64,000 nt of DNA from Thermodesulfobacteriota bacterium (GTDB taxonomy: Bacteria; Desulfobacterota_D; UBA1144): positions 1 to 64,000 of the forward strand of contig JAURPH010000011.1 of NCBI GenBank assembly GCA_030835345.1, in the 5' to 3' direction. How positions within the stretch are numbered: the first letter of the stretch is position 1; every line of letters starts with the position of its first letter. The translations under genes were made by a program, and so were the position numbers. The notes under the pieces are model-generated. The model saw only the letters and a program-made list of their open reading frames with translations, was not told where the DNA came from and did not search any database. This document shows, one piece after another, positions 1 to 64,000 of this stretch.

Positions 1-180
1 CCTCTTCAGCAGGTGCAGCCTCTTCAGCAGGTGCAGCTTCTTCAGCAGGTGCAGCTTCTTCAGCAGGTGCTGCTTCTTCAGCAGGTGCTGCTTCTTCAGC
101 AGGTGCTGCTTCTTCAGCAGGTGCTGCTTCTTCAGCAGGTGCTGCTTCTTCAGCAGGTGCTGCTTCTTCAGCAGGTACTT
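1..180 (-). repeat. 18-bp tandem repeat encoding the S16 tail
   Basis: Nine intact 18-bp units lie end to end at 1-162, with a tenth, degenerate unit at 163-180. On the minus strand each unit encodes A-A-P-A-E-E. Units differ mainly at two positions: the first two carry CCTCTT instead of CTTCTT, and the first three end CAG instead of CTG. The array continues beyond the left edge. Near-identity at the DNA level suggests recent expansion by slippage or unequal recombination. Confidence 0.95.
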
Positions 181-457
181 CTTTTTTTGGTTTTCTTTTT
201 GGCTTATCTTTAACTAGCTCACCATATTTCTCTGGATCAACTAATTTAAGGACTCTGTTACTTAATTGAGCTCCTTTACTAATCCAATTATTTATTTTCT
301 CTATATCAAGGTTAGTAACACTTGGGTCTTGAAGAGGGTCATATGTTCCTAAAATTTCTAGAAATTTTCCATCTCTAGAAGATCTAGAATTTATTGCTAC
401 AATTCTATAAAAAGGTCTTTTCTTTCTTCCTAATCGAGATAATCTTATTTTAACCAT
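1..457 (-). CDS. rpsP: 30S ribosomal protein S16 with long repetitive C-terminal tail (3' end outside window)
   Basis: Small-subunit ribosomal protein that helps 16S rRNA folding. The N-terminal ~85 residues form a normal S16 domain beginning MVKIRLSRLGRKKRPFYRIV, with the GTYDP segment near residue 37. After a basic linker (about residues 84-93) the frame continues into tandem copies of the hexapeptide A-A-P-A-E-E and runs off the left edge of the window. S16 is usually about 80-90 residues; here at least 152 codons are open. The start is supported by a strong GGAGGA at 461-466. It lies 30 bp downstream of ffh in the same direction, so it is probably the distal gene of topB-ffh-rpsP. The identity of the core is secure; the role of the tail is unknown. 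Confidence 0.93.
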   Translation of the reverse strand, partial: MVKIRLSRLGRKKRPFYRIVAINSRSSRDGKFLEILGTYDPLQDPSVTNLDIEKINNWISKGAQLSNRVLKLVDPEKYGELVKDKPKRKPKKEVPAEEAAPAEEAAPAEEAAPAEEAAPAEEAAPAEEAAPAEEAAPAEEAAPAEEAAPAEE

Positions 458-487
458 AAATCCTCCGTCACTTAATAATGATTAAAT

Positions 488-1819
488 TTATGAAAATTTC
501 AATAAGTTTTTAGCATTTTTTTTAAATTTCCCAATATTCTTACTCATCTTTTTCATTTGAAGAAATTTTTTAATTAAAACATTTATGTCCTGAACTGATG
601 TTCCGCTTCCATTAGCTATCCTTCTTCGCCTACTACCATCAAGAATATTATGATCATTTCTTTCTTTAATTGTCATTGAATCTATTATCGCCACGGTTTT
701 TTTCATTTCATCATTTGCTTTTTCCATTGCATTTTCATCTTTTGAGAGATTTCCTAGGCCTGGAATCATAGATATTGTATTTTTCAAAGAACCAATTTTA
801 TTCATTGATTTTATCGCATCCTTAAAATCACTTAAAGAGAATTCATTATTTTTTATTTTTTTTGCTAGCTTCGAAGCATCTTCTTCTGACACCGACTCTG
901 ATGCTTTTTCAACTAAACTAACAACATCTCCCATCCCTAGAATCCTTGATGCCATTCTTTCTGGATGAAAAATCTCCAACATATCTAAACCTTCACCTGA
1001 ACCAAATAATTTAATTGGTTTTCCAGTAACATATTTGGCAGATAGTGCTGCACCACCTCTGGCATCACCATCTAGTTTGGTTAGGACTAAACCATCAATC
1101 CCAATCTCATCATTAAAGTTTTTTGCAACATTTATGGCTTCTTGTCCAATCATTGAATCAATAACAAGTAATGTCTCATGGATTTCAATTTCATTCTTGA
1201 TTGATTTTAGTTCATTTAGCATTTCTTCATCTATTTGAAGTCTTCCAGCAGTATCAATTATTAATGTATCAGAACCCACATTGTAAGCTTTCTCCTTAGC
1301 ATTTCTACAAATATCTAAAATTTTATCATTATCATTTTGTATAAAATTTAATTTAGCTTGCCCACATAAGATTTCTAATTGTTTTATTGCGGCAGGTCTG
1401 TAAATATCAACCGAGCACAAAGAGGGGTTCCTTTTTGATTTTTCTTTCAAAAACTTTCCAAGTTTTGCAGATGAAGTTGTTTTACCAGAACCTTGCAGAC
1501 CAATTATAAGAATGGTTGCAGGCGGTTTAACTTTTAAGTTTAAATCAGTTGTTGAACCTCCTAAAACTTTTGATAGTTCGTCATTAAATATTTTAATAAA
1601 TTGCTCTGTTGGTGAAACACTTTTTAAAACTTCAGAGCCAATTGCTTTCTCTTTAATTGTATCAATTAATTCTTTTACAACTTTATAGTTAACATCAGCT
1701 TCAAGGAGACTAAGTCTTATTTCTTTCAAAGCATCTAATACATTGTTTTCAGATATGACTGCATTACCACGTAGCTTTTTAAAAGAGGAGTTTATTTTTT
1801 CACTTATCTTATCAAACAT
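488..1819 (-). CDS. ffh: Signal recognition particle protein Ffh
   Basis: GTPase of the signal recognition particle; it binds signal sequences of nascent inner-membrane proteins and works with SRP RNA and FtsY. The 443-residue protein has the N domain, then G-domain motifs GLQGSGKTT (107-115), DTAGR (about 189-193) and TKLDGDARGG (about 247-256). A methionine-rich M domain follows, with the RNA-binding stretch GSRRRRIANGSGTSV and a basic C-terminus. Length is normal for the family. It sits between topB (16 bp upstream) and rpsP (30 bp downstream), all on the minus strand, so the three are probably co-transcribed. Its RNA partner is also in this window, next to dnaX. Confidence 0.97.
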   Translation of the reverse strand: MFDKISEKINSSFKKLRGNAVISENNVLDALKEIRLSLLEADVNYKVVKELIDTIKEKAIGSEVLKSVSPTEQFIKIFNDELSKVLGGSTTDLNLKVKPPATILIIGLQGSGKTTSSAKLGKFLKEKSKRNPSLCSVDIYRPAAIKQLEILCGQAKLNFIQNDNDKILDICRNAKEKAYNVGSDTLIIDTAGRLQIDEEMLNELKSIKNEIEIHETLLVIDSMIGQEAINVAKNFNDEIGIDGLVLTKLDGDARGGAALSAKYVTGKPIKLFGSGEGLDMLEIFHPERMASRILGMGDVVSLVEKASESVSEEDASKLAKKIKNNEFSLSDFKDAIKSMNKIGSLKNTISMIPGLGNLSKDENAMEKANDEMKKTVAIIDSMTIKERNDHNILDGSRRRRIANGSGTSVQDINVLIKKFLQMKKMSKNIGKFKKNAKNLLKFS

Positions 1820-1835
1820 TTAAATATTATAGCAT

Positions 1836-4388
1836 TTAAGACTTATCAGATTTATCTTTTTCATCATTTTTCTTTGCAATTTTTTCAATTTCAAATTTTG
1901 GGGCAAACTTTTTATCAAGATAAACCTTAGCTTTAAAGAAAGGTCTTTTTGCATTCTTTCTTTTTGATTTGAAAGGTAATGTAGATGTTTTCTCCCCAGA
2001 GAAGATTTTGATAGCCTCTTCTATAGGTAGGGATTCTCTATTTTTCTCTTCTTCGTCCAATGAATTTAGATATGGAGAAAGCATAAATTTTGAAAGTTTA
2101 TTAGCCCATTTCTTTCCAAAATAATAAAATTTAGCATCATGTTTTACCTCGGAATCAACAAATTCAAACTTTCCTAAACTAGGCAAAGCTTTAAAATCTA
2201 TTTTTTCCTTTTCATCATTTTGTCCCCAATCTAAATCAATCTCACCATTGTCTTTTAATAATAGAAAGGCTTCATAATATTGTCCAAATCTATTAACAAA
2301 TCCTGATAATTTCCCTATTCTTCCCTCTTTGCCATTATATGACTTGATTAATTCTATTGCCTCTTCATTAGAAATTGGCCTACCTGATCTTACTTTGTTG
2401 ATTCTAACAGAATTATCTGGGTCTTCCGTTGTATATCTATTAAATGTTTCCCAGACTGGCAGACCACTTATTGGACAATTCACATCTAATGGTTTCCTAA
2501 ATTCATCAGTATCTACGCTAGTATTTTTTGCTCTTGCAATTATTTCATCTCTAAACTTTTCAATTTCATCAATAAATCTTTCATAGGAATAATCTTCGTT
2601 TTCCATTTCTTTCAACTTTAACTCCCACTCTCCAGTTAGGTTTGCAGAAGTTAATTTATTTATTTCTAAAACATCTAAATCAAAAATTAGCTGCTTACCT
2701 CTTGCAGTAGATAGTATAAATTTTTTATTATTTTCATCCTCAGATCGCATTAAATATTTTTCTCTAAGTAGAGCCTCAATTGTTTCTGCCCTTGTTGCAG
2801 GAGTTCCTAAACCTTTGTTTTTCATTAGTTGCAGAACTTCTTCATCATCAATATCATTTCCTGCTGTTTCCATTGCTCGAAGTAAAGTAGAATCAGTAAA
2901 TCTAGCTTTTGCTGTAGTGTTATCTGTTAGTTCCTCAATACCTTCACATAATGCTTTTTCTGATTTTTCAATTGGACTTATAATTGTTTCTTTTGTTGTA
3001 CTATCAAGAACCTCTTTCCACCCTTGATTTAGCAATATTCTCCCTTTTGTTCTGAATAGATGTTCTCCAATTAATGTATCTCTTGTAGTTTCATTTGTAA
3101 TCATTGGAGGATAAAAAACCGCTAAAAATCTTTTAACAATTAAATCATAAATTTTTCGTTGTTGATCGTTTAATTTCAGGTCCGATGGAATATTAGGTGT
3201 AGGAATTATAGCAAAATGATCAGAGACTTTTTTAGAATCAAATATTTTTTTATCAGTATTTTTAACTAAATCATTATCCAGAATATTCTGAGAAAATTTC
3301 TTGTAAGAGCTATCATTAAAAGAATTTAGCAACTTAATTACTTCTCCATCATATCCATCTGGCAATCTTCTGGAATCTGTTCTTGGATAGGTTATATATC
3401 CTTCACCTGAAATGGGTTGGTATAGTGATTGTGCTATTTTAAGTGTTGTACTTGCAGTAAAGCCAAATCTGCTATTTGATTCTCTTTGTAAACTTGTTAA
3501 ATCAAATAATGCTTCACTATATTCTTTTCTTTGCTTCGATTCCTCTGTGACTATCCCCTCTTTGTTTTTGCAATCATTAATTATTTTTAAAGTAATTTCT
3601 TCGCTAAAAATCCTATCTGCCTTTCTAACTCTTTTTGCTTCTGGATTGAGTGTTGAGTTATCAAAATTTTGGTCAATGTATGAACCAATATATTCTCCTG
3701 AATTAATTCTAAATGTAGCTTTTATCTGGAAATATTTCTCTGGAGTAAATGAATCTATCTCTTTATCTCGATTAACAATCATTGCGAGCGTTGGAGTTTT
3801 AACTCTTCCCACAACCTGCTTATTAAAACCAACATTATATATTTTGCTTGACCAAGCAGTAATTGCCCTTGTTCCATTCATTCCAATTTTCCAATCAGCT
3901 ATAGACCTAGCGAGTGCCGCATTTGCTAAACCTCTATATGATTCTGAACTTTTTAAATTTGAAAATTCTTTTTGTATTTCTTCTTTAGTCATAGATTGAA
4001 GCCATGCACGATATGATGGCTTAGAAACTTTCAGATAATTCATTATCTGGTTGAAGATTAGTTCTCCTTCTCTTGCTGCATCACAGGCATTTACTATAGA
4101 AGCTACATCATCTCTTTTACAAAGTTTTTTAATTAAATCTAGTCTTGGTTTTGTTTGTGATATGGGAATTAAATTTCCTGGACCATTTAACGGTAGAGCT
4201 TCTAGGTTCCATTTGGATTTTGGTTTTTCGAATTCGATCAAATGACCTTGAGCACAAGTAACTAAATATTCTTCGTTCTCAAAGTAGTGCAGGCTTTTAG
4301 CTTTAACTTTCTTAGCTGATAAAGCTGATGCGATTAAATTTGCCACACTGGGCTTCTCTGCAATTATCAATTTCTTTTCATTTAACAT
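1836..4388 (-). CDS. topB: Type IA DNA topoisomerase, TopB (topoisomerase III) type
   Basis: Cuts and rejoins one DNA strand through a 5'-phosphotyrosine link; TopB-type enzymes are mainly decatenases. The Toprim domain starts at residue 6 (LIIAEKPSVANLIASAL), with the acidic motif ACDAAREGELIF at 101-112. The catalytic tyrosine is Y334 in GYITYPRTDS. The N-terminal signature and the AREGELIF motif favour TopB over TopA. I see no C-terminal four-cysteine zinc ribbons of TopA type; instead there is a roughly 200-residue C-terminal extension ending in a lysine-rich tail. At 850 residues it is longer than many TopB proteins. It is first in the topB-ffh-rpsP operon and has a good promoter directly before its ATG. 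Confidence 0.9.
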   Translation of the reverse strand: MLNEKKLIIAEKPSVANLIASALSAKKVKAKSLHYFENEEYLVTCAQGHLIEFEKPKSKWNLEALPLNGPGNLIPISQTKPRLDLIKKLCKRDDVASIVNACDAAREGELIFNQIMNYLKVSKPSYRAWLQSMTKEEIQKEFSNLKSSESYRGLANAALARSIADWKIGMNGTRAITAWSSKIYNVGFNKQVVGRVKTPTLAMIVNRDKEIDSFTPEKYFQIKATFRINSGEYIGSYIDQNFDNSTLNPEAKRVRKADRIFSEEITLKIINDCKNKEGIVTEESKQRKEYSEALFDLTSLQRESNSRFGFTASTTLKIAQSLYQPISGEGYITYPRTDSRRLPDGYDGEVIKLLNSFNDSSYKKFSQNILDNDLVKNTDKKIFDSKKVSDHFAIIPTPNIPSDLKLNDQQRKIYDLIVKRFLAVFYPPMITNETTRDTLIGEHLFRTKGRILLNQGWKEVLDSTTKETIISPIEKSEKALCEGIEELTDNTTAKARFTDSTLLRAMETAGNDIDDEEVLQLMKNKGLGTPATRAETIEALLREKYLMRSEDENNKKFILSTARGKQLIFDLDVLEINKLTSANLTGEWELKLKEMENEDYSYERFIDEIEKFRDEIIARAKNTSVDTDEFRKPLDVNCPISGLPVWETFNRYTTEDPDNSVRINKVRSGRPISNEEAIELIKSYNGKEGRIGKLSGFVNRFGQYYEAFLLLKDNGEIDLDWGQNDEKEKIDFKALPSLGKFEFVDSEVKHDAKFYYFGKKWANKLSKFMLSPYLNSLDEEEKNRESLPIEEAIKIFSGEKTSTLPFKSKRKNAKRPFFKAKVYLDKKFAPKFEIEKIAKKNDEKDKSDKS

Positions 4389-4397
4389 AGAAACGCA

Positions 4398-4426
4398 AAT
4401 TTAAATAAATATCATTATTATGTCAA
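4398..4426 (-). promoter_or_regulatory. Sigma-70-type promoter of topB, nearly leaderless
   Basis: On the minus strand a perfect -35 box TTGACA (4421-4426) and a -10 box TAAATT (4398-4403) are separated by exactly 17 bp. Only 9 bp separate the -10 box from the topB ATG at 4388, and there is no Shine-Dalgarno sequence. The transcript would start within 2-3 nt of the start codon. Confidence 0.72.
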
Positions 4427-4459
4427 ATTGATAAGTTCAAAAAAAATACCTAAGTCATT

Positions 4460-5443
4460 CTAATTATTGATATAATTATTTTTTTTGTACCATTGGATAT
4501 TTTTCTCTAATATCTCTGACACAGTTAAGTACTTGTGATTTAAATCTTTCTGTGATTTGAGAGAGGTTGCTTGTGCACCTATTTCAATAGCTTTAAGACC
4601 ATCTATAGGTAATTTGGGTCTTTTTTTTGTGAAGAAGGAAATAAATTCTGATAAATAAGATATTAAATATAATTGCCATTTTGGAGTAATTTTATTTATT
4701 TTTGATATTTTCATTATTTCGCAAACTTCATCAAAGATCTCTCCTATTTTTACATTCTCACTAACAATTATATATTTTTGTCCTGGTAACATTTCAAGAA
4801 ATCTCAATGTTATTTTAATAACATCATTAATGTGTACCAATGGAATATAAGATTGAGGGCAGAATTTTGCTTTTATTTTTTTATTGGCAATTCCAATAAT
4901 CGTTTTACCAAATGTTTTGAAGTCCTTAGGCCCTGTTATAACTCCTGGATTTAGAACCACAATTGGCATCCCCTTATCAATATATTTTTTAACTTCCTTT
5001 TCAACTAAAAATTTTGATTTACTATAATCACTTTCAAAGTCACCCTTATGAATCGAATCCTCATTTGCTATTTCCCCTTTAGGTTGTCTTATTGCTGCAA
5101 TACTACTCATATGAATGATTTTTTTAACTTTAGTACTTTTAAGCTCATTTAAGAGATTTCTTGTTCCATTAACATTTATTTCATAATAGTCTTTCTTTCT
5201 TTTTAGCCACCATGCAGCAATATTTCCAAGATGGAAAACAACTTCTGCATTATCAAATTTCCCTTTAATTGAATTTGAATCTCTTAGATCAGCAAGAAAG
5301 CAGGTATATCCTAATGATTCATATTTATTCTTATCTTTCTGAGAGCGGACAAGCATGGTTACTTTATGCCCACTTTTCTTTAAATCTTCAATAAGAAAGT
5401 TTCCAACATAACCTGTCGCACCAGTAACAAAACATTCCAACAA
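4460..5443 (-). CDS. NAD(P)-dependent epimerase/dehydratase (extended SDR)
   Basis: Extended short-chain dehydrogenase family protein of 327 residues. It has the Rossmann GATGYVG motif at 8-14, the SS of the active site near 113-114, and the catalytic YxxxK as YSKSK at 140-144. The closest known relatives are the dihydroflavonol-4-reductase/HpnA-like and sugar-epimerase-like SDRs; the substrate cannot be told from sequence. The start codon lies 9 bp downstream of the preceding small gene (5453-5881), so the two form an operon. Its stop is 71 bp upstream of topB, which has its own promoter. Confidence 0.85.
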   Translation of the reverse strand: MLECFVTGATGYVGNFLIEDLKKSGHKVTMLVRSQKDKNKYESLGYTCFLADLRDSNSIKGKFDNAEVVFHLGNIAAWWLKRKKDYYEINVNGTRNLLNELKSTKVKKIIHMSSIAAIRQPKGEIANEDSIHKGDFESDYSKSKFLVEKEVKKYIDKGMPIVVLNPGVITGPKDFKTFGKTIIGIANKKIKAKFCPQSYIPLVHINDVIKITLRFLEMLPGQKYIIVSENVKIGEIFDEVCEIMKISKINKITPKWQLYLISYLSEFISFFTKKRPKLPIDGLKAIEIGAQATSLKSQKDLNHKYLTVSEILEKNIQWYKKNNYINN

Positions 5444-5452
5444 TTTATCTCT

Positions 5453-5881
5453 TTAAGGAACTATTATTTTCTTTTCTTCGTGGATAATTTGACCCTGTTC
5501 TTCTTTAGCTTTTTCTTGAGCTGCCTTTTGAGTTTCTAAAACTCTTGCCTCTATTAGCTGGAAAAGCTTAGCCTGAAAATCTTTATCAAAAGCACAAACT
5601 CTAGGAACTATGTGTCCCATAGTTGCAACTTGAACAAAGAACTCTGCATTCGCTTTAATGAAGTCGTCTGGCACATCTCCATAAACCTGTTTTAGTTGTG
5701 CATATATTGTTTGTTCAATTTCTTGAACAATGTTTGATAGTGTATCACCCTGATTCTTGGGTTGACTTTGTAAGCCAAGATTAAATGCATTAGCAATGGA
5801 AGTTTTAATTGCATTTAATGCATCCTCTGGACTTTGTGGTTGACCGGCAGGCCCACCTGGATTTGGATTTTCTTCTGACAT
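5453..5881 (-). CDS. Conserved-looking hypothetical protein, 142 aa
   Basis: Function unknown. The protein has a Pro/Gly/Gln-rich N-terminus, a central helical part, and a charged Gln/Glu/Lys-rich C-terminus likely to be coiled coil (about residues 105-135). No signal peptide or membrane segment is visible. An upstream TTG at 5899 would add six residues. I prefer the ATG at 5881 because AGAGGTG lies about 5 nt before it. It is followed after 9 bp by the epimerase gene and is divergent from the TPP enzyme at 5932, so the 50-bp gap must hold both promoters. Confidence 0.7.
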   Translation of the reverse strand: MSEENPNPGGPAGQPQSPEDALNAIKTSIANAFNLGLQSQPKNQGDTLSNIVQEIEQTIYAQLKQVYGDVPDDFIKANAEFFVQVATMGHIVPRVCAFDKDFQAKLFQLIEARVLETQKAAQEKAKEEQGQIIHEEKKIIVP

Positions 5882-5931
5882 ATTACACCTCTTATACAAA
5901 ATATATTATACTGTTTATTAACTTAAAGCCT

Positions 5932-7614
5932 ATGGATAAAAAAATTGATGGTGGTTTTGCTTTAGTCAAAACACTTAAAGAATTAAATGTAAAAGATATT
6001 TTCACTCTTGCAGGTGGTCATATCAATCCAATTTATAATGCCTGTAAAGAATTGGGAATTAGATTGATTGATACACATCATGAGCAAGGTGCATCTATGG
6101 CAGCTGATGCCTATGGAAGAGTTACCCGAAAACCAGGAGTTTGTTTAATTACAGCTGGACCAGGTTTGACAAATGTAATAACTGGAATGTCAGGTGCATA
6201 TTTGTCAAATTCTCCATGCATCTTCATTTCTGGGAAATCTGGAGTTGAAGAGAATGATCGACTTCCACTTCAAGAAGTAGATCAAGAAGCAATGGTAAAA
6301 CCGATTACTAAATGGGCTAAAACGGTTTACGATACAACTCGAATAACAGAATATACTGCTAATGCATATAAAATGGCAATAACTGGAAGACCTGGACCCG
6401 TTTATTTGGGTTTGCCTCACGAAGTTCTTTACGAAAAAACTGATGAGAACTTATTTGATATACCTCAAACGGAGTTTCCAGAAAACCCTGAAATTTCTGA
6501 AAATCTTGTGGATTCGATATTAAAAGAAATTGATAATAGCTCTAGGCCATTAATAATAGCTGGTAGTGGAACCTGGTATTCAGGTGCTTCAATTGAAATT
6601 CAAGAGATTTCTGAGAAACTTAATATTCCAGTATATACATTAAATTTTGGAAGAGGAATTGTAGATGACAATCATCCTAATTGTTTAGGCCAAGCAAGTC
6701 CTTCTGCCATGAATGCTTTTAAGAAAGTCTCTTCTGAATCAGATTTGATAATTTTATTAGGAGTAAGGCTAAGTTTATATATTGGCTGGGGAAGGACTTT
6801 TAATCCAGAGGCTAAAGTTGTACAGGTTGATATAGAACCCGAAGAAATAGGAAGAAATAGGATTGTAGATATTCCAGTAGTGTCAGATATCAAAAAGGCA
6901 CTTACAAAACTTAATTCTAAGTTGGACAAGATAGGTACTAATTTTGAATCATGGATAAATACTGCTAGGGAATGGAAAGATAAAGAATGGGAAGAAGTAG
7001 ATAGATTAAAAGCATCGAACGACAAGCCTTTACATGTTTTGAGTGTAGTTAATGCTGTAGAGAAGGTGTTAGATGGAAATGGCATGATTTGTATTGATGG
7101 AGGTGATACTCAAGCCTGGACAGACTCTTCTTACATAACCACAAAACCTGGAAGATATGTCAAAGGTGGACCTTTAGGATGTATGGGAGTAGGGGTCCCT
7201 TTTGCCTTAGGATCTAAAATCGCTTATCCAGACAGAGATGTGGTTTTGATAAGTGGAGATGGTGCAATAGGTATGAATTTGATGGAGTTTGAAACAGCTG
7301 TTAGACACAATATCCCTTTTGTCTGTATTGTTTGCAATGATCAATCTTGGGGAATGACAAAGCATCAACATTGGATAAATTATGGAAAAACTAATACTCC
7401 ACAAGGCCACGAGCTTCCATTTATTAATTTTCATTCAATAGTTAAAGAAATGGGCGGCTATGGTGAACTAGTAACTGATTGTTCTGATTTAGTTCCTGCA
7501 ATCGAGCGAGCCTTTAAATCTGGATTACCATCATTAATTAATGTCGCTACAAATCCGGATGCCACTAGTGCTGCTACTCATGCTATAACAGCGATGATGA
7601 CACCAAAAGACTAA
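5932..7614 (+). CDS. Thiamine pyrophosphate-dependent enzyme, acetolactate synthase-like
   Basis: A 560-residue TPP enzyme with the usual three domains: Pyr domain with catalytic glutamate E51 in HHEQGASMAADAYGR, a central domain, and a PP domain with an intact Mg/TPP motif starting GDGAIGMNLMEFE and ending in an ND pair. The post-motif stretch NDQSWGMTKHQH differs from true acetohydroxyacid synthases, so it may be a 2-hydroxyacyl-CoA lyase-, oxalyl-CoA decarboxylase- or sulfoacetaldehyde acetyltransferase-like enzyme; the reaction is unresolved. No ilvN-like regulatory gene is adjacent. An in-frame extension upstream to 5809 would overlap the divergent gene and is unlikely; ATG 5932 matches the family N-terminus. 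Compare the degenerate IlvB at 46840. Confidence 0.85.
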   Translation: MDKKIDGGFALVKTLKELNVKDIFTLAGGHINPIYNACKELGIRLIDTHHEQGASMAADAYGRVTRKPGVCLITAGPGLTNVITGMSGAYLSNSPCIFISGKSGVEENDRLPLQEVDQEAMVKPITKWAKTVYDTTRITEYTANAYKMAITGRPGPVYLGLPHEVLYEKTDENLFDIPQTEFPENPEISENLVDSILKEIDNSSRPLIIAGSGTWYSGASIEIQEISEKLNIPVYTLNFGRGIVDDNHPNCLGQASPSAMNAFKKVSSESDLIILLGVRLSLYIGWGRTFNPEAKVVQVDIEPEEIGRNRIVDIPVVSDIKKALTKLNSKLDKIGTNFESWINTAREWKDKEWEEVDRLKASNDKPLHVLSVVNAVEKVLDGNGMICIDGGDTQAWTDSSYITTKPGRYVKGGPLGCMGVGVPFALGSKIAYPDRDVVLISGDGAIGMNLMEFETAVRHNIPFVCIVCNDQSWGMTKHQHWINYGKTNTPQGHELPFINFHSIVKEMGGYGELVTDCSDLVPAIERAFKSGLPSLINVATNPDATSAATHAITAMMTPKD

Positions 7615-7642
7615 ATAATGTAATACGAAGGTATGTCATTAT
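7615..7642. terminator. Hairpin between convergent TPP-enzyme gene and lepA
   Basis: The short gap between the two convergent stop codons is almost entirely an imperfect hairpin. ATAATG pairs with CATTAT and ATAC with GTAT around two mismatches and a GAAG loop. T-rich sequence follows on both strands. Probable bidirectional terminator. Confidence 0.5.
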
Positions 7643-7645
7643 AAT

Positions 7646-9445
7646 TTATTCTTTTGCGGATAAAACTGCCATAAAAGCTTCCTGAGGAATTTCAACGCTA
7701 CCAACATTTTTCATTCTTTTTTTACCTTCTTTTTGTTTTTCTAATAGTTTTCTTTTCCTTGTTACATCACCACCATAACACTTAGCAGTAACATCTTTCC
7801 TAAGAGCCTTAACCGTTTCTCTTGCAATTATTTTTGCACCGATAGCCGCTTGAATTGCAACTTCAAATAACTGACGAGGAATAATTTCTTTAAGCCTTTC
7901 AGCAATTTCTTTTCCTCTGTAATATGCATTATCTTTATGCGTAATGATGGATAAAGCATCAACAATTTCTCCATTAATTAAAATATCTAGTTTTATTAGA
8001 TTAGATTCTTGGAGCTCACTAGGCTCATAGTCCATCGAACAGTATCCTTTTGTTATAGATTTAACTTTATTGTAGAAATCATAAATCATTTCCGACATAG
8101 GTAATTCATATTCCAGTATAGCTCTATCTTCTGATATAAAATTAATATTTTTTTGAATACCTCTTCTTTTTTCACAAAGATCCAGTAGCCCACCTAAATA
8201 TTTCTTAGGAGTATATAAAGAAATATTTACATAGGGTTCTTTTATTGAATCTATCTGACTTTTATCAGGTAGAAGTTTGGGATTATCTATTTTTAATGTT
8301 TCTTTGTTTGTTTTGATTACCTCATAAACAACAGTAGGTGATGTTGTAATTAAGGCCAGATTAAATTCTCTTTCTAATCTTTCCTTTACTATTTCCATAT
8401 GAAGTAAGCCTAAAAAGCCACAACGGAACCCAAATCCTAAAGCAGCTGATGTTTCAGGCTCATATCTTATAGATGAATCATTTAGGCTAATTTTTTCTAA
8501 TGATTCTTTTAGGTTTTCATAAAAATTTGAATCGATGGGATAAAGGCCACAAAAAACCATTGGTTTTATGTCTTTGAATCCTTGAAGTGCAATTTTTGAA
8601 TCATTTTTTATTGTTGTAACAGTATCCCCAACTTTCGCATCGCTGATTTGTTTAATTGATGCAGTAATAAATCCTACTTCTCCCCAACTTAATTTTTCAA
8701 CACTCTTTGCAACAGGGTTAAATACTCCAATATTTCTAATTTCGTATATCTTATCTGTAGCCATAAGTTTAATAGAGTCTGATTTATTAATCTCGCCATC
8801 AAACACCCTAACAAGGAGTACGACCCCCAAGTATGAATCAAACCAACTATCTATGATTAATGCTCTGGCGTCATTAACTTTGGGCTGGTTTGGGTTAGGG
8901 ACTAGCTTTATTATTTCTTCAAGTATTTCAATTACTCCCTCACCAGTTTTCGCACTTGTAAGTAAGGCATTACTACAATCAATTCCAATTGCATTCTCAA
9001 TCTCTTCACAAACTCTTTCGGGATCAGATGCAGGTAAATCAATTTTATTAATTACAGGGATTATTTCTAAGCCCATATCTGCTGCAAGGAAAGCATGTGC
9101 TAATGTTTGAGCCTCCACTCCTTGGGTAGCATCGACGACCAGAAGTGCACCTTCACATGCCATAAGGCTTCTGGAAACTTCATATGAAAAATCAACATGC
9201 CCTGGTGTATCAATTAGATTAAAAATATATTCCTCACCATCTTTTGACTTATAAGTTATTCGGACCGACTGAGCTTTAATAGTAATTCCTCTTTCTCTTT
9301 CAATATCAAGATTATCGAGAAACTGGCTTTGCATATTTCTTTTTGACACAGTATTTGTTAGCTCAAGGATTCTATCTGCCAAGGTACTTTTTCCATGGTC
9401 AATATGAGCTATGATACAAAAGTTTCTGATTTTTTTATGATGCAT
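7646..9445 (-). CDS. lepA: Translation elongation factor 4 (LepA)
   Basis: Ribosome-associated GTPase that back-translocates or remodels stalled ribosomes. The 599-residue protein has G1 AHIDHGKST (13-21), the DTPGH and NKID motifs, and the LepA-specific C-terminus with [19 protein letters not shown] and a final lysine-rich/acidic tail. Length is exactly typical. A perfect -10 box TATAAT (minus strand, 9454-9459) lies 8 bp before the ATG with no Shine-Dalgarno sequence, so the mRNA is probably leaderless. It is convergent with the TPP enzyme across a terminator-like hairpin. Confidence 0.97.
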
Positions 9446-9453
9446 TTAATTGA

Positions 9454-9459
9454 ATTATA
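9454..9459 (-). promoter_or_regulatory. -10 box of lepA, start-proximal
   Basis: TATAAT on the minus strand, 8 bp upstream of the lepA ATG, in the 28-bp gap after the DUF1015 gene. No convincing -35 box or Shine-Dalgarno sequence is seen. Part of the recurring start-proximal promoter pattern in this window. Confidence 0.5.
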
Positions 9460-9473
9460 AATGAATTATCAGA

Positions 9474-10664
9474 TTAAGATAATTTATTAAATAAAACACC
9501 TGTTGCAACTTTCGGATAAAAATATGTAGATTTCTGGGGCATCTTATCATCATTCAATACGACTTTCATAATATCCGGTGGAACAAATTTGGGTAAAATT
9601 AATCCTAAAGAATTTTCTAAAATTGAATCATTTGCATCGTTAAAGCTTTTAAAAAAATCTAAGCCGTTATAGTTATCCTTAAATTTATCTATTATAAATT
9701 CCTGAACACCATATACACTCATGGAATAAAATTTATCTCTATTTTCTTCTTTAATTTTACACTTTAAAATAATATTTGCCTCTTTGGATATTACAAAAAA
9801 CTCATCAGGGTTTAAGAAGTCTTCATTGATTTCTTCTTTATAATTTTCACAATCAAAATCTTTCTTTATTTGATCTATTAACAAATTGGGCTGTTTAACA
9901 TTTTGAAGAATTCTATGAGTTGGGTTAATTAAAAGACCTTCTTGATTCGAGCCTGCTAAATAAAACATAGTATATTTGTTTTTATCATCAGGGAAATCTT
10001 TATAATAATTTAGAGATGTTTCATACCTATGATGACCATCAGCAATCAAAATTTCTTTAGGCTTAAAAGATTCAATTATTTGATTAATTTTTTTTTCGTC
10101 ATCTATCTTCCATACTGTATTTGTAACACCATCCTTAGATTCCCCTTTAATTACTGGGCTATTTTGGTCTATGAAATTTCTTAATATATTGTCTACAATT
10201 TCATCACTATTATCATAAACTCCAAATATTGGGCTAAGATTTGCCTTACAAGCCTTCATCAATTTATACCTATCCTCTTTTGGGCCACTGAAAGTCTGTT
10301 CATGAGGTAACACTACTTTTTTAGAAAATTCTGATACTTCTACAAGAGCTATGAATCCAAGTCTAGTATAGGATTTCGATTTGTACGTAAATTCTTGAAG
10401 ATAAGGATAAATAGCTTCCTTATCTTCCTGAAGTAGGATATTTTCATTAAGCCATTCCTTAAAAATTTTTCCAGCATTTAAATATTTTTCATCACCAATT
10501 CCGTCATTAAAGTCTATATGGACAACGTTATGTTGACTTTGGTTCAATAGCTCCTCTTGTTGTTTTTTATTTATTACATCATAGGGCGGAGCGATGACAT
10601 CAGAAATTTTAGATATCTTTTCATCATTATATCTTAAGCCTTTAAATCCTTTTAAATTTGCCAT
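9474..10664 (-). CDS. DUF1015 family protein
   Basis: A 396-residue protein matching the DUF1015 family by two hallmark motifs: DVIAPPYDVI at about 22-31 and LIADGHHRYETSLNYY near residue 207. The central EQTFSGPKEDRYKLMKAC block is also typical. Cytosolic, with no signal or membrane segment. The reaction is not established to my knowledge. The DGHHRYE motif resembles the motif of ParB/SerK-fold nucleotide-dependent enzymes, which suggests a kinase- or CTPase-like activity by inference only. The ATG overlaps the tsaC stop by one base (TAATG), so it is translationally linked to tsaC and purE. Confidence 0.85.
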   Translation of the reverse strand: MANLKGFKGLRYNDEKISKISDVIAPPYDVINKKQQEELLNQSQHNVVHIDFNDGIGDEKYLNAGKIFKEWLNENILLQEDKEAIYPYLQEFTYKSKSYTRLGFIALVEVSEFSKKVVLPHEQTFSGPKEDRYKLMKACKANLSPIFGVYDNSDEIVDNILRNFIDQNSPVIKGESKDGVTNTVWKIDDEKKINQIIESFKPKEILIADGHHRYETSLNYYKDFPDDKNKYTMFYLAGSNQEGLLINPTHRILQNVKQPNLLIDQIKKDFDCENYKEEINEDFLNPDEFFVISKEANIILKCKIKEENRDKFYSMSVYGVQEFIIDKFKDNYNGLDFFKSFNDANDSILENSLGLILPKFVPPDIMKVVLNDDKMPQKSTYFYPKVATGVLFNKLS

Positions 10665-11278
10665 TATTGTATGACCTCCAAAATTTCTTCAATTTTTATA
10701 TCACCCTCACGAATAACTCCAACCTTGTTTTCCTCTATATCAATTATAGTTGAGCCTAATGATTCAGGAATTTTCCCAAAATCTACAAAATGATCAATTT
10801 TGTTTTTAAAGTTGAGTAGTATTTTATCCATATCAAACAAATTTTCTTGCCCGGTAATATTAGCACTTGTAGAAAGTATTGGGAAATCAATAATGTTGAA
10901 TAAATTTTTTACAAAAATATGTGAAGAAATCCTACAGCTTACTTTTCCATTGCTACCTACTAAAGAATTATCAAATAAGCTAATTTTTTTGGGCTTTAAC
11001 AAAACTGAAAGTTTCCCAGGCATAAATTTTTTTATAATTTTAGCTTCATCAGAATTAAGAAAAAAAAACTCCTCAATAATAGTAATGTCTTTAAATAATA
11101 AAGAGTATTTTTGAGATTCTTCTCTTTTTTTTGCGAAACTTATTTTAGAAATAGTATCTTTTAAATCAAATTTACAGCCTAGACCATATAGAGTTTCAGT
11201 TGGATAACAAATTGTTCTACCTTGGTTAAAAAAAAGAGCCAGCTCTTCGTAATTAATGCTCGTTTCAGAATAAATCAA
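10664..11278 (-). CDS. tsaC: Threonylcarbamoyl-AMP synthase (Sua5/YciO/YrdC family)
   Basis: Makes threonylcarbamoyl-AMP from threonine, bicarbonate and ATP, the first step of t6A37 modification of ANN-decoding tRNAs. Family signatures are ICYPTETLYGLGC near residue 20, the KKR segment near 50 and STSANITGQ near 137. At 204 residues it is the short (TsaC/YrdC-like) form without the Sua5 C-terminal domain. The best start is a TTG at 11278, 4 bp after the purE stop, with no good Shine-Dalgarno sequence, suggesting translational coupling. tsaE and tsaB are also in the window. Confidence 0.9.
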   Translation of the reverse strand: MIYSETSINYEELALFFNQGRTICYPTETLYGLGCKFDLKDTISKISFAKKREESQKYSLLFKDITIIEEFFFLNSDEAKIIKKFMPGKLSVLLKPKKISLFDNSLVGSNGKVSCRISSHIFVKNLFNIIDFPILSTSANITGQENLFDMDKILLNFKNKIDHFVDFGKIPESLGSTIIDIEENKVGVIREGDIKIEEILEVIQ

Positions 11279-11282
11279 TATT

Positions 11283-11771
11283 TTATTTATTGTGTTTTTC
11301 TGCAGCTTTCATAACTTTCTTTTTTAAATTTTGTCTAAAGTTATTAACTGATTCTCTAATTTCTGGATATTTGATTCCTAAAATTGAAGCGGCATATATT
11401 CCAGCATTCCTTGCACCACCTTTACCGATAGACATAGTCGCTACAGGTATACCGGGAGGCATTTGAACAATAGACATAAGTGAATCTAACCCATTTAAGC
11501 ATGAAGAATCTATTGGTATTCCAATTACAGGTAGAGTTGTGAATGATGCAACAACTCCTGGTAAATGGGCAGCCCAACCAGCTGCAGCTATAACAACTTC
11601 TATACCTCGGTCTTCTATTTCATCCATATAAGCGGTTAGAATTTCAGGAGTTCTATGAGCAGATGCAATCCTTAACTCATATTCTATACCTAATTCATCT
11701 AATACTGTTCCAGCCTCAGATGCTTTTTCAAGATCTGAATCACTTCCACAAATTATTGCTACTTTTGCCAT
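11283..11771 (-). CDS. purE: N5-carboxyaminoimidazole ribonucleotide mutase (PurE)
   Basis: Class I PurE, converting N5-CAIR to CAIR in purine synthesis. The substrate-binding GSDSDLEKASEAG (about 9-21), the SAHRTPE loop and AGWAAHLPGVVAS are present. The 162-residue length is typical. It is first in the purE-tsaC-DUF1015 operon. The upstream promoter lies so close that the mRNA would have almost no leader. purK is not in the window. Confidence 0.96.
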   Translation of the reverse strand: MAKVAIICGSDSDLEKASEAGTVLDELGIEYELRIASAHRTPEILTAYMDEIEDRGIEVVIAAAGWAAHLPGVVASFTTLPVIGIPIDSSCLNGLDSLMSIVQMPPGIPVATMSIGKGGARNAGIYAASILGIKYPEIRESVNNFRQNLKKKVMKAAEKHNK

Positions 11772-11779
11772 GATTTTTT

Positions 11780-11808
11780 AATTTATCTTGTTTATGGTAA
11801 CTTTTCAA
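11780..11808 (-). promoter_or_regulatory. Promoter of purE, start-proximal
   Basis: Minus-strand TTGAAA (11803-11808), 17-bp spacer, TAAATT (11780-11785), then 8 bp to the purE ATG at 11771. No Shine-Dalgarno sequence lies between. It shares the 46-bp divergent gap with the DUF3891 gene. Confidence 0.6.
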
Positions 11809-11817
11809 GAGCTAATT

Positions 11818-12564
11818 ATGATATCTCGTGAATTTAATGAATTTACATGTCTTGTTACGCAACATGATCATGCCCAAGTGTCTTTAGATGTTTTTAATAT
11901 GATGAGTGATAGCTTGAAATCTAAGAGTGAAAATATTGCAGATTTACAATATGCTATTAGGAATCATGATTGTGGATGGATAGAATATGATCTTTATCCC
12001 AAACTATCTGATAATAATTTGGTTTATACATTCCAAAATATGGAAAATCATCTTCAATTAGAGCTATGGTTAAAAAGCATTTCCTCTTCTATAAACCCTT
12101 ATTCTTCGTTACTTATAAGTGAACATTTTAAGTTTCTTGCCAGTCAATCTAAAACTTTAGATATTGAATTGAAAGAAGATTTTATTAAAAAATCTGATCA
12201 GTTAATTAATAACATATTTAGAAGGTATAAAATTCCATCTATTGAAAGTGATAATTTTAAATTTGAATTAAGTGTTTTACAGTGTTGTGATTTGATTTCT
12301 TTAGTTTTATGCAGAGAAAAAAAATTAAAAACAGATTTATACCCAGCAATTTATATTGATTCTAAAACGAATTTTGAATATAGCTTAAATTTCATTCAAG
12401 ATTCTATAGTTAAGTTTTCCGGAGGGTTTTTAGAAAAAAAAGAAAATTTTTTGGAAGTACCCTATAGGCAGATAGAGAGTGATTTACTGTCAGAGCCAAA
12501 AAAGATTAAGGAAGAATTCAGAAATTCAAGGGTAAAGTTTCGAAGGATTTACTTAGTCAACTAG
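11818..12564 (+). CDS. DUF3891 family protein
   Basis: A 248-residue protein with the DUF3891 layout: an N-terminal LVTQHDHAQVS block, then RNHDCGWIEYD and FLA..EHF-like segments rich in paired histidines and aspartates. These suggest an HD-domain-like metal-binding helical fold, which is inference; no activity is known to me. A TTG at 11788 would give ten extra residues, but ATG 11818 matches the family N-terminus. It is divergent from purE, and its 3' end overlaps the convergent acyl-CoA synthetase gene by 12 bp. Confidence 0.75.
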   Translation: MISREFNEFTCLVTQHDHAQVSLDVFNMMSDSLKSKSENIADLQYAIRNHDCGWIEYDLYPKLSDNNLVYTFQNMENHLQLELWLKSISSSINPYSSLLISEHFKFLASQSKTLDIELKEDFIKKSDQLINNIFRRYKIPSIESDNFKFELSVLQCCDLISLVLCREKKLKTDLYPAIYIDSKTNFEYSLNFIQDSIVKFSGGFLEKKENFLEVPYRQIESDLLSEPKKIKEEFRNSRVKFRRIYLVN

Positions 12565-14085
12565 TTCTAGCTTGTCTAAATCTATATTCTCAATAAAATC
12601 CCTTTTTATTTTTTGAGTTGAAGTTTTGGGAAATTCTTCATTATATATATATATTTTAGATATTCTTTTTCCAACTTCCAACTCCCTATTAATTTTTTCT
12701 ATTGATGCCTTGATCTCAGTATTCTTATTTGTCGTCAAATCATAAAGTTTTAATAAAACATATAATTTTTTTTGATCTTTACTAAACACAACTGATTCTT
12801 CGACAAATTCTATTTGATCAACAAGCTCTTCAATTTGTTCAGGATAAATATTTTCACCACTTGGACCAAGAATTATAAATTTTTCTCTTCCTGTTATGTA
12901 TAAATATCCTTCTTCATCAAATTTTCCAATGTCACCTGTATCTAACTCATTGTTTTTTAGAACCTGCTTTGTTGAGAATTCATTTTTAAAGTAGCCCTTA
13001 AAAACGTTGGGGCCTTTGACATGTATTTTCCCGTTCGTTTCTTTATTATTTTTATCAATTCGAACATTGCAAGTTTTTATTACTTTCCCTACAGAACCTA
13101 ATTTAGTTTTATTTAATGGGTTAACTGATACTAGTGGAGAAGTTTCAGACAGACCATAACCTTGAATAATTTTTAACCCTAACAAGTTAAAAAATTTTTC
13201 TGTTTCAATGTTTAGAGGTGCTCCCCCACAAAAGAAAAATTTTAAATTTGATAAGCCTGTTTTTTTTCTTAACAAATACCCAAAAAATTTAGGAACATAT
13301 TTGAAAATCAACATACTTACTTTTGATTCACTCAGATTTTTCAGACAATTTTTTTTAATTTTATCTAAAATCAATGGAACTACTGGCATTATATTTGGTT
13401 TTACCATCTTTAATTCATTGAACATATTTTTTGAATCCAATGATGAGCAGAAATGTACTTTTGTACCAACTCTTATACTTGTCAGTAAATTACATGTAAG
13501 TTCATATACATGGCTTAAAGGTAAAATAGAAAAACTACTTTGTTTTGCATAAGCAATTTCTCTAATAGCATCAACATTTGACATAATGTTTTCATGGCTC
13601 AACATCACACCTTTGGGTTCGCCTGTAGTTCCTGAAGTAAAAAGTATCAAACTTATTTCATTTTTTAAATCATTTATATTGATGTCTTCTGAGGTTTTGG
13701 AATCAAATAAATCATCAAAAGATAATTTATTGATGTTGCTATTAAAATCTTTATTATTAGTAATTATTATTTTTGATTCTGAAAATTTATAAATAAAATT
13801 TTTAGATTTTTTATTTAATTTGATATCAATTGGTACAACTGTACAATCCGAACCTAAAATTCCAAAAAATGCTGTTATCCAACTAATCGAATTCTCGCCA
13901 CAAAGTGAAACATTAGACCCTTCTGTTATTCCAAGACTTTTTATTTTTCTACTTACTTTGTTGGATCTTTCATATAGCTCTTTAAAACTAATTTCTATAT
14001 ATTTATCATTCTTAATCTCAGATAATGCAATTAGTGAACCATAATTATTTGCTGATTCTTCCAATAATTTCAATAAGTTAGTCAT
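12553..14085 (-). CDS. AMP-dependent synthetase/ligase (acyl-CoA synthetase-like)
   Basis: Member of the ANL superfamily, activating a carboxylate as acyl-adenylate and usually transferring it to CoA. The ATP-binding SGTTGEPKG lies at about 151-159, followed by GYGLSETSP, TGDIGKFDEEGYLYITGR, and a C-terminal lysine in STQKIKRDF. At 510 residues it is shorter than FadD-type enzymes (about 550-600). The LGPSGENIYPEQIEE stretch resembles long-chain acyl-CoA synthetases, so a fatty acid substrate is most likely. Single gene; its 3' end overlaps DUF3891. The 122-bp upstream gap is shared with amt1. Confidence 0.85.
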   Translation of the reverse strand: MTNLLKLLEESANNYGSLIALSEIKNDKYIEISFKELYERSNKVSRKIKSLGITEGSNVSLCGENSISWITAFFGILGSDCTVVPIDIKLNKKSKNFIYKFSESKIIITNNKDFNSNINKLSFDDLFDSKTSEDININDLKNEISLILFTSGTTGEPKGVMLSHENIMSNVDAIREIAYAKQSSFSILPLSHVYELTCNLLTSIRVGTKVHFCSSLDSKNMFNELKMVKPNIMPVVPLILDKIKKNCLKNLSESKVSMLIFKYVPKFFGYLLRKKTGLSNLKFFFCGGAPLNIETEKFFNLLGLKIIQGYGLSETSPLVSVNPLNKTKLGSVGKVIKTCNVRIDKNNKETNGKIHVKGPNVFKGYFKNEFSTKQVLKNNELDTGDIGKFDEEGYLYITGREKFIILGPSGENIYPEQIEELVDQIEFVEESVVFSKDQKKLYVLLKLYDLTTNKNTEIKASIEKINRELEVGKRISKIYIYNEEFPKTSTQKIKRDFIENIDLDKLELVD

Positions 14086-14152
14086 TTATTCTTCACTATT
14101 CAAAATATATTTCTTTAATCAACTTTAACATATTATTTCATTTGCCTGATTC

Positions 14153-14168
14153 TGGCATGCCTATTGCC
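14153..14168 (+). promoter_or_regulatory. Sigma-54-type promoter upstream of amt1
   Basis: TGGCATGCCTATTGCC matches the -24/-12 consensus (TGGCAYR-N4-TTGCW) at all but the last base, with the GG and GC dinucleotides exactly 12 bp apart. Predicted transcription start is about 14180, 28 nt before the ATG. The same stretch is an inverted repeat TGGCA-N7-TGCCA (14153-14169). Sigma-54 control of ammonium transporters by nitrogen limitation is well known. I did not find a clear NtrC enhancer site in the 70 bp upstream. Confidence 0.65.
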
Positions 14169-14207
14169 ATTGATTAAACATAATATTTCCGTGGGAGGGA
14201 AAAAAAG

Positions 14208-15497
14208 ATGTTAAAGTCTAAGATTAAAAATTTTTCTTTGTTCCTTATATTAGGAGCAATTTCTTTATTCTTTACTCAAAATGCTACAGCTTCATCAACT
14301 CCTGAAGAGACTGCTTTTATTTTTAATACTTTGTTATTTCTAATTTGTGGTTTTTTAGTTATGTGGATGGCTGCTGGTTTTGCAATGCTTGAGGCAGGAA
14401 TGGTTAGGACAAAAAATGTTTCAGCAATTTGTCTGAAAAATGTAGGTTTATATTCAATATCAGGAGTTATGTTCTATTTAGTAGGATATAACTTAGCTTA
14501 CGGGATACCAGAGGGTGGCTATATGGGCTCATTCTCGATGTTTGTACCAAGTGAAGATATGAGCACAGGTTATGCTTCTCATTCTGATTGGTTCTTCCAA
14601 ATGGTATTTTGTGCAACAACTGTCTCTATAGTCTCAGGAACTGTTGCAGAAAGAATTAAAGTTTGGAGTTTCTTTATTTTTGCTGCTCTTTTAGCAGGGA
14701 TTATTTATCCTATTGAAATGGGTTGGCAATGGGGAGGCGGATGGTTAGCCTCTATGGGATTCTCTGATTTTGCGGGATCAACTTTAGTACATGCTGCCGG
14801 TGGTGCTGCTGCATTAGCTGGTGCAATAATTATTGGTCCAAGATTAGGTAGATTTAAAGATGGAAAGGCTATACCAATGGCTGCATCTAGTATACCTTTA
14901 GCTACCCTTGGTACTTTTATACTATGGCTTGGGTGGTTTGGCTTTAATGGTGGATCTCAACTAGCAATAGGAACAATGGATGATGCCGTTGCTGTTTCAG
15001 ATATTTTTGTAAACACAAATTTAGCTGCTTGTTCAGGCCTAATTGTGGCAATGGTTTTATCTCAAATTATGTTTGGCAAAGTTGATGTGACATTTGCATT
15101 AAATGGTGCTTTGGCAGGGCTAGTCTCTATCACTGCCGAACCGTTAGCTCCATCAGCTACTACTTCACTTTTAATAGGTGGAATAGGCGGAATTATAGTA
15201 GTATTCGGGACTAAATTTTTTGAAAGTATTCAAATTGATGATGTTGTCGGTGCTCTTCCAGTTCATTTATTGGCAGGGATTTGGGGAACAATAGCAGTAG
15301 CTATCTCCAATACAGATGCATCTTATTATGTACAGACAATTGGTGCAATTTCAGTCGTACTTTTTGTCTTTGTAGTTTCAGCAGTTGCAATGTTAATAGT
15401 TAAATCAACTATCGGACTTAGACCAACTGAAGAAGCAGAACAACTTGGATCAGACGCTACAGAGGTAGGAATAGAGTCTTATCCTTATTTTAAATAA
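14208..15497 (+). CDS. amt: Ammonium transporter (Amt), with N-terminal signal-like segment
   Basis: Inner-membrane ammonium channel, trimeric in known members. The 429-residue protein begins with a hydrophobic signal-like segment (residues 8-29, ending NATA), followed by about eleven membrane helices. The pore histidines are in STLVHAAGGAAAL and GALPVHLLAGIWG. The start is fixed by a strong GGGAGGG at 14193-14199. It belongs to a different Amt subgroup from its neighbour amt2. It is preceded by a sigma-54-like promoter, so it is probably induced by nitrogen limitation. No glnK/PII gene lies between or beside the transporters here. Confidence 0.93.
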   Translation: MLKSKIKNFSLFLILGAISLFFTQNATASSTPEETAFIFNTLLFLICGFLVMWMAAGFAMLEAGMVRTKNVSAICLKNVGLYSISGVMFYLVGYNLAYGIPEGGYMGSFSMFVPSEDMSTGYASHSDWFFQMVFCATTVSIVSGTVAERIKVWSFFIFAALLAGIIYPIEMGWQWGGGWLASMGFSDFAGSTLVHAAGGAAALAGAIIIGPRLGRFKDGKAIPMAASSIPLATLGTFILWLGWFGFNGGSQLAIGTMDDAVAVSDIFVNTNLAACSGLIVAMVLSQIMFGKVDVTFALNGALAGLVSITAEPLAPSATTSLLIGGIGGIIVVFGTKFFESIQIDDVVGALPVHLLAGIWGTIAVAISNTDASYYVQTIGAISVVLFVFVVSAVAMLIVKSTIGLRPTEEAEQLGSDATEVGIESYPYFK

Positions 15498-15532
15498 TTA
15501 AAAATCCTACCATACCTTTATACCTCCTTGGT

Positions 15533-15560
15533 AAGCCCCTGATTTATAGCTCAGGGGCTT
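15533..15560 (+). terminator. Strong hairpin between the two amt genes
   Basis: Perfect 10-bp arms AAGCCCCTGA / TCAGGGGCTT around an 8-nt loop. There is no T-run directly after the stem, so termination of amt1 is only probable. The last two bases of the right arm are the first two of the amt2 -35 box. Confidence 0.5.
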
Positions 15561-15587
15561 GTCATATTAAAATTCCCTTGTTATTAT
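15559..15587 (+). promoter_or_regulatory. Promoter of amt2, leaderless
   Basis: TTGTCA (15559-15564), 17-bp spacer, TATTAT (15582-15587), then 6 bp to the ATG at 15594. No Shine-Dalgarno sequence. This looks like a housekeeping promoter, in contrast to the sigma-54-like promoter of amt1. Confidence 0.6.
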
Positions 15588-15593
15588 CTTTGA

Positions 15594-16766
15594 ATGTTAA
15601 ATACTGGTGATACCTCATGGATTCTTACCTCAACTGCTCTAGTTTTATTCATGACTTTGCCAGGCTTAGCTTTATTTTATGGCGGACTTGTAAAATCTAG
15701 AAATATTCTTTCAGTTTTTATGCATTGTATATCAATTGCATGTTTAATGTCACTTTTGTGGGTTGCATTTGGTTATTCTATTGCATTTGGTGATGGACTT
15801 GATTTAAATTCTTATTGGGGTGGCTTATCAAAAGTTTTTCTACAAGACTTAACTGCAGAAAGCATGTTAGGATCTATTCCTGAATCAGTTTTTGCTGCAT
15901 TTCAAATGACTTTTGCGATAATAACACCAGCATTGATTGTTGGTGCTTATGTTGAAAGGGTAAAATTTTCTTTTGTATTGATTTTTTCTGCTCTATGGAT
16001 GTTGCTTTGTTATGCTCCAGTGACTCATTGGGTATGGGGAGGCGGATTTCTTTTTGAATTAGGGACTGTTGATTTAGCTGGAGGCTTGGTAGTTCATGAA
16101 ACTGCTGGGCTTGCCGCATTAGTTATTGCTTACTTTTTAGGTGTAAGGAAAGATAAATCAAAACCCCCTCATAACCCTGGCTATGTAATGTTAGGGGCAT
16201 CAATGTTATGGGTTGGATGGTTTGGCTTTAATGCGGGCTCACAATTAGCTGCAAATGGAAATGCGGGAATAACTTTGCTTGTTACTCATATTTCAGCATG
16301 TGCTGCATCACTTTCATGGGCTTCTTATGAATATTTTAAATATGGCAAGGCATCTTTAGTAGGTTTGGTTACAGGAACAATCGCAGGTCTTGCGACTATT
16401 ACTCCTGCCTCAGGCTCCGTCACACCTCTTGAAGCATTTATAATTGGTTCCGTAGCGGGTGTCGTTTGTCAGGAAATGTGTAGTGTAGTAAAAAATAAAT
16501 TCAATTTAGATGATTCACTTGATGTATTTGCTGTTCATGGATTCGGTGGAATTTTAGGAACAATATCCATTGCAGTATTCGGTCATGCTGGTTGGTATGA
16601 GCAGATATTCGCCATTTTAGTTGTAGGAATTTTTACTATTGTAATAACAACCTTGATAGTAATTATTACCATGAAAATAGTACCTATTAGAGTAAGTGAA
16701 GATAGTGAAGAAAGAGGTTTAGATCTTACTGAACATGGTGAAAAAGCTTACGACCTTAATAGTTAA
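15594..16766 (+). CDS. amt: Ammonium transporter (Amt), second copy
   Basis: 390-residue Amt channel of the compact subgroup. It begins MLNTGDTSWILTSTALVLF at the first membrane helix, with no separate signal peptide. The GLALFYGGLVKSRNILS helix and both pore histidines (VVHETAGLAALV and AVHGFGGILGT) are present. Only moderately similar to amt1, so the pair is not a recent duplication. Start chosen as the ATG 6 bp after a -10 box. Its stop is 4 bp from the convergent tautomerase gene. Confidence 0.93.
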   Translation: MLNTGDTSWILTSTALVLFMTLPGLALFYGGLVKSRNILSVFMHCISIACLMSLLWVAFGYSIAFGDGLDLNSYWGGLSKVFLQDLTAESMLGSIPESVFAAFQMTFAIITPALIVGAYVERVKFSFVLIFSALWMLLCYAPVTHWVWGGGFLFELGTVDLAGGLVVHETAGLAALVIAYFLGVRKDKSKPPHNPGYVMLGASMLWVGWFGFNAGSQLAANGNAGITLLVTHISACAASLSWASYEYFKYGKASLVGLVTGTIAGLATITPASGSVTPLEAFIIGSVAGVVCQEMCSVVKNKFNLDDSLDVFAVHGFGGILGTISIAVFGHAGWYEQIFAILVVGIFTIVITTLIVIITMKIVPIRVSEDSEERGLDLTEHGEKAYDLNS

Positions 16767-16770
16767 AAGT

Positions 16771-16956
16771 TTACTTCTCTGACAATAATTTTCCCCCAAC
16801 TCCCCATTGTTCTCTAGGTATTTCATCAATTTGAACATATGTTGATGATGGTGGCTTACCAGCAACTTCTTCCATAGTATTTGTTATGCTGGTAACTATT
16901 TTTTTTCTTTGGTCCTCTGTAAGTTTTCCCGCTACTTTAACATTAATATATGGCAT
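16771..16956 (-). CDS. 4-oxalocrotonate tautomerase family protein
   Basis: Small tautomerase-superfamily protein of 61 residues starting MPYINVKVAG. Removal of Met exposes the catalytic Pro-1. The C-terminal half, STYVQIDEIPREQWGVGGKL, is a close fit to 4-oxalocrotonate tautomerase (VVVIDEV..DNWGIGG). A longer frame starting at 17004 would bury the catalytic proline and is rejected. Physiological substrate unknown. It begins 2 bp after the stop of a zinc-ribbon gene and is co-transcribed with it. Confidence 0.88.
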   Translation of the reverse strand: MPYINVKVAGKLTEDQRKKIVTSITNTMEEVAGKPPSSTYVQIDEIPREQWGVGGKLLSEK

Positions 16957-16958
16957 AG

Positions 16959-17138
16959 TTAGCACCCAAATAAAATTATAAATTTTTTTCCACAACAATG
17001 ACATTCTTTATCTGGTCTCTCTGCCCCAGAATTTTTATCATCATCATTACTATAACTTACAGCAAATAATGGACTTCCACAATGTGGACAGTCTTTATGA
17101 TAAGCTGATATCGGTTCAATTTTACTGGAATTATCCAT
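16959..17138 (-). CDS. Small zinc-ribbon protein, 59 aa
   Basis: Short gene, 59 residues, with two cysteine pairs: CPHCG at about 17-21 and CHCCG at about 46-50, ending GC. This is the pattern of a single zinc ribbon. No known family recognised. It overlaps nothing and is followed 2 bp later by the tautomerase gene, so both are one operon. Just upstream lies a stem-loop with a U-tract (17155-17212) that could attenuate this operon. No clear Shine-Dalgarno sequence precedes the ATG. Confidence 0.7.
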   Translation of the reverse strand: MDNSSKIEPISAYHKDCPHCGSPLFAVSYSNDDDKNSGAERPDKECHCCGKKFIILFGC

Positions 17139-17154
17139 GATTTAATAGTACAAT

Positions 17155-17212
17155 AAAAAAAGCTCCTATATCAAGCCGTCACCCCGTATAACAAACAACT
17201 TTCAAGGAGCTC
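17155..17212 (-). ncRNA. Structured RNA with intrinsic terminator, leader of zinc-ribbon operon or small RNA
   Basis: Minus-strand RNA would form an outer 7-bp stem AGCUCCU / AGGAGCU (17205-17211 with 17161-17167). An inner 7-bp stem AAGUUGU / ACGGCUU uses two G-U pairs, so it forms only in minus-strand RNA. A U7 tract follows at 17161-17155. This fits a terminator with an enlarged apical loop. The transcript would come from the 17220-17290 region and stop about 17 nt before the zinc-ribbon start codon. I could not match it to a riboswitch class. Confidence 0.45.
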
Positions 17213-17255
17213 ATACTTATATTAACTAAAACTTTTTTTTTGTATATTAAAAATA

Positions 17256-17286
17256 TTGAATTAATACCCAAACTTTCGATTATAAT
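17256..17286 (+). promoter_or_regulatory. Promoter of radA-murI, leaderless
   Basis: Perfect -10 TATAAT at 17281-17286, 6 bp before the radA ATG (17293), and a TTGAAT at 17256-17261 with a long 19-bp spacer. No Shine-Dalgarno sequence. Transcription would begin at or next to the start codon. Confidence 0.55.
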
Positions 17287-17292
17287 TTATTC

Positions 17293-18624
17293 ATGGTTTA
17301 TGTTTGTAATAATTGTGGCCAAACATCTCCAAAAAAAATGGGGAAGTGCTTCAATTGTGAAAAGTGGGACACTTTTGTGCTTAAAAGCGATAATTCTGAT
17401 AATAAGAAAGCAAAAACCAGTCAAAAAACTTCAACAAGAATCTCGGATGCTTCTGTTAATAAGGTGGAGGAATTTTCTACAAATATAGCAGAAATGGATA
17501 GAGTTTTAGGAAATGGAATGGTTGCAGGTTCTACAATCTTAATCGGTGGAGAACCAGGGATTGGAAAATCGACTTTATCACTACAAATTGCTGGCAATTT
17601 TAAAAACGAAAGGGTGTTATATGTTGCAGGTGAAGAATCACCTTCACAAATAAAGGCTAGAGCCCAAAGAATTCAAGCACTTGATAATGATTTGTATTTA
17701 TACGATGATAATGATGTTTCGCTAATTGAAAATCAAATAAATGAAATAAAACCAAAATTAGTCATCATTGACTCTATCCATACAATAGAGTCTTCATATT
17801 CAGATTCTAGTCCTGGTTCGGTATCTCAATTAAAAAATTGTTCAATCATTCTTTCTGAACTTGCAAAAGCTAATAACTTCATTCTTATATTAGTTGCTCA
17901 TATAACCAAAGATGGTGTAATTGCTGGACCTAAAACACTAGAGCATTTAGTTGATACAGTTCTATATTTTGAGCAGGTTGATAGGAATGACTTAAGAATC
18001 CTTCGAACTACAAAAAACAGATTTGGTACAACCAATGAAATAGGAATATTTGAGATGACAGAAAAGGGCCTTATTGAATCTCTTGATCCATCCAGAGTAT
18101 TCTTATCATCAGAAAACACAGTAAATCCTGGGTCAGCGATAACTACTTCCTTTGAGGGGTCTAGACCTATATTGGTAGAAATCCAATCATTGGTATCGAA
18201 CCCTTTACAGTCATTCGGAAAAAGATATTCAAACGGAATAGAGAATAACAAATGCACATTAATGGTAGCTATAGTAGAAAAATTTTTAAATAAAAGATTA
18301 TCTGACAAGGATGTTTTTCTTAATATCTCAAAAGGTTTGAAAATCAAAGATTCTTCAACTGATCTTGCAATTGTAGCATCAATTTTATCAAGTATTAATA
18401 ATAAAAGTTTGATAAGAGGGTGTGCTTTTTTAGGTGAGATTGGATTGAGCGGTGAAGTAAAGAATGTTGGAAAACTAGACAAAAGGTTGTCAGAATTAGA
18501 TAGGCTTGGTTTCACGTTGTGTTATTTGCCATTAGATTCTAAAAAAGATGTATCAAAATTCAAATTTAATCACCTTAAATTCGAGTATTTATCTGATATA
18601 AGGGATCTTAATAGGGTTATTTAA
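17293..18624 (+). CDS. radA: DNA repair protein RadA
   Basis: RecA-like helicase that processes recombination intermediates. The 443-residue protein has a C4 zinc finger (C5, C8, C19, C22), Walker A GGEPGIGKST near residue 85, and the RadA-specific KNRFG motif. A C-terminal Lon-protease-like domain (about residues 280-440) carries the DLAIVASILSS and GEIGLSGEV segments. Length is typical. murI follows after 2 bp. The start is set by the zinc finger and by the promoter directly before it. Confidence 0.96.
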   Translation: MVYVCNNCGQTSPKKMGKCFNCEKWDTFVLKSDNSDNKKAKTSQKTSTRISDASVNKVEEFSTNIAEMDRVLGNGMVAGSTILIGGEPGIGKSTLSLQIAGNFKNERVLYVAGEESPSQIKARAQRIQALDNDLYLYDDNDVSLIENQINEIKPKLVIIDSIHTIESSYSDSSPGSVSQLKNCSIILSELAKANNFILILVAHITKDGVIAGPKTLEHLVDTVLYFEQVDRNDLRILRTTKNRFGTTNEIGIFEMTEKGLIESLDPSRVFLSSENTVNPGSAITTSFEGSRPILVEIQSLVSNPLQSFGKRYSNGIENNKCTLMVAIVEKFLNKRLSDKDVFLNISKGLKIKDSSTDLAIVASILSSINNKSLIRGCAFLGEIGLSGEVKNVGKLDKRLSELDRLGFTLCYLPLDSKKDVSKFKFNHLKFEYLSDIRDLNRVI

Positions 18625-18626
18625 AG

Positions 18627-19406
18627 ATGAAGATTGGTATTTTCGATAGTGGAATAGGTGGATTAACCGTATTTAAAGAAATTGAAAAGAGATTTCCGAA
18701 AAATGACTATGTTTATTTGGGAGATACAGCCAGATTACCGTATGGAATAAAATCAAAAAAAACAATCAAAAATTATTCTTTAAAAAATACTGATTTTTTA
18801 GTCGATAGGGGCTGTGAAATAATAATAGTCGCTTGCAATTCTGCATCATCATATTCAATACCAATTTTAAAAAAAAGATACAAAATTCCAATTTTTAATG
18901 TAATTGAGTCAGGTGTGAATGCAATTTCTAATAGTTGTTCTAAAGTTGGGATTATTGGAACCCCATCAACTATTGAAAGCGAGTCGTATTTAAAGCTTTT
19001 AAAGAAAAATAAAAAATTAAAAAAAATAATATCTGAATCATGCCCTATTTTCGTCCCAATTATAGAACAAGGATTATATAAGAAAAAGTCTGTACACTTT
19101 CTCATTAAAGATAATTTAAAAAAATTCCAAAGAGATCAAGTTGAGGCATTAATCTTGGGTTGTACACATTACCCCTTAATTAAACCAATAATAAAAAAAA
19201 TTCTGCCAAATGTAACCCTTATAGACTCATCAGTAGAAGTTGCAAATTCGATAGGAAGTTTTTTAAGTAATACAGAGAATATAGGGCCAAAAGTAAATTT
19301 TAAAAGAGAGATTTTTTTTACTGATAAATCCAAATATTTTGAAGAAGTTTTAAAAGTTATGTTTAAAAATTTAAATTATAAAGTTAAGTTAGTTGACATC
19401 AGATAG
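18627..19406 (+). CDS. murI: Glutamate racemase
   Basis: Makes D-glutamate for peptidoglycan. 259 residues, with FDSGIGG (D7), first catalytic cysteine C70 in VACNSAS and second, C179, in LGCTHYP. The region after residue 115 is rich in lysine but otherwise normal. Second gene of radA-murI. Its last five codons form the left arm of a perfect terminator hairpin. Confidence 0.95.
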   Translation: MKIGIFDSGIGGLTVFKEIEKRFPKNDYVYLGDTARLPYGIKSKKTIKNYSLKNTDFLVDRGCEIIIVACNSASSYSIPILKKRYKIPIFNVIESGVNAISNSCSKVGIIGTPSTIESESYLKLLKKNKKLKKIISESCPIFVPIIEQGLYKKKSVHFLIKDNLKKFQRDQVEALILGCTHYPLIKPIIKKILPNVTLIDSSVEVANSIGSFLSNTENIGPKVNFKREIFFTDKSKYFEEVLKVMFKNLNYKVKLVDIR

Positions 19407-19438
19407 ATATTTTAAATCTATCTGATGTCAACTTTTTC
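19391..19438 (+). terminator. Perfect 18-bp-stem terminator overlapping the murI stop
   Basis: Arms 19391-19408 and 19416-19433 are exact reverse complements of 18 nt around a 7-nt loop, followed by TTTTTCT. The murI stop codon (19404-19406) lies inside the left arm. No U-run flanks the structure on the minus strand, so it serves mainly murI; the convergent etfA stop begins at 19441. Confidence 0.92.
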
Positions 19439-19440
19439 TA

Positions 19441-20415
19441 TTATCCTAGTTTTTTAATTTCGTCTGTTAATGCTGGCAATACATCGAATAAGTCTCCACA
19501 TATACCGTAATCGCATTTTTGAAAAATAGGTGCATCTGGGTCTTTATTTATAGCTACAATGACCTTTGAAGATCCCATACCTGCATAGTGTTGAACAGAT
19601 CCAGATATTCCTACTGCAATATAAAGATTAGGTGATACAACTTTACCTGTTTGGCCAACCTGCATTTCATATGGCACCCAACCTGAATCTACAGCAGCTC
19701 TCGATGCCCCAGCACCTGCTCCTACAGAATCTGCTAAATCGTAACAAAGTTTAAAGTTTTCACCATTAGCCATTCCTCTTCCACCAGAAACTATTTTATC
19801 TGCTTCAGTTAGCTCTGGCCTTTCTTTAGGAATTATATTTGTTTCGATTACTTTAAAATTATCGTCAGCTGGTATATCAATACTTTCTGAAACCGCTTCT
19901 CCCGCTGCTCCTGCTTCTACTGGCTTATATGCATTTAATCTTATAGTTGCAATCATAGGCTTAACATCATGATAAGACAGTGTGGCAATTGATTTTCCAG
20001 AATACTTATATCTTTTTACTTGTAATGTCGAGGATGAAGTTAGATCAATATCTATGGCATCAGTGGTTAGCCCACCCTTAGTTTTTGATGCAACTCTTGG
20101 AAGAAAATCTTGATTTTGTAAAGTATTTCCACCAAGTATGATATCTGCATTAACTTTGTTTACTAGTTCTGAAAGTGCATGTGCATATAAAGATGGATTA
20201 AAATCTTTCAAAGACGGATTTTCAATCTTATAAACTTTATCTGCACCATACTTACCTAAATCACTTTCAATAGAACCTGCATTATCTCCAATATAAACAG
20301 CAGATATACTAGCTCCATTTTTTTCTTTTAACTTTAAAGCAGCCGCAAGAACTTCATAAGTAACATTTCTTACTGTGTCTTGGGCTTTATCAACTAATAC
20401 TAAAATTTCACTCAT
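19441..20415 (-). CDS. etfA: Electron transfer flavoprotein, alpha subunit
   Basis: FAD-carrying subunit of the ETF heterodimer, passing electrons from acyl-CoA and other dehydrogenases to the respiratory chain. 324 residues. The C-terminal FAD domain shows SGGRGM, GAGASRAAVDSGW, QVGQTGKVVSPNLYIAVGIS and GSVQH. It starts 9 bp after etfB. With a crotonyl-CoA carboxylase/reductase at the right edge and acyl-CoA ligase genes, it points to acyl-CoA metabolism. Confidence 0.96.
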   Translation of the reverse strand: MSEILVLVDKAQDTVRNVTYEVLAAALKLKEKNGASISAVYIGDNAGSIESDLGKYGADKVYKIENPSLKDFNPSLYAHALSELVNKVNADIILGGNTLQNQDFLPRVASKTKGGLTTDAIDIDLTSSSTLQVKRYKYSGKSIATLSYHDVKPMIATIRLNAYKPVEAGAAGEAVSESIDIPADDNFKVIETNIIPKERPELTEADKIVSGGRGMANGENFKLCYDLADSVGAGAGASRAAVDSGWVPYEMQVGQTGKVVSPNLYIAVGISGSVQHYAGMGSSKVIVAINKDPDAPIFQKCDYGICGDLFDVLPALTDEIKKLG

Positions 20416-20424
20416 TTTTATCTC

Positions 20425-21237
20425 CTAGATTATTTTTGCTTCTTCTCTTAATAATTTTGCAAGTTCAGAAGATGCTTGTTGAACATCATTCCCATCAATA
20501 ACTTTAAGACTTCTAGTTATTGTAGGAATTTCGATTGCATCATTTTTATATCTTGATCCATCGATTCCCAGTTCTCCTTCTGAAATTCCAATTTCATCAC
20601 CATTAATGTCACCTTTACCAACTTCTTCGCAAGGTTTCTTCTTAGCTTTCATGATGCCAGGTAAAGAGGCATATCTAGGCTCATTGATACCTTGTTCAAC
20701 CGTTATTAGTGCAGGAAGTTTTAATTCTATAATTCTTTCTCCACCTTCGATGACGGATGTGACTTTAGCAGTCTTACTACCTTCATCAACTTCTACTTTA
20801 CTTGCTAAAGTTGCTTGAGGTATAGATAGTTCCTCAGCTACTTGTAAAGGAACTTGGCTGGATTCTTCGTCAATCCATTTTTTACCTGCTAAAATTAAAT
20901 CAATATCTCCAAGTGCTTTAATTTTTGCACCAATTACTTTAGCAAGTGCATAGGTATCCATATCAGCAAATGCATCATCTTTGATGTGAACTCCTGAGTC
21001 ACCACCCATGGCTAGTGCAGTTCTAATTGCATCTACTGCTTTATCACTACCAACAGTTAAAACAACTACTTCCGCATTAGACTTTTCTTTAATTTGTACT
21101 GCTTCTTCAACAGCAAATTCATCAAAAGGATTCAGTATCCATTTGATATCATCAGTTTGTATCCCGTTACCCGCCGAATTTGTTTGAATTTTGGCTTCTG
21201 TATCAGGAGTTTGTCTTACGATAACTAAAATTTTCAA
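20425..21237 (-). CDS. etfB: Electron transfer flavoprotein, beta subunit
   Basis: AMP-binding partner of EtfA. 270 residues when started at TTG 21237, giving MKILVIVRQTPDTE. The start is decided by a perfect GGAGG at 21245-21249 with a 7-nt spacer. A longer frame beginning at 21303 would add a spurious hydrophobic leader and is rejected. Family features are the DEFAVEEAVQIKE segment and the C-terminal recognition-loop region LPALITVEQGINEPRYASLPGIMKA (shown here as a landmark near residue 175-200). Confidence 0.94.
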   Translation of the reverse strand: MKILVIVRQTPDTEAKIQTNSAGNGIQTDDIKWILNPFDEFAVEEAVQIKEKSNAEVVVLTVGSDKAVDAIRTALAMGGDSGVHIKDDAFADMDTYALAKVIGAKIKALGDIDLILAGKKWIDEESSQVPLQVAEELSIPQATLASKVEVDEGSKTAKVTSVIEGGERIIELKLPALITVEQGINEPRYASLPGIMKAKKKPCEEVGKGDINGDEIGISEGELGIDGSRYKNDAIEIPTITRSLKVIDGNDVQQASSELAKLLREEAKII

Positions 21238-21316
21238 TTTTTTTCCTCCGAGTGCGTTAAAAAGTACCAGAAAGAATATTAAGTAATGGAGAAATAAAGT
21301 CAAGGTTTGTAGGCTT

Positions 21317-21919
21317 TTACATTTTTCTTCTATCTAAAAAGGCCTTGGTTAACGTGTTTTGATCTATATAGTCAACTTCTGAACCAATTGGCATACCGAT
21401 AGCTATTCTTGAGATTTTTTTGCAATATTCTGATGCCCTTTCTTTGATGTATTGAGCAGTAAATTCGCCATCACTTGTAGGGTCAGTAGCAAAAATTATC
21501 TCCTCGAACATATTTTTTTTTATTCTATTAATGAGAGAGTCAATTTTTAAATCCTCAGGGCCAACCCCTTGGGATACAGATAGAAGTCCTTGTAAAACAT
21601 GATATTGACCATTGAATTCATTACTATTTTCAATTGAAATCAAATCAAAGACATTTTCAACTATACATAGGGTTTTTTTGTCTCTTGTTGAATCCATACA
21701 TAAGCAAACTTCATTAAAGATAAAATTGTTACAAATTTGACAAATTTTAACGTTTTTCCTTGCTTCAACCATTGATCTAGCTATTTCCATTGTAAGTTCT
21801 GGAGAATTTTTCATTAGAAATAATGAAAGTCTTGATGCGGTTTTATTTCCAATACTTGGGAGTTTTGATAGAGCATTTATTAATCTTTCAATCTCTTTAC
21901 CTAGTATCTTATGCTTCAT
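21317..21919 (-). CDS. recR: Recombination mediator RecR
   Basis: Works with RecF/RecO to load RecA at gaps. 200 residues, with helix-hairpin-helix LSKLPSIGNKTASRL near residue 18, a zinc finger (CQICNN...CLC...C, about 57-85), and a Toprim domain with VENVFDL. Last gene of dnaX-ybaB-recR, 8 bp after ybaB. Confidence 0.95.
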   Translation of the reverse strand: MKHKILGKEIERLINALSKLPSIGNKTASRLSLFLMKNSPELTMEIARSMVEARKNVKICQICNNFIFNEVCLCMDSTRDKKTLCIVENVFDLISIENSNEFNGQYHVLQGLLSVSQGVGPEDLKIDSLINRIKKNMFEEIIFATDPTSDGEFTAQYIKERASEYCKKISRIAIGMPIGSEVDYIDQNTLTKAFLDRRKM

Positions 21920-21927
21920 TTTAACTT

Positions 21928-22251
21928 TTAAAGTAGTCCTGGAGGTATGCCCATAGCTGCTGCAGCTTTGTTCATTGTTTCTTTGATTGTCATTTTTCCT
22001 TTTTCGAGAGACTCATTAATTGCAGCTTGTATCAAGTCTTGAATCATCTCTTTATCTTTAGATTCAACAATTTCGTCTTCAATCGTAATAGAAAGTATTT
22101 CACCTTTAGCTTTCGCCGAGACTTTTACCATTCCACCACCTGAGGAAACTTCAATAATTTCTTCTCCTGCTTTTTCTTGCAACTGCTCCATCTGCTGTTT
22201 CATCTTTTCAGCTTGCTTCATCATACTCTTCATGTTCCCTGGCAATTTCAT
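21928..22251 (-). CDS. ybaB: Nucleoid-associated protein, YbaB/EbfC family
   Basis: 107-residue DNA-binding protein, typical length, starting MKLPGNMKSMMKQAEKMKQQ. The glycine-rich SSGGGMVKVSAKAKGEI strand segment and C-terminal MGIPPGLL are family hallmarks. Located 1 bp after dnaX and 8 bp before recR, the usual order. Confidence 0.95.
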   Translation of the reverse strand: MKLPGNMKSMMKQAEKMKQQMEQLQEKAGEEIIEVSSGGGMVKVSAKAKGEILSITIEDEIVESKDKEMIQDLIQAAINESLEKGKMTIKETMNKAAAAMGIPPGLL

Positions 22252-22252
22252 C

Positions 22253-23785
22253 TTATTTCCTATCCTTTTCTATATCTATAATTCTACAATCAAAAGTTTC
22301 AAACAAATTTTTAATTGAATTAGATTCAAATAGTTTATCCTTATTTTTCTTGAAATTAAAACTATCCTCAACATTAATCTCGCACATTTCTTTTTCTTTC
22401 ATAAATAATTCAATTTTTTTATTAATATTGAATCCTTTATTGATCTTTTCCTCAATTTCTTCCTTCTTATTTTTTAAAACTTGATACTTTACATCGCTAT
22501 CTGTTTCAATTGTGATTGAACCATTTTCCAATGTAACAGTAGAATCTTTGATTAACTTCAGAGATGAATCATTCTCACGATCGAATAAATCTTTAATTGA
22601 TTCAGGTGAAATTGTTTTAATTTCATCTTTTTTTGAAGAAGATTCCTTTCTTTTCAGGGGACTTTTAATTTTTTTTTTTAATAAGTCTTTATCATCAAGG
22701 TTATCTAAATTTATATAATTTGAAATTAAGCACAGTTTTATTAGCCCTGATTCTGCTACCAACTTTTCATAGTCGCTTTTAGAAACTTTATTGTAAATCT
22801 CAATAAGGTTATCAAAGATTGTTTCTAATTCGGCAAGAGAAAATGAATTAAAAACATCTTTTTTATCTTCCAAGATAACTATATTATTTTCTGAAGCATT
22901 TTCTAATCTTAGTTTTAAATATATTAATTTTTCATAGAAAAATAACAAACTTTGAATAAATTTTTTAATGTTATACCCATTATTGCATATATTCTTAAAA
23001 GCTTTAATGGTAGAGCTTGCATCTGATAACAAAATATTATGAGCGATTTCATTTATAATTTTATTTGGAGTCAATCCTAATTTTTCAGAGCTTTTCAAAT
23101 AAGTAATTTGTTTATTTAGAGACGATGATAAGAGTTCTAAGATACTCAAACAGTCTCTTGCAGAACCATCGGCTTCATCACAAACAAGGTTTATTGAGTC
23201 TTCATCGATTGAAATTCCCTCTTTCTCCGAAATTTTTATAATTAATCCTTTTAAGAAATTATTGTCTAAGTTAGTAAAATTAATTAATTGTGATCTAGAT
23301 TTAATTGTAATAGGTATTTTTTCAACTTCTGTAGTAGCTAGAATAAATATTACATTAGGTTTGGGTTCCTCTAAAGTTTTGAGAAGAGCATTGAATGCGG
23401 CTTTTGATAACATATGAACTTCATCTATTATGAAAACCTTATATTTACAGTTAAGCGAACTGTATTGAGAGCTTTCAATTAATTCTCTAACTTGTTCAAC
23501 CCCATTGTTGGATGCGGCATCAATTTCAATCACATCTAATGATTTACCATTGTCTATATCTTCGGCTAAAAGAGGGTTTTTAGATATTTCATCAGAATTA
23601 ATAGCCTTTGCAAATATCCTTGCCATGGAAGTCTTGCCAACTCCTCGACCACCACAAAAAATTAGTGAATGAGGAATTGAATTATTACTGATAAAGCTTT
23701 CCAAGATTGATACAGAATTATCTTGACCAATAACTTCTTTAAATGATTTGGGTCGATATTTTCTAGCTAAAACTATATGTGACAT
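22253..23785 (-). CDS. dnaX: DNA polymerase III subunit gamma/tau, zinc module lost
   Basis: Clamp-loader ATPase. 510 residues, with Walker A GGRGVGKTS near residue 45, Walker B IDEVHML, and sensor 1 ATTEVEKIP. Two family features are changed. The four zinc-binding cysteines normally between the Walker A helix and EIDAASN are absent (AKAINSDEISKNPLLAED follows instead). The arginine-finger motif SRC reads SRS. The C-terminal part is short and lysine/glutamate rich. The ribosome binding site (GAGAGG, about 23789-23794) lies in the 3' flank of the SRP RNA just upstream. Confidence 0.94.
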   Translation of the reverse strand: MSHIVLARKYRPKSFKEVIGQDNSVSILESFISNNSIPHSLIFCGGRGVGKTSMARIFAKAINSDEISKNPLLAEDIDNGKSLDVIEIDAASNNGVEQVRELIESSQYSSLNCKYKVFIIDEVHMLSKAAFNALLKTLEEPKPNVIFILATTEVEKIPITIKSRSQLINFTNLDNNFLKGLIIKISEKEGISIDEDSINLVCDEADGSARDCLSILELLSSSLNKQITYLKSSEKLGLTPNKIINEIAHNILLSDASSTIKAFKNICNNGYNIKKFIQSLLFFYEKLIYLKLRLENASENNIVILEDKKDVFNSFSLAELETIFDNLIEIYNKVSKSDYEKLVAESGLIKLCLISNYINLDNLDDKDLLKKKIKSPLKRKESSSKKDEIKTISPESIKDLFDRENDSSLKLIKDSTVTLENGSITIETDSDVKYQVLKNKKEEIEEKINKGFNINKKIELFMKEKEMCEINVEDSFNFKKNKDKLFESNSIKNLFETFDCRIIDIEKDRK

Positions 23786-23796
23786 TTTCCTCTCTG

Positions 23797-23849
23797 GCTG
23801 GCTCGCTACCGTTGCTACATTTCTGTCCTGGCGGAGTTAACGAGCCAAC
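23797..23849 (-). ncRNA. ffs: SRP RNA (4.5S-type), core hairpin
   Basis: The minus-strand RNA forms a 9-bp stem GUUGGCUCG / CGAGCCAGC, an internal loop, a CCG/CGG stem and then the SRP domain IV signature CAGG-ACA-GAAA-UGU-AGCA. This matches the E. coli arrangement CAGG-UCC-GGAA-GGA-AGCA base for base in the conserved loop. The three closing pairs differ by covariation and there is a GAAA tetraloop. Mature ends are uncertain by a few nt. It lies between tRNA-Ser(GGA) and dnaX on the same strand, a placement known from other bacteria. The 3' arm ends 11 bp before the dnaX start, with no terminator between. Confidence 0.85.
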
Positions 23850-23862
23850 AAAATACATCTCT

Positions 23863-23949
23863 CGGAGAGTATGGGATTCGAACCCATGAGAGATTTGCAC
23901 CTCTACACGCTTTCCAAGCGTGCGCCTTCGGCCACTCGGCCAACTCTCC
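23863..23949 (-). tRNA. tRNA-Ser(GGA)
   Basis: 87-nt class II tRNA. Acceptor GGAGAGT / ACTCTCC with discriminator G, anticodon stem CACGC / GCGTG, loop TTGGAAA giving anticodon GGA, long variable arm, and T-loop GTTCGAATC. CCA is not encoded. SRP RNA and dnaX follow on the same strand. Confidence 0.95.
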
Positions 23950-24019
23950 AACATTATAATATTAACATTTAAGTAATATTTTACTTATGAATTATTATTT
24001 ATTCAGTTAGATTTGCATA

Positions 24020-24556
24020 ATGAAGAAGTGGATTATTGAAAATAAAGAAAAATTGTTTGATCTTAAGATATTCGATTTGTATAAATATAGATTAAAATCC
24101 CCTTATGATGAAAAGGGTTTTAACTTTTATATTTTTGATTCTTCAAATTGGATAAATATAATTCCAATCACTCCCGATAATAAAGTTATCTTTGTGAAAC
24201 AGTATAGAGCGGGTACTGATCAAATAACTCTTGAACTTCCTGGTGGAATGATTGATAAGGGAGAGCAGGTTTTAAGTGCAGCAAGAAGAGAGTTGTTCGA
24301 AGAAACTGGATATAAATCAAAAAAATGGGAAAAGCTAGGAGTTGTTAATCCAAATCCAGCAATTATGAACAATTCTTGTTTTACCTATTTAGCAAGGGAT
24401 ATTGAACAGGTTTCAACACCACAAAATTCAGGAAGCGAATATACTAAAGTTGTTTCTTATCATATAAACGAACTAGATGAATTGGTTGAAAAAAAGAAAA
24501 TTACTCACTCGCTAGTTATTAATGCAATATATTGGTATAAAATGAATTGTAAGTAG
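24020..24556 (+). CDS. NUDIX hydrolase, ADP-ribose pyrophosphatase-like
   Basis: 178-residue NUDIX protein. The box GGMIDKGEQVLSAARRELFE continues with ETG (GX5EX7REUXEEXGU, about residues 75-97). Upstream KQYRAGTDQITLELPGG is typical of ADP-sugar pyrophosphatases, so ADP-ribose or a similar substrate is likely. The ATG has no Shine-Dalgarno sequence; a weak -10-like TAGATT lies 6 bp before it. The last base of its TAG stop is the first base of tRNA-Leu(CAA). Confidence 0.9.
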   Translation: MKKWIIENKEKLFDLKIFDLYKYRLKSPYDEKGFNFYIFDSSNWINIIPITPDNKVIFVKQYRAGTDQITLELPGGMIDKGEQVLSAARRELFEETGYKSKKWEKLGVVNPNPAIMNNSCFTYLARDIEQVSTPQNSGSEYTKVVSYHINELDELVEKKKITHSLVINAIYWYKMNCK

Positions 24557-24639
24557 GGCGAGTGGCGGAACTGGTAGACGCGGTGGCCTCAAAAGCCATT
24601 GAATTTCGATTCGTAAGGGTTCAAGTCCCTTTTCGCCCA
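24556..24639 (+). tRNA. tRNA-Leu(CAA)
   Basis: 84-nt class II tRNA. Acceptor GGGCGAG / TTCGCCC, discriminator A, anticodon loop CTCAAAA giving CAA, T-loop GTTCAAGTC. CCA is not encoded. It overlaps the NUDIX stop codon by one base, so it is probably released from the NUDIX transcript by RNase P. Confidence 0.95.
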
Positions 24640-24658
24640 TTATGATATAGTAATAGAA

Positions 24659-25150
24659 ATGAGTTTTAAGATTTTTTTAGAAAAAAACTTTATTAAGTAT
24701 ATGTTCTTTTCACTAACAGGAAGAATAAGTAGGTCTTATTGGTGGCTCTCACAAATATATCTCATCCTCGTAAGTTTTGTAATTGCATCTTTAATATCAC
24801 CACTAGAAATTCCTCTGTTAGACATAGCCTTTAATCTTATTTTTACAGCAGCAGGTTTTTTTGTTTCCGCAAAAAGACTCCAAGATTTAGGTATTGATGG
24901 ATTGTTTGCATTGACTCCTATGATATTCGCAATTTATGCATCTTATATAATTGGCGTAGATAAAATTGTAAATTCAGGTTTGGAAAATTTATCTTCATTT
25001 GATCAAGCTTTGTTCTGGATTTTTTCTTTGACTGTTTTAGCCCTTTTTATACTTGAAGGATTTATTAAGGGAAAAGCTATTTCAAATAAGTTTGGAAATA
25101 ATACTAATGAATATGTTGAGAAATTTATTAAATCTTTAACTAATATCTAG
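24659..25150 (+). CDS. DUF805 inner-membrane protein
   Basis: 163-residue membrane protein of the DUF805 family (YhaH-like). The signature FSLTGRISRSYWWLS (about residues 17-31) is followed by about four membrane helices with the AKRLQDLGIDG motif near residue 75. Function unknown. It lies 19 bp after tRNA-Leu(CAA). A TATAGT (24646-24651) 7 bp before the ATG could be its own start-proximal -10 box, or it may be read through from NUDIX. Its 3' end overlaps moeB by 11 bp, convergently. Confidence 0.85.
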   Translation: MSFKIFLEKNFIKYMFFSLTGRISRSYWWLSQIYLILVSFVIASLISPLEIPLLDIAFNLIFTAAGFFVSAKRLQDLGIDGLFALTPMIFAIYASYIIGVDKIVNSGLENLSSFDQALFWIFSLTVLALFILEGFIKGKAISNKFGNNTNEYVEKFIKSLTNI

Positions 25151-26258
25151 GCATTTTATCATCGAATTTTACTGCCCAGGCATCTATGCCACCAGCTAAA
25201 TTTCTAACCTTCTTATAGCCCATGCCTTTTAACATTCTCGCGGCTTGGAGACTTCTCATCCCATGATGACAGTATACGATTATATCGTCAGCTGTATCTA
25301 GTTCATGAACCCTTGAAGTTAAATCGCCTAAGGGTATCAACTTAGAATCAGGTAGGCTACAAATTTCATACTCACCCGGTTCCCTAACGTCCAATAAGGT
25401 AAATTTTGGATTATCTTTTTGAATATTTTTTAAATCATCCACTGTTATTTCAAGCTCATCTTCTTTATCATCAGAAACATTAATCCCACAAAACTCTTCA
25501 TAATCAATAAGCTTCTCTACTTTTGGTGTATCTGGATTTTTTCTTAATTTGATTTCTCTAAAAGACATCTTTAATGAATCATAAAGCATAAGTCTACCAC
25601 TAAGGGTCTCACCAACACCTAAAAGAATTTTAACTGTTTCAGTGGCTTGAATAACACCTATAATGCCTGGAAGTATTCCTAAAACTCCACCTTCAGCACA
25701 AGATGGAACCATTCCAGGCGGTGGTGGCTCAGGATATAAATCTCTATAATGTGGGCCACCTTTATAGTTGAAAACAGTAGCTTGTCCCTCAAATCGGAAA
25801 ATGCTGCCATAGACATTTGGTTTATTTAAAATAACACATGCGTCATTAACCAGATATCTTGTAGCAAAATTATCAGTACCATCAACAATTACATCATAAT
25901 CTTTAAATATGTCGAGTGCATTATCTGAAGTAAGCCTTAAATTGTAAGTATTGATATTGATATCAGAATTTAGCTCTAACAATCGTTTTTTCGCAGATTC
26001 AACTTTTAATTCTCCAACTCGTTCTTCCGCATGCAATATTTGCCTTTGTAAATTACTTAGATCAACCACATCAAAATCAACTATTCCAATAGTCCCAATT
26101 CCTGCTGAGGCAAGATATAAAGCTAAGGGCGAACCAAGACCACCAGCACCAATACATAAGACCTTAGATTGAGCTAATTTTTCTTGCCCTTTAACTCCTA
26201 CTTCTGGCATAATTAAATGCCTACTATATCTACCGATTTGATTTTTTGATAATCCCAT
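25140..26258 (-). CDS. MoeB/ThiF-type adenylyltransferase fused to rhodanese domain
   Basis: E1-like enzyme that adenylates, and via its rhodanese domain can sulfurate, the C-terminal Gly-Gly of a ubiquitin-like sulfur carrier (MoaD or ThiS); MoeZ/MOCS3 architecture, 372 residues. Nucleotide-binding GAGGLGSPLALYLASAG near residue 37, VDGTDNFATRYLVND, and C-terminal rhodanese with active-site CHHGMRS near residue 340. The two CxxC zinc pairs of the family are missing: the usual CYRC is HYRD before LYPEPPPPG, and the segment before LIDYEEFCG has no CPVC. AAGGAG precedes the ATG. Confidence 0.9.
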   Translation of the reverse strand: MGLSKNQIGRYSRHLIMPEVGVKGQEKLAQSKVLCIGAGGLGSPLALYLASAGIGTIGIVDFDVVDLSNLQRQILHAEERVGELKVESAKKRLLELNSDININTYNLRLTSDNALDIFKDYDVIVDGTDNFATRYLVNDACVILNKPNVYGSIFRFEGQATVFNYKGGPHYRDLYPEPPPPGMVPSCAEGGVLGILPGIIGVIQATETVKILLGVGETLSGRLMLYDSLKMSFREIKLRKNPDTPKVEKLIDYEEFCGINVSDDKEDELEITVDDLKNIQKDNPKFTLLDVREPGEYEICSLPDSKLIPLGDLTSRVHELDTADDIIVYCHHGMRSLQAARMLKGMGYKKVRNLAGGIDAWAVKFDDKMPRY

Positions 26259-26411
26259 TTCGACTCCTTGAAAGAGAAAAATATAGCATAAAATTAAATT
26301 TTTGAAATTAAGAAAATTTTTTTTAATATATTTTTTTACTTCTCTATTAGCAAATATTCAACGAAGTAACTATTATTATTTGTGTTTTTCAAACTAATTA
26401 AGTAGAATCAG

Positions 26412-26427
26412 TGTAAATTTATTTACA
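26412..26427. promoter_or_regulatory. Palindrome upstream of the H1-like gene
   Basis: TGTAAAT-TT-ATTTACA is a perfect 7-bp inverted repeat with a 2-bp centre, 30 bp before the ATG at 26458 in a 199-bp AT-rich gap. Operator-like, but AT-rich palindromes arise easily in this composition. Confidence 0.35.
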
Positions 26428-26457
26428 TTTTTAAGCCTATTTGGGGTAAGATAAAGG

Positions 26458-26997
26458 ATGAGAGAGACAACTGTTAAAATAAGTGTAACTCAGGATGGGT
26501 TGCTTCCTGAAGAAGTTACACTACTTGGAAAAATATTTTTACCTGCAATACAAAAACAAATTTTACGCTCATGTGGATTTGAAAAAATTGACGATTCCAC
26601 ATTTGCTGGGGTCGTTCCCATAAAAGTTACAGCAAATGCAAAAATGCAAGAAATTGAATTTGAAGTGGGAGCAATTCCTGACTTTAGAAAAAAAGTTGTT
26701 GAATTCATAAATGAAGTGAGTTTATTAGAGTTTGAAGAGCCAGAGCCAGTCAAAGAAGAACCCGAAGTAGAAGTAAAGAAAACTCGTGCTAAAAAGAAAG
26801 TATCTAATGATACTAAGTCAAAAGCTAAAAAAGCAGTTGATAAGCCAGCTGCAAAAAAGGCAGTTGCAAAGCCAGCAACAAAAAAAGCAGCTACTAAGAA
26901 ACCAGTTGCAAAGAAAGCTGCTCCAAAAAAACCAGTTGCTAAAAAATCTGTAGCAAAAAAATCTACTGCTGTAAAAGCAAAGAGGGCTAAAAAATAG
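26458..26997 (+). CDS. Protein with unknown N-terminal domain and histone H1-like Lys/Ala/Pro tail
   Basis: 179 residues. Residues 1-95 form a compact, mixed domain I do not recognise, beginning MRETTVKISVTQDG. An acidic hinge (EEPEPVKEEPEVEVKK) leads to a tail from about residue 105 made of KKAVAKPA/TKKAATKKPVAKKAA-like repeats, as in bacterial histone H1-like proteins and the tails of some nucleoid proteins. DNA or RNA binding is inferred from this tail. Its TAG stop overlaps the likely ATA start of guaB by two bases, so it is the first gene of a three-gene operon with guaB and guaA. Confidence 0.7.
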   Translation: MRETTVKISVTQDGLLPEEVTLLGKIFLPAIQKQILRSCGFEKIDDSTFAGVVPIKVTANAKMQEIEFEVGAIPDFRKKVVEFINEVSLLEFEEPEPVKEEPEVEVKKTRAKKKVSNDTKSKAKKAVDKPAAKKAVAKPATKKAATKKPVAKKAAPKKPVAKKSVAKKSTAVKAKRAKK

Positions 26998-28460
26998 CAT
27001 CAAGAAACAACATTAAAGAATCTTTAACATTTGACGATGTGCTCCTCGTCCCTTCTTATTCGACAATAATGCCTTCAGAAGTAAACGTAAAAACTAGGCT
27101 GACAAAAAAAATACAACTTAATATTCCTATAATAAGTGCTGCAATGGATACGGTTACTGAAGCCAGAACTGCAATTGCAATGGCACAAGAGGGCGGATTA
27201 GGTGTAATTCATAAAAATTTATCTATCGAAGATCAATCATTTGAAGTTGAAAAAGTAAAAAAATATGAAGGTGGAATGATTATTGAGCCGCACACTATAT
27301 CACCAGAGGCTACTGGGCATCAAGCATTGGAAGTAATGACAACTAAAAATTTTACAGGATTACCAGTAACCATAAATGATGGAGACCTTTTAGGTATCGT
27401 GACAATGCGTGATTTAAAATATGAAAAAAATTTACATTTGAAAGTTAAAAAACTAATGACTCCAAAAGATAAATTAATAACTGTTCAAGCAGGTATAGGT
27501 TCTAATGAAGCTAGGGAATTATTGAATAAATATAAAATAGAGAAATTACCAGTTGTTAATAAAAACTTTAAATTGCAAGGTTTGATAACAATGAAAGATA
27601 TCGAGAAGAGTAAGGAGTTCCCTAATTCATCAAAAGATAAACAAGGAAGACTTATAGCTGCAGCAGCAATAGGTGTTGGCCAGGATATGATTGAAAGAGT
27701 ATCTAATTTGGTGAGTTCAGGCTTAGATATAGTGTTTATAGATACTGCTCATGCTCATTCAAAGAAAGTAATTGATTCAGTGAAATTAATTAAAAAGAAG
27801 TTTAAATCATTGGAAATAGTTGCAGGAAATATTGCTACATCTGAAGCAGCTCTTGCTTTAATTAAAGCGGGTGCTGATGCATTAAAAGTTGGTATTGGTC
27901 CTGGTTCAATTTGTACAACAAGGATTATTGCTGGTATAGGTGTTCCTCAAATGACTGCGATTATGGATGTTAGTAGTGTTGCAAAGAAATATAAAATTCC
28001 TGTTATTGCAGATGGCGGAATAAAGTTTTCAGGAGATATAACTAAGGCATTAGCTGCAGGAGCTGACTGTGTTATGATTGGAAATTTATTAGCTGGAACT
28101 GATGAATCACCTGGTGATTTAGTTTTATATCAAGGAAGATCCTACAAGACTTATAGAGGCATGGGCTCAATAGAAGCAATGAAAGAAGGAAGCAAAGATA
28201 GATATTATCAAGAGGATATAATTGACTCTAAACTTGTTCCAGAAGGTATCGAAGGAAGAGTTCCTTACAGAGGCACTACTACTAAAGTTATCTTTCAATT
28301 AGTTGGTGGTTTAAAAGCAGGTATGGGCTATACAGGTTCTAAGAATCTTCTTGAGCTTAAAAAAGCTAACTTTTTGAAATTAACTGGAGCTGGTCTTAAA
28401 GAAAGTCATGTTCACGATGTAGTTATAAGCAGGGAAGCTCCAAATTATTCTTTAGATTAA
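26994..28460 (+). CDS. guaB: IMP dehydrogenase, probable AUA start
   Basis: Oxidises IMP to XMP, the committed step to GMP. The protein has the N-terminal [14 protein letters not shown], two CBS domains (about residues 100-215) and the active-site loop [13 protein letters not shown] with the catalytic cysteine. No ATG, GTG or TTG lies before the essential LTFDDVLL segment; the first GTG (27039) would cut it. An ATA at 26994 gives 488 residues (family length), has AGAGGG at 26981-26986 with a 7-nt spacer, and overlaps the upstream stop as AATAG. An ATT at 27012 is the alternative. Confidence 0.92.
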
Positions 28461-28465
28461 TTAAT

Positions 28466-29998
28466 ATGAAATTTAGTAAAGTTTTAATTTTAGATTTCGG
28501 TTCACAAGTTACAAAGTTAATTGCTAGAAATATTAGAGAATTAAACGTCTATTGCGAAATAATACCCTATAAGACTTCATATAAAAAAATACTAGACGAA
28601 AACCCTGATTGTATAATTTTGTCCGGTAGCCCTGCGAGTATTCATGATAAAAAAGCACCTATTTTTGATAAAGAATTGCTTAATTCTAAAATACCAATTT
28701 TAGGTATTTGTTATGGAGCACAGTTATTATCTAAATTATTTAATAGCGATGTTAAAAAATCAAAGATTAGAGAATTTGGCCCTGCTAAATTAAAAAAAAT
28801 TAAAAACGACAAAATTTTATCCAAAATCCCAAATAAAAGTATTTCTTGGATGTCTCATGGCGATACAATTTTTAAATTAGGTTCAAAACTTCAGACTCTA
28901 GCAAAATCTGAGTTTGGCTCTATAGCTATATTTAAGCATAAAACCAAAAAAATTTATGGAACCCAGTTCCACCCAGAAGTTGTTCACACTTCTTTTGGAA
29001 AACAATTTATTTCAAATTTTTTATTTATTATTTCTAACTGTAAAAATAATTGGAAACCTGGAAAGTTAATAAAAAATAAAGTTGAGGAAATTAAACAAAA
29101 AGTTGGAAATAAAAAAGTTATATCAGCAATTTCAGGCGGAGTTGACTCAAGTGTTTCTTCTGTCCTAGTGGCAAGAGCTGTTGGGAATAAGCTGTCTTCC
29201 TTTATCGTTGATACTGGATTAATGAGGAAGGATGAAGTTAAATTGATTCTTCCAAACCTAAAAAAATTGGGTGTTAAGCCAAAAATTATTGATGGATCAA
29301 AATTATTTTTTAAAAAATTAAAAGGTGTTAAAAACCCAGAAAGAAAAAGAAAAATAATTGGAAAAACCTTTATTGAACTTTTTGAGATAGAAGCAAAAAA
29401 ATCAAAAGCTGAATTTTTAGTTCAAGGAACTCTGTATCCTGACGTTATTGAAAGTGTAAGTATAAGCGGCCCATCAGCTGTAATTAAATCCCATCATAAT
29501 GTGGGAGGTTTGCCAAAAAAGATGAACCTATCATTAATTGAACCCTTAAGAGATTTATTTAAAGATGAAGTTAGGGTGTTAGGTAAAAGTTTAGGGATTG
29601 AAAAAGACTTAATTGGAAGACATCCATTTCCTGGCCCAGGACTCGCAATCAGGATTTTAGGAGAAGTAACTCCCGAGAGAGTTAAGATTCTTCAAGAGGC
29701 AGATTCAATTTATGTGAATATTTTAAAAGAAAAGAATTTATATGACATTATATGGCAAGCCTTTTGTGTTTTGATTCCTATAAAAACTGTAGGTGTAATG
29801 GGTGATGAAAGGACATATGAAAATACAATAGCTATTAGGGCTGTTAACAGCACAGATGGTATGACTGCAAGTTGGTCCAGAATCCCTTATGATGTTTTAG
29901 ATCTTATTTCTTCAGAAATTATTAATTCGGTAAAAGGTATTAATAAAGTTGTTTTTGATATATCCAATAAGCCGCCTAGTACTATTGAATGGGAGTAA
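28466..29998 (+). CDS. guaA: GMP synthase (glutamine-hydrolysing)
   Basis: Aminates XMP to GMP. 510 residues: class I glutamine amidotransferase with nucleophile in LGICYGAQLL and the QFHPEVVHT histidine/glutamate, ATP pyrophosphatase P-loop ISGGVDSSV near residue 220, and C-terminal dimerisation domain ending KPPSTIEWE. It begins 5 bp after guaB. Richer in lysine (AAA) than many orthologs, in line with base composition. Confidence 0.97.
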   Translation: MKFSKVLILDFGSQVTKLIARNIRELNVYCEIIPYKTSYKKILDENPDCIILSGSPASIHDKKAPIFDKELLNSKIPILGICYGAQLLSKLFNSDVKKSKIREFGPAKLKKIKNDKILSKIPNKSISWMSHGDTIFKLGSKLQTLAKSEFGSIAIFKHKTKKIYGTQFHPEVVHTSFGKQFISNFLFIISNCKNNWKPGKLIKNKVEEIKQKVGNKKVISAISGGVDSSVSSVLVARAVGNKLSSFIVDTGLMRKDEVKLILPNLKKLGVKPKIIDGSKLFFKKLKGVKNPERKRKIIGKTFIELFEIEAKKSKAEFLVQGTLYPDVIESVSISGPSAVIKSHHNVGGLPKKMNLSLIEPLRDLFKDEVRVLGKSLGIEKDLIGRHPFPGPGLAIRILGEVTPERVKILQEADSIYVNILKEKNLYDIIWQAFCVLIPIKTVGVMGDERTYENTIAIRAVNSTDGMTASWSRIPYDVLDLISSEIINSVKGINKVVFDISNKPPSTIEWE

Positions 29999-30032
29999 AA
30001 TTCACACCCCACAATTCAAGACAAAGCTAATA

Positions 30033-30185
30033 TTAAAATTTGATTAAGGAAATTTCTAATAGATTAGAAATTGTCCAGGCTGCTGATGCTAATAGCTGAA
30101 GATAGTCTCCTAATTCTGCAAGCATAGCACTTATACCAATACCTGCAGGGCCAGCACCAATTATTGCAACATCTAGTTTTTTCAA
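30033..30185 (-). pseudogene. Remnant of an FAD/NAD(P)-binding oxidoreductase
   Basis: A 50-codon frame starting at TTG 30185 with GAGGA six bases upstream. It encodes KKLDVAIIGAGPAGIGISAM, the dinucleotide-binding start of a flavoprotein. After MLAELGDY it jumps to LQLLASAAWTISNLLEIS and stops. Intact members of such families are about 300-500 residues, so an in-frame internal deletion has probably joined N- and C-terminal parts. It lies in the only gap over 300 bp in the window (29999-30310); the rest of that gap is AT-rich with the near-palindrome TTATAATATAACATATATTA and nothing else I can support. Confidence 0.6.
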
Positions 30186-30310
30186 AGTAATTCCTCAGAT
30201 AAGATTCTCAAAATTATAATCTAGTATCTTTAATGTTATAATATAACATATATTATAAGTAATGTGACTAGACGTGCTAAGTCCCTTGAACTATATAACC
30301 CATATAAATA

Positions 30311-30604
30311 TTAGGGTTTTGTTATTTGGGATACACAATGATTAACAATTTTATTAAAATCGTTAGCAAGTGCTCTGTTATTTGGATTATTCTCAAATTC
30401 TATCAAGTCGTTTACACTCCAAGCCTGAGATACCTCACTTACAAAACATCCACAGTAAGCATACCAAGGACCTATTGGATTTTGACCTTGTCTTTTTATC
30501 TCACCAATACATCCTTCATACATATTATCAAGGATTTCTGTATCATTAATTTGAGCTTTAACTTGAAAGGAAAGCAAGAAAAATACTAATAAAAAAATTC
30601 TCAT
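30311..30604 (-). CDS. Small secreted protein, 97 aa
   Basis: Begins with a clear signal peptide (MRIFLLVFFLLSFQVKA, predicted cleavage after residue 17). The mature part of about 80 residues has four cysteines (C32, C51, C53, C90) and the segment WYAYCGCFVSEV, consistent with one or two disulfides in the periplasm. Family not recognised. It is the last of three minus-strand genes after the glycosylase and DUF2256 genes, 26 bp from the latter. Confidence 0.65.
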   Translation of the reverse strand: MRIFLLVFFLLSFQVKAQINDTEILDNMYEGCIGEIKRQGQNPIGPWYAYCGCFVSEVSQAWSVNDLIEFENNPNNRALANDFNKIVNHCVSQITKP

Positions 30605-30630
30605 AAATAAATTTTACATGTATCTCTAAT

Positions 30631-30765
30631 TTATTCATTAGTTTTTTTATTCTTTTTTGATCTACATTTTTTACTGCAATAAATAACAGAGTCCCATATT
30701 TTCTTCCACTTTTTTCTATTCTCAAAACTTCTATTACAAATTGGGCATATTTTAGTTTCTTTCAT
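30631..30765 (-). CDS. DUF2256 family zinc-finger protein, 44 aa
   Basis: Tiny protein with CPIC at 7-10 and CSKKC at 30-34, separated by RKKWKKIWDSVIY. The C-x2-C...KKW...W..V.YC..C pattern is that of DUF2256 and indicates one zinc site. Function unknown. It starts 2 bp after the glycosylase stop, which ties it to that gene. Confidence 0.8.
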   Translation of the reverse strand: MKETKICPICNRSFENRKKWKKIWDSVIYCSKKCRSKKNKKTNE

Positions 30766-30767
30766 AA

Positions 30768-31373
30768 TCAATATTGAACTATCTCTGGATCAACAGTCCT
30801 CCACATATACCAAGTAGCTACACTACAGTAAGGGTTCCACCTTTTCTTAAGCATAGTAAGTTGTTTTTGATTTGGTGGGTAATTAAATTTATAAGTATTT
30901 GAAATAGCTCTTAGAAAACCAATATCCTGAATTGGAAAAATATTTAATCTATTTTGATTAAATAACAAAAACATTTCAGAGCTCCATCGCCCAATTCCTT
31001 TATTTAAGGACAAATAATTTATCGCCTCATCATCTCTCATTTTTTTTAATTTATTTATATTGAATTTCTTATTTATAAAGTTTTGAGAAAGCTCAGTTAT
31101 GTAAATTATTTTTTGTCTAGAAAAGCCACAATCTTTTAAATCATCAATTTCTAAATTGTTTATTTTCTCTGGAGTTATTTTTTTACATTTTAATAAAAGT
31201 TTTTTCCAGACTGAATCAGCAGAGGCAACTGAAACTTGTTGTCCAACTATTGATTTGCATAATGAATAGAATGGATCATTTCTCGATTTAAGCTTCCCAT
31301 CATATTTTCTTATTATCTTAGAAAGCTTTTTATCTTTCATGCATAAGTATTTCCTTGCTTGATTCCAGAACAT
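30768..31373 (-). CDS. DNA-3-methyladenine glycosylase (HhH-GPD, AlkA-like)
   Basis: Base-excision repair glycosylase of 201 residues. SIVGQQVSVASADSVWKKL near residue 42, helix-hairpin-helix LNKGIGRWSSEMFLLF near residue 125, and the catalytic aspartate in FPIQDIGFLRAI. No C-terminal iron-sulfur cysteines, so AlkA- rather than Nth-like. A TATAAT lies about 17 bp upstream of the ATG on the minus strand, in the 22-bp-plus divergent region shared with the methyltransferase. Confidence 0.88.
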   Translation of the reverse strand: MFWNQARKYLCMKDKKLSKIIRKYDGKLKSRNDPFYSLCKSIVGQQVSVASADSVWKKLLLKCKKITPEKINNLEIDDLKDCGFSRQKIIYITELSQNFINKKFNINKLKKMRDDEAINYLSLNKGIGRWSSEMFLLFNQNRLNIFPIQDIGFLRAISNTYKFNYPPNQKQLTMLKKRWNPYCSVATWYMWRTVDPEIVQY

Positions 31374-31395
31374 AAAGTAATTTTACCAACATTAT

Positions 31396-32022
31396 ATGTT
31401 TATAGATAAATTTAAATCTCTTTTTAAGAGTAGGTCGAGGATAGACAACAGCATTCCAAGATTTCAACTTAAAGAAAGAAATGTGAAAAATTGTAAGTTA
31501 TTGCTAAATAGAGATGAATTAATATCTTTAATACCTAAAAATTCCATAATTGCTGAACTAGGGGTTGATAAAGGTGATTTTAGTAAGAAACTGTTAGATG
31601 TTGTTAACCCTAAATTGCTATATTTAGTAGACATGTGGGGGTCAAATAGATATGGAAATGATAAAGCCGATTTTATAAATGATAAATTTAAATCTCAGAT
31701 AGAAAATGAGTCAATAAAAATTTTCCGTTCCGATTCAATTACGGCGGCTGAAAATTTTCAAACTAGTTATTTTGATTTTATTTATATAGATACTGATCAT
31801 TCTTACGAGACAACAATAAAAGAATTGAGAGCTTGGAAAACAAAAATAAAAGACGATGGAATAATCGCTGGCCACGATTATATGATGGGTAATTGGTTAA
31901 AAACACTCAGATATGGAGTCATTGAAGCAGTGCATCAATTTTGTGTTGAAGACAATTGGCAATTAATTTATTTAACAGCTGACCAAACAGAAAATTTAAG
32001 CTTTGCAATTAAAAGAATTTAA
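31396..32022 (+). CDS. Class I SAM-dependent methyltransferase
   Basis: 208 residues with SAM-binding IAELGVDKGDFSKKLL near residue 48, acidic YLVDMWGS at the end of strand 2, and FDFIYIDTDHSYETTIKEL with IIAGHDYM typical of the Methyltransf_24/cephalosporin-hydroxylase-like group. Substrate unknown. Only 22 bp separate its ATG from the divergent glycosylase start; the 3' end overlaps the next minus-strand gene by 4 bp. Confidence 0.8.
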   Translation: MFIDKFKSLFKSRSRIDNSIPRFQLKERNVKNCKLLLNRDELISLIPKNSIIAELGVDKGDFSKKLLDVVNPKLLYLVDMWGSNRYGNDKADFINDKFKSQIENESIKIFRSDSITAAENFQTSYFDFIYIDTDHSYETTIKELRAWKTKIKDDGIIAGHDYMMGNWLKTLRYGVIEAVHQFCVEDNWQLIYLTADQTENLSFAIKRI

Positions 32023-32351
32023 ATTCTTTCCAAAATCCACATTATTCTTTTATTTATTATCTCTTCCTCAACATTATTCTTAACAGAATAAATATTACTA
32101 GGCTTTTTTACTTCTCCATCTATTGTTATCTTCTCATATATAGAATTAGTACTATCACCTTCTGGTTCGATTGCATCATTAATATTTGTATATCCATATT
32201 CAAAAGTGAATTTGTCATATGTAATAAATATAGGAGCAGTAATTGGCTCTTTGTTTACTAGCTCATAAAAATTATTTTTAAAGAGGATGTATAGTTCCTC
32301 CTTAATATATCTCAACCTAATATCATTGAGCTCGTCCTTGTTCATTCCCAC
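32019..32351 (-). CDS. Hypothetical protein, 110 aa
   Basis: Unknown protein, no signal or membrane segment, acidic centre with INDAIEPEGDSTNSIYE. The frame opens at a GTG (32351) and has an ATG two codons later (32345); neither has a good Shine-Dalgarno sequence, so the start is uncertain by two residues. It could be real because the frame is long for this AT-rich sequence and ends against the methyltransferase gene. Confidence 0.5.
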   Translation of the reverse strand: MGMNKDELNDIRLRYIKEELYILFKNNFYELVNKEPITAPIFITYDKFTFEYGYTNINDAIEPEGDSTNSIYEKITIDGEVKKPSNIYSVKNNVEEEIINKRIMWILERI

Positions 32352-32444
32352 GCTAATATATTGCTATAAAAAAAATATTTTTGTAAAAATTATTAATATT
32401 ATTATGTTTAATAGACAACCTCCTGGTAGTCCAGAAAAATACAT

Positions 32445-32627
32445 TTATTTAATATCCTTTTTATTATAGTGTAAAAATAGTCCAATAATAATTATTAGAA
32501 GACCTATAAAAGCAGGTACCTTGAATAAGGCAATAATAAAACCAAATACAGCAAATAGAAGGCCGCCTTGGCCTAAAACTAGAATAAGTATTCCTATAAT
32601 AATTAAATATTTAGTTAATTTACTCAT
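32445..32627 (-). CDS. Small membrane protein, 60 aa
   Basis: Two hydrophobic segments (about residues 7-33 and 37-52) with a basic end HYNKKDIK; a glycine-containing hairpin of two membrane helices. No family recognised. Flanked by small AT-rich gaps. Low-complexity hydrophobic frames can occur by chance, but the charged ends and ATG start argue for a gene. Confidence 0.5.
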   Translation of the reverse strand: MSKLTKYLIIIGILILVLGQGGLLFAVFGFIIALFKVPAFIGLLIIIIGLFLHYNKKDIK

Positions 32628-32653
32628 AAATAATGTTTAATATTATATATTAA

Positions 32654-32743
32654 ATGAAACAATTAATAGAATTGATTAAATCTAAACCGATTTCTTTTAT
32701 TGTTATAGTTCTAGGATTGATTCTGGTTTATTTAGGAATTTAA
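32654..32743 (+). CDS. Possible single-helix membrane peptide, 29 aa
   Basis: ATG frame encoding MKQLIELIKSKPISFIVIVL then GLILVYLGI: a basic amphipathic start followed by one hydrophobic helix to the C-terminus, a common small-protein layout. No Shine-Dalgarno sequence; the stop overlaps the convergent gene end at 32740. Could be chance. Confidence 0.3.
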   Translation: MKQLIELIKSKPISFIVIVLGLILVYLGI

Positions 32744-33006
32744 GATAAATCTTTAGCTATAAATTCAAGAATAGGAGATAGCCCACTTAATTTTATATCC
32801 TGTTTTTTTAGGCTTCCTTCTTTCACCTGTGTTATTACTTCTTGGCAAAAATTATTGAATTCAAAATTGTATTCTTTAAAAAAAGTTTCAGAATCAGTTT
32901 CATTATCTTTTAATGTTGAAAATTCTATTTTTAATTTAAGACCTTTTACTTCTAATGCTTCCCATCTTTCAGAATAACTTTCTAAAAGACTTTTTTCACC
33001 ATTCAC
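32740..33006 (-). CDS. Small hypothetical protein, 88 aa (paralog of its upstream neighbour)
   Basis: Helical, charged protein. The pattern S/D-x-W-x-x-L near residue 13, then a Leu/Lys-rich helix, a Tyr near the middle and VK about 20 residues later, recurs in the 92-residue gene directly upstream, so the two may be diverged tandem duplicates. Its ATG overlaps the upstream stop by one base. Last gene of a four-gene cassette. Confidence 0.6.
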   Translation of the reverse strand: MNGEKSLLESYSERWEALEVKGLKLKIEFSTLKDNETDSETFFKEYNFEFNNFCQEVITQVKEGSLKKQDIKLSGLSPILEFIAKDLS

Positions 33007-33284
33007 TAGTCTTCCTCAACCAAATCTTCTATCTCATCAGCTAAAGCAGAATCAATGTTCCTTACTTCATCAAGAGTATAAAACTGATTTTTTACATTAG
33101 TAGCAATATTTTGTAAATGGGCATCATATATTCTTCTAGCACCTTCATAGTCTTCTCTAATGTCTTCATTGTCTTCATCAGAAGGTTTCGAATTATCATA
33201 TAATTCTTTTAGCTCTTGCCTTCTATCTAATAGTTGTTTCCAGCTATCTCTAAGACTTATTATAATTGCATCTGCTTTGCCCAT
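33006..33284 (-). CDS. Small acidic hypothetical protein, 92 aa
   Basis: Acidic helical protein beginning MGKADAIIISLRDSWKQLLD and ending in an Asp/Glu-rich tail (EIEDLVEED). No known domain. It abuts the DUF4177-like gene upstream (adjacent bases 33284/33285) and overlaps the 88-residue gene downstream by one base, so translation is probably coupled. Likely paralog of the 88-residue protein. Confidence 0.6.
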   Translation of the reverse strand: MGKADAIIISLRDSWKQLLDRRQELKELYDNSKPSDEDNEDIREDYEGARRIYDAHLQNIATNVKNQFYTLDEVRNIDSALADEIEDLVEED

Positions 33285-33488
33285 TTATAAAGCCCTCTTA
33301 AAGTAGCAATTATTATTGTAAACAGAAACAAGCTCCCAACCTTCTTTACCAAGAGAATTAATTTGTTCATGCAATCCTTTTTCAAGTTGTTGAGAATTTT
33401 GTTTATTTTTATTTTCGTAGATATCTAAATCATGACTATCACGATTATTGATATTTGAAAGATTAATTATTTTATATTCGAATTTCAT
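33285..33488 (-). CDS. DUF4177-like small protein, 67 aa
   Basis: Begins MKFEYKIINL and has LHEQINSLGKEGWELVSVYN near residue 40 followed by CYFKR. The EYK-start plus LGKEGWELVSV plus FKR-end layout is the DUF4177 signature. Function unknown. Its ATG overlaps the upstream gene stop as TAATG. Confidence 0.78.
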   Translation of the reverse strand: MKFEYKIINLSNINNRDSHDLDIYENKNKQNSQQLEKGLHEQINSLGKEGWELVSVYNNNCYFKRAL

Positions 33489-33664
33489 TACTCTGAAAGA
33501 TCGACTATCTCTTCATTATCTTCAATTACCACTTCTTCAGCATTATCTGCTACATCTTCTAATGATTCTAAATGTTTTTTATAATCATTATCGGTAATTT
33601 TTTTATCCTTATGTGAAGATGAAATAATCCTTATGTCGAAATTATTTATCGATCTATTATCCAT
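33488..33664 (-). CDS. Small acidic protein, 58 aa
   Basis: Short gene, 58 residues. The N-terminal half is polar and basic with SSSHKDKKITDNDYKKHLES, while the C-terminal half is strongly acidic (EDNEEIVDLSE). No fold recognised. AGGGG lies about 6 nt before the ATG. First gene of the cassette running to 32740; the TAATG overlap with the DUF4177-like gene argues it is translated. Confidence 0.6.
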   Translation of the reverse strand: MDNRSINNFDIRIISSSHKDKKITDNDYKKHLESLEDVADNAEEVVIEDNEEIVDLSE

Positions 33665-33688
33665 TTGAACCCCTATGAAAAATTGAAA

Positions 33689-33892
33689 TTATTTTGCTGC
33701 GCCAACTGCTTGGTTTTTACAAGTATCACAATCACATCCGACCATCCAGCCAAATACTTGAGATTCTTTATTACATTTAGAGCATGCTATTGTGAGCAGA
33801 TGTCCTTCTCTTCTTTTAACAGCATCTTTAACTTCCCATTTAACTACAGGTTGACCCGAGCAGTCCCAACAGATTCTTTTAAGTTTGTCCAT
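33689..33892 (-). CDS. Small multi-cysteine (zinc-binding) protein, 67 aa
   Basis: Seven cysteines in pairs: C8/C11 (CWDC), C37/C40 (CSKC) and C53/C55/C58 (CDCDTC), which suggests one to two zinc sites. GGAGG at 33902-33906 (9-nt spacer) supports the ATG at 33892. It ends 24 bp before the small acidic gene on the same strand, so it may head the same operon. Family not recognised. Confidence 0.65.
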   Translation of the reverse strand: MDKLKRICWDCSGQPVVKWEVKDAVKRREGHLLTIACSKCNKESQVFGWMVGCDCDTCKNQAVGAAK

Positions 33893-33949
33893 AAAAAAAG
33901 ACCTCCGACCCTAATATTTTCACGAAATATTGGATTTTGTCAATAATGA

Positions 33950-33955
33950 TATAAT
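33950..33955 (+). promoter_or_regulatory. -10 box of coaX, start-proximal
   Basis: Perfect TATAAT, 8 bp before the coaX ATG (33964). No Shine-Dalgarno sequence and only a weak -35 candidate. Confidence 0.45.
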
Positions 33956-33963
33956 GTTTTTTA

Positions 33964-34740
33964 ATGAGAATCTTAATAGATGTAGGTAATTCGGTAACAA
34001 AAGTTGCACTCAGCAAGGACTATAAAATTACTAATGTTAAATCCATTAACTATATTAAAAACAACAAATATCAACCGGAATTAAAAAAAGCTATCAAATC
34101 TATTTTATCAAAAAATAAAATATCAGATGTTTTTACCTCTTCTGTGAATAGAGAAGCATTGAAAATTGTTAAAAATGTCATTGCAGAATTTAAAGATTTA
34201 AAATTTAAAAATTTAAAAAGTAGAGAACTCCCAAACTTCAAGATTAAATATAAAAAAATTGAGAAATTCGGTATAGACAGATTCTATAACTGTTTAGGTG
34301 CAAGGAGTTTAAGTGTTAAAAATAATTTTATAATATTTGATATAGGTACAGCAACTACTGTTGATGTTATAGATAAAAAATTTAATTATTTAGGTGGCCT
34401 TATTATTCCAGGACCTCTAACATCTTTTTCTTCACTAATTGGATCAACTTCTATGATAGGAAAACATAATTTACTTATTAATCAAAAATTACTTGGTTTA
34501 TCTACTGAGCAGTGTTTGTCTTCTGGGTTTATTCAAAGTACCAGCTTAATGATTGATTCTTTATGCAAAAAAATATCAAAGGAGCTTGGTTTACGTTTTA
34601 AAGTTGTGATTACAGGCGGACTAGCGGATATATTCTCGAGACACATATCTATACTTCACAATAAGGACAAGTTCTTAATTTTTAAAGGGATGATTTATTT
34701 TATTGAGAACAATAACAAGTATGAAAATAAAAATTTGTAG
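33964..34740 (+). CDS. coaX: Type III pantothenate kinase
   Basis: First step of coenzyme A synthesis. ASKHA fold, 258 residues, with the phosphate-1 motif as MRILIDVGNSVTKVAL, GIDRFYNCLGARS near residue 100, FIIFDIGTATTVD near 122 and GGLIIPGP. Length normal. The next gene starts 20 bp inside its 3' end. Confidence 0.92.
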   Translation: MRILIDVGNSVTKVALSKDYKITNVKSINYIKNNKYQPELKKAIKSILSKNKISDVFTSSVNREALKIVKNVIAEFKDLKFKNLKSRELPNFKIKYKKIEKFGIDRFYNCLGARSLSVKNNFIIFDIGTATTVDVIDKKFNYLGGLIIPGPLTSFSSLIGSTSMIGKHNLLINQKLLGLSTEQCLSSGFIQSTSLMIDSLCKKISKELGLRFKVVITGGLADIFSRHISILHNKDKFLIFKGMIYFIENNNKYENKNL

Positions 34741-35071
34741 TTATAAAAACAAAATCTTTACATTTTTTTATATAAAGTCTTTAGGCAGAAAATTCTTTTC
34801 TTACGGAGAATTTGATTTTAAGAAAGAAATTACTTTTTTATCTACTGAATTTACGAACCAGAAAGAAGTTTTTGATGAGGTGGAATCAGAATTAAAGGTA
34901 CTTAAGATTATAGAAATTGATTCAATTGAAATTTTGTTCAAGTCAGATCTAAAATTTGAGATACTTTTACGCATTGAAAGTTTTAGAAGAAAATTAATTT
35001 CATTTGTTCCATTTTATGGAAAAATTTCTAGAAATAGGATATTCGTAAATAATGTCAAAGCTATAAATTAG
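34721..35071 (+). CDS. Hypothetical protein, 116 aa
   Basis: Unknown lysine- and phenylalanine-rich protein beginning MKIKICSYKNKIFTFFYIKS. No signal or membrane segment is convincing. It overlaps the end of coaX by 20 bp in another frame. A TTG at 34703 would add six residues, but ATG 34721 is more natural. Probably co-translated with coaX. Confidence 0.5.
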   Translation: MKIKICSYKNKIFTFFYIKSLGRKFFSYGEFDFKKEITFLSTEFTNQKEVFDEVESELKVLKIIEIDSIEILFKSDLKFEILLRIESFRRKLISFVPFYGKISRNRIFVNNVKAIN

Positions 35072-35112
35072 CACCTTGTTTCTTAGGAATCATCCGTGTA
35101 TTAATATTATTA

Positions 35113-35829
35113 GTGAAATCAATATCCTTACATGATTTAATAGTACAGCTTCAAAAGAAGAGTATAGAGTTGGGTCCAGATCCTAAAGCAACAGTTAGTT
35201 TGTATTCTGAATTAGGCTTGATACCACCACCGAAGATTAAGGCACAAGAATCATCAGATTTACCTCCTGAAATTTCCTATCCTCAAGACACAATAAAGAA
35301 AATTATTGAAATAAAGGATTTAAAGAAGAAAGGGTTAAGGCTTGAAGAAATTAGGGATACTTATGCATTGGATTATGTAAAAAGTGCAATCGAAGAAATT
35401 ATGGCAAGTGAAAATGAAGAAAAATTACAAGAGCTTGCAATTTTATTGTCAGAGGATAATGATAAGTTGTCCTCAGTTTTAGAAGCCCCAATTTTAAAAG
35501 TTATCGAAACTAAGAATTCTAAAGAGTTGAATCAACTTTTGTCCTTATTTGCTGCACAGAGCTTTTACGCATTAAATGAATCAAATGAATTATTAGAAAG
35601 CTATAATGTCAATGAAGCTAGAAAATCTTTGTTTAAGTCCATTTTTTATCTCTCAGTTATTTGTTTAAGGTTGGCAAGAAATAGTAAGAATAAAGTTTTA
35701 GAAGATGCTGCATTTGAAACTTATGATAAAATGGTACTAGGCCCTATTGATAGGGCAAGTAAAAAGGTTCAAGAAGAATTTAAAACCTCGTTTGAAAAAT
35801 ATTTAAAAACTAAGAAGATTGGTTCATAA
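35113..35829 (+). CDS. MerR-like transcriptional regulator (divergent)
   Basis: 238 residues starting at GTG 35113. The N-terminus contains ATVSLYSELGLIPPPK, a relaxed version of the MerR winged-helix motif (RYYERLGLIPP), and IIEIKDLKKKGLRLEEIRD matches the MerR second helix pair. The first HTH helix is atypical. The long C-terminal part is helical, without cysteines for metal sensing. The target is unknown. The start is not supported by a Shine-Dalgarno sequence. The 3' end overlaps cimA by 20 bp. Confidence 0.65.
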   Translation: MKSISLHDLIVQLQKKSIELGPDPKATVSLYSELGLIPPPKIKAQESSDLPPEISYPQDTIKKIIEIKDLKKKGLRLEEIRDTYALDYVKSAIEEIMASENEEKLQELAILLSEDNDKLSSVLEAPILKVIETKNSKELNQLLSLFAAQSFYALNESNELLESYNVNEARKSLFKSIFYLSVICLRLARNSKNKVLEDAAFETYDKMVLGPIDRASKKVQEEFKTSFEKYLKTKKIGS

Positions 35830-37375
35830 GTTTATATTCAACACTATCAATTAATGCTTTCCAACTTGCTTGAACTATGTCTCTTGAAACACCAATGGTT
35901 GACCATGAACTCTTTTTGTCTGATGTTTCTATAATAACCCTAACTAGAGACTCAGTGCCTTTATTGCCAGATACAACCCTTACTCTATAATCCATAAGTT
36001 CTATGTCTTTCATATCGGGATATTCTTTAATCAGAATTTCTCTAAGTGCATTATCCAAGGCATTAACCGGTCCAGAGCCTTCAGAAATATTTTCAAAAGA
36101 TTTATCATTAATTTTTATCTTTACTCTTGCTGATGATGTTGATGCAGGAACTATCTGTCTAGTATTAATTTCTGTTTCTATTAATTCAATTTTTGGTTTA
36201 TAAGCACCAATGGTTTCTTTTACTAATAATTCAAATGAGGCATCTACCCCTTCAAATTCATAACCTTCATTCTCTAAGATTTTTAATTTTTCAAGGATTT
36301 TAACAATGGAGTCATCAGAAATATTTTTTATTCCTAGCTCTTTTAGTTTGTAAACTATATTGCTTCTTCCTGAAAGATCCGAAATGAGAACTCTTCTTTT
36401 GTTACCAACTAAGTCAGGTTCAATGTGTTCATATGTTGCAGAATCTTTTATAACAGCACTTACATGAATCCCACCTTTATGTGCAAAGGCACTTCTACCA
36501 ACATATGGAAGCTTGTTGTTCTTTGGGAGATTTGCTAGATCATTTATGTAACTAGAAACAACAGAGAGTTTTTTGAGTTTTTCATTAGGAATGCACTCGT
36601 ATCCCAACTTAAGGTTTAGGTTAGCTATTATTGAGCATAAATTTGCATTACCGCATCGTTCGCCATAGCCATTAATGGTTCCTTGAACTTGAGTTGCCCC
36701 AGAAATTACAGCTTCAATCGCATTTGCTACACCAAAATCTGAATCGTTATGTGTATGAATACCTATTATGGAATTTTTAAATGCATTCTTGACTGACTTA
36801 ACTATTTTATTAATTTCTTGAGGCGTAGATCCACCATTGGTATCACATAAGATTATTCCCTTTGATCCTGCTTCTACAGCAGCTTTCAAACATTCTAAGG
36901 CATATTGATCATTGTTTTTAAATCCATCAAAAAAATGCTCTGCATCAAAAAAAACTTCATCAGTTCTTTCTGATAAATATTTGATAGAATCACTAATTAG
37001 CTCTATGTTTTCATCATTCTCAATTTTTAATGCAGTTTTTACATGAAAATCCCATGTTTTACCAACTATCGTTATAGCCTTGGTCTCTGCTTTTAACAGG
37101 GCTTGAATATTATTGTCATTATCGCAATTGCTACTAAATCTTCTGGTGCTACCAAAAGCTGAAATAATAGCATTTTCAAATTTTTCATTTTTAATTTGAT
37201 TAAAAAAAGCTTCGTCTCTTTCATTTGAACCTGGCCAGCCACCTTCAATATACCCAACTCCTAGTTCATCTATTTTGTGTGCAACTCGAACCTTGTCCTC
37301 GACTGAAAAAGATACTCCTTCACCTTGAGTTCCATCTCTTAGAGTTACATCGTAAGCTACAATTTTTTTATCCAT
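35810..37375 (-). CDS. cimA: (R)-citramalate synthase
   Basis: Condenses pyruvate and acetyl-CoA to citramalate, a threonine-independent route to isoleucine. 521 residues. DVTLRDGTQGEGVSFSVEDK at the N-terminus and GGWPGSNERD are CimA-type rather than LeuA-type. The HTHNDSDFGVAN metal motif and GTINGYGERCGNANL are present, and a C-terminal LeuA dimer/allosteric domain follows. It lies 3 bp after lysC, the last gene of nnr-tsaE-lysC-cimA. Confidence 0.92.
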   Translation of the reverse strand: MDKKIVAYDVTLRDGTQGEGVSFSVEDKVRVAHKIDELGVGYIEGGWPGSNERDEAFFNQIKNEKFENAIISAFGSTRRFSSNCDNDNNIQALLKAETKAITIVGKTWDFHVKTALKIENDENIELISDSIKYLSERTDEVFFDAEHFFDGFKNNDQYALECLKAAVEAGSKGIILCDTNGGSTPQEINKIVKSVKNAFKNSIIGIHTHNDSDFGVANAIEAVISGATQVQGTINGYGERCGNANLCSIIANLNLKLGYECIPNEKLKKLSVVSSYINDLANLPKNNKLPYVGRSAFAHKGGIHVSAVIKDSATYEHIEPDLVGNKRRVLISDLSGRSNIVYKLKELGIKNISDDSIVKILEKLKILENEGYEFEGVDASFELLVKETIGAYKPKIELIETEINTRQIVPASTSSARVKIKINDKSFENISEGSGPVNALDNALREILIKEYPDMKDIELMDYRVRVVSGNKGTESLVRVIIETSDKKSSWSTIGVSRDIVQASWKALIDSVEYKLMNQSS

Positions 37376-37378
37376 AAT

Positions 37379-38593
37379 CTATAATCCAAATTCCTTGTGA
37401 AGGGACACTATAGCTTTCTTACACTGACTTTGATTTATTACACATGAAATTTTAATCTCAGATGTGCTTATCATGCTAATATTGATTTTGGCTTTAGCTA
37501 GAGATGTAAACATTCTAGTTGCAATACCTGTATGTGTTTTCATTCCAGCCCCTACAATTGATATCAGCGCAATCTTCTCATCTTTAATCAAAGATGAGTA
37601 TGAAAGTTTTGATTTATTATTTTGAAGTATCTTTACTGTTTTGTTAAGATCCTCTTTTGGAACTGTAAATGTCAAATCAGTTTCACCTTTTGTACTTATG
37701 TTTTGAACTATCATATCGACAATAATTCCAGCCTGACTTATGGGTTTAAATATTTTACTTGCAATCCCAGGTGTGTCCTTTATTCCTATAATAGAAATCT
37801 TAGATTGTTTTAAATCATGAGTTAATCCTGATACAACCTTCTTCTTATTTAATGGAATATTATTTTCATTCATAACCCAGGTCCCCTTTTTCTTATTTTC
37901 AAAAGTTGATTTAACATAAAGTTTAATATTCAACTGATTAGCTAATTCAACTGCTTTTGCTTGTAAAACTTTTGAGCCTAAACTCGACATTTCAAGCATT
38001 TCTTGATAAGAAATATAATCAATTTTTTTTGCTCTATTGTAAAGCCTTGGGTCAGTGGTGTAAACACCGTCAACATCATCTTTTAGAAGCTCACATCTGC
38101 TAGCTTTTAATGCACCAGCAATAGCTACAGCTGATAAGTCAGAGCCACCCCTACCTAATGTTGTAATTTCATTATCAGAATTTATACCTTGAAACCCTGG
38201 AATTATTACGACGTGGTTACTTTTTAAATTTTTCTTAATCTCTTTAATATCAACAGATATAATTGAAGCTTTGCTATGAAGATTATCGGTTAATAGATTA
38301 AGCTTAAAAGGATCTAGTGTAATCGATTTCACATTAATTCTTTGCAATGCTAGTGCTAGAAGCCCTGCAGATACACGCTCACCTGTTGAAATTATTTGAT
38401 CATATTCCCTTTCATTTGGTACCTTTGACAATGAATTTATAAGGCCGACTAATCTATCAGTTTCACCTGCCATTGCTGATACGACAACAACAATTTGTAG
38501 TTTTTTTAATTTTTTAATGTTTGTCGCAATTTGTTTAATTTTTTCAATGCTACCAACACTTGTACCACCATATTTTTGAACAATAATTTTCAT
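37379..38593 (-). CDS. lysC: Aspartate kinase
   Basis: First step of the aspartate pathway (lysine, threonine, methionine). 404 residues, KYGGTSVGSIEKIK at the N-terminus, ISTGERVSAGLLA and TLGRGGSDLSAVA in the kinase domain, then two ACT domains for feedback control (about 265-404). Sits 7 bp after tsaE and 3 bp before cimA. Confidence 0.95.
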   Translation of the reverse strand: MKIIVQKYGGTSVGSIEKIKQIATNIKKLKKLQIVVVVSAMAGETDRLVGLINSLSKVPNEREYDQIISTGERVSAGLLALALQRINVKSITLDPFKLNLLTDNLHSKASIISVDIKEIKKNLKSNHVVIIPGFQGINSDNEITTLGRGGSDLSAVAIAGALKASRCELLKDDVDGVYTTDPRLYNRAKKIDYISYQEMLEMSSLGSKVLQAKAVELANQLNIKLYVKSTFENKKKGTWVMNENNIPLNKKKVVSGLTHDLKQSKISIIGIKDTPGIASKIFKPISQAGIIVDMIVQNISTKGETDLTFTVPKEDLNKTVKILQNNKSKLSYSSLIKDEKIALISIVGAGMKTHTGIATRMFTSLAKAKINISMISTSEIKISCVINQSQCKKAIVSLHKEFGL

Positions 38594-38600
38594 ACTAATT

Positions 38601-39032
38601 TTAAAATATTTTCACCTCTCTTACATTAATATTATCTTCTATAAAATTAAAATAAATATTTATAGTCCTATGATTATATTTTTTTATCATATCTAAAAAC
38701 TTGTCTGGCCACTCAATCAATATTAAATCTTTTGAATTTTCAATTAGGTCATTGAAGCCAATATAGTCTAAATCTAATTCATCTTCAACTCTATAAAAAT
38801 CCAAATGATGATATTTTCTTTTTTTATTATCAATATATGTATTTAAAATTAGGAAGCTTGGACTTGAAACTTGATTTTCAACATTTAGAACTTCACATAA
38901 TTCTCTAACAAAAGTGGTTTTGCCAGAACCTAAATTTCCATGAAGTAATAATATATTACGTCCATCTAAATTATCATAAATTTTTTTTGCAAACTCTTTT
39001 AAATTTTTTATATCAACAAGTTCAGTTTTCAT
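38601..39032 (-). CDS. tsaE: tRNA t6A biosynthesis ATPase TsaE
   Basis: P-loop ATPase partner of TsaB-TsaD in t6A37 formation. 143 residues with Walker A LLLHGNLGSGKTTFVREL near residue 28, SSPSF and HLDFYRVE. It overlaps nnr by 11 bp. tsaC and tsaB are elsewhere in the window; tsaD is not. Confidence 0.94.
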   Translation of the reverse strand: MKTELVDIKNLKEFAKKIYDNLDGRNILLLHGNLGSGKTTFVRELCEVLNVENQVSSPSFLILNTYIDNKKRKYHHLDFYRVEDELDLDYIGFNDLIENSKDLILIEWPDKFLDMIKKYNHRTINIYFNFIEDNINVREVKIF

Positions 39033-40593
39033 TTTTTATATAATTTTTCACTTCTAAAACAGAATTCTCAACCAAGGAGTGAATTGCCTCTGGTAAAACT
39101 CTTATTATATCTCGTGCCAATATTCCTCTGTTGTGTTTTTTGTTTAGGAGAACATCTCCAGATTTCCCATGAAGAAATACTCCCAGTTTAGCGGCATCTA
39201 TACTTTTATAACCTTGTGCAAGAAAACTTCCTATAATGCCACTCAAAGAGTCTCCCATGCCACCTGTTGCCATTGCACTACTTCCACTGCTATTTATATG
39301 GGTTCCATCTTTAATTGAACTAATTACTGTTCTGAACCCCTTGAGCACAATAATCATATTAGATTTCTTAGCCAATAATTCTGCATTCTGAATTCTATTT
39401 TCTTGAATCTCTTTTATTGTTTTACCAGTAAGTGAAGCCATTTCTCCTGGATGTGGAGTAATTATTATATCTCTTTTGTATTGATGTAAATCTTTAATAG
39501 ATTCATTTAAACAATTAAGAGCATCTGCATCTAAAATAAATTTAGAATTAAATTCTTTAATAGTCTTGAGAATTATTTCTTTCAAATATGTTTTGTTTCC
39601 CATACCTGGACCAATGACAATAGCGGATGGTTTCTTTCTTAACTTATTTTTTAAAGATTTAATAAAATTTATATGGTTGAAATAACATCCATCATCAGAC
39701 ACATCCATTTCTATAACAATAGCTTCTGGTACTTTATTTTTGATAATTCTAGAGATGACTTTTGGGACACAGATTGTTACTAAGCCACATCCTGCTTTGT
39801 AAGCTGAAAGAGCTGCTATGATTATAGCACCTGGCATTTCCTTGCAACCACCAATGATTAGTGTGTGTCCAAATGTTCCCTTGTTCCCTGACACAGATCT
39901 GGGTTTAATTATTTTTTTTATCTCATCATTATCCAAATAAGTATTTTTTATTTTTTTAAAAACTTCATAGGGTGCTCCAATATTAATTAAATGTATATTC
40001 TTTGAGTTTTTATACCCGGGATCATTTATTAAACCTGTTTTTAATGAATCAAATGTAATAGTTAGTTCCGCAAGCACACTTATCCCTAAGGTTTTACCTG
40101 AGCTAGAACAGAGTCCCGATGGGCAATCTAAAGAACATATAGTTTTTTTTGATTCATTAATCAGTTTAATAATTTTATAGATTGGAGAATTTGTTTGAAT
40201 GTCTCTATTTAATCCAACTCCAAAGATAGCATCTACTATTAAATCATATTCTAAAATCTTACTTTTATTTAAGCTTTTAATGAAATTAATATTTAGTTTC
40301 TCAACAATTTTCTTATTATTTTTGAAATCAATAGAGGTTTTTTTTGAATTTTGTATCATAAATATATCGCATTGTATGTTATTGATAAGCATATATCTTG
40401 CTACAACGAGACCGTCTCCACCATTATTTCCTGTTCCTATGATTATAAGAGACTTCTTAGGCTTAAAATTCGAATTTATTGATCTGAATGCTTCTAATCC
40501 AGCAACTTCCATTCTGATATTTGATGGGATTCTGTATTTTTTAGAGATAAGATTATCAATATTTTTAGACTCTTTAGCGTCGGTTATAATCAT
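39022..40593 (-). CDS. nnr: Bifunctional NAD(P)H-hydrate epimerase/dehydratase
   Basis: Repairs hydrated NAD(P)H. 523 residues: N-terminal YjeF_N epimerase domain with IIGTGNNGGDGLVVARYM near residue 50, and C-terminal ribokinase-like dehydratase domain with GHTLIIGGC, VIGPGMG, ILDADALN, ITPHPGEMASLTG and GMGDSLSG. First gene of the nnr-tsaE-lysC-cimA operon, with a promoter 6 bp before its ATG. Confidence 0.94.
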   Translation of the reverse strand: MIITDAKESKNIDNLISKKYRIPSNIRMEVAGLEAFRSINSNFKPKKSLIIIGTGNNGGDGLVVARYMLINNIQCDIFMIQNSKKTSIDFKNNKKIVEKLNINFIKSLNKSKILEYDLIVDAIFGVGLNRDIQTNSPIYKIIKLINESKKTICSLDCPSGLCSSSGKTLGISVLAELTITFDSLKTGLINDPGYKNSKNIHLINIGAPYEVFKKIKNTYLDNDEIKKIIKPRSVSGNKGTFGHTLIIGGCKEMPGAIIIAALSAYKAGCGLVTICVPKVISRIIKNKVPEAIVIEMDVSDDGCYFNHINFIKSLKNKLRKKPSAIVIGPGMGNKTYLKEIILKTIKEFNSKFILDADALNCLNESIKDLHQYKRDIIITPHPGEMASLTGKTIKEIQENRIQNAELLAKKSNMIIVLKGFRTVISSIKDGTHINSSGSSAMATGGMGDSLSGIIGSFLAQGYKSIDAAKLGVFLHGKSGDVLLNKKHNRGILARDIIRVLPEAIHSLVENSVLEVKNYIKNEN

Positions 40594-40599
40594 ATTATC

Positions 40600-40627
40600 A
40601 TCATAAACAATCTAATACTTCATTCAA
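40600..40627 (-). promoter_or_regulatory. Promoter of the nnr operon, leaderless
   Basis: Minus-strand TTGAAT (40622-40627), 16-bp spacer, TATGAT (40600-40605), 6 bp to the nnr ATG at 40593. No Shine-Dalgarno sequence. On the plus strand a perfect TATAAT at 40652-40657 serves the divergent radical SAM gene with about a 14-nt leader. Confidence 0.5.
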
Positions 40628-40677
40628 ATGGTTTTTTAATTTTGCTTACAGTATAATTAATGTTATTAAATTAAGTT

Positions 40678-41655
40678 ATGTTAGATAGAAATAAATCTTT
40701 TTTAGAATCAATAAGTTTTTCGACACTTGGTCTTTCTAAATTTATTAAAACAAAAGTTAAGAATTCACCTAAGTTAGTCAATTTAGAAGTTACAAAGCTT
40801 TGCAATGCTAAGTGTGATTTTTGTGATTATTGGCAAACTAAACACGAGGAAAGATTGACCGACTATACTCAGCTGATTAAAAAAATTGACCCTCTAGTTG
40901 TTATGGTTACAGGTGGTGAACCAATGTTGAGAAAAGATATTGTTCAAATTATTGATCAAATTAAAAAAGCATCATTTTTTACTTACACTGGAATAATAAC
41001 TAAAGGTGATTTGTTAAATATTGAGAAAGCTAAAGCTTTATATGAAGTAGGCATTGATCAGATTGCAATATCACTTGATTTTTTAGGCGATAGACATTCA
41101 AAAAATAGGGGTGTTCGTGGTCTTTGGGATCATATTTCAAAATTAATACCACAAATATCAACAGAACTCAGAAGAACGATATCAATAAATACAATAATTA
41201 TGGATGATAACTTAGACCAAATTGTAGACATGGCTAAACAAGCTAAAGAGTGGGGGGCCAATATATCTTTTAGCTCATATTCTGTAATGAAAGCTAATAA
41301 TGAAGACCATTTTATTAAAGATGAAGTTCTAAAAGTTGAAGAAGTAATAAAGGAATTGATTTCTCTTAAAAAGGATTGGAAAGATACTATTGTATCAAGC
41401 GATTATTATTTAGAGCAGATACCGAAATTTTTTGAAAACGGTTACGGTCCATCATGTAATGCTGGAAGTAGCATGATGACAGTTACCCCAGATGGTTATA
41501 TTAAAAGATGCTCAGAGATGCCCGCAGTTTGTCACTATAAAGATTATAAGCCCGGATATTTTACTAAAACTCAGTGTAACACTTGCTGGTTTGGATGTAG
41601 GGGAGAGACACAAGCCCCAATTTTGTCTAAAGCTAAAGAACTTATTGGTTTTTGA
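40678..41655 (+). CDS. Radical SAM protein with C-terminal SPASM-like cysteines
   Basis: 325 residues. The radical SAM iron-sulfur motif CNAKCDFCDYW lies at about residue 41, and GGEP (VTGGEPMLRKD) at about 80. Auxiliary cysteines in the C-terminus (CNAGSSMM, KRCSEMPAVC and CNTCWFGCRGE) indicate a SPASM/twitch-type second cluster. Reaction unknown; such enzymes modify peptides, lipids or cofactors. Divergent from nnr; 3' end overlaps cysS by 14 bp. Confidence 0.85.
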   Translation: MLDRNKSFLESISFSTLGLSKFIKTKVKNSPKLVNLEVTKLCNAKCDFCDYWQTKHEERLTDYTQLIKKIDPLVVMVTGGEPMLRKDIVQIIDQIKKASFFTYTGIITKGDLLNIEKAKALYEVGIDQIAISLDFLGDRHSKNRGVRGLWDHISKLIPQISTELRRTISINTIIMDDNLDQIVDMAKQAKEWGANISFSSYSVMKANNEDHFIKDEVLKVEEVIKELISLKKDWKDTIVSSDYYLEQIPKFFENGYGPSCNAGSSMMTVTPDGYIKRCSEMPAVCHYKDYKPGYFTKTQCNTCWFGCRGETQAPILSKAKELIGF

Positions 41656-42994
41656 TTGTCCATTCAGTATTTTTTCCATGATCAACCAAAGTAACTCCCA
41701 TCTCCTCTGCTTTAGATCTTAACTCGTCTGCTTTTGACCAGTCTTTATTTTCTCTTGCTATATTTCTTTCAGCGATGATTGATTCAATTTCTGATTGGTT
41801 AATCTCAATAGTTTTATTTTCTGATATCATATCTCTCCAACCACTTATACCCATGACATTTTCAAACTCTTCAAGGTTTTTTGAATTGTTCAAAGAAAGC
41901 TTTCCTTCATTTGCATATTTAAAGAAGATTCCAAATGCTTTAGCGGTATTAAAGTCGTCACTCATACATTTTTTCCAGGCTTTCTCAAAATCATTAGACT
42001 TATCAGCTTTGGACTGGGCTATTTTTTTTGATAATTTTTTCAAACTTTTCTCAACTTCAATTAATTTTTCTTCTGATAAATCAACAGGTGTTCGATAATG
42101 ATGAGTTAGAAAGAAAATTCTAATTAAATTTTTGTTCCATCTTTCTAAAGCATCTTTTATGTTTACTATATTTCCTATTGATTTGGACATTTTTTCTTTA
42201 TTGATATTTATTAAGCCATTATGTATCCAATAATTGGCAAAATTTTTATTAGAAATACATTCTGATTGGGCGATTTCATTTTCATGATGAGGAAAAATTA
42301 AATCTCTACCTCCGCCATGGATATCAAATTGCTCTCCAAGATATTTACAACTCATTGCAGAACATTCAATATGCCATCCAGGCCTACCTTTACCCCAAGG
42401 ACTTTCCCATGAAGGCTCATCTGGTTTAGCATTCTTCCACAACGCAAAATCTAGGTCATTTTTTTTATTAGGGTTTAATTCTATTCTTGTATTTGAAAGC
42501 ATAGCCTCAGTGCTTTGATTTGAAAGCTTTCCATAATCAGAAAACTTCTCTATTTCAAAATAAACATCCCCATTTGCTGAATAAGCATATCCTTTATCTA
42601 TAATTTTAGATATTAACTCAATGATTTCATTTATGTTTTCAGAAACACATGGTTGATGATCAGGTGAAATACAACCTAAATTTTGCATATCCTGAATGTA
42701 TTCAGCTTTGTATTTGTTTGCAATTTCGGCTGATGTACTATTTAATTTACTAGCTTGATCAATTATTTTATCATCTATATCTGTAAAATTTCTTATGTAA
42801 TTAACTTTATAGCCTATTTGTCTAAGGAATCTTACTATTACATCAAAAACAATTGCAGATCTTGCATGGCCCATATGTGAACTTGAATAGACTGTTGGGC
42901 CACAAACATAAATTCCAATTTCACCTTCTTTTATTGGTTTAAAAAGTTCTATTTGGTTCTTTAAAGAATTATAAATATGAATCTCATTATCCAT
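41642..42994 (-). CDS. cysS: Cysteinyl-tRNA synthetase
   Basis: Class I synthetase, 450 residues. YVCGPTVYSSSHMGHARS carries a zinc cysteine and the HIGH variant HMGH. WHIECSAMSCKYLG and HHENEIAQSE give the remaining zinc ligands. KMSKS lies near residue 270. Length is close to normal. Its ATG shares one base with the stop of the upstream SDR gene. Confidence 0.97.
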   Translation of the reverse strand: MDNEIHIYNSLKNQIELFKPIKEGEIGIYVCGPTVYSSSHMGHARSAIVFDVIVRFLRQIGYKVNYIRNFTDIDDKIIDQASKLNSTSAEIANKYKAEYIQDMQNLGCISPDHQPCVSENINEIIELISKIIDKGYAYSANGDVYFEIEKFSDYGKLSNQSTEAMLSNTRIELNPNKKNDLDFALWKNAKPDEPSWESPWGKGRPGWHIECSAMSCKYLGEQFDIHGGGRDLIFPHHENEIAQSECISNKNFANYWIHNGLININKEKMSKSIGNIVNIKDALERWNKNLIRIFFLTHHYRTPVDLSEEKLIEVEKSLKKLSKKIAQSKADKSNDFEKAWKKCMSDDFNTAKAFGIFFKYANEGKLSLNNSKNLEEFENVMGISGWRDMISENKTIEINQSEIESIIAERNIARENKDWSKADELRSKAEEMGVTLVDHGKNTEWTIKNQ

Positions 42995-43797
42995 TAAGAC
43001 AATTCTTCTCCACCATCAACTCTAATTATATTTCCTGTTATCCAGTCTGCACCTGGGTGTGACAGAGCAATTATACTTCCTGAAATATCTTCAGTTAATG
43101 TAAGCCTTTTGCTTGGATTAGCTCTAACAGCACCTTCAATAATTCCCTCATTTCCAGGAATTTTTTCTAATGCTGGAGTTAGTGTTACACCTGCGCAAAG
43201 AGAATTCGCAGTTATACCTTCAGGTGCGAGTTCTACAGCCAATTGTCTAATATGGGATTCAAGTGCAGATTTAGCTGCAGATACTGGTCCATATGTAGGC
43301 CAAATTTTTCTGCTACCAGCACTGGACATCGCATAAATTCTTGCTTTTTTGCTAAATAGTTTTCTGGAATATACATCTTGTGACCAATAAACTAATGAGT
43401 TGGCCATTACATCCAAGGTCATATCCATATTTTTTTGTGTTACATTTTTTTCTGGATCATCCGATATGTATGGTTTTAATGATCCAAAAGCTAATGAATG
43501 TAATAAAATTTTAATTTTTTTTTCTGAATTAGCAATTATTTCCTTTACTTCATCAAGGCATTGATTCCTCTTTTCTTGGTCGGCTGCATTAATATTGAAG
43601 AATTTTGCTTTGGCTCCATTAGATTCAATTTTAGATATTATTTTTTCAACATTTTCCATAGTATTCTTTCTATCAAGATGAACACCAATTATATTTACAC
43701 CATATTCAGATAATTTTACAGATACCTCAGCACCGAAACCACTTGAAGAACCTAAAATTAAAGCCCATTCCCCATCTAGCCAATTTTTTATTTCCAT
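42994..43797 (-). CDS. Enoyl-ACP reductase-like SDR (FabI/FabL type)
   Basis: 267-residue SDR with LGSSSGFGAEV at the nucleotide site, ILLHSLAFGS (FabI-like VHSIAFA), and an active site Y-x6-K (YGPVSAAK) typical of enoyl reductases rather than the classical YxxxK. C-terminal GADWITGNIIRVDGGEEL is standard. Most likely the fatty-acid enoyl reductase, though another FabI could exist outside the window. AAAGGA precedes the ATG. Overlaps cysS by one base. Confidence 0.8.
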   Translation of the reverse strand: MEIKNWLDGEWALILGSSSGFGAEVSVKLSEYGVNIIGVHLDRKNTMENVEKIISKIESNGAKAKFFNINAADQEKRNQCLDEVKEIIANSEKKIKILLHSLAFGSLKPYISDDPEKNVTQKNMDMTLDVMANSLVYWSQDVYSRKLFSKKARIYAMSSAGSRKIWPTYGPVSAAKSALESHIRQLAVELAPEGITANSLCAGVTLTPALEKIPGNEGIIEGAVRANPSKRLTLTEDISGSIIALSHPGADWITGNIIRVDGGEELS

Positions 43798-43857
43798 ATC
43801 AACATCCTTTAGTAAAGTTTTATAGTCAGTTTACGCATTAAGAGCTTATATTCAAGG

Positions 43858-43863
43858 TATTAT
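43858..43863 (+). promoter_or_regulatory. -10 box of cinA-recA, start-proximal
   Basis: TATTAT, 8 bp before the cinA ATG (43872). No Shine-Dalgarno sequence, no convincing -35 and no LexA-type box that I can recognise in the 74-bp gap. Confidence 0.4.
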
Positions 43864-43871
43864 AGGTACTA

Positions 43872-45113
43872 ATGGACAACAGTTCGATAGAAATAATAAC
43901 TACTGGTAATGAATTATTGTCAGGCATTACTATTGATAAGAACTTTAATTGGCTATGTGAATCACTTTTTTCACTTGGGGCTCAAGTTAGATTTCATCAA
44001 TGTATAAGTGACAATTTAGATGATTTAGTTAAAGCATTGAACATAGCTCAAAAAAGATCAAAATTTATATTATTTACAGGGGGTTTAGGTCCAACAGATG
44101 ATGATCTCACTAGAGAGTCCGCAAGCCAATTTTTTTCTCGGAAATTAGTTTTAAATAAAAAAATAGAAAAAGAAATTAAACTTATTTTCAAAAAAAGAAA
44201 CAGGCCCTATAGTTTAATAAATAAAAAGCAAGCTATGTTCCCTGAGGGAGCAGAAATAATTCAAAATCCAAAAGGCACTGCTCCAGGTTTTTGTATAAAA
44301 GACAAAGGCAGTTTTTTTTATTTTTTCCCTGGTGTTCCTAGCGAATTAAGAGCTATGGTACAAAAATCTGCTTTTCAAAAAATAAAAAATCTTCTCGTTA
44401 AAGAAAAAAATTTTTTCACTTCTGAGACATTAAAAGTTTTTGGAATTACAGAGTCTGAGCTTGCAGAAAAAATAAAAAAAATAAAAAGTAAAAATACTTT
44501 CATAGGGTATAGACCTCATAAATTTGAGATACATTTAAGAATAATTTCCACTGGTAAATCAAAAAAAATATCAAAAAATGAATGTTTAAAGATAAAACTC
44601 AGATTGATAAAAGTTTTACAGAAATATATTTTCACTGATAAAGATATGACTCTTCAAGAAGTTATTGTCAATTTGTTAAAGAAGAAAAAATATACAATTT
44701 CATTTGCAGAGTCGTGCACTGGTGGGCTAATAAGTAATTTAATTACCAATGTCCCAGGCTCTTCATCTGTATTTGGACTTAGTTTTATCACCTATAGTAA
44801 CAAGTCGAAGAATTTAGTATTAAAAGTTTCAAATAAAAAATTAATGGAGCACGGAGCGGTAAGTAAGGAAGTTGTTTCTGAAATGGCAAGAGGTCTTAAT
44901 AGGATTTCAGAGTCTAACATTTCGGTAGCGGTTTCTGGTATTGCTGGACCAAGTGGAGGGTCAGCTGATAAGCCAGTAGGAACCGTTTATGTTTCCTATC
45001 TAATCAATAAAAAAATAAGTGTTAAAAGGTATTCTTTTTTAGGTGACAGAGAGTCTATCAAGCTAAGAACAGCATTAGAAGTATTGAACCATATAAGGAA
45101 AAATATATTATAG
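43872..45113 (+). CDS. cinA: CinA family protein with nicotinamide-nucleotide amidase domain
   Basis: 413 residues: N-terminal MoCF/MPT-binding-like domain (TTGNELLSG, FTGGLGPTDDDLT) and C-terminal PncC amidase domain with FAESCTGGLISNLITNVPGS and GIAGPSGGS, which recycles nicotinamide mononucleotide. Directly upstream of recA, the usual neighbour. Very lysine-rich middle section, in step with A-rich DNA. Confidence 0.92.
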   Translation: MDNSSIEIITTGNELLSGITIDKNFNWLCESLFSLGAQVRFHQCISDNLDDLVKALNIAQKRSKFILFTGGLGPTDDDLTRESASQFFSRKLVLNKKIEKEIKLIFKKRNRPYSLINKKQAMFPEGAEIIQNPKGTAPGFCIKDKGSFFYFFPGVPSELRAMVQKSAFQKIKNLLVKEKNFFTSETLKVFGITESELAEKIKKIKSKNTFIGYRPHKFEIHLRIISTGKSKKISKNECLKIKLRLIKVLQKYIFTDKDMTLQEVIVNLLKKKKYTISFAESCTGGLISNLITNVPGSSSVFGLSFITYSNKSKNLVLKVSNKKLMEHGAVSKEVVSEMARGLNRISESNISVAVSGIAGPSGGSADKPVGTVYVSYLINKKISVKRYSFLGDRESIKLRTALEVLNHIRKNIL

Positions 45114-45158
45114 AAAGAGCATCTTAAATCCTGTATATTAGGTTTTAGGAGATATATT

Positions 45159-46184
45159 TTGGCAGAATCAAAAAAGAACACCCAAGACGAGGAATCAAAA
45201 GATAAAATTAAAGCAATAGAGTCGACTATTCAATCTATTGAAAAGCAGTTTGGAAAAGGCTCAATAATGCGTTTGGATAATGAGGCATCAATTCAAAATG
45301 TTGTTGCTATTTCTTCTGGCTCAATTTGTATAGATAGTGCATTGGGTGTTGGAGGTTTTCCCAGAGGAAGGATTATTGAAATTTATGGTCCTGAGGCATC
45401 TGGAAAGACAACTTTAGCATTGCATGCTATTGCAGAAACCCAAGCAAACGGTGGTGTTACAGCTTTTGTAGATGCTGAGCATGCTTTTGATCCTTCTTAT
45501 GCAAGAGGAATTGGAATAAAAACTGATGAACTTCTAATTTCTCAACCAGATTATGGTGAGCAAGCTTTAGAAATAGTTGATCAATTAGTAAGGAGCTCAG
45601 CAGTAGATATGGTTGTTGTTGATTCAGTTGCGGCCTTAACTCCTAAAACAGAATTAGATGGTGATATGGGGGATACTCATGTTGGCCTACAAGCAAGGCT
45701 AATGTCTCAAGCACTAAGAAAAATTACAGCAACAGTTTCAAGGTCCAAGTGTACCGTAATTTTTATTAATCAACTAAGGATGAAAATAGGTGTTCCATCA
45801 TATATGAGTCCTGAGACTACTACTGGCGGCAATGCCTTAAAGTTTTATTCATCAGTGAGATTAGATGTAAGAAGAATAGCTTCTATTAAAACATCAGATA
45901 GTGTTGTAGGAAATAGATGCAGGGTAAAAGTTGTCAAAAATAAAGTTGCTCCTCCGTTCAAGGAAGCTGAAGTAGATATAATTTTTGGAAAAGGAATTTC
46001 AAAACTAGGTGAACTAATAGACCTTGGTGTTGAATTTGGATTTGTGGATAAAGCTGGAGCTTGGTTTTCATACTCGGATGAAAGAATAGGTCAAGGCAGG
46101 GATAATGCTCAAAAATTTTTAGAGCAGAATCCTGATATGAAAGATAAATTAGAAAAAGAAATTAAATCCAAGATTAATTTGTAA
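45159..46184 (+). CDS. recA: Recombinase RecA
   Basis: 341 residues. Starts at TTG 45159, supported by AGGAGA at 45147-45152 with a 6-nt spacer. [12 protein letters not shown], Walker [10 protein letters not shown] near residue 75, [11 protein letters not shown], loop segment [18 protein letters not shown] and [10 protein letters not shown] are canonical. The C-terminal acidic tail of enterobacterial RecA is short here. No SOS box recognised. Confidence 0.98.
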
Positions 46185-46188
46185 AATT

Positions 46189-46818
46189 TTGATTTTAAGT
46201 ATTTGTACTGTATCTAATAACACAAGTGTTTGCATATCTGATGGTTCTTCTTCAACCTTGTCCGAAGTAAAGTCTGAAAATCCTAATCATTGCGAAGAAT
46301 TAATACCAATTGTTGAAGATTTATTAATGAAAGAAGATAAATCATTAGCTGATATACATCAGGTAAGGGTAAATGTTGGACCAGGTAATTTAACATCAAT
46401 ACGAATTGGACTAACCGTTGCTAATCTTTATGGACAATTTTTAGGAGCCGAAGTAGTTGGGGTATCGTCATTTCATTGTATTTCAAGTTTTTGCAAAAAA
46501 TCTAAGAAAAATATCATTGTCGCTTTTAATATAAGAAATAATAATTATGCATTTGCAATTTTTAATGGAAAAGATCAAAAAATGATTGATTATAACTTGT
46601 TAATCTCAAGAGAAGAATTTGATCAAATAAATAAAAACGAATTTAAATTATTAACTGATTCTTCGGCAGATTCCTATTTAATTGAATCCAATTTTCATAT
46701 TGTAGAGATTAATGCTGAAATGATTTCTAAATTAGATTTTTCAGATATCCAACATTTACTCCAAAAAGAAATTCCACTAAAACCAATTAATGACTATTCA
46801 TATGTAGTTAATAAATAA
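46189..46818 (+). CDS. tsaB: tRNA t6A biosynthesis protein TsaB
   Basis: 209-residue ASKHA-family scaffold of the TsaBDE complex. Divergent N-terminus (LSICTVSNNTSVCISDG) but diagnostic VNVGPGNLTSIRIGLTVANLYG near residue 65. Best start TTG 46189, 4 bp after the recA stop, with no Shine-Dalgarno sequence. Length is typical. Confidence 0.85.
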   Translation: MILSICTVSNNTSVCISDGSSSTLSEVKSENPNHCEELIPIVEDLLMKEDKSLADIHQVRVNVGPGNLTSIRIGLTVANLYGQFLGAEVVGVSSFHCISSFCKKSKKNIIVAFNIRNNNYAFAIFNGKDQKMIDYNLLISREEFDQINKNEFKLLTDSSADSYLIESNFHIVEINAEMISKLDFSDIQHLLQKEIPLKPINDYSYVVNK

Positions 46819-46826
46819 TATTGATA

Positions 46827-46832
46827 TATAAT
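46827..46832 (+). promoter_or_regulatory. -10 box of ilvB, start-proximal
   Basis: Perfect TATAAT, 7 bp before the ilvB ATG (46840), in the 21-bp gap after tsaB. No Shine-Dalgarno sequence, weak -35. Confidence 0.45.
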
Positions 46833-46839
46833 AAACTCC

Positions 46840-48393
46840 ATGAAAAAATTTCTTGGTGCTGAGTTATTCTTTGAATCTTTATATGATTTGGGAATAAGGA
46901 CTATATTTGGATTACCTGGAGGATATGTTTTAAAAATTTATGATGTAATGCCATCATATTCAAAAAAAATCAATCATGTTTTAACTAGACATGAGCAGGC
47001 AGCAACTCATATGGCTGATGGATTTTCTCGAGCCAGTGGACTACCTGGTATCATTTTATGTACATCAGGACCTGCAGCTACAAATACAATAACCGGAATA
47101 ACTACTGCATATTCAGACTCTGTTCCAGTCTTAGTTTTTACAGGTCAAGTTCCAACTCCTTTTTTAGGAAGTGATGCGTTTCAAGAAGCTGATCATATAG
47201 GTATTACTAGATCATGCACAAAACATAATACTTTAGTAAGAAAAACTGTAGACTTGCCTAAAGCTATAGCTGAGGCACTTTTTATTTCAAATACAGGCAA
47301 GAAAGGTCCAGTATTAGTGGACATGCCAAAAGATGTTCTCATAAGTGAGAGTGAATATAAAATGCCCAAGGAAGTGAAGATAAAAAGTTATAGTCCCAAA
47401 GTTCCTTTAAAAAATTCTGAATATGAATCTTTCAGAAAAGTACTAACAGCCTCTAAAAGACCATTGTTAATCTTTGGTAAAGGTGCTTGTTCAGATTTTA
47501 ATAAAAAACTGATTTCAAAATTTTTAAACAAATCTAAGCTTCCAGCTATGAGCTCTATTATGTCTTTAGGTTTGATAGATGGCACTAACAAGTTCAATTT
47601 TGGAGTAGTAGGAGAGGGAGGTTCAGCAGTTTCAGAGGATTTAATTAATAAAGCAGATCTGATTGTATCTGTAGGATGCGATTTGATAAAAATAGTTCCT
47701 GAGAGTAATTTGAAAAGCAAAGATATTGTTGTAGTTAATATTGATAAGGCTAACTTTAATGCGAGAACAAAAGGTAACATGAATATTCATACTGACTCTG
47801 ACAACTTCATTGAAAAATTATCAGCTGAAAAAGGTTTGAGTTTTGAGTGGGAAGCTGACAATCTTCAAAAGCTTAGAGAAAAATATCTAAATTCACAAGA
47901 AAAAGAAGCAAAGACTAATAAGAGGGCAGGAATATTTAAGTTAATTTCTAACTTATCACCTAAAAATTCGGTTTTCTGTTCAGATTTTAGTTATGAAGAT
48001 GTAATTCTACAAAAATTTTTATCAGTGTCAGATTTCAAGGACAGTATCCTTTCAGGCGGTAATGGAACTCCAGGTTATGGGTTTCCTGCAGCAATTGGAG
48101 CAACGTTTGCCAGACCGAAGTCAAAAGTTATAAGTATTTCATCTGGCATTAATTTTCAATTTAACATGCAAGAATTAATTGTAACACTTGAGCAGAAAAT
48201 TGATCTAACAATTGTTGTTTTAAATGAGAAAAAAAACAAACAGAAAAAATATTCTGGACCAGATTATAAATCACTTGGGGAATCATTTGGAGTTAAGTCT
48301 CATCAATTATCTTATAATGATAAGAATTTTGAAAATAATTTTAAGAAATTCTTTAACCATAAAGGTACCGCTTTAATCGAAATTCTAATCTGA
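46840..48393 (+). CDS. ilvB: Acetohydroxyacid synthase large-subunit homolog with degenerate TPP/Mg motif
   Basis: Position (ilvB-ilvN-ilvC) and N-terminal half identify it: GLPGGYVLKIYD, catalytic glutamate in LTRHEQAATHMADGFSRA, SGPAATNTITG. The C-terminal third is abnormal. The GDG metal motif is SSG (ISISSGINFQFN). The following NN pair is NE, with no GMVxQW segment. The usual GQHQMW segment reads FSYEDV. The protein is 517 residues instead of about 560-590 because the PMVPPG tail is missing. Either a divergent active enzyme or a catalytically impaired subunit. Frame is open throughout. Confidence 0.82.
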   Translation: MKKFLGAELFFESLYDLGIRTIFGLPGGYVLKIYDVMPSYSKKINHVLTRHEQAATHMADGFSRASGLPGIILCTSGPAATNTITGITTAYSDSVPVLVFTGQVPTPFLGSDAFQEADHIGITRSCTKHNTLVRKTVDLPKAIAEALFISNTGKKGPVLVDMPKDVLISESEYKMPKEVKIKSYSPKVPLKNSEYESFRKVLTASKRPLLIFGKGACSDFNKKLISKFLNKSKLPAMSSIMSLGLIDGTNKFNFGVVGEGGSAVSEDLINKADLIVSVGCDLIKIVPESNLKSKDIVVVNIDKANFNARTKGNMNIHTDSDNFIEKLSAEKGLSFEWEADNLQKLREKYLNSQEKEAKTNKRAGIFKLISNLSPKNSVFCSDFSYEDVILQKFLSVSDFKDSILSGGNGTPGYGFPAAIGATFARPKSKVISISSGINFQFNMQELIVTLEQKIDLTIVVLNEKKNKQKKYSGPDYKSLGESFGVKSHQLSYNDKNFENNFKKFFNHKGTALIEILI

Positions 48394-48440
48394 TTCATAT
48401 ATAATGTTTAAATCATTCTAATGACTATGAGGAGAAAAGA

Positions 48441-49953
<1,513 letters not shown>

Positions 49954-49955
49954 AA

Positions 49956-50606
49956 ATGAAAATCGATTATAAATGGACTGTAGCGAAAGAAGGCTATCTG
50001 CCAATTTTTATATCAATATTTACAACATGGCTTGCTACAGCATTTCTTGGGTTATCAATATTTTCTTTATTATTTTTTATAATTCTTTTACTAATCATAT
50101 ATTTTTTTAGAGACCCAGAAAGAATCATTCCATCTGGTGGAGGAATAATTTGCCCGGCTGACGGGAAAATAATTACGATTGACAACTCAGTAGAGAATGA
50201 ATTCACAAAATCAGAAATGGCTCGTGCCTGTATTTTTTTATCAGTTTTTGATTGTCATATCAATAGGTCCCCTGATAAGGTCAAGGTTGTTGAAACTAGA
50301 TTTTATCCTGGAGCTTTTTTCTTCGCTAATTCAGCTAAGTCAATTGAGAATGAGCGATTATATATTCATCTTAGAAATGAAAACGATGAAGACATAGTGA
50401 TGATTCTTTATGCTGGATTTATAGCTAGGAGAATTGTTCCATATATAAAAGCTGGTGATTCATTAGAAAAAGCTCAGAGAATAGGAATCATAAAGTTTGG
50501 ATCAAGAGTTGACATTTATGTTCCAAAAAAATATTCCTCAGATATTAGAAATGGGGATAATGTAGTAGCTTCGGAGACATTACTTTTTAAGATAAATGAA
50601 AAATAG
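49956..50606 (+). CDS. psd: Phosphatidylserine decarboxylase (short form)
   Basis: Makes phosphatidylethanolamine. 216 residues with N-terminal membrane helix (about 20-50), CPADGKIITID, and the self-cleavage site GS in IKFGSRVDIYVP, which generates the pyruvoyl group. Short archaeal-like form as in many deltaproteobacteria. Overlaps pssA by 11 bp. Confidence 0.93.
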   Translation: MKIDYKWTVAKEGYLPIFISIFTTWLATAFLGLSIFSLLFFIILLLIIYFFRDPERIIPSGGGIICPADGKIITIDNSVENEFTKSEMARACIFLSVFDCHINRSPDKVKVVETRFYPGAFFFANSAKSIENERLYIHLRNENDEDIVMILYAGFIARRIVPYIKAGDSLEKAQRIGIIKFGSRVDIYVPKKYSSDIRNGDNVVASETLLFKINEK

Positions 50607-51330
50607 AAAAATTATCTCAATAATCCCAAATGTATTAACATCTATTGCTTTACTTTTGGGGTTACTTTCAATTTTTAATTTGGTTTCTGAAAATTCATAT
50701 AATTCAATTTGGTGGTCATGTGTTTTTATATATTCTGCCGCATTCATTGATTTTATTGATGGGAAAATTGCTAGGCTTTTAAAAAATGACTCTGACTTTG
50801 GAATGCATTATGATTCATTGGCAGATTTAATTTCATTTGGAGTTGCACCATCCTTTTTGGTTTATTCTCTTTATTTAAATGATTTTGATAGATTAGGAAT
50901 TATTTGTTGTCTATTTTATACAATTTGTGTTGCTTTGAGGTTGGCCAGATTTAACACCCTTGCTCATGATGAAAAAGATGGATTTTTTATAGGAATGCCA
51001 AGTCCGATGGCTGCAGGACTTGTTGTTTCTTTTGTTTTGATTAACTTTAAATTTCAGATTCTTTCATCCAAAGATTTATCGTATGTTTTAATGCTTTCAT
51101 TGATCTTTGCGGGTTATTTGATGGTAAGCAATGTTATTTTTATAAAAAAATTAATAATTAAAGGTTTAAGTAAATTCAATTCTTTGGTAATAATAACCTT
51201 TTTATTACTTGCCATTTTAGCTCACATTGAAATTGGATCATTAATTTTCTTCTCTCTATATTTATTTTTATCACTAATTAAATATTTATTGTTTAAACTG
51301 AAGAGAAGGAATTTAAAAATTAAAAATTAA
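50596..51330 (+). CDS. pssA: CDP-diacylglycerol-serine O-phosphatidyltransferase
   Basis: Integral membrane CDP-alcohol phosphotransferase, 244 residues. Catalytic motif DGKIARLLKNDSDFG followed by xxxDSLAD (D-G-x2-A-R-x8-G-x3-D-x3-D) near residue 55. Six or more hydrophobic helices. Acts before Psd in phosphatidylethanolamine synthesis; gene order psd-pssA. Confidence 0.94.
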   Translation: MKNRKIISIIPNVLTSIALLLGLLSIFNLVSENSYNSIWWSCVFIYSAAFIDFIDGKIARLLKNDSDFGMHYDSLADLISFGVAPSFLVYSLYLNDFDRLGIICCLFYTICVALRLARFNTLAHDEKDGFFIGMPSPMAAGLVVSFVLINFKFQILSSKDLSYVLMLSLIFAGYLMVSNVIFIKKLIIKGLSKFNSLVIITFLLLAILAHIEIGSLIFFSLYLFLSLIKYLLFKLKRRNLKIKN

Positions 51331-51345
51331 TTTACAAGGATACTT

Positions 51346-53937
51346 ATGAAACAAATTGATGAATTCTATTTAGATAACGGTTTAAAGGTAATCATGAAAG
51401 ATGTTCCTTCTTCTCCTGTAAGTTCAGTTTTTGTTTGGGTTAAAACTGGAAGTGCTTATGAAAATGATGCTGAAAGAGGACTTGCACATGTTCACGAACA
51501 CATGATATTTAAAGGTACATCTCAATTACCTGTTGGAGAAATTTCAAAGCAAATTGAATTTTACGGTGGGGATATTAATGCATTTACATCAAATGATGAA
51601 ACTGTATATCATGCAACAGTTTCTAATAATTTTGTTGATAAAATTATTAATATTTTGTCCCAATGCATGTATGACGCCCTTTTTGATGAAGAAGAGCTAA
51701 AAAAAGAGCTTGAAGTAATACTCGAAGAGATAAAAAGAGGAAACGACTCACCATCTAGTAGGTTGTGGGAAATGATAGCTAAAAGTACCTTTAAAGGTAC
51801 AGATTATTCTTTACCAGTTATTGGAACTCCAAAGTCAGTATCAAGCTTTACTCGTCAAAGTCTTACTGATTTTTATAATAAATGGTATGTTTCAAAAAAT
51901 ATGACACTTATAGTTACAGGTGGTGGCAACCAAGATAAGATAAAAGAAATAATTAAATCCGATTTTTCTAAAGTAAAGAAAGCAAGCCCACCCTCTTTAA
52001 ATAAAAAATTTGAGGTTGTAGACAATGGAATAGAAATTGATATTGATAAAATGGACATTGGGGAAACTTATTTCTCTATATCCTTGAAAAGCCCATCATC
52101 AGATGATTTATCTTATGCTGCTTTCGATATTTTGAGCTCTATACTAGGCTCTGGTGATAGCTCAATTCTATATAAACAGGTTAAAGAAAAAGAGGGACTT
52201 GTGACTTCAATAAGTTCTGCAAATTATACATTAAGACACTCTGGAGTTTTCTATATTTTTGTAACATCCAACCAAGACAATATATTTGATATTATTGAGG
52301 CCATATTTGACAATATGATTACCACTCTCTGTGGTAATTATTCTGATGAACAGCTTCAAAGAGTTAAAAACGATGTTTTTGTTGAAGACTTATATTCGAA
52401 CGAGACAGTTCAGAGCCAAGCACGTGAAATAGGTAATATCATATCAGCTCATGATGATCTACATTTCAAGGAGAAGTATAAAGAAAAAATTTTATCTTTA
52501 ACGAAGCATGAGATTTTTGATTCTATTGTTGATTATTTTAAGGAAAGTAATTTTAAATTTAATATCATTACCCCAATAAAAAAGAGCCTCTTAGTCCCAA
52601 ATAATTTTAGTCAAAACATAAAAAATAAACTATCTAAAATTAAATTTTCAGGTTCTAATTCTAGCTCATATAGTGGGACTAATTATGTAACAAAGAAAAT
52701 CGAGTCTGATAAAGTTGAAATTGCTAAGCTTTCGAATGGCATTAAGTTGATAACTTTGCAAAATACTAAGACTCCATTGATTTCTCTTAGATCTGCATCC
52801 TTAGGTGGCTCCAGCTTTGAAACAAAAGAGGATAATGGCAAATTTAGCTTACTTAGTGATATGTTTAATAGAGGATCTTCAAAGTTTTCTAAAGATGAAA
52901 TAGCTATGAAATCTGAGATATTAGGTGCAGAAATATCCGGATATTCCGGAAGGAACAGCATAGGTTTAAAACTTGTTTCTCCTTCTGATCATTTAAATGA
53001 ATTATTACCCATCTTTTCTGATATGTTATCCAGTCCTATATTCAATGAAGATGAATTCAACATCGCTAGGAAAGACAATCTGGCCTATGTTGAGCGTATG
53101 AAAAAAAATTCAGCTTCAGTAGCATCTGATAAATTTCATGAACTTCTTTTTGGAAATCATCCTTATTCTTTGAATCAATACGGAACAGAAGTTAGTTTGA
53201 ATAACATAAGTATTCAGCAAATTAATGATGCACATACAAATTTTGTTAAAACTAATAATACGATACTCTCTGCAGTTGGGAACTTTAACAGAGAGGAATT
53301 GATAGAGCAATTAGAGAAAAATATAGCACTAGGCAATACCACTCATGTTCCCAAAATAGAAAATAATATTATTCAAATATCTGAGAATTTAGAGGAACAT
53401 TTTAAAATTGGCGACAAGCAACAGTCTCATATATTCGTAGGAACTTATGCACCTTCCTTAGATTGTAATTCAAGGTTCTCTTTCAATTTAATCAATACTG
53501 TATTATCAGGAATGGGCGGAAGATTATTTATTGAGCTAAGAGATAAAAAAAGTTTAGCATATAGTGTTACATCTTTTTATACTCCTACAATAAATATAGG
53601 TTATTTTGGTGCTTATATTGGCTGCTCACCGGATAAAAAGCATGAAAGTATTGAAGCTATAAACTATGAACTTCAGAGATTGATTAACGAAGGTATTACT
53701 CAGGAAGAACTCACTAGAGCCAAGAATTATTTAATTGGTAAAAATGACATATCAATGCAGAGAAATTCCTCAGTAAATAGTAGAATTTTGCTTTCATATT
53801 TGTATGGATTAGATGTTAACGAGCCATTTAATTTTATGAATCAGATTATGAATGTGGACATGAATAGCATAAATGAATCAATAGAAGAATTTCTTGCAGA
53901 TGCAAAATTTGTTACGGTCTCCGTAGATCCAAATTGA
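51346..53937 (+). CDS. M16 family zinc metallopeptidase (double-length)
   Basis: 863 residues with two M16 halves. The first has the inverted zinc motif HVHEH (in GLAHVHEHMIFKGT, about residues 44-48) with the downstream glutamate in LEVILEEIKRG. The second half lacks the motif and has GMGGRLFIELRDKKSLAYS, as in inactive partner halves. PqqL/pitrilysin-like. No signal peptide is evident. AAGGA precedes the ATG. Its stop overlaps the promoter of tRNA-Leu(UAG). Confidence 0.9.
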   Translation: MKQIDEFYLDNGLKVIMKDVPSSPVSSVFVWVKTGSAYENDAERGLAHVHEHMIFKGTSQLPVGEISKQIEFYGGDINAFTSNDETVYHATVSNNFVDKIINILSQCMYDALFDEEELKKELEVILEEIKRGNDSPSSRLWEMIAKSTFKGTDYSLPVIGTPKSVSSFTRQSLTDFYNKWYVSKNMTLIVTGGGNQDKIKEIIKSDFSKVKKASPPSLNKKFEVVDNGIEIDIDKMDIGETYFSISLKSPSSDDLSYAAFDILSSILGSGDSSILYKQVKEKEGLVTSISSANYTLRHSGVFYIFVTSNQDNIFDIIEAIFDNMITTLCGNYSDEQLQRVKNDVFVEDLYSNETVQSQAREIGNIISAHDDLHFKEKYKEKILSLTKHEIFDSIVDYFKESNFKFNIITPIKKSLLVPNNFSQNIKNKLSKIKFSGSNSSSYSGTNYVTKKIESDKVEIAKLSNGIKLITLQNTKTPLISLRSASLGGSSFETKEDNGKFSLLSDMFNRGSSKFSKDEIAMKSEILGAEISGYSGRNSIGLKLVSPSDHLNELLPIFSDMLSSPIFNEDEFNIARKDNLAYVERMKKNSASVASDKFHELLFGNHPYSLNQYGTEVSLNNISIQQINDAHTNFVKTNNTILSAVGNFNREELIEQLEKNIALGNTTHVPKIENNIIQISENLEEHFKIGDKQQSHIFVGTYAPSLDCNSRFSFNLINTVLSGMGGRLFIELRDKKSLAYSVTSFYTPTINIGYFGAYIGCSPDKKHESIEAINYELQRLINEGITQEELTRAKNYLIGKNDISMQRNSSVNSRILLSYLYGLDVNEPFNFMNQIMNVDMNSINESIEEFLADAKFVTVSVDPN

Positions 53938-53962
53938 TTTTAATACCCTAAATCAGTATATT
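53934..53962 (+). promoter_or_regulatory. Promoter of tRNA-Leu(UAG) and tig operon
   Basis: TTGATT (53934-53939), 17-bp spacer, TATATT (53957-53962), predicted start about 53969, 21 nt before the tRNA. The -35 box contains the TGA stop codon of the M16 peptidase gene. Confidence 0.6.
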
Positions 53963-53989
53963 AATACTTTCCAATTTTTTTGGTAAATT

Positions 53990-54071
53990 GGGAGCGTGGC
54001 GGAATTGGTAGACGCACTAGATTTAGGATCTAGCGCCTTCGGGTGTGGGGGTTCGAGTCCCCCCGCTCCCA
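53990..54071 (+). tRNA. tRNA-Leu(TAG)
   Basis: 82-nt class II tRNA. Acceptor GGGAGCG / CGCTCCC, discriminator A, anticodon stem CTAGA / TCTAG, loop TTTAGGA giving TAG, T-loop GTTCGAGTC. CCA not encoded. tig starts 15 bp later, so both are likely on one transcript. Confidence 0.95.
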
Positions 54072-54086
54072 TTTTGGAGATTTATA

Positions 54087-55430
54087 ATGAGCATTAATTT
54101 AAAAATACTAAGTACAACTGAGCAGTTAGCCGAAATTACAGTTGATAAGGACGATGTACTCAAAAGCTTTCAAGATGTATTAAAGTTATTCCAAAAAGAT
54201 TCTGACCTTAAAGGATTTAGAAAAGGCAAAGTTCCTTTAAATGTTATTGAATCTAGATACTCCAAAGAGATATTAGAGGAGCTAAAAACAAGATTAATTA
54301 GCTTTTATATTAGAAAAGTTTCAGTTGAAAATAAAATTAATGTAGTTAGAACTTCGAATCTTGAACATGAAGACCTCAAAAAAGATTCTGCTTTTAAATT
54401 CAAAGTTAATTTAGAAATAATCCCTGACATAAAGTTAAAACCGTATAAAGAAATTTCGGTTGTGAAAGAGGTTCAAAAAGTTACTAAGAAAGATATTGAT
54501 GAAGCGATGAAAAATGTTCTTAATAACTTTGCCCAAAATGAAGAAGTTGAATCGAATAGAAAAATCAAAAAGAAAGATTTTGTAGATATAGACTTTACTG
54601 GATCTATTGATGGTAAAGAGATTGAAAAATTGAATAGGAAAAATGCTGTCGTTGAAATTGGAAATGAATCATTGATTCCTGAAATTGAAAAAGAAATTTT
54701 AATCTTGAAAAAGGGAGAAGAGAGTTCTTTTGAGGTTTTGTACCCAAAAGATTTTCCGATAACTGAAGCCGCAGAGAAAAATGTTCAATGTACATTGAAA
54801 GTTAATAAAATTTTAAAAAAAGTAGTACCAAAAGTTGATGAAGCTTTCTTAGAAAAGATTGGCTTTAAGACTGTAGAGGATCTTGAAAAAAGAATTTCAG
54901 ATGATCTATCAGGTTCATTTGAACAACAAGCTCAAGGGTCTTTAAGAAAAAATATGTTCGATAAATTAATAGATGATAACGAATTTGATTTTCCTAATTC
55001 ATTTGTAGATGATGAAAAAAATAGGCTAGAAGCTGATTATAAATCTAAAATGGCACAACAAGGAGTAACTGTTGATGAATTAGATGAAAAGACAACAGAT
55101 GTGATTAATGACTCAGCATTTAGGAATGTAAAGATAGCTTTAATTTTTGCTGAAATATCAAAGATTGAGAATATTAGTGTTGAGGATAAAGAAGTAGGTG
55201 ACTACTTGGCAGCTTTTGCAAGTTCTCAAAATGTACCGGTTGATAAGGTTTTAAAATATTATAAAGATAACAATTTAATGGATGATGTAAGAGTCAAATT
55301 AACTGATGAAAAAGTTATTCAATTTTTAATTTCCAATGCAAAAATCAAGGAAGTTTCAAAAGAGAAGGATGATTCAAATGAAAAAGATTCCAAAGAATCT
55401 AAGGCATTTACTAATAAGAAAAAAACTTAA
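54087..55430 (+). CDS. tig: Trigger factor
   Basis: Ribosome-bound chaperone and peptidyl-prolyl isomerase. 447 residues from ATG 54087, supported by GGAGA at 54076-54080. An extended frame into the tRNA is rejected. Ribosome-docking GFRKGKVPLNVIESRY near residue 43, FKBP-like domain with DFVDIDFTGSIDGKEIE near 160, and helical C-terminal arms with a charged lysine/serine tail. Confidence 0.95.
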   Translation: MSINLKILSTTEQLAEITVDKDDVLKSFQDVLKLFQKDSDLKGFRKGKVPLNVIESRYSKEILEELKTRLISFYIRKVSVENKINVVRTSNLEHEDLKKDSAFKFKVNLEIIPDIKLKPYKEISVVKEVQKVTKKDIDEAMKNVLNNFAQNEEVESNRKIKKKDFVDIDFTGSIDGKEIEKLNRKNAVVEIGNESLIPEIEKEILILKKGEESSFEVLYPKDFPITEAAEKNVQCTLKVNKILKKVVPKVDEAFLEKIGFKTVEDLEKRISDDLSGSFEQQAQGSLRKNMFDKLIDDNEFDFPNSFVDDEKNRLEADYKSKMAQQGVTVDELDEKTTDVINDSAFRNVKIALIFAEISKIENISVEDKEVGDYLAAFASSQNVPVDKVLKYYKDNNLMDDVRVKLTDEKVIQFLISNAKIKEVSKEKDDSNEKDSKESKAFTNKKKT

Positions 55431-55479
55431 GAGTTTTTCTTAATTGACTAGAATCATTACCTAAATTAAACTCAATATT

Positions 55480-56091
55480 ATGTCACAATCTTTTTTCGTA
55501 CCAATGGTAGTTGAACAAAGCTCAAGAGGAGAAAGAGCTTTTGATATTTACTCTAGGTTATTAAATGAAAGAATAATATTCATAGGTGGACCAATTGATG
55601 ATAATCTCGCGAATATTGTTGTAGCACAATTACTTTTCTTAGAATCAGTTGATAATAAAAAAGATATAAGCATATATATAAATTCACCTGGAGGAAGTGT
55701 AACTGCAGGTCTCGCAATTTACGATGCAATGCAATATGTTTCACCTCAAGTTTCTACTTTATGCTTTGGAATAGCAGCAAGTATGGGTGCAGTCCTTTTA
55801 GCCAGCGGTGAAAAGGGCAAGAGATTATCTTTGCCAAATTCAACAATCATGCTCCACTCTGTAGGTACCCAATTAGGTGGCCAATTCCCAGATATAGAAA
55901 AAGAAATGCAAGAAACTGTTAGGAAGCAAAAAGTTATTTCAGAAATTTTATCTGAACATTTATCAAAAGATATTGAAATAATTACTCAAGATATTCAAAG
56001 GAATTTTTATCAAACTGCAGAAGAGGCTTTATCTTATGGTCTGATTGACCAAATTATTTCAAAAAAAGAGGGTGGTTCAAAAAATGTCTAG
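55480..56091 (+). CDS. clpP: ATP-dependent Clp protease proteolytic subunit
   Basis: Serine protease barrel working with ClpX. 203 residues, catalytic Ser101 in [12 protein letters not shown] and His126 in MLHSVG. N-terminal [20 protein letters not shown] is typical. The clpX start lies inside its last codons (8-bp overlap). Confidence 0.96.
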
Positions 56092-57358
56092 TGAAAAAGA
56101 TAACTTACATTGTTCATTTTGTGGTAAAAGTCAAAAAGAGGTAAAGAAATTAATTGCTGGACCTACTGTTTATATATGTAATGAATGTGTAGATTTATGC
56201 AATGAAATTATTGACGATGAAGATATCAGAGATGTTGAGCCAGAAGCAAATGAAGATATACCAAAGCCTTCGGAGATTAGAGAGCATCTAGATTCCTATG
56301 TGATAGGGCAGGATAATGCAAAAAAATATCTATCTGTTGCAGTTTATAACCATTATAAGAGAATTGCTTATAATTCTAATCCAAGAAAGAGAAGTGATAA
56401 TGCCACTGAAGTAGATATTCAAAAAAGCAATGTAATGCTTATAGGGCCTACTGGTTCAGGGAAAACACTTTTAGCTCAGAGCCTTGCAAAATTTCTCAAT
56501 GTGCCTTTTACAATAGTTGATGCAACTTGTTACACGGAAGCAGGCTATGTCGGTGAGGATGTAGAGAATATGCTTGTTAGTCTTCTTCAATCTGCTGATT
56601 TTGATGTTAAACAGGCAGAGAAAGGGATAATTTATGTCGATGAGATTGATAAGTTATCCAGAAAAAGCGGTGATAGCCCTTCTATAACAAGAGATGTTTC
56701 TGGCGAGGGTGTCCAACAAGCCCTTTTAAAAATAATTGAAGGATCTGTAGTTAATGTACCTCCGAAAGGTGGGAGAAAACATCCTCAACAAGAATTTATA
56801 CCGATAGATACAAAAGATATTCTTTTTATATTAGGGGGTTCATTCAGTGGCCTTGATGATATTATTTCCAACAGAATAGGAAAAAATACAATTGGTTTTG
56901 GTGACCCTTCTTCGTCAGTAAAAAACACAAGTGTAAATAATAAAAACGAATCAATACAATCTGAAGATTTAGTAAAATTTGGATTCATTCCTGAATTTAT
57001 TGGAAGAGTGCCTGTAGTTACATCCTTATCTGAGCTTGATGAGAAATCCCTAATTCAAATTTTAACTGAGCCTAAGAATGCCTTAGTTAAGCAATATCAG
57101 AAACTAGTTAATTTGAATGATGATGTCAAACTAGAATTTACTAAAGAAGCACTAATTTCTGTAGCCAAAGAAGCTTTAAAGCGTGGTACTGGTGCAAGAG
57201 GCCTAAGATCAATAATAGAAAATTCGATTTTGGATATAATATATGATATTCCCTCTAATCCAGGTTTAAAGAAATGCATTGTCACGGATGAAGTAATAAC
57301 AAAAGGATCAAAACCTCTACTAACCTTTGAAAATAACAAGAAAACGGCTAGTAATTAA
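56084..57358 (+). CDS. clpX: ATP-dependent Clp protease ATPase subunit ClpX
   Basis: AAA+ unfoldase, 424 residues from ATG 56084. N-terminal C4 zinc domain ([16 protein letters not shown]), Walker [13 protein letters not shown], Walker [11 protein letters not shown], pore loop AGYVGED, and IGF-type loop (here ITKGS/ NTIGFGD region). The longer frame from 56045 overlaps clpP and is rejected because the zinc domain starts at the family position from 56084. Confidence 0.96.
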
Positions 57359-57430
57359 CAAAAAAAAGCCTTTTTTGCTCATTTTTCCTTTTTTTCTTGC
57401 AAATAAACATTAAATGGTTAACTTGTTTAT

Positions 57431-57449
57431 ATAGAGTTATTTACTCTAT
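57431..57449 (+). promoter_or_regulatory. Hairpin in the lon leader next to the Shine-Dalgarno
   Basis: ATAGAGT-TATTT-ACTCTAT, a perfect 7-bp inverted repeat ending 1 bp before GGAGGA of lon. A second repeat ATAAACA / TGTTTAT (57403-57409, 57424-57430) lies immediately upstream. Could be an operator or an RNA hairpin that tunes ribosome access. Confidence 0.4.
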
Positions 57450-57463
57450 CGGAGGATTAATTA

Positions 57464-59869
57464 ATGAGTACCCCATCATATACAATTCCACTTTTACCTT
57501 TAAGGGATGTAGTAATATTCCCACATATGGTAGCTCCTCTTTTCGTTGGGAGAGAGAAGTCTATTAGAGCTCTTGAAGAAGCGATGAAAAATGACAAGAA
57601 AATACTCTTATCAGCTCAAAAAGATGCTAAAACAAACGATCCAGGACCAGAAGATATTTACTCAATTGGAACTGTTGGATCTATCGTTCAAATGCTAAGA
57701 CTACCCGATGGGACAGTTAAAGTCTTAGTTGAAGGAAAAAATAGAGCATCACTCAAACAATTCAACGATGAGAATAAGTATTTCTCTGTAACTGTTGAAG
57801 ATTTGGAAGAAAAAGTACCTACAGATTCTGAAACAAATGCGATGATGAGAACTCTAGTAGAAGCTTTTGAAGATTACATAAAATTAAACAAGCGTGTACC
57901 CTCAGAAACATTAGCTACTATTTCTGCAATAGATGAACCTAGCAAGTTATCTGATACAATCGCCTCTCATTTAACATTCAAACTTGCTGATAAACAAGAA
58001 ATTTTAGAAAATTTAGATGCTTCTAATAGGTTGGAAGCAATTTACGAAAAAATTCAGTCTGAGCTTGAAATACTACAAGTTGAGAAAAAAATAAGAAATA
58101 GAGTAAAAAAACAAATGGAAAAAGCTCAAAAAGAATATTATCTGACAGAACAAATGAAAGCTATTCAAAAAGAGCTTGGTGATAAAGATGATTTTAAAAG
58201 TGAAATTTTAGAATTTGAAGAATCCTTGAAGAAAAAAGTAATGCCTGATGATATTAGAACCAGGATAGAAAAAGAGATAAAAAAATTAAAAGGAATGTCT
58301 TCTATGTCTGCGGAAGCTACTGTGGTTAGAAATTATATCGATTGGCTAGTAAATCTTCCATGGGATTCTGAAGTTTCTGAAGATGAGATATCTATTGATA
58401 ATGCTCAGAAAGTTTTAGACGAAGATCATTTTGGTTTAGAAAAACCGAAGGAAAGAATTACGGAATATCTTGCAGTTAGGGCACTAACTACAAAACAGAA
58501 AGGCCCAATTATGTGTTTAGTGGGACCACCTGGAGTGGGTAAAACTTCTCTAGCAAAATCTGTTGCAAATGCAATGGGTAGAAAATTTGTTAGAATTTCC
58601 TTGGGTGGAGTAAGGGATGAAGCTGAAATAAGAGGACATAGAAGAACCTATATTGGAGCGCTCCCTGGAAAAATTATCCAAGGAATGAAAAAAGCAGGAA
58701 CTAAGAATCCAGTATTCCTTCTAGACGAAATTGACAAAATTGGTGCTGATTTTAGAGGAGATCCTGCATCCGCCCTTCTTGAAGCATTAGATCCTGAACA
58801 GAATTCAACTTTTAACGATCACTATTTAGAAGTTGATTATGACTTATCCCAAGTTTTATTTATTACAACTGCTAATGTTCTTCATACAATTCCATGGGCA
58901 CTTCAAGATCGAATGGAAATCATTAAACTCTCTGGTTATACAGAACTTGAAAAAAAGAAGATTGCTCAGAAATATCTTATACCGAAACAGCTAGAAAATA
59001 ATGGTCTGACTATCGACAATGCTAAAATAAATGAAAAGGCTCTAGACTTTTTAATTCAAAGATATACTAGAGAAGCAGGAGTTAGAACATTAGAAAGGGA
59101 AATTGGAAGTGTTTGCAGAAAAACTGCAAAACAAGTAGTAAAAAATGGGAAAGATTTTTCTTTAAAAATTACTCCAAAAATTATTCAAAAATATTTAGGT
59201 ATTCCTAAGTTTAAACATGGAGAAATTGAAGATAAGAATCAAATTGGAATGTCTACAGGATTAGCTTGGACTGAAGTTGGCGGTGAACTTTTAAATGTTG
59301 AAGTTAGTGTTGTACCTGGTAAAGGAGCTTTTACAGTAACAGGTAAGCTCGGAGAAGTGATGCAAGAGTCTACTAAAGCTGCTATGAGCTATGTAAGATC
59401 AAGAGCTAAGAGACTTGGACTTGATAAAGATTTCTATCAAAAAATAGATATTCATGTTCATGTTCCAGAGGGGGCTCAACCGAAAGATGGTCCTTCTGCA
59501 GGTATAGCTATATCAACTGCAATAATTTCAGCATTGGTTCAAAAAGAAGTAAGAAAAGATGTTGCAATGACAGGTGAGATAACATTGAGAGGCAGAGTGC
59601 TTCCTATAGGCGGTTTGAAAGAGAAAATACTCGCTGCTCATAGGGGCGGTGTTAAACATGTTTTAATACCTGATGAAAATGTTAAAGATCTTATTGACAT
59701 ACCTAAAGAAGTGAAAAAAGATATTAAAGTTACTAGTGTAAATCATATGGATGAGGTTATTTCACATGCAATTCTTTCTTCAGAACCTATATTGCAAGAT
59801 ATCATTATTCCTGATTTGCCAGTAGATGTAGATATATCCAGCAGTGAAAAGCCACTGAATTTATCTTGA
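57464..59869 (+). CDS. lon: ATP-dependent protease Lon
   Basis: 801-residue AAA+ serine protease for damaged proteins. N-terminal LON domain ([15 protein letters not shown]), coiled coil, Walker [10 protein letters not shown] from residue 353, and protease domain with catalytic dyad S678 (KDGPSAGIA) and K721 ([11 protein letters not shown]). GGAGG at 57451-57455 fixes the start. Separate from clpPX by a 105-bp gap with inverted repeats. Confidence 0.97.
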
Positions 59870-59893
59870 CTTTTACCTCTTCCGGGATAGTAT
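59866..59893 (+). promoter_or_regulatory. Promoter of the tRNA-Val/tRNA-Asp/DUF4301 unit
   Basis: TTGACT (59866-59871), 16-bp spacer, TAGTAT (59888-59893), start predicted about 59900. The -35 box contains the lon stop codon TGA (59867-59869). Confidence 0.5.
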
Positions 59894-59906
59894 AGAAATC
59901 TATTCA

Positions 59907-59978
59907 GGGCGCTTAGCTCAGCGGGAGAGCGCTTCCCTTACAAGGAAGATGTCACAGGTTCAAATCCTGTAGCGCCCA
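59907..59978 (+). tRNA. tRNA-Val(TAC)
   Basis: 72 nt. Acceptor GGGCGCT / AGCGCCC, discriminator A, anticodon stem CTTCC / GGAAG, loop CTTACAA giving TAC, T-loop GTTCAAATC. CCA not encoded. Confidence 0.95.
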
Positions 59979-59984
59979 AATTCG

Positions 59985-60058
59985 GGGGTCGTAGTTCAGC
60001 TGGTTAGAACGCTGGCCTGTCACGCCAGAGGTCGCGGGTTCGAATCCCGTCGGCCCCG
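59985..60058 (+). tRNA. tRNA-Asp(GTC)
   Basis: 74 nt. Acceptor GGGGTCG / CGGCCCC with one G-T pair, discriminator G, anticodon stem CTGGC / GCCAG, loop CTGTCAC giving GTC, T-loop GTTCGAATC. Six bases after tRNA-Val. Confidence 0.94.
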
Positions 60059-60073
60059 AAGAGTGAATTAAAT

Positions 60074-61438
60074 TTGATTGACTTCGAACAATTATCATTG
60101 GATACCAAAATTCCTGAAAGTTCATTGAGAGATCAGTATAAATTTGTATATGGCGATAATGGTTTATCTCAGTTAAGACTTTCTAGTCCATGTACTATGA
60201 ATAATGGAGTTTTCAATATTGATTTGATAAGTAATCAGTTATCATCAATTAACGAAGAATGGAAGGATCTAGATATTTTTATTCCTGCATCTGGTTCTGC
60301 AACACGTCTTTTTGAATTATCAGATAATATAAAAACTCTAAATGAAAATATTGATAAGCTCCCTTTTTTTGACAAGAAGAGTGTAAGTCATTTAGTTGAT
60401 AAATATAGCCATAAGCCTAAAGCTATAGTTCCTTTTCATAAAATTGAAGGTCATATTGTTTCACCAATTGAAGAGATAATTGAATTTTATTCCAGGATAT
60501 TTCCTGATAGTAATGTTCATTTCACAATCCAAGATGATGATGAAAATCTAATAACTACTAAACTAAATGAATCAGATTTTATAAAATCAAAAAAAATAAA
60601 ATTTGAAGATAAGGTGAGATTTTCATTCCAAAAGAAAGAATTGAATAGTATTTGTTTTATAAATCCCGAAACTCTATTAAAACATAACAATAAATATTAT
60701 TCACATCCATCCGGTCACGGGGCATTGATTGATAATTTAGCTAGTATAAAGAGTAAATATGCTTACATGCACAATATTGATAATGTATCCCCAAAAACCC
60801 AAGAATTAAGGATAAAAAATATAAATCAAATGTACAAGTTGCTTTTATTTATTGATAAGAATATAAAGAAACTTCTCAGAGCTTTGGTAAAAGATGATTT
60901 TCAAAGAGTCATTGAGAGTTCGTTTTATAAGAACTTCCTTATAGAATATTTCCCACATTTGGTCCATGTTCGTAATGAACCTGTGAACAAAAAAATTCTA
61001 TTTAAAAATCTTAATAAACCAATAAGAGTTTGCGGTGTCATCCATGATTCTGGTGCAAAGGGCGGTAAACCATTTTGGGTATATGATGATGATTCGTTAT
61101 TATCATTGCAAATAGTAGAGGAGTCTCAGGTTGATCTTGATAATAGTAGAGAAAGAAATATCTGGTATGATTCGAATTATTTTAATCCAGTTGAAATTAT
61201 TATTTCAACTGAAGATTATCTCGGTAATAAATTTAATTTTAATAGCTATGTTAATAAAGACCTAGGAATGGTAGTTGAAAAGAAAATTCATAACGAGAAA
61301 GTACTTTTTTTTGAAAAGCCTGGTCTTTGGAATGGAAGTATGCATGATTGGATAACGATATTTGTTGAAATCGATGAAAAATCATTTGCTCCTGTTAAAA
61401 ATATTTGCGATTTATTTTTACCAATTCATCAGCCATAA
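60074..61438 (+). CDS. DUF4301 family protein
   Basis: 454 residues. IFIPASGSATRLFE near residues 69-81 matches the PASGAASRMF motif of DUF4301, a family with a nucleotidyltransferase-like start; the middle AIVPFHKIEGHIVSPIEE and C-terminal GGKPFWVYD and NGSMHDWITIFVEI fit too. Function unknown. Likely TTG start at 60074 (no ATG nearby), 15 bp after tRNA-Asp, so it is probably on the tRNA transcript. Confidence 0.75.
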   Translation: MIDFEQLSLDTKIPESSLRDQYKFVYGDNGLSQLRLSSPCTMNNGVFNIDLISNQLSSINEEWKDLDIFIPASGSATRLFELSDNIKTLNENIDKLPFFDKKSVSHLVDKYSHKPKAIVPFHKIEGHIVSPIEEIIEFYSRIFPDSNVHFTIQDDDENLITTKLNESDFIKSKKIKFEDKVRFSFQKKELNSICFINPETLLKHNNKYYSHPSGHGALIDNLASIKSKYAYMHNIDNVSPKTQELRIKNINQMYKLLLFIDKNIKKLLRALVKDDFQRVIESSFYKNFLIEYFPHLVHVRNEPVNKKILFKNLNKPIRVCGVIHDSGAKGGKPFWVYDDDSLLSLQIVEESQVDLDNSRERNIWYDSNYFNPVEIIISTEDYLGNKFNFNSYVNKDLGMVVEKKIHNEKVLFFEKPGLWNGSMHDWITIFVEIDEKSFAPVKNICDLFLPIHQP

Positions 61439-61458
61439 TTTATATTTAATTTAAACCT

Positions 61459-61548
<90 letters not shown>

Positions 61549-61551
61549 TAT

Positions 61552-61626
61552 GCGCCTGTAGCTCAGTTGGATTAGAGTGCCAGATTACGGCTCTGGAGGT
61601 CGAGGGTTCGAGTCCTTCCAGGCGCG
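61552..61626 (+). tRNA. tRNA-Arg(ACG)
   Basis: 75 nt. Acceptor GCGCCTG / CAGGCGC, discriminator G, anticodon stem CCAGA / TCTGG, loop TTACGGC giving ACG (A34 normally edited to inosine by TadA), T-loop GTTCGAGTC. Three bases after tRNA-Ser(GCT). Confidence 0.95.
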
Positions 61627-61627
61627 A

Positions 61628-62293
61628 TTATTCTTTTTCAAGTCTTTTAATTATAAGGTTAGAATTTTTTATAGATTTCTTATACCATTCTAATTTTAAA
61701 AGTCCTTTATCTTTATTGGATAGGGTAGAAATTTTTTTCTTTTCTCTTAGTTTAATTGAAATCAAGCTAAGAGTTATTGCACAGGTTACAGAAATATTAT
61801 AGCTTTCTGAAAAGCCATACATTGGAATATTTATTAACTTGTCACAGTGTTTAATTAATTCATTGCTTAGTCCCTTTTCTTCATTACCAAATGCTATAAC
61901 AAATTTCTTAGGTGCTTTAAATTTTGTTATTGATTCCGTTTTTCTTTGCATATGTGGACTAGTACCAACTAATTCGTATCCTTTTTTTTTGATTTTTTTT
62001 AAGAAATTTTCAACTGTCTCACCCTTAGCCTTTTCTTTGATAGTAATCCATTTTTCGGCACCCAAAGACACGCTTTTAGCGGTTTTAGTATTTTTTTCAG
62101 AATTTATACAATAAATATCCTGAATTCCCAAGTTATCACATGTTCTTAAAACTGCATTAAAATTATGAGGTTGATAAATGTTTTCCAGAAGTACACAAAT
62201 ATCCCTAGTCCTAGATTCCAATATCTTATCAATTCTTTCCATTCTATTTTCTGAAATATATTTTTTAAGGTCTTTGTATGTAATTTTATTCAT
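61628..62293 (-). CDS. trmH: tRNA (guanosine-2'-O)-methyltransferase, TrmH group of SpoU family
   Basis: SPOUT-fold methyltransferase of 221 residues. Motif 1 LLENIYQPHNFNAVLRTCDN, motif 2 IAFGNEEKGLS and motif 3 INIPMYGFSESYNISVTCAI match TrmH, which methylates G18 in tRNA. Some relatives act on rRNA. It converges on tRNA-Arg with a 1-bp gap. AGGAAG precedes the ATG. Confidence 0.85.
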   Translation of the reverse strand: MNKITYKDLKKYISENRMERIDKILESRTRDICVLLENIYQPHNFNAVLRTCDNLGIQDIYCINSEKNTKTAKSVSLGAEKWITIKEKAKGETVENFLKKIKKKGYELVGTSPHMQRKTESITKFKAPKKFVIAFGNEEKGLSNELIKHCDKLINIPMYGFSESYNISVTCAITLSLISIKLREKKKISTLSNKDKGLLKLEWYKKSIKNSNLIIKRLEKE

Positions 62294-62343
62294 TGGATGC
62301 TTCCTAAATATAAATCCTAGGATATCATATTAGTTAATAAATT

Positions 62344-63348
62344 ATGTTAAAAAAACAAATATTGGTTACAGGCGACAGACCAACAGGCAGTTTGCATTTA
62401 GGTCATTATGTTGGAACTCTTGAAAATAGATTAAAGCTTCAAGATGATTTTAATTGCTTCTTTTTAATAGCAGATTTGCATATGTTAACTACACATAATG
62501 ATAAAGTTGAAGAACTAAAACAAAATATTCAATCTTTGGTGCTAGATTGGTTAGCAGTTGGTTTAGATCCAAATAGATCAAATTTCTATTTGCAGTCATT
62601 AATTCCAGAGATTTCAGAGTTAACTTTACTGCTATCGATGATTTGTTCTGTTCCAAGAGTGCAGAGGATTCCAACACTTAAAGAGAAAGCCTCAATGTTA
62701 AATGATCAAGAAAATTATTCAGTGGGACTCTTGTCATATCCTGTATTGATGTCATCAGACATATTGATATTTAATGCTTCCAAAGTTCCAGTTGGAGAAG
62801 ATCAGTTGAGTCATGTAGAACTAGCTAGAGAGTTATCAAGAAGGTTTAACTCGATGTACCAGGAATTGATAGTCGAACCTGAACCTTTAATAAGCGATTT
62901 CCCAAGATTGATTGGGACTGATGGAAAGGCTAAGATGAGCAAATCTTTAAATAATTCAATTTTTTTATCCGACTCTGAGGATGAAGTGAACAAAAAGGTA
63001 ATGAGGATGTTTACTGATCCTAACAGAACAAGTGCAGACATTCCTGGTAAAGTTGAAGGCAACCCTGTTTTTATTTATCATGATATTTTTAATGATGATT
63101 TAGATGAATTAAATGAGTTCAAAGAAAGATACAGGAAGGGTACAATAGGAGATGTTGAAGTTAAAAAGTCATTAGCTAGGAGAATAAATACATTTCTAGA
63201 GCCTATTAGAGAAAAAAGATTAAAATTTTCAAACAATAGTGAAATATTTGATATAATTATTGATGGTTCTAAAAAGGCCAGAGAAATAGCCAAAGAAAAT
63301 TTAGAGAAAATAAAAGATGCTATGAAAATTAGCTTTAAGGAGTTTTAA
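62344..63348 (+). CDS. trpS: Tryptophanyl-tRNA synthetase
   Basis: Class I synthetase, 334 residues. GDRPTGSLHLGHYVGTL at residue 10 contains the HIGH variant, KMSKS lies near residue 199, and DQLSHVELARELSRRFN is typical of the bacterial form. The stop is directly followed by the next gene. Confidence 0.97.
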   Translation: MLKKQILVTGDRPTGSLHLGHYVGTLENRLKLQDDFNCFFLIADLHMLTTHNDKVEELKQNIQSLVLDWLAVGLDPNRSNFYLQSLIPEISELTLLLSMICSVPRVQRIPTLKEKASMLNDQENYSVGLLSYPVLMSSDILIFNASKVPVGEDQLSHVELARELSRRFNSMYQELIVEPEPLISDFPRLIGTDGKAKMSKSLNNSIFLSDSEDEVNKKVMRMFTDPNRTSADIPGKVEGNPVFIYHDIFNDDLDELNEFKERYRKGTIGDVEVKKSLARRINTFLEPIREKRLKFSNNSEIFDIIIDGSKKAREIAKENLEKIKDAMKISFKEF

Positions 63349-63349
63349 A

Positions 63350-64000
63350 ATGAGTTATTCAGATCCACTACCAATAGGAGTAATCCCTGATTTAGATTAC
63401 ACACCAAAAACTATGAGAGCATGGGTTATAAGGAAAGAAAGGCACGGCGAGCCCATGAAGTCTTTTCAAGAAGAGGTTATGCCTGTTCCGGAATGTGGCC
63501 CTAACGATGTTTTAATTTTAGTCGTAGCAACAGGTATTAATTTTAATGGTGTTTGGGCTGGTTTAGGAGAGCCAATTTCAGTTTTAGATGTTCACAAAGG
63601 AGATCATCACATAGCTGGAAGTGATTGTTCTGGAATAGTTTGGGAAGTAGGCTCAAATGTAAAAAGTTGGAAAAAAGGCGATGAGGTTATTGTTCATTGT
63701 GGAGTAGAAAGTGAAGAGCCACATTCGAATATGACTCAAAGCAATGCTGATTTTATAAGTTATGATCCAATGGTAAGTAAGGGTGCCCAAATATGGGGCT
63801 ATGAAACTCCAAATGGGTGCTTTGCTCAGTTCACAAGAGTTCAAGCACAACAAGTATTAAAAAAACCTAAACATCTTTCCTGGGAGGATGCTGCATCTTA
63901 TGCACTTTGTTATTTCACAGCTTATAGAATGCTAGTTTCAAAAGCAAATGTTCAACCGGGTGAAGTAGTATTGGTTTGGGGAGCAGCTGGAGGGCTTGGT
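63350..64000 (+). CDS. ccr: Crotonyl-CoA carboxylase/reductase (5' part)
   Basis: First 217 codons of an MDR-family enzyme; the gene continues past the right edge. N-terminal MRAWVIRKERHGEPMKSFQE, GINFNGVWAGLGEPISVLDV, HIAGSDCSGIVWEVG and GYETPNGCFAQF are specific to crotonyl-CoA carboxylase/reductases, and VWGAAGGLG starts the NADPH site. In known organisms it makes ethylmalonyl-CoA for acetyl-CoA assimilation or extender units. AAGGAG at about 63337-63342 supports the start, 1 bp after trpS. Confidence 0.9.
   Translation, partial: MSYSDPLPIGVIPDLDYTPKTMRAWVIRKERHGEPMKSFQEEVMPVPECGPNDVLILVVATGINFNGVWAGLGEPISVLDVHKGDHHIAGSDCSGIVWEVGSNVKSWKKGDEVIVHCGVESEEPHSNMTQSNADFISYDPMVSKGAQIWGYETPNGCFAQFTRVQAQQVLKKPKHLSWEDAASYALCYFTAYRMLVSKANVQPGEVVLVWGAAGGLG

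Follow-up and report, generated by a model that had tools for sequence, protein, structure and literature searches.

The window analysed here is a 64,000-nucleotide stretch from the small genome of an ocean bacterium of the class Ca. Dadabacteria, which comprises 0.97 Mb in 15 contigs. At exactly the place given in the earlier note, positions 32740–33892, it carries five minus-strand ORFs encoding 67, 58, 67, 92, and 88 aa. The first gene, Cys67 (33689–33892), encodes a zinc-ribbon-like protein of 67 aa in which seven cysteines are invariant; 71 bases separate its start from coaX, which is divergent. It is followed by acid58 (33488–33664), encoding a 58-aa acidic protein, and by the gene for a 67-aa DUF4177 protein (33285–33488), which are the first and second members of a pair found across the class. 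The acidic 92-aa p92 (33006–33284) is restricted to family f1, and p88 (32740–33006), an 88-aa ORF with a GTG start, was seen only in the window genome. These genes had been described as overlapping or abutting as TAATG. This is correct for acid58 and DUF4177, which share a 1-base TAATG overlap at 33488, and DUF4177 and p92 abut with zero gap. The p92/p88 overlap is instead TAGTG, with p88 starting at the GTG, and Cys67 is separated from acid58 by a 24-base gap. Likewise, only three of the five proteins are acidic, with computed net charges of −10 (acid58), −13 (p92), and −5 (p88), compared with 0 for DUF4177 and +4 for Cys67.

Several further small ORFs surround these genes. A 29-aa hydrophobic peptide ORF (32654–32743, plus strand) is convergent with p88, overlaps its end by 4 bases, and is kept in 6/6 g1/g4 loci between p92/p88 and a 60-aa membrane-like ORF. 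The latter (32445–32627, minus strand) and a 110-aa ORF (32019–32351, minus strand) have a constant position and strand downstream of p92 in the five g4 genomes. After coaX lie a 122-aa ORF (34703–35071, plus strand) and the gene of a 238-aa protein with a weak, below cut-off MerR-like match (35113–35829, plus strand), in an order that is largely constant across the family. An Rfam scan of 31000–36000 gave nothing at gathering score, and neither of two terminator-like hits falls inside the five genes.

The region between Cys67 and coaX contains ATTGACAAA, which is invariant in 14/14 aligned family sequences, as are ATTT and GT downstream of it. This invariance matches the expectation for a −35 element. 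The probable operon promoter at 33916–33943 (minus strand) consists of a −35 TTGACA and a weak −10 (GAAAAT) and matches 10 of 12 consensus positions. The consensus scan is uninformative by itself, with 10 hits against 11.0 expected by chance, and it is from conservation across the family that we infer a sigma-70-type promoter at this site.

Conservation was followed through family f1 (14 genomes) and the whole class (57 genomes), with family loci examined in 12 relatives, G001, and the window. Cys67 and acid58 are present in 14/14 family genomes, DUF4177 in 13/14, and p92 in 12/14. G001 is without DUF4177 and p92 because its contig ends inside acid58. Cys67, acid58, and DUF4177 keep one order and strand in 13/13 family genomes in which the whole trio is assembled (12 relatives and the window). 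These 13 and G001 all have coaX divergent from Cys67. Close relatives conserve four of the five reading frames, and for these four the outcome named in the earlier note as refuting it did not occur. By comparison of sequences, these four are conserved genes, two of which constitute the core pair of the class, and Cys67-acid58-DUF4177 is a real and ancient operon. The earlier suggestion that tight coupling reflects one complex or regulatory unit fits these three genes, and fits acid58-DUF4177 strongly given the class-wide order, strand, and spacing of the pair.

Class-wide searches used profiles built from the family sequences and one distant relative. They located acid58 in 55/57 genomes and DUF4177 in 54/57, with one strong copy of the core pair per genome; four genomes have a second acid58 match, in each case weak and within a longer frame. 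The misses are G001 (DUF4177 only, at the contig end) and G047 and G055 (both genes), G055 being 59% complete. In 54/54 genomes with both genes the pair is adjacent, co-directional, and in constant order, as judged by comparing coordinates by eye. With start codons chosen by hand, stop and start share 1, 4, or 8 bases at 19/19 class loci outside the family; among 13 family loci, four overlap and nine are spaced by 1–5 bases. The same 19 loci give the ancestral order as an epimerase gene, acid58, DUF4177, and a convergent guaA. From reading the sequences, we take two of the neighbours to be guaA and guaB. The former is convergent within about 2 kb in 17/19 loci, mostly with guaB behind it, and the epimerase gene is beside the pair in 16/19, with a methyltransferase gene in between in f5 (epimerase and methyltransferase were named by Pfam). 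The window retains the relative orientation of the ancestral setting, with the presumed guaBA 3.3 kb away from DUF4177. The close spacing of the pair thus persists while its surroundings change, including in f1, where the neighbouring genes have largely been replaced.

The idea of one unit does not extend to all five genes, and the cassette was rejected as a single conserved unit on account of both p92 and p88. p92 occurs in 12/57 class genomes, all of them in f1, and was not found in G003. It is co-directional with the trio in g1 and g4 only, and in 6/12 genomes (five of g2 and one of g5) it is inverted and converges on DUF4177. Four of the five g2 loci (L019–L022) have p92 behind an ORF of ~800 aa on the same strand, as if in an operon; the fifth (L023) has only a shorter ORF before the end of the stretch. 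Matches of the window p92 to PriX and Med11 are below cut-off, and although 4/11 p92 members match PriX (best E 0.0014), both were set aside as helical look-alikes.

p88 was seen in the window genome only. tblastn gave no orthologue in the 12 family loci holding these surroundings, and the contig of the sole congener covered, G001, ends before p88. Up to E 1 the only hits are two weak ones (E 0.05 and 0.09), both inside p92 orthologues, and in g4 the position of p88 is occupied by a short spacer leading to the 29-aa ORF on the other strand. p88 has a codon-usage score of 0.306 bits per codon, with 2/43 spurious control ORFs higher, which does not decide whether it is a gene; the well-conserved DUF4177 ORF has a low score of 0.099. 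A further suggestion, that p88 and p92 are paralogs from a tandem duplication, is not supported. The p92 profile gives p88 4.2 bits, which is reached by 88/2000 shuffles of p88 and exceeded by five unrelated window ORFs. As a single comparison, BLASTP of p88 against p92 yields E 0.008 (18.5 bits), in an alignment that starts at residue 1 and is 22% identical across its 65 columns, and hhalign returns a Probab of 0.39. On these alignments we lean against p88 being a duplicate of p92.

Cys67 is more narrowly distributed than the pair. It was found in 21/57 class genomes (f1 14/14, f5 6/7, f7 1/1) and not in the other 36, of which 34 retain the pair. The f5 and f7 genomes have it away from the pair, at about 2 to 8 kb in the six f5 loci with both. 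It is divergent from a sigma-70-type gene in 4/7 f5/f7 loci (L132, L134, L136, L138), and in L132 Pfam confirmed the identity of this gene. Cysteines C8, C11, C37, C40, C53, C55, and C58 are invariant in 13/13 sequences of alignment A9. In the AF2 model (pLDDT 82, pTM 0.64) it forms a beta ribbon and a C-terminal helix. In Foldseek the best match of this model is weak, to an RNA polymerase I zinc ribbon (E 0.16), and in VIA NrdR reaches Z 4.9 with an rmsd of 1.6 over 43 residues, with no match at Z 5 or more. Searching solved structures by sequence with A9 gave a best E of 0.091. No viral relative was found among 19 candidate stretches, and a weak relative was found in Clostridia (L054, 33% over query residues 2–52).

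We know of no established function of DUF4177. The earlier assignment of the third protein as DUF4177-like was confirmed by a PF13783 score of 26.2 bits against a gathering cut-off of 25, and 23/23 aligned class members match this family at E up to 0.1. The protein is modelled as a beta-alpha-beta-beta fold (pLDDT 76, pTM 0.55). Neither this model nor that of Cys67 matched anything at E 0.001 in Foldseek or Z 5 in VIA, the best Foldseek E for DUF4177 being 0.46. Its VIA list includes acetyltransferase (GNAT) fragments at low Z. In PMC12456014, YjzH, a DUF4177 protein of Bacillus subtilis, is reported to be recovered bound to RNA and is said to resemble SpeG; the GNAT fragments fit this remark but are not evidence of kinship. 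PHROGs gave four weak matches (best E 0.00018), all to families of unknown function. The best match among solved structures by sequence, using alignment A8, is HicA at E 0.69, which was taken as chance.

The acid58 proteins share the motif D-x-R...G-x-I-T-x-x-[DE]-Y...L-x-D followed by an acidic tail. The class profile (A7), searched against 386 genomes, matched 72, comprising 55 in the class and 17/329 outside it. Of the 17, 16 are small stand-alone ORFs and one lies in a 614-aa frame (G078). A wider profile (A10), composed of 16 class rows and 15 of the 16 outside members, matched 7/7 genomes of one other phylum and 141/146 sampled genomes of a second, which is probably Myxococcota. Among the 31 A10 members the best E was 0.0028 in Pfam (one member) and 0.0031 in NCBIfam, and A7 reached E 0.022 against solved structures by sequence. 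By these searches the acid58 relatives are no good fit to any catalogued protein family. No description of the family or of its pairing with DUF4177 was found in the DUF4177, DUF1844, Dadabacteria, and Myxococcota literature covered, which included few subscription journals or preprints, or in the portions of PMC13118837, PMC12456014, and PMC8115339 consulted.

The surroundings of acid58 outside the class were compared in 40 genomes, consisting of 16/17 A7 hits, 20/141 genomes of the second phylum picked for complete, reduced, or divergent genomes, and four more from the phylum with 7/7 matches; the 40 are neither independent nor randomly drawn. About 5 kb was taken on each side, less at contig ends, and 1.5 kb for four genomes. 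Neighbour homologues were sought by tblastn (E 1e-4), for which the neighbourhoods themselves supplied the query proteins. Pfam gave the names DnaJ, rpoZ, DUF1844, rhomboid, and cyclase, and ClpB (L223), DegP (L161, L227, L233), and TruA (L215) were confirmed by matches to solved chains. Near acid58, DUF1844 occurs in 23 of the 40, DegP in 10, ClpB in nine, DnaJ with rpoZ in seven (all seven genomes of the 7/7 phylum), and truA in seven. At least one of DnaJ, ClpB, and DegP is present in 25/40, and these or DUF1844 in 31/40. Six of the nine neighbourhoods without any of these four have truA. The remaining three are L164 with a rhomboid gene, L163 with a diadenylate cyclase gene, and L165 with no neighbour named, the L165 ORF having been rejected as a rhomboid when it gave no match. 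In G437, a one-contig genome of 311,743 bases, the acid58 relative lies directly before truA (L214, about 5089–6188), as it does in five other genomes of its family.

In the Dadabacteria loci examined the pair has no chaperone or protease gene beside it, and no class-type DUF4177 was found near non-class acid58 in 73 loci (best E 6), some of which duplicate one genome. DUF1844 lies beside dnaJ in 10/13 Dadabacteria genomes examined (L245, L247, L248, and others), the window genome not among them; in another phylum it accompanies clpB or degP in the vicinity of acid58. A partner swap, in which DUF4177 replaced DUF1844 in Dadabacteria, was considered and is not borne out as a simple loss because DUF1844 is found elsewhere in 50/57 class genomes.

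The reading we prefer, and hold only tentatively, is that acid58 and DUF4177 form a complex serving protein or RNA quality control. The promoter at 33916–33943 would drive Cys67-acid58-DUF4177, to which p92 and then p88 would have been added downstream in the window lineage. acid58 and DUF4177 would be made in step and would most likely form a small complex. To this complex acid58 would bring a probable short two-helix hairpin and a soluble acidic tail, as read from its motif, and DUF4177 the small beta-alpha-beta-beta module predicted by its model. Most likely the complex would act as an accessory factor in quality control, because acid58 relatives outside the class lie near DUF1844 and ClpB, DegP, or DnaJ (the last with rpoZ), or adjoin truA. 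The role is thus carried over from only one partner, as the pair is away from chaperone and protease genes in the class loci examined and no class-type DUF4177 was found near non-class acid58. Cys67, with its narrower spread, may be a partner facing nucleic acid or RNA polymerase.

The main rival, which we consider somewhat unlikely, casts the operon as a regulator of transcription or an RNA-binding one, in which Cys67 would place a zinc ribbon at RNA polymerase or RNA, DUF4177 would bind RNA, and acid58 would serve as an acidic RNA mimic or buffer. The recovery of YjzH bound to RNA (PMC12456014) is in keeping with this, as are the adjacency of rpoZ to acid58 in 7/7 genomes of one phylum and the divergent sigma-70-type gene at 4/7 Cys67 loci outside the family. 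The weak zinc-ribbon matches of Cys67 to NrdR and to RNA polymerase I/III ribbon subunits point the same way; however, no fold match is strong enough to indicate more than a shared general arrangement, and the 34 genomes that keep the pair where Cys67 was not found count against this reading.

It is unlikely that these are unrelated small housekeeping genes sharing a promoter, with their adjacency inherited and no complex formed. Such a history would suit the strand changes of p92, the distance of Cys67 from the pair in six f5 loci, and the differing acid58 neighbours between phyla (DUF1844, truA, dnaJ). It accounts poorly for an overlap or spacing of ≤5 bases kept class-wide despite changing surroundings, f1 included. 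A toxin-antitoxin or defence module, as two tiny overlapping genes with the acidic protein first might suggest, is highly improbable given a single strong copy in nearly all class genomes in a conserved setting, no PADLOC match at E 0.1, and no viral Cys67 relative among the stretches searched.

A broader form of the quality control reading can be put forward for the acid58 family as a whole, though it is decidedly doubtful. acid58 proteins may be an uncatalogued family of small acidic adaptors for the disaggregase/DnaJ/HtrA machinery, or for its coupling to RNA polymerase and translation. They would then be core proteins in at least three phylum-level lineages, with the coupled neighbour (DUF4177, DUF1844, or TruA) changing between them.

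The conserved part of the observation exceeds what was first claimed, being a core pair of a whole bacterial class. As the pair is kept and coupled throughout, including in streamlined 1-Mb ocean genomes, it should do something basic. As far as we know, Dadabacteria are uncultured. Myxococcota include genetically tractable laboratory species, and with acid58 relatives in 141/146 sampled genomes of the phylum that is probably this one, the role of acid58 is testable in culture.

Each of the three operon proteins differs from the known family closest to it. SHOCT (PF09851) is a C-terminal domain of larger proteins, with a consensus resembling the acid58 stretch G-x-[IL]-[TS]-x-x-[DE]-[YF]. Two of 31 acid58-family members match it (best E 0.0067), and the window acid58 does not at E up to 1. 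acid58, by contrast, makes up a complete small protein, with D-x-R in its N-terminal part and a tail of acidic character. Its core is short and bears some likeness to SHOCT, so part of the long-range similarity of acid58 could reflect a common hairpin instead of descent.

Cys67 shares its CxxC...CxxC...CxCxxC pattern and predicted beta ribbon with zinc ribbons, including zinc_ribbon_6 (PF14599), YnfU (PF23499), and the NrdR and TFIIS/RPB9 C-ribbon fold, which gave its best but weak matches. It differs in that seven cysteines are invariant and its end is conserved as GA[AG]K, and the window protein is under the cut-offs of both Pfam families. For PF14599 it scores 17.3 bits against a gathering cut-off of 27, with 10/13 Cys67 members matching weakly (best E 0.0033).

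Within DUF4177 (PF13783), 55 residues of the window protein span 44 profile positions, indicating an extra segment, in which H19 is invariant in the class. The gene also differs in being regularly paired with acid58. The closest parallel to this arrangement is the acid58-DUF1844 pair of the second phylum, probably Myxococcota. There too a member of the acid58 family has a second small protein for a neighbour, and in L220, L221, and L223 the two genes overlap by 4 bases, but the neighbour is DUF1844 (PF08899) where Dadabacteria have DUF4177.
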